Notes under the pieces: generated by a model
Databases searched by the model: none
What the model was told of the DNA's origin: nothing
What the model saw: only the letters and a program-made list of their open reading frames with translations
DNA from: a virus
Length of the DNA stretch: 30,328 bases
Virus record (IMG/VR): IMGVR_UViG_3300019377_000004
Coordinates: 1-30,328 of that record
Reading direction: 5' to 3' (one strand)
Shown: one piece after another, positions 1-30,328 of the stretch
Position numbering within the stretch: position 1 is the first letter of the stretch
Layout of the letters: the number at the start of each line of letters is the position of its first letter
Program-made: the position numbers and the translations under genes

Positions 1-81
1 CTTGATGCCGGCGGCCTTCGCGAGATCGCGCTGGCTGATTTTTCCTCGCTTCGCGCGCCACACGGCCAGTTCGTTCGTCAT
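1..81 (-). CDS. XRE-family repressor, N-terminal fragment (cut by window edge)
   Basis: The 27 visible codons begin at ATG 81-79 and encode MTNELAVWRAKRGK followed by ISQRDLAKAAGIK. This is the first helix and the start of the recognition helix-turn-helix of a Cro/CI (XRE) DNA-binding domain. The gene runs out of the left edge, so length and C-terminal domain are unknown. It is divergent from a second XRE gene on the plus strand, with only about 90 bases between the two likely starts, which is the layout of a lysis-lysogeny switch. No Shine-Dalgarno sequence precedes the ATG. A promoter-like TTGACT/CATACT pair places the transcription start at or next to the A of the ATG, so the mRNA is probably leaderless, as for lambda cI from PRM. 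Whether this is the CI-like or the Cro-like partner cannot be decided here. Confidence 0.8.
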   Translation of the reverse strand, partial: MTNELAVWRAKRGKISQRDLAKAAGIK

Positions 82-87
82 GCGCGG

Positions 88-117
88 AGTATGCATGCCG
101 ACATTGTCGGCAGTCAA
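88..117 (-). promoter_or_regulatory. Promoter of the leftward repressor
   Basis: On the minus strand TTGACT (117-112, five of six matches to the -35 consensus) is followed after 18 nt by CATACT (93-88, four of six to the -10). The expected start of transcription is near 81, the first base of the repressor ATG. The 96-112 palindrome fills the spacer, so its ligand would block polymerase. Assigned by eye; sigma factor use in the host is assumed. Confidence 0.5.
96..112. promoter_or_regulatory. Operator: perfect 17-bp palindrome
   Basis: TGCCGACA-T-TGTCGGCA is a perfect inverted repeat with 8-bp arms and one central base. It lies between two divergent XRE genes and between the -35 and -10 of the leftward promoter. 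A second copy of the left half-site, TGCCGACAT, starts exactly 33 bp further on (129), about three helical turns. This is the expected layout for cooperative phage repressor binding. Which of the two regulators binds it is not known. Confidence 0.75.
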
Positions 118-137
118 GCGAATTCGTATGCCGACAT
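104..137 (+). promoter_or_regulatory. Possible rightward promoter with second operator half-site
   Basis: TTGTCG (104-109) and TATGCC (127-132) are separated by 17 nt. The match is four of six and three of six to sigma70 consensus, so it is weak. The -35 lies in the palindrome and the -10 overlaps the second TGCCGACA half-site (129-136). Occupation of the two sites would therefore cover both promoter boxes. The right arm of the second site (after 137) is not conserved. Confidence 0.35.
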
Positions 138-173
138 TTGAGATTTCTTCCACCCCATCGGTATCGTCTGATC

Positions 174-632
174 GTGTCGAGTGATCCGGCTACGAACTCG
201 GGCTCGCGATTGAAGGCTGTCAGGAAGTCGAAAGGGCTGACCCAGCAGAAGTTAGCGAACAAGATCGGAAAGTCGAGATCACAAGTAGCTGAATGGGAAT
301 CCGGAACGCTGCCTGATCCGGAGAATCGAAGGTTGCTGGCAGACGCGCTCGAAGTCGCGCCGAAGGAACTCGGGCCTGCCTGGGATCCGGAAAGTCCGCG
401 GCCGCGTCGTCATGTAGAACAGCCGAGTCACCTCCCACCTCACTCACACGTGGCCGCCCCGCCACAGCCGTCTATAGGTGTCGCCATGGGTCCTGGAGAG
501 CAAGCCCTGTTCGACCAGATCGTCGGCGTTTGGATGCTGTGCCGGAGCGAAGAAGAGCGACACGCGCTCGTGAAGCACGTGCGCTCCTTCGTCGAGCACG
601 CGGAACGGTTCTCAAAAAAAGCGCGCCGCTGA
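174..632 (+). CDS. XRE-family helix-turn-helix regulator
   Basis: The protein of about 152 aa opens with a clear helix-turn-helix: SRLKAVRKSKGLTQQKLANK, then IGKSRSQVAEWESGTLPDPE, the Cro/CI pattern with the recognition helix around SRSQVAEWESG. A proline- and histidine-rich linker follows. The C-terminal segment of about 60 residues (GPGEQALFDQIVGVWMLCRS onward) is helical and charged and might mediate dimerisation. No LexA/CI-type S24 protease motif is visible, so RecA-stimulated self-cleavage is not supported. The start is uncertain: the frame is open from TTG 138, GTG 174 is chosen because it sits just before the domain, and neither has a ribosome binding site. It is divergent from the leftward repressor and is the first gene of the rightward regulatory-integration block. 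Confidence 0.75.
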   Translation: MSSDPATNSGSRLKAVRKSKGLTQQKLANKIGKSRSQVAEWESGTLPDPENRRLLADALEVAPKELGPAWDPESPRPRRHVEQPSHLPPHSHVAAPPQPSIGVAMGPGEQALFDQIVGVWMLCRSEEERHALVKHVRSFVEHAERFSKKARR

Positions 633-741
633 TCCCACCGGCCGAAAAACCGCACGATAGCCGGGTCATCGACGGCGGATCAAGGTTCGGTGATCAGTCG
701 TGCGTTCACCATCGTCATCAACAGAATGAGAGAGGTGTGCC

Positions 742-1098
742 TTGATCGAAGTGCTCGCGCTCGTACTGGCGCTACAAGAACCCGCGCCGAAAGTCGTTGA
801 ACCCTGTCGCATCTTCATCACCGAGGCCAAGGTGGATCCGGCCTGGTACACCGAACCGCGTCACGTCTCGCACCAAAAGAAGTGGTACGGCTCGAACAAC
901 TCAGCGTGGAGCGGTCTCGCGAAGAAGGCGTGGAAGCTCGACGCCGACGCCATTGTCAACGCGAACGTGCGGCATCAGCCGTCTGGATTCGCCTGGGCCG
1001 CACCGCGCGCGTCAGGCACCGCGGTGAAGTGGACGGAAGAGGGACGCCTGAAGGCGGCCGCGCTCAAGGGCGAGTGCTTCGACCGCGAAGGGAAGTAG
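742..1098 (+). CDS. Small exported-type protein of unknown function
   Basis: The 118-aa product starts at TTG 742 with a good GAGAGAGGTG ribosome binding site upstream. A short hydrophobic N-terminus (IEVLALVLALQ) could act as a weak signal or anchor, but it lacks the usual basic residues. The centre, LAKKAWKLDADAIVNANVRH, and the following segment ending in ASGTAVKW recall the small YbjQ-like or surface-associated proteins that carry a 'GADAVVNVR' pattern and aromatic-rich strands. That resemblance is by eye and weak. It is followed two bases later by a membrane protein gene, so the two are probably co-transcribed with the integrase. Its position in the lysogeny block suggests a function during lysogeny rather than in the virion. 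Confidence 0.6.
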   Translation: MIEVLALVLALQEPAPKVVEPCRIFITEAKVDPAWYTEPRHVSHQKKWYGSNNSAWSGLAKKAWKLDADAIVNANVRHQPSGFAWAAPRASGTAVKWTEEGRLKAAALKGECFDREGK

Positions 1099-1100
1099 GC

Positions 1101-1544
1101 ATGAGACTCAATGGCTGGCAGCGCCTCTGGATCGTTGCCTCCGTGGGATGGATGATGCTGGCGGGTCTAATGCTCGCGTTCAGCACGCCTTCGCCGCCCT
1201 GGACGACCACGCATGAGACAACCGATCGAATTCTGAACAACCCTGAAGCTTGGCTCGCGAGTTATCAGGCAAAGCTACAACACGCCGACATCACACGCGC
1301 CGTCTCCGAGGCGAAGCGCGAGACGATCGTTGGGACGGACATCTCGGCGTACTTGCGCCGCACCAATCCTTGGCTTATTCGCGAGATCGAAGGTGCCGTC
1401 GCGAGGGTCGACCGGGAGCGCATGGACCGGGAGTGGCGAATGTACTTTGTGCTCGCGGTTCCAGTCCTAGGAATCCCGCCAGCGTTTCTCTATCTGATGG
1501 GCGTCGCCACGGCCTGGATCCGTCGGGGCTTCCGGAGCGCCTAA
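1101..1544 (+). CDS. Two-helix inner-membrane protein
   Basis: The ATG at 1101 follows a purine-rich AAGGGAAGTAGG site that overlaps the end of the gene before it. The 147-aa protein starts MRLNGWQRLWIVASVGWMML, with a first transmembrane segment at about residues 8-26. A soluble loop of about 85 residues, rich in charged and helical residues, follows. A second transmembrane segment lies near residues 116-138 (VLAVPVLGIPPAFLYLMGVA) before a basic tail. The 'NGWQRLW' opening is common in small membrane proteins of phages and plasmids. No catalytic motif is visible. Location between a lysogeny regulator and the integrase fits a role in the lysogen, such as superinfection exclusion, but this is inference only. 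Confidence 0.7.
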   Translation: MRLNGWQRLWIVASVGWMMLAGLMLAFSTPSPPWTTTHETTDRILNNPEAWLASYQAKLQHADITRAVSEAKRETIVGTDISAYLRRTNPWLIREIEGAVARVDRERMDREWRMYFVLAVPVLGIPPAFLYLMGVATAWIRRGFRSA

Positions 1545-1545
1545 G

Positions 1546-2745
1546 ATGCCCCGCCGTGGTAAACGCATCCGGCTCGCAAAGGGCATCTTCAAGGATGCCA
1601 GCGGCATCGCGATCATCCTGCCGTCGACTGACGAGAAGGGCCGCTTCCGCCAAGAGGAACAGCGCCGGCCGGCGGACAGCAACCTCGCCAAGCTGAAGGC
1701 GTGGCGCGAGGACGAGATCAAGAAGCGGAAGGACCGCAAGAACGCCGGTCTGCTCCCCAGCGGCACGTTCGCGGCCGACGCGCTGACCTACCTCGCCGCC
1801 GTCACGGCGCTCCCCACCTATCGCCAGCGCTGCGTCGACATCGGCTATTGGGTGGCCATCTTCGGCCACCGGCGCCGCGAGAGCCTCCAGTCCCATGAGA
1901 TCCGCGCCGTGCGCGATCGCTGGCTCACCGTCGGGCCGAAGCGCGTCCAGCGGGCCCCGGCGCCGGGCCAGAAGGCCGTGTGGGTGGACATCGCCGCGCC
2001 GCTGGGCCCACAGACCGTCGCGCTGCGCCTGCGCGCCCTGGAGAACCTCTGGACGGTGCTCGACGGGAAGAAGGCGAAGAACCCCGTGCGCGACGTGCCC
2101 GAGCCGGAAGAGGCCACCGCGCGCCCCAAGGGCCTGCCCCAGCGCGTCATCGCGCAACTGCTGAAGGTGTTCCCGCCGGGCCACCCGATGACCGCCCGGC
2201 TGCACGTCATGGCCCATGTCGGGCTCGCGCAGTCCGAGCTGCAGCGCGTCGAGGCGCAGGACATCAACCTCGCGGGGCGATCGGTGTGGGTGCCGGGGCG
2301 GAAGAAGGGGCGCGGTGCGCGCGGCGGGGCGGTGCCACTCTCGCCGGCGGGCGTGGCCGCCTTTCGCGACCTGCTGAAGCTCGACGCCTGCGGATCGTTC
2401 AACACGTCGAGCCTCTGGCACTTCTTTCAACGCCACGCACGCCCGGCCGGGTTCGTCGGCCTGACGCCGTACGTGCTGCGCCACAGCCTCTTCACGGGCA
2501 TCTACCTCGCGAGTGGGGATGAGGGGGCGGTGAAGACGATCGCGCGCCATGCGGCCGCCAGCACCACGCGGCACTACACCGGCGCGGCCGCGAACCCGCG
2601 CGCGGTGGCGGCCATGGCGGCGCACACCGCGGCCGGGAAGCGCCAGGCCCGCGCAGGCCGTGCCAGAGCGGTGCCAGGTTTCGCCCCCGCACAGGCGCAT
2701 CCAGGCGCTCGTCAGCGCCGGAAGCCGCACGAAAAGACTCAATGA
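1546..2745 (+). CDS. int: Tyrosine recombinase (phage integrase)
   Basis: The 399-aa protein is a site-specific tyrosine recombinase that would integrate the phage at the adjacent tRNA-Lys site. Basic residues dominate the N-terminal 60 residues (arm-type DNA binding), a SAM-like core-binding domain follows (about 70-180), and the catalytic domain covers about 195-365. Box II reads YVLRHS (Y309, R312, H313), the third motif is ARHAAASTTRHYT with H335, and Y344 is the nucleophile. The lysine strand is GRKKGRGARGGAVPL. Box I reads GLAQSEL (226-232): the catalytic Arg normally in GLR..E is Ala228, and the usual His of HxxR is Tyr309. Some divergent integrase clades tolerate this, but activity is not certain. 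The C-terminal 40 residues are basic and low-complexity. The stop codon lies two bases before the tRNA fragment. Confidence 0.93.
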   Translation: MPRRGKRIRLAKGIFKDASGIAIILPSTDEKGRFRQEEQRRPADSNLAKLKAWREDEIKKRKDRKNAGLLPSGTFAADALTYLAAVTALPTYRQRCVDIGYWVAIFGHRRRESLQSHEIRAVRDRWLTVGPKRVQRAPAPGQKAVWVDIAAPLGPQTVALRLRALENLWTVLDGKKAKNPVRDVPEPEEATARPKGLPQRVIAQLLKVFPPGHPMTARLHVMAHVGLAQSELQRVEAQDINLAGRSVWVPGRKKGRGARGGAVPLSPAGVAAFRDLLKLDACGSFNTSSLWHFFQRHARPAGFVGLTPYVLRHSLFTGIYLASGDEGAVKTIARHAAASTTRHYTGAAANPRAVAAMAAHTAAGKRQARAGRARAVPGFAPAQAHPGARQRRKPHEKTQ

Positions 2746-2747
2746 TT

Positions 2748-2795
2748 TGGTGGGCCGCCTGGGAATTGAACCCAGGACCAATCGCTTAAAAGGCG
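2748..2795 (-). other. attP core: 3' fragment of tRNA-Lys(UUU)
   Basis: Read on the minus strand, the 48 bases run from CGC before the anticodon loop to the terminal CCA. The loop is CTTTTAA (anticodon TTT), the 3' anticodon arm GCGAT, the T arm CTGGG-TTCAATT-CCCAG, and the acceptor strand GCGGCCC-A-CCA. The D arm and 5' acceptor strand are absent: upstream bases do not pair and do not look like tRNA. A 3' half tRNA directly downstream of int is the classic phage attachment core, which restores the host tRNA gene on integration. Phage genes flank it on both sides, so it is best read as attP. Confidence 0.9.
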
Positions 2796-2859
2796 GGAAG
2801 ATTTTGCGAGAATACTGGCCAATATCGCTGGGGTGCCAGAGTCGGCCCCCAGCTTTCGC

Positions 2860-3297
2860 CTATTTCGGCCCCTCTCGGCAGTACGCGAACCACCCGAAGA
2901 CCCGCACCGCCGCCCACATCGTGAACCGCGTCGGCCAGATTACCCCGAGCGCCAGCATGGCCCGGTAGAACGTGTCGTCGGCCTGCGCGCGCGGCACGGC
3001 GCCGGTGCGGTACAGGAAGTCGTGGATGACGGCGGCCTTGCCGTACTTGCCCGTCGGCGGGAGCAGCCGCCAAAAGAAGCGCGGCACGCTGGCGAAGTCG
3101 GTGACGAACCCCTCCGGCACCTCGTAACAGACCGGCGCCGCATCCGGGCCGCACCAGCGGAACGGCCGCAGGATGGTCCAGGCGCAGCCGTCTTCATACT
3201 GCAGATGGAGCGGCCCCTTGAACTCCCCGAAGACGCTGGCGCCCGCCTCGACGCGCGGTTGCACCGCCGTCAGCTTCACTGGAATCTGTTCATCCAT
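2860..3297 (-). CDS. DUF1353 family phage protein
   Basis: The 145-aa protein matches the DUF1353 pattern closely: EGFVTDFASVPRFFWRLLPP, then GKYGKAAVIHDFLYRTG, then a DDTFYRAMLALG helix and an aromatic C-terminal helix. DUF1353 is common in tailed phages, often near lysis genes. Its role is not established, but the conserved TDFAS...HD..Y...D signature suggests a small enzyme or a metal-binding fold. The start is taken as ATG 3297, which overlaps the stop of the holin-like gene as TGATG. It is the last gene of the minus-strand late operon, ending 65 bases from the attachment core. No strong terminator is visible between the two. Confidence 0.85.
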   Translation of the reverse strand: MDEQIPVKLTAVQPRVEAGASVFGEFKGPLHLQYEDGCAWTILRPFRWCGPDAAPVCYEVPEGFVTDFASVPRFFWRLLPPTGKYGKAAVIHDFLYRTGAVPRAQADDTFYRAMLALGVIWPTRFTMWAAVRVFGWFAYCREGPK

Positions 3298-3479
3298 CAC
3301 GGCAACTGCACAATCCCGTAGCGGGTCACCATCCACGCGAGCGCGAGCATCGCCAGCAGAATGATGATGACGTTGACGATCTTGGCCGGCAGGATCTCTG
3401 TGAGGATCTCTCGCACGCAGTACAGCACGCCGACGACGATCAAGAGGACAAACACCGCGCCGACGAGTGTGGTGAGCAT
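3297..3479 (-). CDS. Small two-helix membrane protein, holin-like
   Basis: The ATG at 3479 has an AAAGGA ribosome binding site 6 bases upstream. The 60-aa product is almost all membrane: a first hydrophobic helix (about residues 4-20, LVGAVFVLLIVVGVLYC), a short turn with ILPAKI, and a second helix (about 36-52). Proteins of this size and topology sit next to lysis genes in many phages and are treated as holin candidates, though sequence similarity to a tested holin cannot be shown here. Its place between a membrane-anchored coiled-coil gene and DUF1353, close to the M15-type endolysin, supports a role in host lysis. Confidence 0.65.
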   Translation of the reverse strand: MLTTLVGAVFVLLIVVGVLYCVREILTEILPAKIVNVIIILLAMLALAWMVTRYGIVQLP

Positions 3480-3895
3480 TACCGTTCCTTTGCTTTGGGC
3501 TGCATGGCCGGCAAGAACCGCAGCCCGATCTGGACCACCGTGAAGAACACCCCGAGCGCGGCGATCCACGTCAGGTTGGCACTCTGCATCGACGCCACCG
3601 ACTGTTCGATCTTGTTCAGCCGGTCGTCCGTCGTCTGGCGCTGCGTGTCGAAGGCCGCCCGGGTGGCATACTGGCCGCGCTCGGTGTTGATCTGCGAGCG
3701 CAGCTCATTCATTCCCTCCAGGCGGAAGTTGGTCGTCTCCCGCGCCCGCGTCAGCGCCTCGTTGATCAGCGCGTGCTCGCGGGCATGGGACGAGACGTAG
3801 TCGTCGAACCGCTCCGACGTGACGGCCCGTGTCGGCTGCGCAGATACCACGCCGCTACACAGCAGCAGCGCGAGAACGACGTGGCGCATGCGCAT
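3479..3895 (-). CDS. Signal-anchored coiled-coil membrane protein of the lysis region
   Basis: The start ATG 3895 follows an AGGAG site. The 138-aa protein has a signal-like N-terminus (VVLALLLCSGVVSA) and then a long helical region with the segment TTNFRLEGMNELRSQINTER. A transmembrane helix lies near residues 107-127 (LTWIAALGVFFTVVQIGLRF), before a basic tail. The 'RLEGMNELR' helix is shared by many small phage membrane proteins encoded beside holins, whose function is unproven. A spanin-like or antiholin-like role is possible, but the C-terminal rather than N-terminal anchor argues against a classical i-spanin. The stop codon overlaps the start of the holin-like gene by one base. Confidence 0.65.
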   Translation of the reverse strand: MRMRHVVLALLLCSGVVSAQPTRAVTSERFDDYVSSHAREHALINEALTRARETTNFRLEGMNELRSQINTERGQYATRAAFDTQRQTTDDRLNKIEQSVASMQSANLTWIAALGVFFTVVQIGLRFLPAMQPKAKER

Positions 3896-3902
3896 GAGAC
3901 TC

Positions 3903-5378
3903 CTACGGCGCCGGCTGTCGCTGGCGGTAGAAGCGAATCGCCTCCTCCGCGCCCTCGTCCGCCAACCGCCACCACTCGTCTGCGTTCGGCAGCAGGTTCC
4001 CCTTCTTGGAGATGAACCCGATGATCCGGTTGTAGAAGATCGGCACGAACCACATGAGCGCGCCGCGGCCGGCGGTGCGATCGCCCTCCGGGTTCTCGAT
4101 GGGCCGGTCGCGGTCCCACAGCCCTTCCTGGACGTAGCGCGTCAGCGCGTGGAGGAACACGTCCTCCGGTACGGTGAACGTCGGGAACGGCCGCTGCGCG
4201 GGGGGCGGAACCGGGGGCTGTGTCGGCGGCGTTCCCGGCGGCGGCTGTGTGCTGCCGAGGTGATTAACCGGGTTCATCCGGATCGAGGCCTGCGTACGCA
4301 GATCGATCGGTCCGGCGTTCGATTCCAGCCGCCACGCCGACGTGCCTGCGTTGGGGATGAGGTCATACCCCCACATCCCGCCGCCCGCCTGCCGGGCGAT
4401 CACGTCGCTCGATGGACGCCCTCCGGGACTCGTGCTCTTCCAGCACCAGCCCTCGTTCGGGAAGCTGAACACGAACTGCTCGATCAGCTTCGGCGTCCAG
4501 TGGTCGCGCAGTTCGTCTTCGTTGCCGCCGGGCGGCGGGAACTTCGCGGCGAACGCGTCGATCAGGTCCGAGTGCTTCTGTTCCAATCTCACGGGCGTCT
4601 CCTTCGGCGGTTCGACGGGCGGCGGTGGGGGCGGCTCCACCGGCGGCGGTGTGCTTGAGAACGGCCGCCGATGCGTGGACAGCCACGCCCCGCCCTCAAC
4701 GTAGCTGCAGACGAAGTAGGTGCCGCCGCTCTCCACGATGTGCGGCGGCTGGCCGCCCGGCGTGTTGAGTGAGGTGATGATGCCGGTTTCGCTGTCGAAG
4801 AGCGCGAGCGTCTCGGCCACCATGCTCTGCCCCGCCCACACGGCCCCGCCCGGCGCGGGACTCGGCAGCGCCAGGCCAGGAATCGCGCCGCGGCCGCGGT
4901 CCTGGGTGATCGGCGTGCCGTCCGCGGCGACGTAGAGGAAGCCCTGCGACGTCGGCGGCATCGCGATGGGCTGCCAGTCGTGCACCTCGCCCACGCCGGT
5001 CAGCACAATCCGGTCGTAGCGATCCGGGTCGGTCTGGATGAATAGGACCCATCCGTCGGCGTCGTCCCGCGCTATCACGGCCACCGGGCAGACGCCGTGC
5101 GTACGGCCGAAGCTCCGTGCCTGCCACGACGACGGACTGCCGAGCAACACGATCCACGACTGGCCGTCGTCGTGCCCCTGACCGATCGCGCAGATGCGTC
5201 CGCGGCGATCCGCCGCCGCGCGCAGGTAGAGCAGCGACCGCTGGACCTGGATCGCGCCGAGGGCCGCCCCGGTGGTGGCGTCCTCCGCGACCACCTCGGT
5301 GCCCCGTGCGTAGACGAACGCCACCTCGCCAGACGGCGACACCGTGACGTCGCACCAGTTCGCGCCTTGGCGGATCAT
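3903..5378 (-). CDS. Large modular protein: beta-propeller-like head, Pro-rich linkers, phage tail-associated C-terminal domains
   Basis: The 491-aa protein starts at ATG 5378, overlapping the previous stop (ATGA). Residues 1-235 form repeated beta-strand units (VSPSGEVAFVYARG, ADRRGRICAIGQG, IARDDADGWVLFI), which suggests a beta-propeller. A first proline-rich linker lies at about 241-260. A domain with NEGWCWKSTSPGGRPSSD and GYDLIPNAG follows; this 'K-S/T-S-P..P-S-D..A' pattern recurs in phage tail-tip or receptor-associated proteins. A second Pro-rich stretch lies at about 374-395, and a final helical domain of about 95 residues ends the chain. There is no signal peptide. Its place between tail genes and the lysis genes fits a virion adhesin or host-recognition protein. 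The exact function is not recognised. Confidence 0.65.
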   Translation of the reverse strand: MIRQGANWCDVTVSPSGEVAFVYARGTEVVAEDATTGAALGAIQVQRSLLYLRAAADRRGRICAIGQGHDDGQSWIVLLGSPSSWQARSFGRTHGVCPVAVIARDDADGWVLFIQTDPDRYDRIVLTGVGEVHDWQPIAMPPTSQGFLYVAADGTPITQDRGRGAIPGLALPSPAPGGAVWAGQSMVAETLALFDSETGIITSLNTPGGQPPHIVESGGTYFVCSYVEGGAWLSTHRRPFSSTPPPVEPPPPPPVEPPKETPVRLEQKHSDLIDAFAAKFPPPGGNEDELRDHWTPKLIEQFVFSFPNEGWCWKSTSPGGRPSSDVIARQAGGGMWGYDLIPNAGTSAWRLESNAGPIDLRTQASIRMNPVNHLGSTQPPPGTPPTQPPVPPPAQRPFPTFTVPEDVFLHALTRYVQEGLWDRDRPIENPEGDRTAGRGALMWFVPIFYNRIIGFISKKGNLLPNADEWWRLADEGAEEAIRFYRQRQPAP

Positions 5379-5800
5379 GGCTTCTTCGTCACCGGCGGCG
5401 TGGTGATGGTGATGATGGTGAGATTCGTCGGCACGCCCGGCGGCAGAATCACCGGCCCGGTGCCGCGGTCGACCGTGAAGTGCACGACCAGCCACGCCGT
5501 GCACTTCTCCAGCACGGTCGCATCGAGGTTGCACGCCCGCACCTGCACGCTGTGCGCACCGCTCTTGAGATCCGCGGGCAGTTTGTGCCGATAGGTGGTC
5601 GCGTCCACCTTCTCGTACGCGCCGAGCAGCGGCACGGGCTGGTTGTCGACCCAGTAGTCGAAGTACCCCAGGCGCACGCCGTCATGGTTCCACTGCACGC
5701 GCGCTTCCGACGGGTTGATGATCGTCACGCCCGACTGCGCCGCCGCGCCGCCGGCGCTGAGCACGAGCAGCAACGTGTAAATGCATAGTCTTCCTCGCAT
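5375..5800 (-). CDS. Secreted Ig-like beta-sandwich protein
   Basis: The 141-aa product has a signal peptide (MRGRLCIYTLLLVLSAGGAA, cleavage near AAAQ) and then one beta-sandwich domain of fibronectin-III or Ig type (RVQWNHDGVRLGYFDYWVDN, LKSGAHSVQVRACNLD). Two cysteines may form a disulfide. The C-terminus is threonine- and proline-rich and encoded by a short ATC/ACC-type repeat. The first 119 bases overlap the 3' end of the M15-type endolysin gene in another frame. The 3' end overlaps the next gene as ATGA. A signal peptide inside a late operon suggests export to the periplasm, perhaps with the lysis genes, or attachment to the modular protein encoded next. No family was recognised with certainty. 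Confidence 0.65.
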   Translation of the reverse strand: MRGRLCIYTLLLVLSAGGAAAQSGVTIINPSEARVQWNHDGVRLGYFDYWVDNQPVPLLGAYEKVDATTYRHKLPADLKSGAHSVQVRACNLDATVLEKCTAWLVVHFTVDRGTGPVILPPGVPTNLTIITITTPPVTKKP

Positions 5801-6212
5801 GACTTCTCGCTCCCCTCTCTCGCAATCCCCGAATCAACGCCGCCGCGTGCTGGTCCTGCACAAGTTCGTCCGGGTCAAAGCGGCGGCCCTTCTTGACCTG
5901 GATGTGAATGTGCTCCTGCGGCTGTCCGACGTGTTCCAGCAGCACCGTGAACTGCGGCCCGAGTTCGGCGCGTACCGTCGCGATCAACAGACTGCGCGTC
6001 GTCGCGCCCAGCGTCTTGCTCCGCAGGTCGATCGCCTCGCCGATGTAATGCTTGCTCCCGGCCATGTGCGTGCTGTCGCTCCCGGACGTGATGACGAGCC
6101 CTCCCTCCGGCAGCCCGAACAGCGTGCGCGACAGCCGCTCCACCGTGGCCAGCATGTAGAGCAGCGCCGGGGTGATGACCGCGAAGCGCACGGACGCCTT
6201 GGTCGTCAGCAT
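5682..6212 (-). CDS. Endolysin: M15-type D-Ala-D-Ala carboxypeptidase-like peptidase
   Basis: Residues 40-110 hold the metallopeptidase M15 (VanY/phage endopeptidase) signature: ITSGSDSTHMAGSKHYIGEA followed by IDLR gives H55 and D62 as zinc ligands, and QEHIHIQV gives the third ligand (H101 or H103). Such enzymes cut peptide bonds in the peptidoglycan stem. The core matches the small phage form of about 120-130 aa. The open frame continues to 176 aa, and the last 39 residues (Arg-rich, no pattern) overlap the signal-peptide region of the next gene by 119 bases. No signal peptide or SAR helix is clear, so release probably needs the holin. The ATG at 6212 overlaps the previous stop as TGATG. 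Confidence 0.85.
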   Translation of the reverse strand: MLTTKASVRFAVITPALLYMLATVERLSRTLFGLPEGGLVITSGSDSTHMAGSKHYIGEAIDLRSKTLGATTRSLLIATVRAELGPQFTVLLEHVGQPQEHIHIQVKKGRRFDPDELVQDQHAAALIRGLRERGARSHARKTMHLHVAARAQRRRRGGAVGRDDHQPVGSARAVEP

Positions 6213-6574
6213 CAGAGCGGCGCCCCAGTCGGCATGACCGTGAACGCCCCAGCGAAGAACACGATCTGCGTGCTGCCGTTGACGACGCGAAATTCATAGA
6301 CGTAGGTGCTCACGTCGCCATCGACGCCGAAGGTGGCCGAGGCCGGTATGGTCAGCGTCGTGATGCCGCCTGCCGCGTTCGTGTGGCTGGCTTGGTCAAG
6401 CGCGTAGACCTCGGCGCCGGCGGCGGTCGGCCCGGCCTTCACGGTCAGCGTCGCCGTCGCGCCCGTCAGGTTGTAGGCCACGCCGTCGAGCGTGACGGTA
6501 AAGACGATGGCGCGCGTCGTGCCGCGCACCACTTCGATGTCTACTGGCACCGGCCGCATCCGCAGCGTGCTCAT
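6212..6574 (-). CDS. Ig-like virion protein (BppU N-domain-like)
   Basis: The 120-aa protein begins MSTLRMRPVPVDIEVVRGTT and continues with RAIVFTVT and LDGVAYNLTGATATLTVK. This is the pattern of the beta-sandwich found at the N-terminus of baseplate or upper tail proteins (BppU/DUF2479-type), where 'G.t....vt..dG.p.dLtGat..l.vk' is typical. The C-terminal strands (STYVYEFRVVNGSTQIVFFA) close the sandwich. It probably caps or decorates the tail-fibre attachment site. It overlaps both neighbours by 1-4 bases (ATGA upstream, TGATG downstream), so translation is coupled. Family membership is by eye. Confidence 0.7.
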   Translation of the reverse strand: MSTLRMRPVPVDIEVVRGTTRAIVFTVTLDGVAYNLTGATATLTVKAGPTAAGAEVYALDQASHTNAAGGITTLTIPASATFGVDGDVSTYVYEFRVVNGSTQIVFFAGAFTVMPTGAPL

Positions 6575-6774
6575 GAGATCGACCCTCCGGGCATGGAGCC
6601 GGTCACCGACCCCCCAAGCACGCTGATCGTGAGGCTGCCGCCGATGTAGTTCTCCACGTCGGTCGCGGAGATTGCGCCGGTAGGCGTGACGACGCCGGGA
6701 TCTGGATCAGCGCCGACCTTGGGCCAGTAGCGCCGCGCGAACATGCGCACGTTGAAGAAGCGCGTCGGAAACAT
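6571..6774 (-). CDS. Small tail-module protein
   Basis: The 67-aa product starts MFPTRFFNVRMFARRYWPKV. A short N-terminus with 'MFA.RYWPK.G' precedes small tail or fibre proteins in many phages. The rest is Thr/Gly-rich (GGSLTISVLGGSVTGSMPGG) and looks like beta structure. A CGAGG site lies 6 bases before the ATG. It is the first tail gene downstream of the inserted antisense HNH gene, so that insertion separates it from the fibre gene with which it was presumably contiguous. No specific function is known. Confidence 0.65.
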   Translation of the reverse strand: MFPTRFFNVRMFARRYWPKVGADPDPGVVTPTGAISATDVENYIGGSLTISVLGGSVTGSMPGGSIS

Positions 6775-6798
6775 TAGGGCCTCGTTATCGGTAATACA

Positions 6799-6807
6799 TG
6801 GTATAAA
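6799..6807 (+). promoter_or_regulatory. Extended -10 promoter of the HNH gene
   Basis: TGGTATAAA is an extended -10 element (TGnTATAAT type), which works without a -35 box. Only five bases (TATCC) separate it from the HNH start codon at 6813, so transcription should begin at or next to the ATG and give a leaderless mRNA. No ribosome binding site is present. The local sequence is much more AT-rich than its surroundings. Confidence 0.5.
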
Positions 6808-6812
6808 TATCC

Positions 6813-7337
6813 ATGCCTGAGCGATGGCTGCCCGTGCCTTATTTCTCGCGCTATGAAGTGTCCGACCTTGGTCGAGTGCGAACGTGGTTCAACACTCGTA
6901 ACGTTAAGCGAGTCGCGCCGACTCTGCTCACACCGTGGCGCAAGACCGGACAGCGCGGCTTGGACTCCGATTACCGCCTCGTCGTTCTCCGGCGAGACGG
7001 GAAGTCCTTCAAACGCTACGTGCATCGTCTGGTGCTTGAGGCGTTCGTCGGGCCCGCTCCTGCCGGCAAGGTCGCCAGACACTTCCCTGATCGCACGCCG
7101 TCGAATTGCACCCTGAGCAATCTCCGTTGGGGCACCATGATCGAGAACGCCGCCGACAAACTTGCCCAGGGCAGCCGCGTTGGACGCCCGCGTGGAACTC
7201 ACTGCTGCAACGGACATCGTCTCGACTCGATGAACACGCTCATGACGCGCGACGGGCGCGGCAACCTGTATCAGGCTTGCCGAACATGCGGGCGTGAACG
7301 AATGCGTGCGCATCGGGCTAAGTCGCATCAACGGTAA
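6813..7337 (+). CDS. HNH homing endonuclease (NUMOD4 + HNH + zinc-finger tail)
   Basis: The 174-aa protein starts with a NUMOD4-type DNA-binding motif (W5 LPVPYFSRYEVSDLGRVR, residues 5-23). An HNH_3 core follows: H71 in VHRLVLEAFVGPAP, H90 in ARHFPD, N98 and N103 in SNCTLSNLRWGT, then EN..D. A C-terminal CC..GH.....N...CRTCGR segment (131-160) looks like a zinc finger. Free-standing endonucleases of this kind cut intron- or gene-less alleles and spread by repair. It is encoded antisense inside the late operon, between a small tail gene and a tail-fibre gene, and its last 20 bases overlap the fibre gene tail to tail. An extended -10 lies directly upstream. No intron splice structure was seen. 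Confidence 0.92.
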   Translation: MPERWLPVPYFSRYEVSDLGRVRTWFNTRNVKRVAPTLLTPWRKTGQRGLDSDYRLVVLRRDGKSFKRYVHRLVLEAFVGPAPAGKVARHFPDRTPSNCTLSNLRWGTMIENAADKLAQGSRVGRPRGTHCCNGHRLDSMNTLMTRDGRGNLYQACRTCGRERMRAHRAKSHQR

Positions 7338-8505
7338 CCGCGCTTCTATTGCCGTCCGAATCCACTGTGGCCGTGATGCGGTTCTTGCTGTCGCCGACGT
7401 TCCGGATCGTGACGGTCGTCGTGGCAGCACCAGAGAGCTTGCCCGCTGACGCGGCGAGAATCAGACGCAGCGCCTGACGTGGCGTGATGCTCGTCTCGAT
7501 GCCGTTCGACAGGTCCATCAGGGCTGCCGCATTCGCCGCGGCCGTCGGAATGTCACCAGTCGCGGCTGGAGCCGCGGGAATCAGATCCGTCTTCGCCTTG
7601 ATCGCGGCAACCTCGGTGTCGAGATACCCGGCCACGGTCGCGAGATTCGCCGCCGTCGCCAGGGCCGCATCGGAAATTGCTGTATCCGCTTCTGCGTTGA
7701 CGTCGGCCTTTGCCTGCGCCGCAAGGCTGCCGACGCTTCCGGTGACGTTTCCAGTCACGCTTCCGACGGCGCCGGTGACGCTCCCGACCGCTCCTGTCAC
7801 AGAGCCCACCGCCCCGCTGACGCTGCCCACCGTCGTCACCGTCGGAATCGTCACGCCGGTCTGTGTGGCCTGCAGAAGCACCGCCCCAGACGACAGGCTG
7901 ATCTGCCCGGTGCCGGTGCCTGACGACAACAGGACGCTCGCACCGATGTCGCGGCCGGTGTTCGTGGTGCCACCGGTGCGCGCCGCGTTCGCATCGATCT
8001 GACCGTTGTTCGCCTGATTGATCTGGCCCGCGCCGGTGCCGCGCGTGTAGAGTCCGCCCGCGGCTTCGGCTGCGGCATTCGGCAACGCCGTGCCTGCGAG
8101 ACCGCGCGTTGTGCTGTAGGCGCTGTCCTGGAGTACGTCGTTCAACCCGGCGGCGCGGATGCCGATGAACGGGCCGCGCCATGGCAGGACGCCGGTGCAG
8201 ACCCCTGTGAACCAACCGGTGCCTTCGGTGTCGTTGTTGATCGACCCGCCGCCGCTCGCGGGGATTTCGATCTTGTACATGGCGTCGCCGCTGTGGGTCC
8301 AGTCGTAGACGTCGCCCGTCGTCGGCGTCACCGCCGTCTGCGACGTCACGCCTGCCGCCGTCTGGAAGTTCCACACGAGGTCCATCCCCGCGGCGTTGTA
8401 GGCGATGGCGACCTCGCGGCTCTTGAAATCGGTGTCATCGATCAGCGCCGCCACGTTCACGGGAACGGTGATGGCCGTGTCGACGTCGACCCACATATCA
8501 GGCAT
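7318..8505 (-). CDS. Tail fibre protein with GSVTGAV repeats
   Basis: The 395-aa protein has an N-terminal beta domain (about 1-130, WVDVDTAITVPVNVAALIDD then DFKSREVAIAYNAAG) of the kind that attaches fibres. A Gly/Ala/Thr-rich shaft follows, then a run of hexapeptide-like repeats, GSVSGAV and three GSVTG-type units (about 228-262). A coiled-coil-like stretch (KADVNAEADTAISDAALATA) leads to a conserved-looking C-terminus (ITPRQALRLILAASAGKLSG, then a TVTIRN strand pair). 'GSVTGNV' repeats and the 'IKAKTDLIPAAPA' stretch recur in fibres of many environmental phages. It probably trimerises and binds the host surface. The stop codon overlaps the end of the antisense HNH gene. Confidence 0.8.
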   Translation of the reverse strand: MPDMWVDVDTAITVPVNVAALIDDTDFKSREVAIAYNAAGMDLVWNFQTAAGVTSQTAVTPTTGDVYDWTHSGDAMYKIEIPASGGGSINNDTEGTGWFTGVCTGVLPWRGPFIGIRAAGLNDVLQDSAYSTTRGLAGTALPNAAAEAAGGLYTRGTGAGQINQANNGQIDANAARTGGTTNTGRDIGASVLLSSGTGTGQISLSSGAVLLQATQTGVTIPTVTTVGSVSGAVGSVTGAVGSVTGAVGSVTGNVTGSVGSLAAQAKADVNAEADTAISDAALATAANLATVAGYLDTEVAAIKAKTDLIPAAPAATGDIPTAAANAAALMDLSNGIETSITPRQALRLILAASAGKLSGAATTTVTIRNVGDSKNRITATVDSDGNRSAVTVDAT

Positions 8506-8511
8506 GGTTCG

Positions 8512-8826
8512 TTACCCGCGCAGATAGGCGAACATCTGATCCCGCGCCGCGCGCACGTTCGTCACCGAGCCGTTGCCGCTCGACTTGGAATACGCGCTCG
8601 TCAGCTCGTTGTAGGCCAAATGGGCCTGCGCGTTGCTGGTGAACGCGAAGCGGCTGGTGACCTCGGTGTAATGCGTGTCGGAGGAGCCGTCGCCGTCGAT
8701 CATCGACGCGAAGAGCGCGACGATATCCGCAAGCTTGTCGTCGGCATCTTCATTGGTGCGCAGTGCTGAGCGAAGCAGCCGCCCATACGGCAGGTTGTCG
8801 TCGAAGTGAATGTGATTGAAGGCCAT
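8512..8826 (-). CDS. Conserved-type small virion protein
   Basis: The 104-aa product is acidic and helical: MAFNHIHFDDNLPYGRLLRS, LADIVALFASMIDGDGSSDT and a C-terminal helix RAARDQMFAYLRG. A GGAGGG site precedes the ATG by 6 bases. It has no signal peptide or membrane segment. It lies between two fibre or surface-type genes and could be a small tail or fibre-assembly protein. I do not recognise the family. Confidence 0.65.
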   Translation of the reverse strand: MAFNHIHFDDNLPYGRLLRSALRTNEDADDKLADIVALFASMIDGDGSSDTHYTEVTSRFAFTSNAQAHLAYNELTSAYSKSSGNGSVTNVRAARDQMFAYLRG

Positions 8827-8838
8827 CGTCCACCCTCC

Positions 8839-9552
8839 TTACTGATTCGCGTAGTAGTTCCAGGGATTCGGCGTGCCGCCGCCTCCGCCGCCTGCCGACT
8901 CCTTGATCGCCACCACGAGCATGCACTTCGCCGTGGACCCATCGGAGCACTGAATGGACGCGGTCGCCGACGACAACGCACTCGACGTCACGTAGGTCTG
9001 ACACCCCGCCACCGTGAACGAATCCTCCTGCCGCTTCGTGAACGCGTTGCCGCCCACGCTGCCCGCCGTCCATGTCACGCCCGAGGCCGCGATCGTGAAG
9101 ATGGCAAAAATTAGCTCGTTGTTGTCCGCCGTGCTCAGCCCTGCGGCCGTCGTCAAGGTGCCGCTCGTCCCCTCCACCGTGATGCGCGTGTCGTAGAGCG
9201 TCCCCGTCGTCGCGAAGCCCGAGAACTGATGCGGCAGGACCGTCCGATAGGCCACGCCGTTGCTGAAGGTCGCGGTCACGACGTTGTTCGCGTGGCTCGC
9301 AATGTTCAGCGCCATCCAGATGTCCAGTTCCTCACTGCTCGCGGCGCGGAACGCGCTCCCGAGACGGGCGTAGGTGTTCCCCGCCGTGTCCGTCACCCCC
9401 GTCACCGACTTCGTCGTGTCGTTGTCCTGGAACCGGATGCCCACCACGATCGCGTTGCCCGCCGTGTTGGCGAAGCCGCTGGACGAGACGAACGTGTCCT
9501 CGCCGCCGCCGTAGTTCTCGCCCCGGTCCGAGTTGACGAACGCAATGGCCAT
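8839..9552 (-). CDS. Beta-sandwich virion surface protein
   Basis: The 237-aa protein starts at ATG 9552, directly after the previous stop (TAGATG). It is a regular beta protein: VVGIRFQDNDTTKSVTGVTD, TAGNTYARLGSAF, LDIWMALNIASHANNVVTAT and VAYRTVLPHQFSG. This 'VTDTAGNTYxR...IWxAxNIAxGxNxVTATF' pattern occurs in putative jelly-roll or Ig-like surface domains of phages and bacteria. The C-terminus ends in a glycine run and NPWNYYANQ, a flexible tail. It probably decorates the virion or tail. The binding partner is unknown. Confidence 0.65.
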   Translation of the reverse strand: MAIAFVNSDRGENYGGGEDTFVSSSGFANTAGNAIVVGIRFQDNDTTKSVTGVTDTAGNTYARLGSAFRAASSEELDIWMALNIASHANNVVTATFSNGVAYRTVLPHQFSGFATTGTLYDTRITVEGTSGTLTTAAGLSTADNNELIFAIFTIAASGVTWTAGSVGGNAFTKRQEDSFTVAGCQTYVTSSALSSATASIQCSDGSTAKCMLVVAIKESAGGGGGGTPNPWNYYANQ

Positions 9553-9819
9553 CTAGCGCAGGTCCCTCCGCACCGCCTCGGTCAGCTCGCGTTGGCGCTT
9601 CTGTTCCTCTTGGATGCGATCGAGTCGTTCCAGCACCCAATCGCGCCGCATAAACGTCAGGTCGTTCGCCACGCGCTCATCGGCCACGCGCTGTTCGAGC
9701 AACTTGAGACGGTCCTCGAGATAGGCCGTATTACGCACCCAGCCGCCCACGTTCAGCGCGAGTCCCACTGCCAGCACGATGTTCGGCACGGTAATCAGCT
9801 TCATATCTTCTGCTGCCAT
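9553..9819 (-). CDS. Membrane-anchored coiled-coil protein
   Basis: The 88-aa product has one hydrophobic segment (about 9-27, TVPNIVLAVGLALNVGGWV) followed by a charged coiled coil to the end (LEDRLKLLEQRVADERVAND, then a QEEQKRQRELTEAVRRDL helix). This single-helix plus cytoplasmic or periplasmic coil layout is typical of phage o- and i-spanin subunits, and of small membrane proteins linked to DNA entry. It lies far from the lysis cassette, among internal virion proteins, so a role in genome delivery is as likely as lysis. Two ATGs (9819 and 9804) are possible; the first is used. Confidence 0.6.
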   Translation of the reverse strand: MAAEDMKLITVPNIVLAVGLALNVGGWVRNTAYLEDRLKLLEQRVADERVANDLTFMRRDWVLERLDRIQEEQKRQRELTEAVRRDLR

Positions 9820-9836
9820 CCGACCGCCCCCAGGGG

Positions 9837-10640
9837 TTACGGAACTGCGCTCGCCGGGTCTTCACCCAGCGCATCGAGTAGAGCTTGTCGAAAGGCGTCC
9901 GCACTGAGCGCGCCGAACCCGGCCTTATTCGCCGCGTGCGCGGGGACCGCGGCCCCGGCCCGTGTCGCGAGGTTGCCAGCGGTCCTGATCCCGCGTGGGC
10001 TGGTGAGCGCCTTCGTGGCCGCGCCCGCGCCCAGGCCCATCAACGGATTCCCTGACGCGATCCCGGTCCCGACGCCCGAGAGCGCGCTGAGGCCCTTACT
10101 GATGCCTCCGGCGTGTCTCGCCACCGCCGGACCGACGGTGCGTGCGCCTGCCGCCAGCGCGCGTGGCGCACCGCCCAGCACCACCCCGGCGCTGCCTTCG
10201 AGCGCCGCCTCGCCGACATCGCTGCTCGTCGGCATGTGCGGCCCGCGTTCGAACTGTCCCTTCACGAGCGAGCCCGCGGCCGCACCAGCCCCCGCGCCCA
10301 TGGGGCCGCCGAGCATCATTCCTGCGGCGCCACCGACTTCTGGCGCGCGCTTCAGGAACGCCGCATCGGACGGCAGATCGTCGGCGCCGAGCTCGTGAAT
10401 GCTGGGAAGGCGCGTCCCGAACATTTCGCGGCTGCCCGCCTGTCCACCAATGAGGGAACCGGGGTGATGCCCCGAGTCCAGCGCCGACGGCGCGCCAGCA
10501 GCCGGACGCTCGCGCGTGAGCGGGGCTTCCTTCCCTTGCGCCTCGTCATAGAGTCGCTTCGCCTGCGCGTTGATCTCGTCCGGCGACATGTCGTAGGGGA
10601 AGTTGACGACGCCGACGCCGGGGATCGTAACCCTAGGCAT
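9837..10640 (-). CDS. Gly/Ala-rich internal virion (DNA ejection-type) protein
   Basis: The 267-aa protein starts with MPRVTIPGVGVVNFPYDMSP and DEINAQAKRLYDE. This 'gvG.v.FP..MS.dEI' opening begins many ejection or internal proteins of short-tailed phages. The middle (about 100-215) is glycine/alanine-rich with glycine-zipper spacing (GGAAGMMLGGPMGAGAGAAA, ALTSPRGIRTAGN), apt for membrane insertion. The C-terminus is helical. Such proteins leave the capsid during infection and help form a trans-envelope channel. Its start overlaps the stop of the next-upstream gene (TAATG), and it sits in a run of five similar genes. Confidence 0.7.
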   Translation of the reverse strand: MPRVTIPGVGVVNFPYDMSPDEINAQAKRLYDEAQGKEAPLTRERPAAGAPSALDSGHHPGSLIGGQAGSREMFGTRLPSIHELGADDLPSDAAFLKRAPEVGGAAGMMLGGPMGAGAGAAAGSLVKGQFERGPHMPTSSDVGEAALEGSAGVVLGGAPRALAAGARTVGPAVARHAGGISKGLSALSGVGTGIASGNPLMGLGAGAATKALTSPRGIRTAGNLATRAGAAVPAHAANKAGFGALSADAFRQALLDALGEDPASAVP

Positions 10641-11686
10641 TACGGCTCCTTGGGCATCGCGCGCCCGGTTTTCGGATCGAATATCAACTCGACCTTGTCG
10701 TCTCCGCCGGGCGCGCTGGACTCGCCGTAGAACTCGTCATGCGCGCGCCCCGATGAAAACTTCAGCCCTTCGAGCACGGCCTGCCGCGCTTTCTGCTTCT
10801 GCGCGATCGTCTCCTTCGAGTCGCCGGGCTGCGCGAAGTAGATCCTCGAATCACTCTCGTATTCCGCCGGCGGAATCGCCGCGCCCGATTCCTTGCGGAG
10901 ACGCGCCTCGGTGAACGCCCGCTGCGCTTGCCGATACATCTGCTGGTCCTTCGACTGCGCGATGTTCGGCGCGTACTGGCCCCACAGCGCGCCCGCCGCG
11001 TTCTGTTCCGCGATGCGTCCCTCAAGGCCGCCCTGGGAGAGCGTGTCGCTCGCCTCCTTCGCGCGGTTGTAGAACGCCAGCGTCTGACGCTCCGCGCCGG
11101 TGACCGGCTTCTGCGTCTTCGGCTTCTTCATCGGGCCGCGCGCCCGGGCTTCGTCCGGCGTCACGTACTCCTCGACGGTCTCGCCGTTCTCGTCGGTGTA
11201 GGTGATCTTGCGCATCGCCCCGCCGCTCGCGGCGCGCTGGCCGGCGATCCCCTCGGACGCGCGGTTGTGTCGCGACGCCTCGCCCAGCTGCCGTTCGTCC
11301 AGATCGAACCCGCGATCCTTATTGCCCTGGTCCCGCGTCGACTCACCCTTCTTGAATTCCAACCCGGTATCGAACTGGCGCACGTTCTCGCCGGTGGTGA
11401 CATCAAACTGCCGCGTGTCTTCACCAAGCTTCTTCACGTTGAGCCCGAGGTTCTCCCCGAACTGCCGTTTGTTTTCCGCGAGACCGGCTTTCGCGCGCAC
11501 GTCTTCCGCCGTCGCCTCGGTCTTGCGCTGGCCCAGCGTTTCGCGCGCGAGCTGCTCCGCGTTGAATGTGGCGCGCTGCTTCGCGTCGAACTCGTCCTGC
11601 GCCATGCGCTGCGCGAGGAGTTCCACCAGCGCGTCCTTGACGCCGCCGGCGCCGAAACCGCCCGCGAGTTGAATACCCTTCGCCAT
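10640..11686 (-). CDS. Internal virion coiled-coil protein with conserved C-terminal domain
   Basis: The 348-aa protein is helical over residues 1-160, rich in Glu, Arg, Gln and Lys (QRATFNAEQLARETLGQRKT, NVKKLGEDTRQFDVTTGENV). The C-terminal domain contains AFTEARLRKESGAAIPPAEY followed by ESDSRIYFAQPGDSKETIAQ. 'LRKESGAAI...E.....YFPQPGD....I..K...R' is a recurrent domain of podovirus and siphovirus internal or minor structural proteins. It is absent from lysis and replication genes, so a virion role is well supported. An AGGTGA site precedes the ATG. It is probably one of the DNA-ejection set with its neighbours. Confidence 0.75.
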   Translation of the reverse strand: MAKGIQLAGGFGAGGVKDALVELLAQRMAQDEFDAKQRATFNAEQLARETLGQRKTEATAEDVRAKAGLAENKRQFGENLGLNVKKLGEDTRQFDVTTGENVRQFDTGLEFKKGESTRDQGNKDRGFDLDERQLGEASRHNRASEGIAGQRAASGGAMRKITYTDENGETVEEYVTPDEARARGPMKKPKTQKPVTGAERQTLAFYNRAKEASDTLSQGGLEGRIAEQNAAGALWGQYAPNIAQSKDQQMYRQAQRAFTEARLRKESGAAIPPAEYESDSRIYFAQPGDSKETIAQKQKARQAVLEGLKFSSGRAHDEFYGESSAPGGDDKVELIFDPKTGRAMPKEP

Positions 11687-11690
11687 GTCG

Positions 11691-12383
11691 TCACCTGCTC
11701 AGGAGCGACGCCGCGCGCGTCTGCTCGGGTGCCGAGAGATAGACGTTGCTGCCGTGGCCTTCGAGCCACTGGCCGTTGTTGTTCGGCCGCTGCGTGTTCG
11801 CCAGCCCCCCAGCCAATCCGCCCCACAGCCCGATCTGCTGCATCACGCGATCCATGCCGCTCTCCTGCGGGAGTTCGGTCTGCGCCGGGGAGGTGCGGCT
11901 CGTGATCGAGGACAGGTCGATCGGCTGCAGGTTGGCATAGGGCGCAGGCGTGCCGTCGAGCGCCGACATCAGCGCCTCTTTGCTCATCTGCTGCCCAAGC
12001 GCGCGGCTGTTGCCGCTCAGCATCGAGGGACGCAGGCCGCCGCTGAAGCTGGTGACGTTCACGCCCGGCGGCCCATCGACGCCGACATCCTGCACGTTCG
12101 CGAGGATGTCGCCGCGCACGGAATTCGCCGCGCGCGCCTGCGGCGCTTCCAACCGCGTCTCGTACTCGTCGAGTTGCCCCTTGGCGCGATCCAGTTCCGC
12201 CTGATAGCCACGGATCAGTGCCTCCATGTCGAGGCTCTTGTCGGTGGCGTACGCGTTCTGCGCGCCGGTGTCCTGGCGCTGGTTGATGGTGGACTCCGCG
12301 GCGCGACCATTCGCGCGGCTCTGCGCGTACGAATTCGCGATCTGCGCCCCGGCCGAAATCAGGCTGCCCCAGTCGACTTCCAC
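11691..12383 (-). CDS. Internal virion protein, coiled coil
   Basis: The 230-aa product uses a GTG start (12383) preceded by GAGG. The N-terminal half is helical and Gln/Ala/Arg-rich (WGSLISAGAQIANSYAQSRA, LDMEALIRGYQAELDRAKGQ). The middle and end are Ser/Gly/Pro-rich, with one short hydrophobic stretch (IGLWGGLAGGLA). This composition resembles gp7/gp14-type internal virion proteins of T7 and P22 that enter the cell with the DNA. No family was recognised by sequence. It lies in the cluster of internal protein genes and ends 4 bases before the next start. Confidence 0.65.
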   Translation of the reverse strand: MEVDWGSLISAGAQIANSYAQSRANGRAAESTINQRQDTGAQNAYATDKSLDMEALIRGYQAELDRAKGQLDEYETRLEAPQARAANSVRGDILANVQDVGVDGPPGVNVTSFSGGLRPSMLSGNSRALGQQMSKEALMSALDGTPAPYANLQPIDLSSITSRTSPAQTELPQESGMDRVMQQIGLWGGLAGGLANTQRPNNNGQWLEGHGSNVYLSAPEQTRAASLLSR

Positions 12384-12390
12384 GGCTACC

Positions 12391-13542
12391 TCACAGTGCC
12401 GCCATGATGGCGTCCTTGTTCAGGATTGACTGCCATTTGCCAATATCGAAGCCCAGGGCATTCCCGGCCTGTTTGTCCTGCAGCATCGTCTGCAGGTAGC
12501 CCAGGTTCAGCTCGCCGATCCCGAGCTCGCGGCGCAACGCGATCTCCAGCTGCCCGATGTTCTCCTGCGACGTGATGCCCAGCTTCCGCACTTCGGCATC
12601 CATCGCCGCCAGCCGCTCCTGCGTGCCGTAGCCCTGCTGCCGGAGCTGCCCGTCGAGGTCCGCCAGGTACTGCTTCGTGTTTGTGTCGAGCGAGGCCAGA
12701 TCGCGCTGGACCTGAAAGCCTTCGCGCGTCACGTCGAGGCCGCGCGTCTTCAACTCCGCGTCGAGGTTGGCGAGCTGCCGCTGCAGGTCGTTCGCTTCGC
12801 GCTGCATGCCGCGCGCATTGGCAATCTGGAGCGCCTGATTGAGCTGTTCGCGGCGGCCTTGCAGCTTCTGGCCGACGAGCGCCGCGTCGTTGGCGCCGAT
12901 GGCCTGCCCGGCCTGCGTCTCGATCTGGCGGCCCGCGGCGCGGATGCCTTCGCTGTCGGCGATGCCCTGCGCGCTCGCCTGCTCCATCAGCCCGGCGCGG
13001 TTCTTCAGCGCACTGCGCTCGGCGGCCCCCTGAAAGGCGCGGGCCTGCGGGGCGATGTCGGCGTCGGTGACGCTCGCGGCGTTCGGGTCCTGCGACAGCA
13101 TCTCCATGAGCCGCGCGCGGAACGCTTCGTCCATCGGATCGGCAGCCGCGGGCGTGGCCTGCGGCTGCGGCTGGCTCGCGTCGATCAGCCCGGGCGCGGT
13201 GACGCGTCCCGGCGTCGTCGGCTCCACGGGCAAGGTGTCCGTCGGCGGCGGCGCCTGCCCGCGCGATCCAGGGACACCCAGCGGGATCTGCGGCGCAGGT
13301 GTGGCGGCCGGCGGCGGTGACGGCGGCATCGCACTCGGGCGCTGCGGCGTGCCGGGGGGCGTCGTCGGGCCCGCGCCGGGTGCGGGCGGCGGCGGCGCCG
13401 CGGCGCCCCCACCAGCGCCCGGCGCGGGCGTGCCGTCCGGCGCGGCTCCCGCGAGCGGGTGATTCTTTGGCACCCACTGCTGGCCGGTCCAATGGCCGCC
13501 GCCTTGCGCCTGAAACGGATCGGGGGGCTGGGTCTCGGCCAT
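12391..13542 (-). CDS. Proline-rich/coiled-coil internal virion protein
   Basis: The 383-aa protein starts with MAETQPPDPFQAQGGGHWTG and QQWVPKNHP, then a proline- and alanine-rich disordered region (about 30-130). From about 135 it becomes a long helical region (MDEAFRARLMEMLSQDPNAA, REQLNQALQIANARGMQREA, LDAELKTRGLDVTREGFQVQ). An AAGGAT site precedes the ATG. The disordered-head, coiled-coil-body plan fits an ejected internal protein, or a scaffold-like virion protein. The 'HWTGQQWVPK' start motif recurs in phage internal proteins of this type. No enzymatic domain is visible. Confidence 0.65.
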   Translation of the reverse strand: MAETQPPDPFQAQGGGHWTGQQWVPKNHPLAGAAPDGTPAPGAGGGAAAPPPPAPGAGPTTPPGTPQRPSAMPPSPPPAATPAPQIPLGVPGSRGQAPPPTDTLPVEPTTPGRVTAPGLIDASQPQPQATPAAADPMDEAFRARLMEMLSQDPNAASVTDADIAPQARAFQGAAERSALKNRAGLMEQASAQGIADSEGIRAAGRQIETQAGQAIGANDAALVGQKLQGRREQLNQALQIANARGMQREANDLQRQLANLDAELKTRGLDVTREGFQVQRDLASLDTNTKQYLADLDGQLRQQGYGTQERLAAMDAEVRKLGITSQENIGQLEIALRRELGIGELNLGYLQTMLQDKQAGNALGFDIGKWQSILNKDAIMAAL

Positions 13543-13695
13543 CGTGTTATCCTTTTGGCGTCCTTCGAACCGACAGCCTCACTACGTTGGTCGTTGGGAG
13601 CCGAGCACGACGGTTCTCACAGGTGCACGAGTCGCGGCTAGCTTCCGCGAGCGACGCAACCGAACGGATCGAAGGACCTTCCCACCATCCCATCA
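13543..13695. other. 153-bp gene-free gap with inverted repeats
   Basis: This is the longest gap inside the late operon. It contains the ribosome binding site of the gene at 13542 and two inverted repeats. GTCCTTCGA (13560-13568) pairs with TCGAAGGAC (13669-13677), enclosing about 100 bases. TCGCGG pairs with CCGCGA within 13632-13650. I see no coding frame with a start and binding site on either strand. It may be an RNA structure, a lost small gene or a regulatory leader. Confidence 0.4.
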
Positions 13696-15258
13696 TCACA
13701 ACGCCTCCAGGAGTTCGTCACGCGGCGGCGCGCCGCTCAGGATGCGGTTGATCTCGTCCTGAATGCGCTGTTGGATGTCACTGCGGCCGAGCGGCCCGGC
13801 CATCTGCACGCCGGGGGCGAGATTGAGGCCAGTATTAGACGGACCAACGGTCGCGTTTCCCGCGCCGCCGCCGGGATGCAGCGGCACAAAGTTCAGATTG
13901 TCCGACCACGACGGGTTCGCGCCTTCGAAGTCGGTGATGAGGTCGATCTTCCGGCCGTTGATGACGACGTCGCCCGCGTAGGCTTTCTCGAATCCTGGGA
14001 CGTTGCGGAACGCCTTCGAGACCGCAGACTCCATCTCCGCGCGCGACATGCCTGGGTGCGCGTAGGACTTCAGGAAGGCGTAGGCCCCCTGGATGTCGGC
14101 CGGCGCATCGCCCATCTCGCCACCAGCGCCGGTGCCCCCGCCGCTGTCCGGCTGCCAGCCGATCTGGGGATTGCTGCCGCCCGCATTGATGAGGAAGTCC
14201 ACGGGCACGCGGCCCTCAGGATCCTCGCGTGCCCCCACCCACGCCTTGTCGCCCTGGACGTCGAAGACCTTGTAGCCCGCCGCTTCCATCGCGGGCTGGA
14301 TGTGCTGCCGGAACCACGCCTCAGCTCCAGCCTTGCTCGTGTCGGTCAACTGCGGCGCGGCCTGGGCGGCGGCCGCGAATGCATCCTTCGCGCTGGTCGA
14401 CGGATCCTGCGCGCGATTGAAATCGAAACCCGAGAACGGCAGCCCGCCACCGGTGCCGCCGGGTGATGCGCCCGCCGGCGTCGCGCCTGCTGGCGGCGTC
14501 GCCGCCGCCGCGTTGGCGGCCGCGGTCTCTGCCCGATCGGCCGGGGCCTGACTCGCAAACGCATCGAGCACGTAGGCGAGCGAGTCCTGGCCCATCCAGC
14601 GATCGCCGTCCTGCCAGCCCTGCCCGCGCACGATCTGGTCGAGATACTCGGGCGTGATGTCGCGGCCGAACGCGTCCTGGTGCGCCTGGCTGATGATCTG
14701 GCGCGCGTCCTCGATCGCGAAGTCGGTCATCGCCGTCTCCGCGTTCTTCGCGAAAAGCGCCGCCACCGCGCCCGCCACGCCGCCGACGACATGCCCGGCG
14801 CCGGGGACGATGCTGCCGCCAATCGACGCGCCGGTCGCGGCCGACCCGCCCACGCTCGGCGAACCCTCCATCCGGCGCGTGTAGGGATCGTCGTACTCGT
14901 CCATCAGGCCGTAGCCGCGCTGCGGGTTGTACCGGTGCGGCGGCGTCGCCGGGGTGCCCGGCGTCGTCGGCGTGGCAGACGGCGGCTGATAGACCGGCTC
15001 CTGCCGCTCGTCGGCGAACCGGTCGCCGCTGAAGGCGTTCGTGGGCGCGTCCGGCTGGTCGACCGCGTTCGTACGCCCACCCGGCCCGTTCAGCAGCTCG
15101 CGCGTCTGCTGCGGCGGCGGGGGCGTGCGGGGGCGCGCCTGCATCTGGGGCGGCGGAGGCGGCGGCTGTTGCGGCTCTTCCAGCGCGTCGAGCAGGGCTT
15201 GCCGCTCGCCATCGTCACCGGTGCGTGCGTAGGACGAAAAGGGGTTGCGGAGTGCCAT
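13696..15258 (-). CDS. Large internal virion protein with glycine-zipper membrane segment
   Basis: The 520-aa protein starts MALRNPFSSYARTGDDGERQ. A proline-rich region (about 28-110) is followed by a glycine zipper (about 133-170, GSAATGASIGGSIVPGAGHV then VGGVAGAVAALF) able to span a membrane. A helical region follows (EDARQIISQAHQDAFGRDIT, PEYLDQIVRG), then an Ala/Gly/Pro linker. A C-terminal alpha/beta domain of about 200 residues holds GYKVFDVQGDKAWVGARED and FEKAYAGDVVINGRKIDLIT, which could be a small enzymatic or binding fold. The overall plan is that of a channel-forming ejection protein. A divergent moron operon begins just upstream of its start. Confidence 0.7.
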   Translation of the reverse strand: MALRNPFSSYARTGDDGERQALLDALEEPQQPPPPPPQMQARPRTPPPPQQTRELLNGPGGRTNAVDQPDAPTNAFSGDRFADERQEPVYQPPSATPTTPGTPATPPHRYNPQRGYGLMDEYDDPYTRRMEGSPSVGGSAATGASIGGSIVPGAGHVVGGVAGAVAALFAKNAETAMTDFAIEDARQIISQAHQDAFGRDITPEYLDQIVRGQGWQDGDRWMGQDSLAYVLDAFASQAPADRAETAAANAAAATPPAGATPAGASPGGTGGGLPFSGFDFNRAQDPSTSAKDAFAAAAQAAPQLTDTSKAGAEAWFRQHIQPAMEAAGYKVFDVQGDKAWVGAREDPEGRVPVDFLINAGGSNPQIGWQPDSGGGTGAGGEMGDAPADIQGAYAFLKSYAHPGMSRAEMESAVSKAFRNVPGFEKAYAGDVVINGRKIDLITDFEGANPSWSDNLNFVPLHPGGGAGNATVGPSNTGLNLAPGVQMAGPLGRSDIQQRIQDEINRILSGAPPRDELLEAL

Positions 15259-15273
15259 TAAATCACCCGATGT

Positions 15274-15302
15274 TTGACGCTATGTCATATGGTGTGTATG
15301 AT
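15274..15302 (+). promoter_or_regulatory. Sigma70-type promoter of the moron pair
   Basis: TTGACG (15274-15279), an exact 17-nt spacer and TATGAT (15297-15302) give five of six matches in each box with optimal spacing. It is the best promoter in the window. Transcription should start near 15309, only about six bases before the ATG at 15315, so the mRNA would be almost leaderless. It points away from the flanking late gene and would be active in a lysogen if not repressed. Confidence 0.75.
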
Positions 15303-15311
15303 GCACACACC
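15291..15311. promoter_or_regulatory. Dyad operator over the moron promoter -10
   Basis: GGTGTGT-ATGATGC-ACACACC is a perfect inverted repeat with 7-bp arms. It covers the -10 box and the transcription start. The next gene encodes a ribbon-helix-helix protein, a family that usually binds short dyads in its own promoter. Autorepression is therefore the simplest reading. Binding itself is inferred. Confidence 0.7.
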
Positions 15312-15314
15312 GTC

Positions 15315-15470
15315 ATGACCCGCACGAACGTCCATCTCACCGAACACCAGCTCGCCGCGCTCCGAGCGATCGCCAAAGCGTCCGGTCTGTCCGTCGCGGA
15401 AGAAATCCGCCGGGCGATCGATGCATACGTGAAATCGAACCGCCCACGCCAAAAGGACCAAACTCGATGA
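15315..15470 (+). CDS. Ribbon-helix-helix (CopG/Arc-type) regulator
   Basis: The 51-aa protein reads MTRTNVHLTEHQLAALRAIA, then KASGLSVAEEIRRAIDAYVK. This is the compact RHH fold: beta strand TRTNVHL, helix A from HLTEHQLAAL, the turn ASGLSVAE, and helix B EEIRRAIDAYV. RHH proteins bind DNA as dimers through the strand. The ATG at 15315 is chosen because the strand starts there and a strong promoter with an overlapping dyad ends just before it. It has no ribosome binding site. It overlaps the following secreted protein gene as ATGA, so the two are co-translated. This is an independent plus-strand unit within the minus-strand late operon. Confidence 0.85.
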   Translation: MTRTNVHLTEHQLAALRAIAKASGLSVAEEIRRAIDAYVKSNRPRQKDQTR

Positions 15471-15955
15471 AACTGCTGCTCGCGCTCGCATGCTTCCTGG
15501 CCGTGCCAACGCTCGCCACCGCGCAGGGGCCGACGATCTTCTGTTGGGCATTTCCCGAAGACCCCGACGTGTTGATGGTCTGCAACGACACGCCTGTCTT
15601 GCGTCCAAAACTCGTGAACTTTGGCGAAGGCTCCATCGGGCTCAGCGCGACGGGCCAGGATGCGCAGGTCTGGTTGCGGCTCACCAACTCCGCTGACGTC
15701 GACCAGCCGGGCATTACCTACACCATCTTTCCCGATGGCCAGCCGCCTGTGACGCGCACGTTGACGCTCTACACCGCCGACCACGGCCCGACCAACATCG
15801 GCATCCCGCTGCATCTCGACCCGGTGCTCGCCGGTCAGCATCTCGCGTTCGCCGTCGAGGTCACGTTCCCGAAAGGCCGTGGCCTCGCCGGGCTCACCTT
15901 GCGCGATGCCTCGGGCCACGCGCTGGCCGTGCCCGCGGAGAGTTCGCGACGGTGA
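15467..15955 (+). CDS. Secreted beta-rich protein of a moron (unknown function)
   Basis: The 162-aa product begins with a good signal peptide (MKLLLALACFLAVPTLATAQ, cleavage near TAQ-G). The mature chain of about 142 residues is mostly beta: SIGLSATGQDAQVWLRLTNS, GITYTIFPDGQPPVTRTLTL and HLAFAVEVTFPKGRGLAGLT. It carries two cysteines near the N-terminus (FCWAFPEDPDVLMVC) that could form a disulfide. There is no lipobox. It is translated from the RHH gene by a 4-base overlap and has its own regulated promoter unit. It would be exported in a lysogen and may change the cell envelope (phage exclusion, adhesion, immunity), but no family was recognised. It converges with the next tail gene, 20 bases away, with no terminator visible. 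Confidence 0.75.
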   Translation: MKLLLALACFLAVPTLATAQGPTIFCWAFPEDPDVLMVCNDTPVLRPKLVNFGEGSIGLSATGQDAQVWLRLTNSADVDQPGITYTIFPDGQPPVTRTLTLYTADHGPTNIGIPLHLDPVLAGQHLAFAVEVTFPKGRGLAGLTLRDASGHALAVPAESSRR

Positions 15956-15975
15956 CACCATCCGAGGGCCTGTCA

Positions 15976-16563
15976 TCACACGCTCGTCGTGCTGAACATG
16001 GCCCACCCGTCGACACCATCCGTGCCGACGCCCGGCGAATAGATCAGGGGCAGCCACACGCCACTCTGTTGCAAGTAGAACTCTGGATAGCTGGTCGTCG
16101 CGTCGGCGGAGACGAAGATCTCGGTGCCCGCCGGCACGGAGGCGGCCATGCGATCTTGAATGACAATGGTTTGCTGGCTTCGCGGGTCTTTCCGCACCAG
16201 CAACAGGTCACCGTATTGCACGTCGGCCTGACGGATGCCGTAGAGGTTGTACGACACGCTCGCCGGCGAAATGATGGAGACGAACTGCACGCCCGCGGCA
16301 ATCTCCAAAGGGACACCCTGGAGGCCGCCTGTGCCGTCGACCACGAACATCCGTGCGGTCTTATTCGTGCGGGTGTTCATGGCGAGCGAGAGACGTTGCG
16401 TGCGCACGCGCGTCGCGGTCACGTCCCCATGCGTCCCGTCCGCGTGGTGCTGGACGCCCCACGCCGCCGCGATCTGCGCTTGCATCCCGCTCAGCGTGCG
16501 CCGCACGCTCTCGCTCAGTTCTGGCAGCGACGAACCCGGCAAGAGGCTCGATAGGCTGAACAT
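15976..16563 (-). CDS. Tail fibre or tail-tip protein with HHADGTHG motif
   Basis: The 195-aa protein starts at ATG 16563, overlapping the nozzle stop as TGATG. The N-terminus is helical (LPELSESVRRTLSGMQAQIA), then AWGVQHHADGTHGDVTATRV, a motif common in tail fibre and tail-tip proteins of environmental phages. The rest is beta (AGVQFVSIISPASVSYNLYG, DRMAASVPAGTEIFVSADAT). It probably attaches to the nozzle encoded upstream. The ends are compact and there is no signal or membrane segment. Function beyond virion part is inference. Confidence 0.7.
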   Translation of the reverse strand: MFSLSSLLPGSSLPELSESVRRTLSGMQAQIAAAWGVQHHADGTHGDVTATRVRTQRLSLAMNTRTNKTARMFVVDGTGGLQGVPLEIAAGVQFVSIISPASVSYNLYGIRQADVQYGDLLLVRKDPRSQQTIVIQDRMAASVPAGTEIFVSADATTSYPEFYLQQSGVWLPLIYSPGVGTDGVDGWAMFSTTSV

Positions 16564-18563
16564 CAGATTTGCCCCTCCACGCCGACACGCAGCCCGATCG
16601 CATCCACGGCCCACGCCGCCGAACTCGCGGGCGACACGTCGTCATCGACCACGAGCTCGATGTACATCGCGTCGGCCGCGCGCGCATCGTCTTCCACCTT
16701 CACGAGTTCGCGTGTCTCGCTCGCCGTGGCCGCCGGGAGCGCCGCCGTGCCGCTGCGCGTGGCCGCGCCGAAGTCGCTGATGATGTCGACGGCGAGCGCG
16801 CGATTCGCCGGCGTGCCGAGCACGTAGGCTTGCTGGATGCGCCCCTTGTAGCCGTTCCCGCCCGGCGCAAACGCCGCCGTCTTGACGCGGCCGATATACG
16901 TGCTGGCGACGGCCCCGCGGTCGGTGGTGGTGCCGTCCGCGTCGTACTTGATGAGCGGCCCATCCGGCAGCCCGGTCACCCACTTCTGCCCCACGTAGGG
17001 CTTGAGGTCGAGCGACATGGGGTTGCCGATGGTGTTCGCGAACATCACCGCGCAGGCGGCATCCGCCGCGCCCTCCGTGTGCACCGCCCAGCCGCCGCGC
17101 ACGGCGCCGGTGTCATCCCGGCGCCCGTAGCGCGCGTGGAAGATCAGCTTCTTGTTGGGCGCCGTCGCCACGCCGGTGGACAGCCACCATTGCACCTGGC
17201 GCTTCTCGCCGTGCCACACGCCAAACGGCACGATGGCCGACGCCGCCAGATTGACGGTGTCCCACACCACCTCGATATCGCGCCCGAGATACTCCAACCC
17301 GCGCGGCCCGAGGCGATACGGCCCGCGCCGCGAGAGGAAGTACAGACACGGGAAGCCGGACTCGTCTTCGCCCTGCACGATCGACTTGTGATTGAGCGCG
17401 CCGAGGGCTTTGGTCACGGCCACCGGGCGATACGGGAAGTCCGCGTCGCCGGTGCGCTGCAGTTCGTAGATGTGTGAGAGCTTAAAGACAAACACCGAAC
17501 TGCCAAGGATCGCGCCGCCTGTGATGCCGCCGCCGTCGCTGCGGTCGAGGTCTAGGCGATTCGTCGATGGCACGCGCTCGTCATCCGCCACGCTGTAAGC
17601 CGGAGGCGTCGTGCCGAGCACCGGCGTCCACATCACCGCGCTCGCCATGCTCGCCGTCTCCCACGACGAGAGCAGCAGCAGCCGATCCTCATCCGCCAGC
17701 AGATACTTCGGCGAGATCGGCACCGTGAAGTAGTCGGCATCGGTCGGGAACCCGCTGAACGTGGGGGCCACCGTCGAGTAGAGCGCCGGGTCCGCACTGT
17801 CATCGAGCGTGGTGGTCGCCACCACCGCCGCCGTCAGCAGGTAGTAGTTCACGCCGTCAGGCGAACCGAACAGCACCCAATGCGTTTCGCTCTCGCTGGG
17901 GAGGGCCGGTCGCGTGACGCGCGCGGCGGTCCCGCTGCCGCTCGGGGTGAAACTCACCGCCGGGGAGAGTTCGCTGCGCACGAACGGCGACACGCTCGTA
18001 TTGGCCCACTGCACCTTGTAGTAGCGCAGCGTGGCCGCGTACGACCCGGCCCCGGTATTGGCGACCGTCGCCGCCGCCGGGGTCGCGAGGCCCACACGTC
18101 GCAGCACCGTGCCGTCCCAGACATGCAGCCGATCGACAGCGGTATTCCCCGCTACGAACAGCTTGCCGTTGAGCGACACGCCGTTCATGGTCAACAGATC
18201 CGACCCGGCGGCCGACCACGCATCCGTCACCGTCACCGCGGTCCAGTGATTGCCGCCGGACGGCACCACGCGCCCCATGATCGGCGGTGATTCAGCGCTG
18301 ACGCCGTAGAGCTCCGCCGTCCCCTCATCCGCCGTCGGTGTATGCCGGATCAGCGCGAAGAGGGTGGCGGACGCGCCCCAGATCTCCGTGCCGATGGGAT
18401 TGGTCCCGCCCTGGCGCCGCTGCGCGAACTTCGTCGTCGTCCACTCGACGTTCTGGGCGATCTGACACTGGTTGTCGGCGATGTCCTGCGGCGGATCGGT
18501 GTCGTTGAGGCCGCCGGTCAGGTCCTTGATCCAGAGCAGGCCGCTCTTGTCGGGGCTGATCAT
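16563..18563 (-). CDS. Tail nozzle / hub protein, beta-propeller (P22 gp10-like)
   Basis: The 666-aa protein begins around MISPDKSGLLWIKDLTGGLN then DTDPPQDIADNQCQIAQNVE. This 'GGLn..d.p..l.dnq....Nve....g.l..R.G' opening is typical of podovirus nozzle proteins (P22 gp10, T7 gp12). Repeated beta motifs (LHVWDGTVLRRVG, VWHGEKRQVQWWLS) fit a beta-propeller. A fibronectin-like domain lies at about 160-260. It would form the hexameric lower part of the short tail. The start is set to ATG 18563, which overlaps the adaptor stop (ATGA); a GTG six bases upstream is also open. No tape measure is present, so the tail is short. Confidence 0.8.
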   Translation of the reverse strand: MISPDKSGLLWIKDLTGGLNDTDPPQDIADNQCQIAQNVEWTTTKFAQRRQGGTNPIGTEIWGASATLFALIRHTPTADEGTAELYGVSAESPPIMGRVVPSGGNHWTAVTVTDAWSAAGSDLLTMNGVSLNGKLFVAGNTAVDRLHVWDGTVLRRVGLATPAAATVANTGAGSYAATLRYYKVQWANTSVSPFVRSELSPAVSFTPSGSGTAARVTRPALPSESETHWVLFGSPDGVNYYLLTAAVVATTTLDDSADPALYSTVAPTFSGFPTDADYFTVPISPKYLLADEDRLLLLSSWETASMASAVMWTPVLGTTPPAYSVADDERVPSTNRLDLDRSDGGGITGGAILGSSVFVFKLSHIYELQRTGDADFPYRPVAVTKALGALNHKSIVQGEDESGFPCLYFLSRRGPYRLGPRGLEYLGRDIEVVWDTVNLAASAIVPFGVWHGEKRQVQWWLSTGVATAPNKKLIFHARYGRRDDTGAVRGGWAVHTEGAADAACAVMFANTIGNPMSLDLKPYVGQKWVTGLPDGPLIKYDADGTTTDRGAVASTYIGRVKTAAFAPGGNGYKGRIQQAYVLGTPANRALAVDIISDFGAATRSGTAALPAATASETRELVKVEDDARAADAMYIELVVDDDVSPASSAAWAVDAIGLRVGVEGQI

Positions 18564-19249
18564 CGCCACGACCCGTCAGCCGGATACCACGCGCCCAATC
18601 GTGACCGGCCGCCGATCAGGTCGCGCCGCTCGTTCGTCGAGTCCGCAAGATCCCAAAGGAACGCATTCATGTTGCGCAGCTCGAGATCGACGTCCTGCCG
18701 CAACGCGACGTAGCGATCATCGTCCATCCGGCGCCACTCGTCCGCCTGCGCGCCGAGCGCGAGCACGTGATGGAAGTCCTCCGGCAGGAGCGGCTCGTCG
18801 GTGTCGGCCGTCATGTCCGCCAGGCTGGCGGTGTAGTCGACGAGATACGCGTAGGCCCCAGCGGGCGTCGGCCAGAACTGGATCTGGAGCAAGCCGCTCG
18901 ACGACGATCCCAGAAAGACGTACACGACGGGGATGCCGTCAATGTCGAGGGCGGGATCCTGCTGGCGCAGCCACGTCAGATCACGGCGCTTCAGGGGAAT
19001 GTCGTTCGTCGTGTCCGTGAGGCCGTTGATGCGCTTCACGCTCGACGCGAACGCGTAGGTATGAATGTTCGCCGTCGAGGTGAGCGTCAGCTGCCGGTCG
19101 CGCAGCAGTCGCGTGAACTGCGGTTTCGTGAGGATGCGCCGATGCCAATCATTAATCGCTTCCTTGATGCGCGTACGCGGCTCGGTTGTCGTGGCCGTCG
19201 ACAGATTGAGCGCCTTGAGCGCCCGATTCTGCAATTCCAAGAAGGTCAT
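18560..19249 (-). CDS. Head-tail adaptor protein
   Basis: The 229-aa protein starts MTFLELQNRALKALNLSTAT and continues RTRIKEAINDWHRRILTKPQ. It has N-terminal helices that pack on the portal, then a beta domain (LLQIQFWPTPAGAYAYLVDY) and a helical C-terminus. This is the layout of the phage adaptor family (SU10/T7 gp11-like). It would form a ring between portal and nozzle, which is encoded next. The ATG at 19249 overlaps the YkgJ-like stop (ATGA); an upstream extension of the open frame is a shadow of that gene. Family assignment is by eye and by gene order (portal, capsid, adaptor, nozzle). Confidence 0.78.
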   Translation of the reverse strand: MTFLELQNRALKALNLSTATTTEPRTRIKEAINDWHRRILTKPQFTRLLRDRQLTLTSTANIHTYAFASSVKRINGLTDTTNDIPLKRRDLTWLRQQDPALDIDGIPVVYVFLGSSSSGLLQIQFWPTPAGAYAYLVDYTASLADMTADTDEPLLPEDFHHVLALGAQADEWRRMDDDRYVALRQDVDLELRNMNAFLWDLADSTNERRDLIGGRSRLGAWYPADGSWR

Positions 19250-19683
19250 GACGTCCACCCGTGCCGCAGCGCCCACCGCTGCGCTTTTCGCTGCTGCAAC
19301 GCGTAGGCGCGCCGCACGTCTCTCGACTGAAACACCCGATCCACGAGGTTGCGGCACTCGCCGTCCGGGCCTTGCTCGTAGGGCTCGCTCGCCGCATCCG
19401 GCCGGTAGCAGCCGAATCTGCGACACGCATAGGGCCGCACCTCGTAGACCGTGCACACCGCGCGTCCCGCGGCGTCCTGCGCGAGCAACGGACACGGCCG
19501 CGCCTGGAGCTGCACGAACCCGGGCTGCGCGCTCCTGAACCGCGTGGTGAGGTCCGGCCGCCGTGCCAGGAGGAGGTCACGTTCGGCCGGGGTCATCACC
19601 ACCGCTGGCGTGAGACGGCAGCAACTGCCCTCACGCTGGCAATGCCAGTCCGCCGCGATCGGCCGCAGCGGAATCGCGCGCAT
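19246..19683 (-). CDS. YkgJ-family cysteine-cluster protein
   Basis: The 145-aa protein carries the YkgJ pattern: CQREGSCCRLTP (CxxxxxCC) near the N-terminus, then CPLLAQDAAGRAVCTVYEVR, then P and YACRRFGC, and one more Cys (EC) downstream. The eight or so cysteines would bind zinc or an Fe-S cluster. YkgJ proteins are found in bacteria, with unclear biochemical function. Here the gene sits between capsid and adaptor genes, linked by an ATGA overlap to the adaptor and two bases from its upstream neighbour, so it is expressed with head proteins. A maturation or host-modification role is possible. The call is based on the motif, not on a search. Confidence 0.85.
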   Translation of the reverse strand: MRAIPLRPIAADWHCQREGSCCRLTPAVVMTPAERDLLLARRPDLTTRFRSAQPGFVQLQARPCPLLAQDAAGRAVCTVYEVRPYACRRFGCYRPDAASEPYEQGPDGECRNLVDRVFQSRDVRRAYALQQRKAQRWALRHGWTS

Positions 19684-19684
19684 G

Positions 19685-20227
19685 TCAGACGCCCATCGGC
19701 ACGGCGAGCGCGCCGAGCATCACGTCGCACATCTGCTCAACGCCGGTCTTGCCCGCCCACGGATCGCCCTGCGGCAGCCGCGCACGCGCGTCCTCGTCCT
19801 TGTTCGGGAAGAACACGAGCAGCTTGCGCTTCGAGCGGTCGGTCGACCCGGGCTGCATGTTGTGCACGACCCACGTGCCGTCGGGCCCGTAGATGCCCGG
19901 CTCCAGCCGGTTGATGCGCGCGATCTCGCCCGGCGTCAGTTCCGCCTCGGAGAGCTTGAACCCGAGCCAGAACACCTCGCCGACAATGCGGTCGCGTGGG
20001 TGATCCTTATCGCCCTGCGGATTGAAATCGCTCTTCTTCGGGTAGAGCTTCTCGTCCCAGAACTTGCCGCTCGTCTTGTCGTACGCCTCGATCGTGGTGG
20101 CCGTGACGATCTCGCGCACCTTCTCCGATGTCATCTGACCCGCCGCGACGAGTGTCTGCACGATCGAGAGCAACTCGTCGCGCGTGACCGGCGCTTCCGT
20201 CGCCTTCTGCGGTTCGTCTTTCGCCAT
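19685..20227 (-). CDS. Conserved-type head-tail region protein
   Basis: The protein of about 180 aa has a helical N-terminus (RDELLSIVQTLVAAGQMTSE) and a beta-rich C-terminal half (LTPGEIARINRLEPGIYGPD, GTWVVHNMQPGSTDRSKRKL). The 'I..l.PG.Y....w.v......D.....i.F....ED.R..lp' layout appears in unnamed proteins of podovirus head modules. The start is ambiguous: ATG 20227 lies 11 bases from a GGGGAGG site, ATG 20236 lies two bases from it, and the frame is open from GTG 20239. It may be a head-completion or minor capsid protein. Function is unknown. Confidence 0.65.
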   Translation of the reverse strand: MAKDEPQKATEAPVTRDELLSIVQTLVAAGQMTSEKVREIVTATTIEAYDKTSGKFWDEKLYPKKSDFNPQGDKDHPRDRIVGEVFWLGFKLSEAELTPGEIARINRLEPGIYGPDGTWVVHNMQPGSTDRSKRKLLVFFPNKDEDARARLPQGDPWAGKTGVEQMCDVMLGALAVPMGV

Positions 20228-20260
20228 CTGCTGCATCACCTCCCCGCGTGTCGCGGTGTC

Positions 20261-20284
20261 GAGGGCGGAGTCCCCGCCGCCCTC
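20261..20284 (-). other. Intercistronic hairpin
   Basis: GAGGGCGG (20261-20268) and CCGCCCTC (20277-20284) form a perfect 8-bp GC-rich stem with an 8-nt loop, in a 78-bp gap between a capsid accessory gene and the next gene. It has no T tract on either strand, so it is not a standard terminator. It may protect the abundant capsid mRNA or lower expression of downstream genes. Confidence 0.55.
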
Positions 20285-20305
20285 CTCGGGTTCTTGCGTA
20301 GGCGA

Positions 20306-21037
20306 TCAGTTGATGTTGAGGAGCACGGCCTGGACCTTGCCATCCACCCCCGTGACCATCATCGACCCGACCACCTTGGTTGCCGACGCGGCGCCGTCCA
20401 CCACGACTTCACCCGCCGTATCACCAGGCACCACGACCGCCAAGCCCACGCCCGGCGTGCCCCCGATGAGCACCGCCGCTGGGCCGTGTGTCTGGATCCA
20501 GCCGTACTGCGCCGCCACGATCGGATACACGGCGACGCCGACCACCGCGCCGGTGAGCGTCGACGCCGGTGACTGAATCACGCCCGCGTAGGGATTGCGC
20601 TGGAGGCTGACGCGCGAGGTCGTGGTCAACGCCACTTCGATCCCGCTCGCGCGATCGAGATTGAGCGTGATGTTGCCCGACGACAGGACGGCCGCGTGTC
20701 CGCTGATCGGGTAGGCGTAGCCCAGGCCCGGCGTCGTGTCGATGATCGCCCAGCCCCCGGCATACAGATTGGCGGCCGCCGCCGACGCGCCGAGCGCGGC
20801 GACGAAACTGGTCGCACCGGCCGCCGCCGCCGCCGGCGTCAACTGCTGGTGCGCCGTATCCTGCGCACTCGCCTGAATGACGTTGCCGACGACGAGCGCG
20901 GTCGCGCCCGCCAGACAGTAGCGAAAGACGCGCCCGTCCGAGGTCTCGAACCGCGCGCCCAGCGGGGCTTCCGGCGTGGCGCTGCTGCTCCAGAGATTGC
21001 GAGGCGCGATCTGGATCGCGCCCTGAAAGTTCGGCAT
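20306..21037 (-). CDS. Capsid decoration-type protein
   Basis: The 243-aa protein starts at ATG 21037 after an AAAGGA site. It reads MPNFQGAIQIAPRNLWSSSA, then LGARFETSDGRVFRYCLAGA and TALVVGNVIQASAQ. The 'LG....sdGr.FrY..aGa.aL..G' opening is typical of a small gene just after the major capsid gene in many phages. The rest is alanine-, glycine- and valine-rich beta structure (ITLNLDRASGIEVALTTTSR, VVVDGAASATKVVGSMMVTG). It likely decorates or stabilises the capsid. Position directly after MCP supports this. Function is inferred from pattern and context. Confidence 0.65.
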   Translation of the reverse strand: MPNFQGAIQIAPRNLWSSSATPEAPLGARFETSDGRVFRYCLAGATALVVGNVIQASAQDTAHQQLTPAAAAAGATSFVAALGASAAAANLYAGGWAIIDTTPGLGYAYPISGHAAVLSSGNITLNLDRASGIEVALTTTSRVSLQRNPYAGVIQSPASTLTGAVVGVAVYPIVAAQYGWIQTHGPAAVLIGGTPGVGLAVVVPGDTAGEVVVDGAASATKVVGSMMVTGVDGKVQAVLLNIN

Positions 21038-21051
21038 GATCGTCTTCCTTT

Positions 21052-22014
21052 CTAGGTGATGACCGTGATCACGCCGAGCCGGCGCGGGTTGTTGATGGAG
21101 AGATTGCCGGCCGTGTACACCTGCACGACTTCGGCGGTCTGGTTCGCGGGCCGGATGGCCGGTTCCGCCTTCGCCCAGCGGAGGTAGCGGAATTTGAGGT
21201 TCCGTCCGTTCAGACAGAACATCGTCGCGGCCGGGCAGTCCTCGTCGAACGTGACCTTGGCGCCCTTGAACTTGAGCACCTCGTTCTTGAATCCGCCGTC
21301 GCCGGACTCTTTCGAGGTGAAGCGCTCGTTGACCGTCAGCGTCGACTCGTAGCCTTCGAACGAGGTCTGATCGGAGACGAACCACTCGGGGTGCTCCTCC
21401 GCCGCGCCCTTCGAGCACGAGTTGTAGATGGACCGCATCGCGCCGCGCAGGTTGTCGAACGCGTTGGTGGTCTTCGTGCCGAGCGTCTGGCGATTGCGCC
21501 AGAACGGGAACGTCGCGCGGTTGATGCCGCCGACGGTGCCGGTCGTGGGCGTGGACGAGACGAGCAGCGCGAGGCCGCCGATGTCCTTGCCGCCGTTGCC
21601 GGTGCCGTCCGAGTACATCTGCCGGTTCATCGTCGCGAAGTGCGACTGCTTGCCGTTCTCGACCTTCGCATCGATCAGGGCAAACTTTGCCTCTTCGCCC
21701 ATCGCCCGCAGCTGCTCGATCTGCGAGTAGGAGATGGTCCCGGCGTTCTCTTTCCAGTTGAACCGCGCCGCGTCGAAGACGTCAACGGGCGTGACATTGA
21801 GCGGGTCGTAGCCGGAGTGCGACCCGAAGGTCGTGTTCTCGGCGTACATGAGCGTTTCCTCGATGAGGGCGCCACCGGGCTCTTTCGTGAACCCGCCGCC
21901 TTCCTTGAGGAGCTTCAGAAGGAGCTGACTGGTGAAGACGTTGTCTTCGGGCTTGCGGCGGACGACGCGTTCGAAGACGCTTGCCGTCAGCTGGCCAATA
22001 TTTGGATCGGGCAA
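21052..22014 (-). CDS. Major capsid protein
   Basis: The 320-aa protein matches a widespread major capsid family by its markers: LMYAENTTFGSHSGYDPLNV, then a WKENAGTISYSQIEQLRAMG E-loop/spine segment, MYSDGTGNGGKDIGGLALLV and TPTTGTVGGINRATFPFWRN. It also has ATMFCLNGRNLKFRYLRW near the end. 'IYSDGTGNGGKQIGGLQLLV' and 'GTVGGINRATWSFWRN' are near-invariant in this family, which is expected to adopt the HK97 fold. The start is TTG 22014 with an AGGAG site 7 bases upstream. That site lies in a 7-bp hairpin overlapping the scaffold stop, so translation is probably coupled to the scaffold gene. Confidence 0.93.
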   Translation of the reverse strand: MPDPNIGQLTASVFERVVRRKPEDNVFTSQLLLKLLKEGGGFTKEPGGALIEETLMYAENTTFGSHSGYDPLNVTPVDVFDAARFNWKENAGTISYSQIEQLRAMGEEAKFALIDAKVENGKQSHFATMNRQMYSDGTGNGGKDIGGLALLVSSTPTTGTVGGINRATFPFWRNRQTLGTKTTNAFDNLRGAMRSIYNSCSKGAAEEHPEWFVSDQTSFEGYESTLTVNERFTSKESGDGGFKNEVLKFKGAKVTFDEDCPAATMFCLNGRNLKFRYLRWAKAEPAIRPANQTAEVVQVYTAGNLSINNPRRLGVITVIT

Positions 22015-22016
22015 GT

Positions 22017-22033
22017 GCGGGCTCCTAGCCCGC
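22017..22033 (-). promoter_or_regulatory. Hairpin holding the MCP ribosome binding site
   Basis: On the minus strand GCGGGCT-AGG-AGCCCGC forms a perfect 7-bp stem with a 3-nt loop. It contains the scaffold stop codon TAG (22027-22025) and the AGGAG site of the capsid gene (22026-22022), seven bases from its TTG start. A ribosome terminating on scaffold mRNA would open it, coupling the two products. Pairing was checked base by base; the effect is inferred. Confidence 0.6.
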
Positions 22034-23026
22034 GGCGAGTCTCCGTGCTTCCTGACGAATAATGTCGCGTGTCGTCAGTTCAGAGTCCGGCCGGGGCGTG
22101 GATGGCCGTGGCGCTCCCGGTTGGACCGTGGAGGCCGAGGCTTTCCGTGTCAGTTGCCCCGAACGTTCGGCGTCCCATTGCGCGCGAAGGATCTTCTCTC
22201 CGTGCTCGCGGTCCGCGGCGATGTAGGCGTCGTAGAGTGCGGTGGGGGTCATCGGGCCCTTGTGGTTCGCGATGATCTTCTTGATGTGCGGCTTGAGTTG
22301 CGCGAAGCGGGGCCACTGCTCAGCGGCCTGCGTCACGAGATGTGTCGCCTCCGCCTTGCGTGCCGTCGTGAGCTTGTTCAGCTCGTGCTCATCGCGAATC
22401 GGGCCGTACTTCTCGTCGAACTGCTTGGTGAGTTGGCGCGCGTGCCACTGTTGCCATTCACGAAGCCGTTCCTCGCTGAAGGTCGCCCGGCCATCCGTCA
22501 ACGGGATGTCAGCTTTCGGCTCTACGTCCTCGACCGGCTTGGCAGTCGGCGCAGCGGCCGGAGCCGTCGCGTCCTCTCCGAGCTGGCTCTGGACCATGCG
22601 CACGAAGCCGCGCGGATCCTTCTGCAGCCACCCGTACAGCGACACGGCCGTGGATACATCCTTCGGCTGCGTCGTCTCCTCGATGCCGTACTCCGCCAAC
22701 GCTTTCCGCCGCGTGTTCGTGACGACCGCTTTGTGGCGGTCGAGCGGGATGGCGCCTGTGTTCGGGAGTGAACCGGGAGCCTCCGAGGTGCCGTCGGGCT
22801 GTGTCGCCGCCTGCGCGAGGGACGGATCTGGAGGAGTGTCGGGTGGCGTACCGTCCGACTTCGCGGCCTGCAGCTCTCGGAACACCGAGGCCGCGTCGGT
22901 CGCGACTGCCGTATCGCCAGCAGTAACCGAAGTGGAAGGACTGCTGTCGGCAGAGGCCGGAGACGGGGGAGCCGCCTGAGCGGTGTCCGTGGAGGGCGTA
23001 TCTGCGGTCAGCGGAGTGTCTTCCAT
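22025..23026 (-). CDS. Capsid scaffolding protein
   Basis: The 333-aa protein is acidic and disordered at the N-terminus (Pro, Ala, Thr, Ser over about 100 residues). A helical body follows: YGIEETTQPKDVSTAVSLYG, LREWQQWHARQLTKQFDEKY, NKLTTARKAEATHLVTQAAE. The C-terminus is basic and helical (ELTTRDIIRQEARRLAAG). This composition, the length and the position immediately before the major capsid gene are those of phage scaffold proteins, whose basic C-terminal helix binds coat protein. No protease domain is visible. The ATG at 23026 has no strong binding site, and a promoter with two dyads lies just upstream. Confidence 0.78.
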   Translation of the reverse strand: MEDTPLTADTPSTDTAQAAPPSPASADSSPSTSVTAGDTAVATDAASVFRELQAAKSDGTPPDTPPDPSLAQAATQPDGTSEAPGSLPNTGAIPLDRHKAVVTNTRRKALAEYGIEETTQPKDVSTAVSLYGWLQKDPRGFVRMVQSQLGEDATAPAAAPTAKPVEDVEPKADIPLTDGRATFSEERLREWQQWHARQLTKQFDEKYGPIRDEHELNKLTTARKAEATHLVTQAAEQWPRFAQLKPHIKKIIANHKGPMTPTALYDAYIAADREHGEKILRAQWDAERSGQLTRKASASTVQPGAPRPSTPRPDSELTTRDIIRQEARRLAAG

Positions 23027-23039
23027 GCCGGTACGGAAG

Positions 23040-23079
23040 AGTCTACTCCCCTAGACTGTCTGGTGTCAACGAATTGACA
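23040..23079 (-). promoter_or_regulatory. Late-operon promoter with two dyads
   Basis: On the minus strand TTGACA (23069-23064) and TAGACT (23045-23040) lie 18 nt apart; transcription would start near 23032, just before the scaffold gene. Two perfect inverted repeats overlap it: TGTCAA-CGAA-TTGACA (23064-23079) includes the -35, and AGTCTA-CTCCCC-TAGACT (23040-23057) includes the -10. This is the only clear promoter inside the late genes, and its dyads suggest regulation of capsid genes. Confidence 0.6.
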
Positions 23080-23096
23080 TGCCAAATCCTTGACGA

Positions 23097-23504
23097 TCAA
23101 TCCCTCCCATAGCGGGCGTGGAACTCCTCCGTCACCTGCTTGATGGCTGCGATGGTCTCCGGGTTCGGCTTGTACTCCGGCGTCGTGGCCTTCGTCTGCG
23201 CCTGCCGCTCGGCCAGGGCGCGTCCGGCTTCCAGGTTGACGCTCGACCATGAAGATGTGTGCGGGCTCGTGTCCGAGCCCGGCACCGGGACATGGCGCAC
23301 CATCTCGACGAGGCCGTGCTCTTTCAGGTAGCGGCGCTTCTCGCTGCGCGAGTAGAACGTGACCGGCTCGGGGCCGACGTTGTGCAGGGTCTCGCCGCCG
23401 GGGATGTCATTTGGCTGCACGCCGACGTTGGCGGGCTCGTGGCCGTCTTTGCAGAACGGCCAATCACCCACCGCCAGCGGCTTTCCACACTCTGAACAGG
23501 TCAC
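23097..23504 (-). CDS. Zinc-ribbon phage protein
   Basis: The 135-aa protein uses GTG 23504, overlapping the stop of the gene before it (GTGA). The N-terminus is a zinc ribbon, TCSECGKPLAVGDWPFCKDG then H: C..C...C...H. The middle reads PEPVTFYSRSEKRRYLKEHG, then LVEMVRHVPVPGSDTSPHTS. This 'FYSRSERRRYLKERGL.E.VRHVPxPGTDxSPHT' segment is shared by many phage head-module proteins of unknown function. The tail is helical. It is likely a DNA- or protein-binding accessory of packaging or assembly. Confidence 0.75.
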   Translation of the reverse strand: MTCSECGKPLAVGDWPFCKDGHEPANVGVQPNDIPGGETLHNVGPEPVTFYSRSEKRRYLKEHGLVEMVRHVPVPGSDTSPHTSSWSSVNLEAGRALAERQAQTKATTPEYKPNPETIAAIKQVTEEFHARYGRD

Positions 23505-24517
23505 GCCGTGACGACCGCCTCGGCGTCAACCTTCGCCGACGACACGACCATCGCCGCATCGTCCGGCAGCCATGCGCCAGCGATGATGAGGCGCTTCTCG
23601 ATGACGTCAGCCTTGTAGCCGCGCATCTTCGCGGCAATATCCACGACGAGTGGAAGCCACTTCGCCAGTTCGCCAGCGGACGAGTCCAACGCCGCGAGCG
23701 CGGACGCCATTCCGTCGAGAAAATCGCGCTCGGTCTCGGCGTTCGTTGAAATCGCGTACTGTTCACCGTTTCGATGGAGCCTTACGTCGCCTCGTAGCAT
23801 CGTCATTCCTTTCGTTTTAACCTGTTCTGAAAGATTCCTTACTGCCGGACGCCCTTGTAGCGTCATGTCAGTCGTTAAAACGTACTCCGATATACCCCGC
23901 CGATCTGCGTCGCCACAGTGCGGCGAGCGACTGCCCAGGAACGACTCGGGATCGTGTTTGCCTGGAGTGCCGGCGCCATGAAAATGCTTCTTCCCACATA
24001 TTGGACAGACTGGAATGACCCACTGAGGCTTTGCGCCGGCTTCAAGACGGACATGGGCATACACGTACGGCTCATTCGGGGACGCTAGCATCGCGCGCTT
24101 GGAAGTTACGCTTGGTGGCCAGATACGACGCGCATATTCAAGAGCTTGAAGAAACGAGCCCATTTCGACCCATCCCTTCTCTCGCATATGCCTTTCCCAC
24201 CAAGCCTCCCAGACGCGCCCCTTGTCGAAAAAGTAGGGCCGTCCGTCGTGGCCGTACGCTCGCGTACATTCAACTCCATACTCCGTGACGAGCCAAGAGT
24301 CGAAAGCCTTGATGACCGGATGAATTTGTAGATGTCCGCCTTGGCGCTGAAAACCCTGATGTGTCCCCGGATCGCACGCCGAGCACATGCCGTCGATCAG
24401 AAAGCCTTCCATGCCGCACGACTCGCAATGGCCGTCGTGGGTCCGGTCGGCATAGTCAGTTGGCTTTTTTCCCTTAAACTTGCTCGCTGATCTCCAGACT
24501 TTCGAAATGTCGATCAT
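23501..24517 (-). CDS. Protein with two Cys/His clusters; possible fusion
   Basis: The 338-aa product has a first Cys cluster at about residues 31-52 (CESCGMEGFLIDGMCSACDP, then GTH). A second lies near 171-203 (CPICGKKHFHGAGTPGKHDP and a later PHCGD), a 'CP.CGk.H.HGag...R.HC' motif of small phage proteins. A domain with YGVECTRAYGHDGRPYFFDK lies between. The C-terminal third starts at an internal ATG (23806, MTMLRGDVRLHRNGEQ) with an AAAGGA sequence directly in front, so it may also be translated alone. The central part looks lower in GC than its neighbours. It starts with an ATGA overlap with a zinc-ribbon gene. Function is unknown; DNA or RNA binding is plausible. Confidence 0.65.
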   Translation of the reverse strand: MIDISKVWRSASKFKGKKPTDYADRTHDGHCESCGMEGFLIDGMCSACDPGTHQGFQRQGGHLQIHPVIKAFDSWLVTEYGVECTRAYGHDGRPYFFDKGRVWEAWWERHMREKGWVEMGSFLQALEYARRIWPPSVTSKRAMLASPNEPYVYAHVRLEAGAKPQWVIPVCPICGKKHFHGAGTPGKHDPESFLGSRSPHCGDADRRGISEYVLTTDMTLQGRPAVRNLSEQVKTKGMTMLRGDVRLHRNGEQYAISTNAETERDFLDGMASALAALDSSAGELAKWLPLVVDIAAKMRGYKADVIEKRLIIAGAWLPDDAAMVVSSAKVDAEAVVTA

Positions 24518-24639
24518 GGCTTCGGCATCTCCGCAGGCTTCTCACGCGGCGTCCACGCGTGCCCGCACGGGAGGCACGCGTAGTCGCCGCTCGGTCGCAT
24601 CAACAGTTCGCTGCTGCCGCATCGCGGACAGGTCGCCAT
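24514..24639 (-). CDS. Zinc-ribbon microprotein, copy A
   Basis: The 41-aa protein runs from ATG 24639 and reads MATCPRCGSSELLMRPSGDY, then ACLPCGHAWTPREKPAEMPK and P. It has the two CxxC knuckles of a zinc ribbon (C4, C7, C22, C25) plus GHAW. It overlaps the next gene as ATGA. It is a tandem copy of the next zinc-ribbon gene upstream (copy B), sharing CPRC, RPSGD, CGHAW and an EMPK tail. It is likely a small nucleic-acid- or protein-binding factor. Confidence 0.8.
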   Translation of the reverse strand: MATCPRCGSSELLMRPSGDYACLPCGHAWTPREKPAEMPKP

Positions 24640-24767
24640 AGTTTAGGCATCTCCGGCGCCTTCTCATGCTCGCGCCACGCGTGGCCGCACGACATACAGA
24701 CGCGATCGCCGCTCGGTCGCGTCGAGATGTACACGGCGCTACTCTCACAGCGCGGACACGTCGTCAC
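24600..24767 (-). CDS. Zinc-ribbon microprotein, copy B
   Basis: This 55-aa gene uses GTG 24767, overlapping the previous stop as GTGA. It encodes (V/M)TTCPRCESSAVYISTRPS, then GDRVCMSCGHAWREHEKAPE and MPK. It has CxxC pairs C4/C7 and C24/C27, aligned with copy A. After the shared EMPK the frame continues 13 residues further, overlapping copy A by 40 bases. Similar DNA over about 120 bp shows a tandem duplication with divergence. The two copies may have distinct partners. The lengths suggest nucleic-acid or assembly accessory roles. Confidence 0.75.
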   Translation of the reverse strand: MTTCPRCESSAVYISTRPSGDRVCMSCGHAWREHEKAPEMPKLWRPVRDAAAANC

Positions 24768-25234
24768 GGCACCTGTACGACGTACAGGTCCTTGGTCGAG
24801 CGCATGTAGCGCCGGCCGCCGCTCACCACCACCAACGGCAGCGGCTTGGCCACTCGGACCTTCACGCCGTCCTCCGGCCCCACCGGGCCGTCTGTGAGGC
24901 GCACCGTTTCGTACTCCTCGCCGTCATGGCCTTCCAGGATCGGCGCGTCCGCGTCGGCCATCGTGGGGCCGCTGGAGACCGGCTTCTGCGGCTCGGCGGA
25001 CTTCACGAAGTCCTCCGGCTGCTTGCCGGCAGGCGCGGCGGATGGCGTGCTCTCGGTTCCCAGGCCTTCGTTCTGGCCCCGATTCTTCCGGGGGTCTGGG
25101 CTCGCCGCGCCATGCGGGTCGTTCTCCGTGCCGATGCCTTCATTTTGGCCGCGCGCCGGCCGCGTCTGCTCAGGCTTCGCGTCCGGTTCGGTGTCGTGCT
25201 TCGTCGGTTTCGTCGCGGGATGTGGATTCGCCAT
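24764..25234 (-). CDS. Disordered protein with repeated RGQNEG motif
   Basis: The 156-aa protein starts after an AAAGGAG site. The N-terminal 90 residues are charged, proline-rich and disordered. They carry two copies of a motif, RGQNEGIGTENDP and RGQNEGLGTESTP, about 25 residues apart. The C-terminal 60 residues form strands (EYETVRLTDGPVGPEDGVKV then RRYMRSTKDLYVVQVP). It lies between the portal and zinc-ribbon genes. It may be a portal- or scaffold-linked assembly factor. No family was recognised. Confidence 0.65.
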   Translation of the reverse strand: MANPHPATKPTKHDTEPDAKPEQTRPARGQNEGIGTENDPHGAASPDPRKNRGQNEGLGTESTPSAAPAGKQPEDFVKSAEPQKPVSSGPTMADADAPILEGHDGEEYETVRLTDGPVGPEDGVKVRVAKPLPLVVVSGGRRYMRSTKDLYVVQVP

Positions 25235-25250
25235 CAGTGTCTCCTTTTGC

Positions 25251-27281
25251 CTAGTTCACGGTCGGCGCGCCGCCGCGCATCTGGTGCTGATTGATCGGCT
25301 CGGCGGTCGGCACCGCGCCGGGATGAGGCTGTTGCACAGGCGGTGCCGTCCCTGGCGCGCCGGGCGCCTGCTGCTGCTGCGCCACGAGCCCCGGCGGCAT
25401 CTCGATCCCGATCTGCGCGAGGATCGCCAACACCATCGGGTTGCTCAGATCCTCGGCCTTGAACGACAGATTGATCTTCGGCGGCTCCGGCTTCGGTTCC
25501 GCCGGCGGCGTCTCCACCACGATCTTGTCCGGGTCCAGGTTGTGCTTCGTCAGCAGCGCCTTCAGGAGCTCCGTGCGGCGCACGTTCGGATCGCGGCCGA
25601 TCAGGTTGTAGAGATTCGCGGCCTGCCGGCGCTCGACATCCGCATCGAGGCGCAGCGCGCTATCCGGCTTCGCGCTGAACACGAACTCGCCCTGCACGGC
25701 CTTGCGGTCCCACTGCTGGAGCGCCTTCTGTCCATCGGGCCCGACGATTTCGACAAAGCCTGCATCATCCTTGAACTGCTGCAGCAAGCTCGCGAACTTC
25801 GCGGCGCCGGTCGTGAACCACCGCAGAAACCGCTTGCGCTCCTTGTCGAGGCGCACGTCGGATACCGCCGTCGCGTCGCGCACTTCCGTCGCGGTGCGGC
25901 CTTCGGTCTCCACGGTCGCGGGCCGGATGGCCCAGGTGTCGCGCAAGTCCTTCTCGCCGATCTCGTTGAACTGATAGTTGTCGCGCGGGAACATCGGCAA
26001 CGAGACGATGCCGATCTGCTCGTTGCCGTTCCCGTCGACGCCGATGCGCGACATGATTTCGCCGCGCTCCATCTTTTCGAGCGTCTCCTTCGTGAGTAGA
26101 TCGCGGTTGTACCACTGCATGGGCAGCGCGCGGTCGCGGAACTGCGCCATCTGCGTGCGTCCCAGGGAAATCTCCTCGCTGAGCGGTCGCGCGATCCCGA
26201 CATCGCTCACGGGATAGGCGCTGCCCGGCAGGAACCGCAGCGTCAGCGGGTGAATCGGGAACCCCTCCATGCCGTGCAGCTTCCCGTCGTTCGGCCGGCC
26301 CTCCTGGCCGTCGCCCAGCCACTGATACGGGGAGTTCCGGTACCTCACCGGCTTGTTGTGGCCCTTGATCAGCACCAGCTCCTTGAGCTGATTCGGCAGC
26401 GGGTCCTCGTCAGGCGCGAAGACGGCAGCCTTCAGCCAGATCTCGTAGCCCTCCACCTGCTTCAGCGCGCCGCCCTCACGCGTCGGACGCTCTTCGCTCG
26501 AGAGCGTCTCGCGGGGCGTCTGGATGGTCGCGGCGAAGTCGTCCGGCAGGTTCAGCTCCTTCTTCGCCTGCGTGAAGTCCATGACGAACTTCATCCCCAG
26601 CCACGCGGCACGGTCGAAGCGGCTGCCGACGAAGTCCACCGGGATGAGCAGATCCTCCGTCGGAAACTCGTTCCAGAAGTACTGCTCGTGCGCGAGGTAG
26701 GGCTCGTCCTGCAGTTGCGGCTCGCCGGTCATCGGGTCGACGGCCTGCACCATCCGCGGCTGCTGCGTCTGCGGGTCCACCGGGGGCGCACCCGTCATCG
26801 GATCCGGCGGCGCGGGCTGCAGCACCGGCACCTGCCGCGTGCGAATGTCCGCCACGTAACCGATCTTGCTCGCCGCGATGCCGCAGAGCAGCACATCCGT
26901 CGCCATCTCGTCGATCAGCGTCGGCGCGTCGGCGTTTTCCTCGCCGAGCTCGTGATTGACCGCGGCCGCGAACGTCGGCACCGCCGCCGCGCTCGCCGGG
27001 TTCTTCGGCTTCAGATGCACTTCCGGCACCTGGAACACGAGCTGCGATTTCTTCTGCTCGACGTAGCTGTATTCGAGCGGCACCTGCACGGCGTGATCGC
27101 GCGGGGTGACGTCGAGCACCTTGCCCATGTAGGCGCGCACGTTCTTTTGCCAGCCGATCTTCAGCTGATCGACGACGTGTTCACTCGCGGTGATCCGATT
27201 CATCCACTCGCCCACGAGCGTCTCCTCACGGGCGGGATCCGGCGGCATGCCTTCGGTCGCGGCGATCTGTTCTTCAGCCAT
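25251..27281 (-). CDS. Portal protein (large, P22-type podovirus)
   Basis: The 676-aa protein forms the dodecameric DNA entry ring. The start is ATG 27281 with AAAGGT upstream. Features include the wing and clip region (QLKIGWQKNVRAYMGKVLDV, PLEYSYVEQKKSQLVFQVPE), a stem/crown segment (DNYQFNEIGEKDLRDTWAIR, GRTATEVRDATAVSDVRLDK) and a C-terminal coiled part (LDADVERRQAANLYNLIGRD). The 'TATEVRDAT' pattern is characteristic of the large portals of P22-like phages, where it precedes the barrel. The last 90 residues are Pro/Gln-rich. Its size fits a podovirus. It follows TerL in the operon, the usual order. Confidence 0.9.
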   Translation of the reverse strand: MAEEQIAATEGMPPDPAREETLVGEWMNRITASEHVVDQLKIGWQKNVRAYMGKVLDVTPRDHAVQVPLEYSYVEQKKSQLVFQVPEVHLKPKNPASAAAVPTFAAAVNHELGEENADAPTLIDEMATDVLLCGIAASKIGYVADIRTRQVPVLQPAPPDPMTGAPPVDPQTQQPRMVQAVDPMTGEPQLQDEPYLAHEQYFWNEFPTEDLLIPVDFVGSRFDRAAWLGMKFVMDFTQAKKELNLPDDFAATIQTPRETLSSEERPTREGGALKQVEGYEIWLKAAVFAPDEDPLPNQLKELVLIKGHNKPVRYRNSPYQWLGDGQEGRPNDGKLHGMEGFPIHPLTLRFLPGSAYPVSDVGIARPLSEEISLGRTQMAQFRDRALPMQWYNRDLLTKETLEKMERGEIMSRIGVDGNGNEQIGIVSLPMFPRDNYQFNEIGEKDLRDTWAIRPATVETEGRTATEVRDATAVSDVRLDKERKRFLRWFTTGAAKFASLLQQFKDDAGFVEIVGPDGQKALQQWDRKAVQGEFVFSAKPDSALRLDADVERRQAANLYNLIGRDPNVRRTELLKALLTKHNLDPDKIVVETPPAEPKPEPPKINLSFKAEDLSNPMVLAILAQIGIEMPPGLVAQQQQAPGAPGTAPPVQQPHPGAVPTAEPINQHQMRGGAPTVN

Positions 27282-27292
27282 CGGTCTACCTT

Positions 27293-28813
27293 TCACGCGC
27301 CGTACTGATGCCGGCGCACGTTGTTCACGCCGAGCACGTGGCGCGACGTCTCTGCGGCCGCCGCCTGCTGGCGGAGATACCCCACCGTGCCCGGCGGGTA
27401 GATGTGTTGTTCGGGGACGTGCGCGCCGATCGGCGCTTTGAGCCCGGAGACGAGAAACCGCAGCGCGTCGAGCGGGTGATCGAACCCGTGCGTGTCGAGG
27501 TCGTTATCGTCGTGCTCGTCCACCGACGCTTCCCCGAACGCGCGAATCAGCTGCTTGCAGTCCGGATGCACCTTCAGGAACGGCGTGCCGTCAGGATGGT
27601 TGCGCAGCCACGCGCGGAGGCGCGCCCAGCCGTTCACGCGATCGCGCTCGCCTTCGACGCAGGGCACGCCGTGCTTGCCGAAGGTGCTGAGGATCGTCTC
27701 GACGCTCTCGTGTCCAGTCCCGGCGGCCATCTTCGGGTCGGCAAACGTGCGCCGGATCATCAGCCCGCGCGCGCGGTTGTATTTCACGATCTCAGCGGCC
27801 ACTTCGCGCGCGATCAGCTTGTCCTTATTGCGGCCGTTGAAGGTGTACTCATGTTCGATGTAGAGGTGCCCGTCGTCGCCGTAGACCGCCCACAGGCACA
27901 CGCCCTCGTCGGTCATGTATCCCCAATCGATGCCGCAGAAGCGTGGCACGCCGTTGGGGAACGGCCGGAACTCCATGACGTGCGCGCGGCGTGGCATTCC
28001 GTCGTCGAGCGGCGGCTTGTCGGACTTGCGGAACTCGCTGAAGAACCCGTCTTCCGACGCGTCCCAATCGCCGTCGCGATACGCGGCGCGCAGCCCGGGC
28101 GGCAGGCGGTTCAACTGCTTCTGATATTGCTCCTGATTCAGATAGGGGTTGTCCGCGGGCAGCGCCGGGATGTAGTCGTAATCGTCCGGTGTGTAATCCT
28201 CGTCCTCGTCGACCGTGAGGTCCTTCAGGATCCACCGCCGCTTCGCCCACGCGCCGATGTGCTTCTTCCCGGTCGCCGGGTTCGTGCCGCCGCCGACGCG
28301 CGGGATGAGGCCAGGGATCGTGGTGCGCGCGCACGTCGAGATCGAGAGATACATCTCCTCGGTGAAGGTCACGATCTCATCGATTTCGATGCGATCGTAC
28401 TCCGCCGACAAGTACTGCTCGATGTCCTGTTCGTGCGTGCAGTGGCCAAACTCGACGAGGCTGCCCGTCTTCGGGAAATGCACGACGCCCGCGCCGATCT
28501 CATTCGGCTTGAAGATAGCCTCAACCCCTTGTGCCTCCTCCGGCACGAAACGGAGGTGCGAGCGCTGCATCTCCTTCTTCATGCGGCGCAAGATCAAGCA
28601 CTTCATCTTCGGCACGATCAGGCAGGGGCCGAAGCAGTCGAACCGCAGCGCCTTCGACTTTCCACAACCCTTCGAGCCGCCGTACAGCGGGTACGGCGCC
28701 ACGCTCTGGTGGTACTGCACCTGTTTCGCGAACGGCTCGTACACGACGCGCCCGTTCACCACGAACTTGTAGGTGGACGGGTCGACGCCGGGCGGGACAG
28801 GAGTGGCGATCAT
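27293..28813 (-). CDS. terL: Terminase large subunit
   Basis: The 506-aa protein is the packaging motor with ATPase and nuclease domains. Walker A is GGSKGCGKS (45-53), and Walker B is RIEIDE with D145 and E146 (141-146). The nuclease domain carries CGIDWGY (D296), FADPK (D359) and DHPLDALRF (D445, H446, D449), the usual acid triad positions. The order and spacing match terminases of podoviruses. The ATG at 28813 overlaps the preceding gene's stop (TGATG). A distinct small subunit was not found in the window; the zinc-finger gene upstream occupies the usual small-subunit position. Confidence 0.95.
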   Translation of the reverse strand: MIATPVPPGVDPSTYKFVVNGRVVYEPFAKQVQYHQSVAPYPLYGGSKGCGKSKALRFDCFGPCLIVPKMKCLILRRMKKEMQRSHLRFVPEEAQGVEAIFKPNEIGAGVVHFPKTGSLVEFGHCTHEQDIEQYLSAEYDRIEIDEIVTFTEEMYLSISTCARTTIPGLIPRVGGGTNPATGKKHIGAWAKRRWILKDLTVDEDEDYTPDDYDYIPALPADNPYLNQEQYQKQLNRLPPGLRAAYRDGDWDASEDGFFSEFRKSDKPPLDDGMPRRAHVMEFRPFPNGVPRFCGIDWGYMTDEGVCLWAVYGDDGHLYIEHEYTFNGRNKDKLIAREVAAEIVKYNRARGLMIRRTFADPKMAAGTGHESVETILSTFGKHGVPCVEGERDRVNGWARLRAWLRNHPDGTPFLKVHPDCKQLIRAFGEASVDEHDDNDLDTHGFDHPLDALRFLVSGLKAPIGAHVPEQHIYPPGTVGYLRQQAAAAETSRHVLGVNNVRRHQYGA

Positions 28814-29007
28814 CAGCGTCCGAGTAGGCCAGTCGCCCGCACGCCGAGCGACTCGTCGCCATCGCGCATCGGTTTGCCGGACAGGTGGCGCCAGCAGCGC
28901 TTCAGGTGCTCGCGGAAAATGCGCTCGCCGTCCTTACGCTTCCAGCCCGGCACCGTGTCGCGCCAGCCGCAATATCCGCAGTTGAATGTGATGTCGTCGT
29001 TCTCCAT
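28813..29007 (-). CDS. Small zinc-finger protein before TerL
   Basis: The 64-aa protein starts at ATG 29007 with an AAAGGA site. It reads MENDDITFNCGYCGWRDTVP, then a basic helix KRKDGERIFREHLKRCWRH. The spacing C10..C13....H32....C36 would bind one zinc in a C2HC finger. It is tied to TerL by TGATG, in the usual place of a terminase small subunit, but it is far too short for one and lacks a helix-turn-helix. It could assist terminase or DNA recognition. No named family was recognised. Confidence 0.7.
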   Translation of the reverse strand: MENDDITFNCGYCGWRDTVPGWKRKDGERIFREHLKRCWRHLSGKPMRDGDESLGVRATGLLGR

Positions 29008-29029
29008 CGCTGTCCTTTCGGCCGCAAAA

Positions 29030-29081
29030 GCAAAGGGCCGCCCGCACCGCCTCCGAAGAGGCAATTGCGAACGGCCCTTGC
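29030..29081 (-). terminator. Three-tier hairpin, possible terminator or packaging-site structure
   Basis: On the minus strand GCAAGGGCCG pairs with CGGCCC(T)TTGC at the base (29030-29040 with 29072-29081, one bulge). A 4-bp CGCA/TGCG middle helix (29043-29046, 29066-29069) follows, and a 5-bp GCCTC-TTCG-GAGGC top with a UUCG tetraloop (29049-29062). T-rich TTTGCTTTT follows at the base. This could terminate transcripts from the right-hand genes, upstream of the packaging operon. A cos/pac role is a second possibility. Confidence 0.5.
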
Positions 29082-29175
29082 TCGCGGCTCGTGTCGTGCG
29101 CCAGGCGTGAGCCTGATGCCGTCTAGCCCGGGGGGATCAGGCCCAGGCGAGGCGCACGGTCGATCTGGGTTTACT
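29082..29175. other. Gap with second inverted repeat
   Basis: Between the hairpin and the next gene lies GCCTGAT (29111-29117) facing ATCAGGC (29136-29142), a perfect 7-bp stem with an 18-base loop. I see no coding frame with a start site. Together with the neighbouring hairpin the whole 168-bp gap (29008-29175) is highly structured and may be a transcription boundary or packaging signal. Confidence 0.35.
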
Positions 29176-29571
29176 TCATCGATATCTCTCGTGTGACGCC
29201 ATCAGTCGGCGCAGTTCCGCAAGCGCCTCTTGATCATTGTCGAACTGATACAGAAGCTCCCGCGCCTTTCCCCATGGCAGCATGCTATGCACGCAATCGC
29301 TATGGCCCTGGCAATCGTCCGACGCATCGATGATTGCGCGAATCACATCAACAGACCGCCGCGCGGCCGCGACCAGCGCGGGGATGTTCTCACGCGTGTG
29401 CGTGATGAAGACGGCTGCCGCGTTCGGAACGTCGTGCGCGACGACACGCAAGTCAGGACCGATGATGTCGCACTCGCTCTCGTTACCGGATGACGCGGTC
29501 GCTAGCTCCCACGGCCCCTCAGGCGCGTTCGCCGCGATGTCATCGATCGCCTTCAGTTCGTCCTCGGTCAT
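29176..29571 (-). CDS. Ead/Ea22-like small phage protein
   Basis: The 131-aa protein has the pattern of the Ead/Ea22-type family: MTEDELKAIDDIAANAPEGP then W (APEGPWE), PNAAAVFITHTRENIPALVA, then AARRSVDVIRAIID. In that family 'ATPGPW...DA.FIA.aR..vPaLl..i' is standard. The function is unknown, and it is usually encoded in early regions of temperate phages. It starts at ATG 29571, overlapping the gene upstream by ATGA. The C-terminus is helical and charged. It ends the right-hand gene run before the structured gap. Confidence 0.7.
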   Translation of the reverse strand: MTEDELKAIDDIAANAPEGPWELATASSGNESECDIIGPDLRVVAHDVPNAAAVFITHTRENIPALVAAARRSVDVIRAIIDASDDCQGHSDCVHSMLPWGKARELLYQFDNDQEALAELRRLMASHERYR

Positions 29572-29801
29572 CGCAACTCCAGCTTCACTTCGTCGAGCGC
29601 CGCCGTAACCACGGACTCCGGCACCCAGCGCGCCGCGAGGTCCAGGCCGTGGCGCACGAGGCGCAGTTCTGCGTCGATCACGCTCTCGCCAGACGCCTCG
29701 ATGACGAGGCGCACGGCGCCGGCGACAGCGATGTCGGAGTAGACCATTGGCGCCGTCACCTCGCGCGCACGCGGAGACTCGAATTGTCTAATGTCGCTCA
29801 T
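29568..29801 (-). CDS. Small hypothetical phage protein
   Basis: The 77-aa protein starts at ATG 29801 (MSDIRQFESPRAREVTAPMV), overlapping the previous stop (ATGA) and the next start (ATGA). It has beta-like stretches (SDIAVAGAVRLVIEASGESV) and a helical end (PESVVTAALDEVKLEL). There is no membrane or signal segment and no motif I recognise. Co-expression with its neighbours is clear from the overlaps. Confidence 0.55.
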   Translation of the reverse strand: MSDIRQFESPRAREVTAPMVYSDIAVAGAVRLVIEASGESVIDAELRLVRHGLDLAARWVPESVVTAALDEVKLELR

Positions 29802-30016
29802 CGCAGCTCCAGAATCGTGTCGCCGTCGTCGCGGCGAGGCGACTTGCCACCGCCAGCCGTGCCGCCGTACAGCGGAAACGGCGTGGCCAACGGACGCCCG
29901 GCCACCGACGTAATCCATGCCGTCGGCCGCAGCGGCACCGCAGCCACAGGAACCGGCGCCACGCGCGAAGCCGCCAGCGCTGCGAGCGTGCCCAGGAAGT
30001 TACGACGGGTTAGCAT
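29798..30016 (-). CDS. Tat-signal mini-protein with terminase-like Walker A stretch
   Basis: The 72-aa protein opens MLTRRNFLGTLAALAASRVA, a twin-arginine signal (TRRNFLG). After cleavage it would carry a chain that includes ATPFPLYGGTAGGGKSPRRD. That segment matches the TerL P-loop region (VAPYPLYGGSKGCGKSK) in the same order, PLYGG..G.GKS. The DNA shows a shared 15-base run (GCCGCCGTACAGCGG on the plus strand). It may be a degenerate fragment of a terminase gene fused behind a signal, or a chance match. It overlaps both neighbours (ATGA; 7 bases). Real expression is supported by these overlaps, function is not. Confidence 0.55.
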   Translation of the reverse strand: MLTRRNFLGTLAALAASRVAPVPVAAVPLRPTAWITSVAGRPLATPFPLYGGTAGGGKSPRRDDGDTILELR

Positions 30017-30186
30017 CGGTCTATCGCCTTCTTGAACTCCGCAGGCGCAGCCCGCGTAATGACGTGCTGGGCCATCGTCTGTTTCTGGCTGTCGTCCATG
30101 CGGCCCCAGATCGGAAAGCCCCAGGCTGTCACTTCGCCCATACCGAACGACTCCTGCCCATCAGAGGCACGGCTGAAGGAAGTCAT
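30010..30186 (-). CDS. Small hypothetical protein
   Basis: The 58-aa product, from ATG 30186, reads MTSFSRASDGQESFGMGEVT, then AWGFPIWGRMDDSQKQTMAQ and VITRAAPAEFKKAIDRC. The C-terminal half is a helix. The open frame extends upstream, but the region above overlaps the preceding gene. The end overlaps the Tat-signal gene by 7 bases. No domain was recognised. The start is uncertain. Confidence 0.5.
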   Translation of the reverse strand: MTSFSRASDGQESFGMGEVTAWGFPIWGRMDDSQKQTMAQHVITRAAPAEFKKAIDRC

Positions 30187-30280
30187 GCGCCGCAGGCTTC
30201 TCTGTAATACCGAGGGACACGAAGACGTGTCGCCCGCCTCCACAGCCCGCCGGGATGTCCACCGCCTCAAATGGCTTCAT
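30161..30280 (-). CDS. 39-aa hypothetical protein
   Basis: ATG 30280 follows a GAGGAG site at good spacing. It encodes MKPFEAVDIPAGCGGGRHVF, then VSLGITEKPAAHDFLQPCL. It overlaps the next gene by 26 bases and the partial gene upstream by ATGA. The frame is open to the window edge, so a longer form is possible. Function is unknown. Confidence 0.5.
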   Translation of the reverse strand: MKPFEAVDIPAGCGGGRHVFVSLGITEKPAAHDFLQPCL

Positions 30281-30328
30281 TCGCTGCTCCTCGCCATAGG
30301 CCCACCCCGTAAAATTTCCGCGATGCTC
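30277..30328 (-). CDS. C-terminal end of a gene cut by the window edge
   Basis: The frame SIAEILRGGPMARSSE ends in a TGA that overlaps the next ATG as ATGA. Only 16 residues are visible, with no known motif. It fits the overlap pattern of this operon, so the frame is likely real, but the identity is unknown. Confidence 0.4.
   Translation of the reverse strand, partial: SIAEILRGGPMARSSE

Follow-up and report, generated by a model that had tools for sequence, protein, structure and literature searches.

The locus lies in a 30,328 bp virus record of IMG/VR, the whole of which was analysed and is referred to here as the window. It consists of a short two-gene unit on the plus strand, placed between two genes of the virion operon that are both on the minus strand. 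The features of the unit and of its flanks are as follows.

13696 to 15258, minus strand: flanking virion-operon gene o13696, whose start is 15 bp from the -35 hexamer
15259 to 15975, no strand assigned: inserted segment of 717 bp, read as a moron, between the virion genes o13696 and o15976
15274 to 15279, plus strand: -35 hexamer TTGACG, read in the sequence
15297 to 15302, plus strand: -10 hexamer TATGAT, read in the sequence, with a spacing of 17 bp
15291 to 15311, no strand assigned: perfect 21-bp dyad GGTGTGT-N7-ACACACC (half-sites 15291-15297 and 15305-15311), presumed operator of the RHH protein
15315 to 15470, plus strand: gene for an RHH protein of the CopG/Arc type, 51 aa (PF01402; ATG at 15315, stop at 15468-15470)
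15454 to 15457, plus strand: AGGA, Shine-Dalgarno-like, inside the RHH gene and 9 nt 5' of the ATG of the exported protein
15467 to 15955, plus strand: gene for a predicted exported protein of 162 aa, an orphan (ATG at 15467, stop at 15953-15955; leader MKLLLALACFLAVPTLATAQ)
15976 to 16563, minus strand: flanking virion-operon gene o15976 (listed as 15976-16614; likely start 16563)

The insertion, the gene order, the promoter, the dyad and the RHH domain are established at the level of sequence. A sequence-only reading had described a TTGACG-17-TATGAT promoter, which is indeed present at 15274-15302, and a perfect dyad over its -10, which we recovered at 15291-15311 and which also covers the predicted transcription start site. 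It had further described a second gene coupled to the first through ATGA, and reading of the sequence confirmed that the stop of the RHH gene and the start of the exported-protein gene overlap in this manner. Its placement of a plus-strand unit between minus-strand virion genes is likewise correct for both flanks. The exported-protein gene and o15976 are convergent, with a gap of 20 bp, and the GGTGA Shine-Dalgarno of o13696 lies at the edge of the insertion.

The source is in all likelihood a tailed phage of temperate lifestyle, as judged from its gene content, since genes for an integrase and for an HTH_3 regulator are present. Its record is classed as linear, so that it is perhaps incomplete. 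After these plus-strand genes, the minus strand of the window carries a long late region, and the landmarks used here are the following.

138 to 632, plus strand: HTH_3 regulator, by profile match
1546 to 2745, plus strand: phage integrase, by profile match
21052 to 22014, minus strand: major capsid protein (PHROG 9953, E 2e-63)
25251 to 27296, minus strand: gene in the portal position, named by place and without a family match
27293 to 28813, minus strand: terminase of the late region

The capsid protein shares 28-35% identity with its counterparts in Myxococcus phages Mx8/Mx9, Bradyrhizobium phage ppBjS10J-1, Stenotrophomonas phage BUCT555 and a small number of further phages, and a pattern search found no relative of it in bacterial genomes. 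Other genes of the window deserve mention in their own right. A second plus-strand gene within the minus-strand virion region, at 6813-7337, encodes a NUMOD4/HNH_3 homing-type endonuclease; it has TATAAAT just 5' of its ATG and no clear Shine-Dalgarno, its GC3 is low (0.69) and its codon score poor. Close to the HTH regulator and the integrase, 742-1098 (plus strand) encodes a 118-aa protein with a weak, sub-cut-off match to YbjQ_1 (E 8e-4). Within the head-gene region, 19246-19683 (minus strand) encodes a CxxCxxCC zinc/iron-chelating domain protein, with PF03692 just over the cut-off and a 72% identical counterpart in the related locus L013.

To place the unit in context, relatives gathered from IMG/VR by their capsid, terminase and o16563 proteins were compared at the corresponding junction. 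The most informative is L013 (on the same contig as L005), whose TerL and o16563 proteins are 76% and 69% identical to those of the window. There, only 8 bp separate the homologues of o15976 and o13696 (TGA-GGTGACCG-ATG, within the abutting-gene junction TGAGGTGACCGATG), as compared with a gap of 717 bp in the window. The two homologues are also near-adjacent in L012, the homologue of o13696 directly follows o16563 in L003 and L019, and no such unit appears on the maps of L014, L023, L039, L041, L059, L061, L080 and L081; some of these cassette-free contigs are near-copies of each other, and so not all of them are independent. This comparison leaves aside L029, L034, L035, L048, L056, L082 and L083, which are too short or have spurious ORFs that confuse their maps, and also the relative L002, whose capsid protein is 94% identical but whose contig stops short of the junction. 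Because the flanks abut in L013 and the unit is absent from the readable junctions of the relatives, we conclude that the 717 bp are an insertion, and because GGTGA ahead of o13696 is common to L013 and the window, its edge can be placed just upstream of that motif.

These observations bear out the claim of a stand-alone insert in the virion operon, namely, one that is antisense, has its own promoter and is missing from relatives with readable junctions. They also bear on the possibility that the exported protein is produced late or is associated with the virion, with the RHH protein acting as a local regulator of virion genes or as a roadblock to leftward late transcription. The position of the unit inside the virion operon, with the dyad some 33-53 bp upstream of the start of o13696, would suit this explanation; however, the unit is on the opposite strand to the operon and is missing from relatives that retain the virion genes, and we regard it as highly improbable. 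As a separate observation on leader-bearing products of the late region, small proteins with Sec-like leaders lie beside late genes both in the window (5375-5800, minus strand) and in L013 (16900-17267); they are alike by eye and might constitute an exported family of that region.

Morons are defined by comparison of operons and are usually expressed independently of the operon (PMC2629481). Here the comparison of 8 bp in L013 with 717 bp in the window agrees with the operon-comparison part of this definition; as for expression, the unit faces against the operon and has a consensus-like promoter to itself. Two properties that are common in morons, although outside the definition quoted, were not found: there is no terminator-like site 3' of 15955, and the GC of the exported-protein gene (0.661) shows no composition break from the window (0.665). 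The proposal that this is a moron thus stands as regards an inserted unit with its own promoter, RHH gene and likely operator, but not as regards an own terminator or a deviant exported gene. Since the unit occurs once and has no homologue, the operator, the coding pair and the function lack the comparative support that the insertion has.

The promoter matches the consensus at 10 of 12 positions with a spacing of 17 bp, this being a sigma-70-like consensus that may not be that of the host. Neither strand of the window has another promoter of this grade. Under a first-order Markov model, 0.1 such promoters are expected per strand by chance, and approximately 0.01 per strand when a perfect 7-bp dyad within the promoter is also required; shuffles gave an expectation of 0.17 for the -35/-10 pattern, both strands together. 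The dyad alone is common and not significant, as perfect 7-bp dyads occur in 73 of 865 pieces of 70 bp from the window (8%). The promoter segment (15259-15314) has a GC content of 0.446 (45%) in a genome of 66% GC. From its position on the promoter, the dyad is likely the operator of the RHH protein. A partly fixed version of this operator has one exact match in IMG/VR, in L072, which is within a coding sequence, has no RHH gene nearby and was dismissed as a chance occurrence. A promoter followed by a short ORF and a leader-bearing ORF was found nowhere but in the window when all fetched loci were scanned (2.3 Mb, counting both strands and with loci partly overlapping).

The first product was correctly recognised as an RHH protein: RHH_1 (PF01402) matches residues 3-40 of its 51 with 32.1 bits, over the Pfam cut-off of 20.5 (E = 1e-7). 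A search of 43 records found an RHH gene above the cut-off in the window alone. Matches in phages and plasmids are weak, as are those to Arc-like PHROGs (E 0.02-0.05), and RHH-like genes of the related loci L069 and L070 are weak and come without such an exported-protein partner (the neighbours of L071 being left out). In L070, the weak RHH-like ORF adjoins an ORF at 69-1484 that resembles TROVE/Ro60 proteins, a name given by look only. No Shine-Dalgarno pairing precedes the RHH start, whose anti-SD energy of +0.6 is the weakest of 28 starts scored, with the caveat that the next one, o20306 (+0.3), was entered at a wrong start. Given this, and given that the -10 ends at 15302 and transcription is predicted to start at about 15309, some 6 nt 5' of the ATG, the RHH mRNA is probably leaderless.

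An RHH gene in first place, an overlapping second gene and an operator-like dyad in the promoter are the usual layout of type II toxin-antitoxin systems. It could accordingly be asked whether the unit is an addiction-like module, in which the RHH protein serves as antitoxin and as autorepressor, its partner being the toxin. Weak matches of the RHH protein to VapB/RelB antitoxin models and to VapB26 point in this direction; however, these antitoxin matches are far below the cut-off, the tail of approximately 11 residues beyond the RHH core is too short for the usual toxin-binding tail, and the partner carries a Sec-like leader and matches none of the toxin families of Pfam, NCBIfam and PADLOC. 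We consider such a module very unlikely.

The 162-aa protein begins with the Sec-like leader given above, of the cleavable type as judged by a crude rule and inspection, after which there are two cysteines, at 26 and 39, and no further obvious membrane segment; from these traits, its site of action would be periplasmic or extracellular. No relatives of it were found in IMG/VR, GTDB genomes, phage or plasmid collections or the PDB, and no family match in Pfam, PHROGs, NCBIfam or PADLOC. Nor did the related phage loci, gathered before the last collection round, yield a homologue. As these searches were pattern-seeded or used a single sequence, remote relatives may be missed. Single-sequence AlphaFold models were uninformative (mean pLDDT 39-40 in two models), and the label of beta protein that it had received came from the look of its sequence and is unproven.

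Codon scores, trained on the other genes of the phage, strongly favour the plus frame for the exported ORF (+44.7) and do so weakly for the RHH gene (+4.5), whose GC is 0.609 as compared with 0.665 for the window. An antisense ORF of 264 aa over the unit was rejected with a score of -46.5. The weak RHH score and the lack of a homologue of the second protein in the collections searched are what would be expected if the insertion were chance or degenerate DNA with ORFs that are not both functional. Against this, the strong codon signal of the second ORF, the RHH_1 match, and an intact promoter, dyad, overlap and leader, all within 700 bp, make this explanation extremely improbable.

We favour, with moderate confidence, a self-contained transcription unit, or moron, that is antisense between two adjacent virion genes, with probable autorepression by the RHH protein. 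The unit would likely work as follows. First, host sigma-70 RNA polymerase would start at the 15274-15302 promoter in a phage that has newly entered or integrated. Second, a nearly leaderless mRNA would yield the RHH protein and the Sec-exported protein, the latter translated through the stop/start overlap and the internal AGGA. Third, RHH dimers would bind in pairs at the 21-bp dyad, which spans the -10 and the start site, and would turn the promoter off, in the way that Arc acts on the arc-ant operon of P22. A burst of exported protein on entry, and then steady low-level production in the lysogen, is predicted because the promoter would fire without RHH protein as the DNA enters and would then be closed by it. 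Fourth, during lytic growth, leftward late transcription would run antisense through the unit and oppose it.

What the exported protein would do outside the cytoplasm is the least certain part. Most tentatively, it may alter the envelope such that other phages are excluded; this role in superinfection exclusion at the envelope is a guess, made first because envelope-acting prophage genes often do so. Alternatively, the protein may serve host fitness, for instance in stress, surface or nutrient functions. Nothing in its sequence is specific to phage exclusion, and morons of this type have varied and fast-changing functions (PMC2629481). The observations fit this role and exclusion alike, and we deem this alternative unlikely. 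It is also tempting to speculate that the pair is the first representative seen of a class whose leaderless RHH autorepressor gives a pulse of an exported protein as the DNA enters, such that the envelope is closed to competitors immediately, with low but steady maintenance thereafter in the lysogen; this we think decidedly unlikely.

The sequence-only reading knew of no named system with this pair. As far as we searched, this is true of the pair as such; for the layout, however, there is a named counterpart in phage P22, the immI region or 'ant moron' (mnt, arc, ant, sieA). This closest analogue likewise forms a unit of its own among virion genes, between 16 and 9, is led by an RHH repressor gene (Arc, 53 aa) and has a 21-bp operator inside a promoter shared with the downstream gene (arc/ant promoter at 14793-14821, Arc operator at 14798-14818). 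The immI region has been termed a moron, and such regions are in rapid flux (PMC2629481, whose reference list includes a paper on autogenous regulation by arc). The differences are equally clear. The downstream gene of P22, ant, encodes a 300-aa antirepressor rather than an exported protein; arc starts approximately 40 bp after its promoter and has no ATGA coupling to ant; in P22 there are also mnt, for a second repressor, the antisense RNA sar and a terminator; and arc-ant is co-directional with genes 16 and 9, whereas the present unit opposes its virion genes. Moreover, BLASTP found no similarity, and indeed no alignment, between the RHH protein and Arc.

Plasmid autorepressors of the CopG type share the placing of the RHH gene first in its operon. 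CopG of pMV158, a minimal RHH protein, represses its own promoter at a pseudo-symmetric site; its operon controls a replication initiator and has no exported product. As for the output, HK97 gp15 and P22 SieA are expressed from prophages and interfere with superinfection, a role that for the present unit is conjecture. HK97 gp15 is membrane-bound and SieA is an inner-membrane protein, whereas the protein described here has a cleavable-type leader, no further obvious membrane segment and no sequence relative that we could find. On present evidence, the unit is best regarded as an orphan variant of a P22 arc-ant-like plan with a different output, and not as a new class. If confirmed, this would mean that a distant phage group had evolved or reused the arc-ant plan with an exported protein as output, and it would offer a simple, testable two-gene unit with which to study lysogenic conversion at the envelope in a phage lineage that has received little study.
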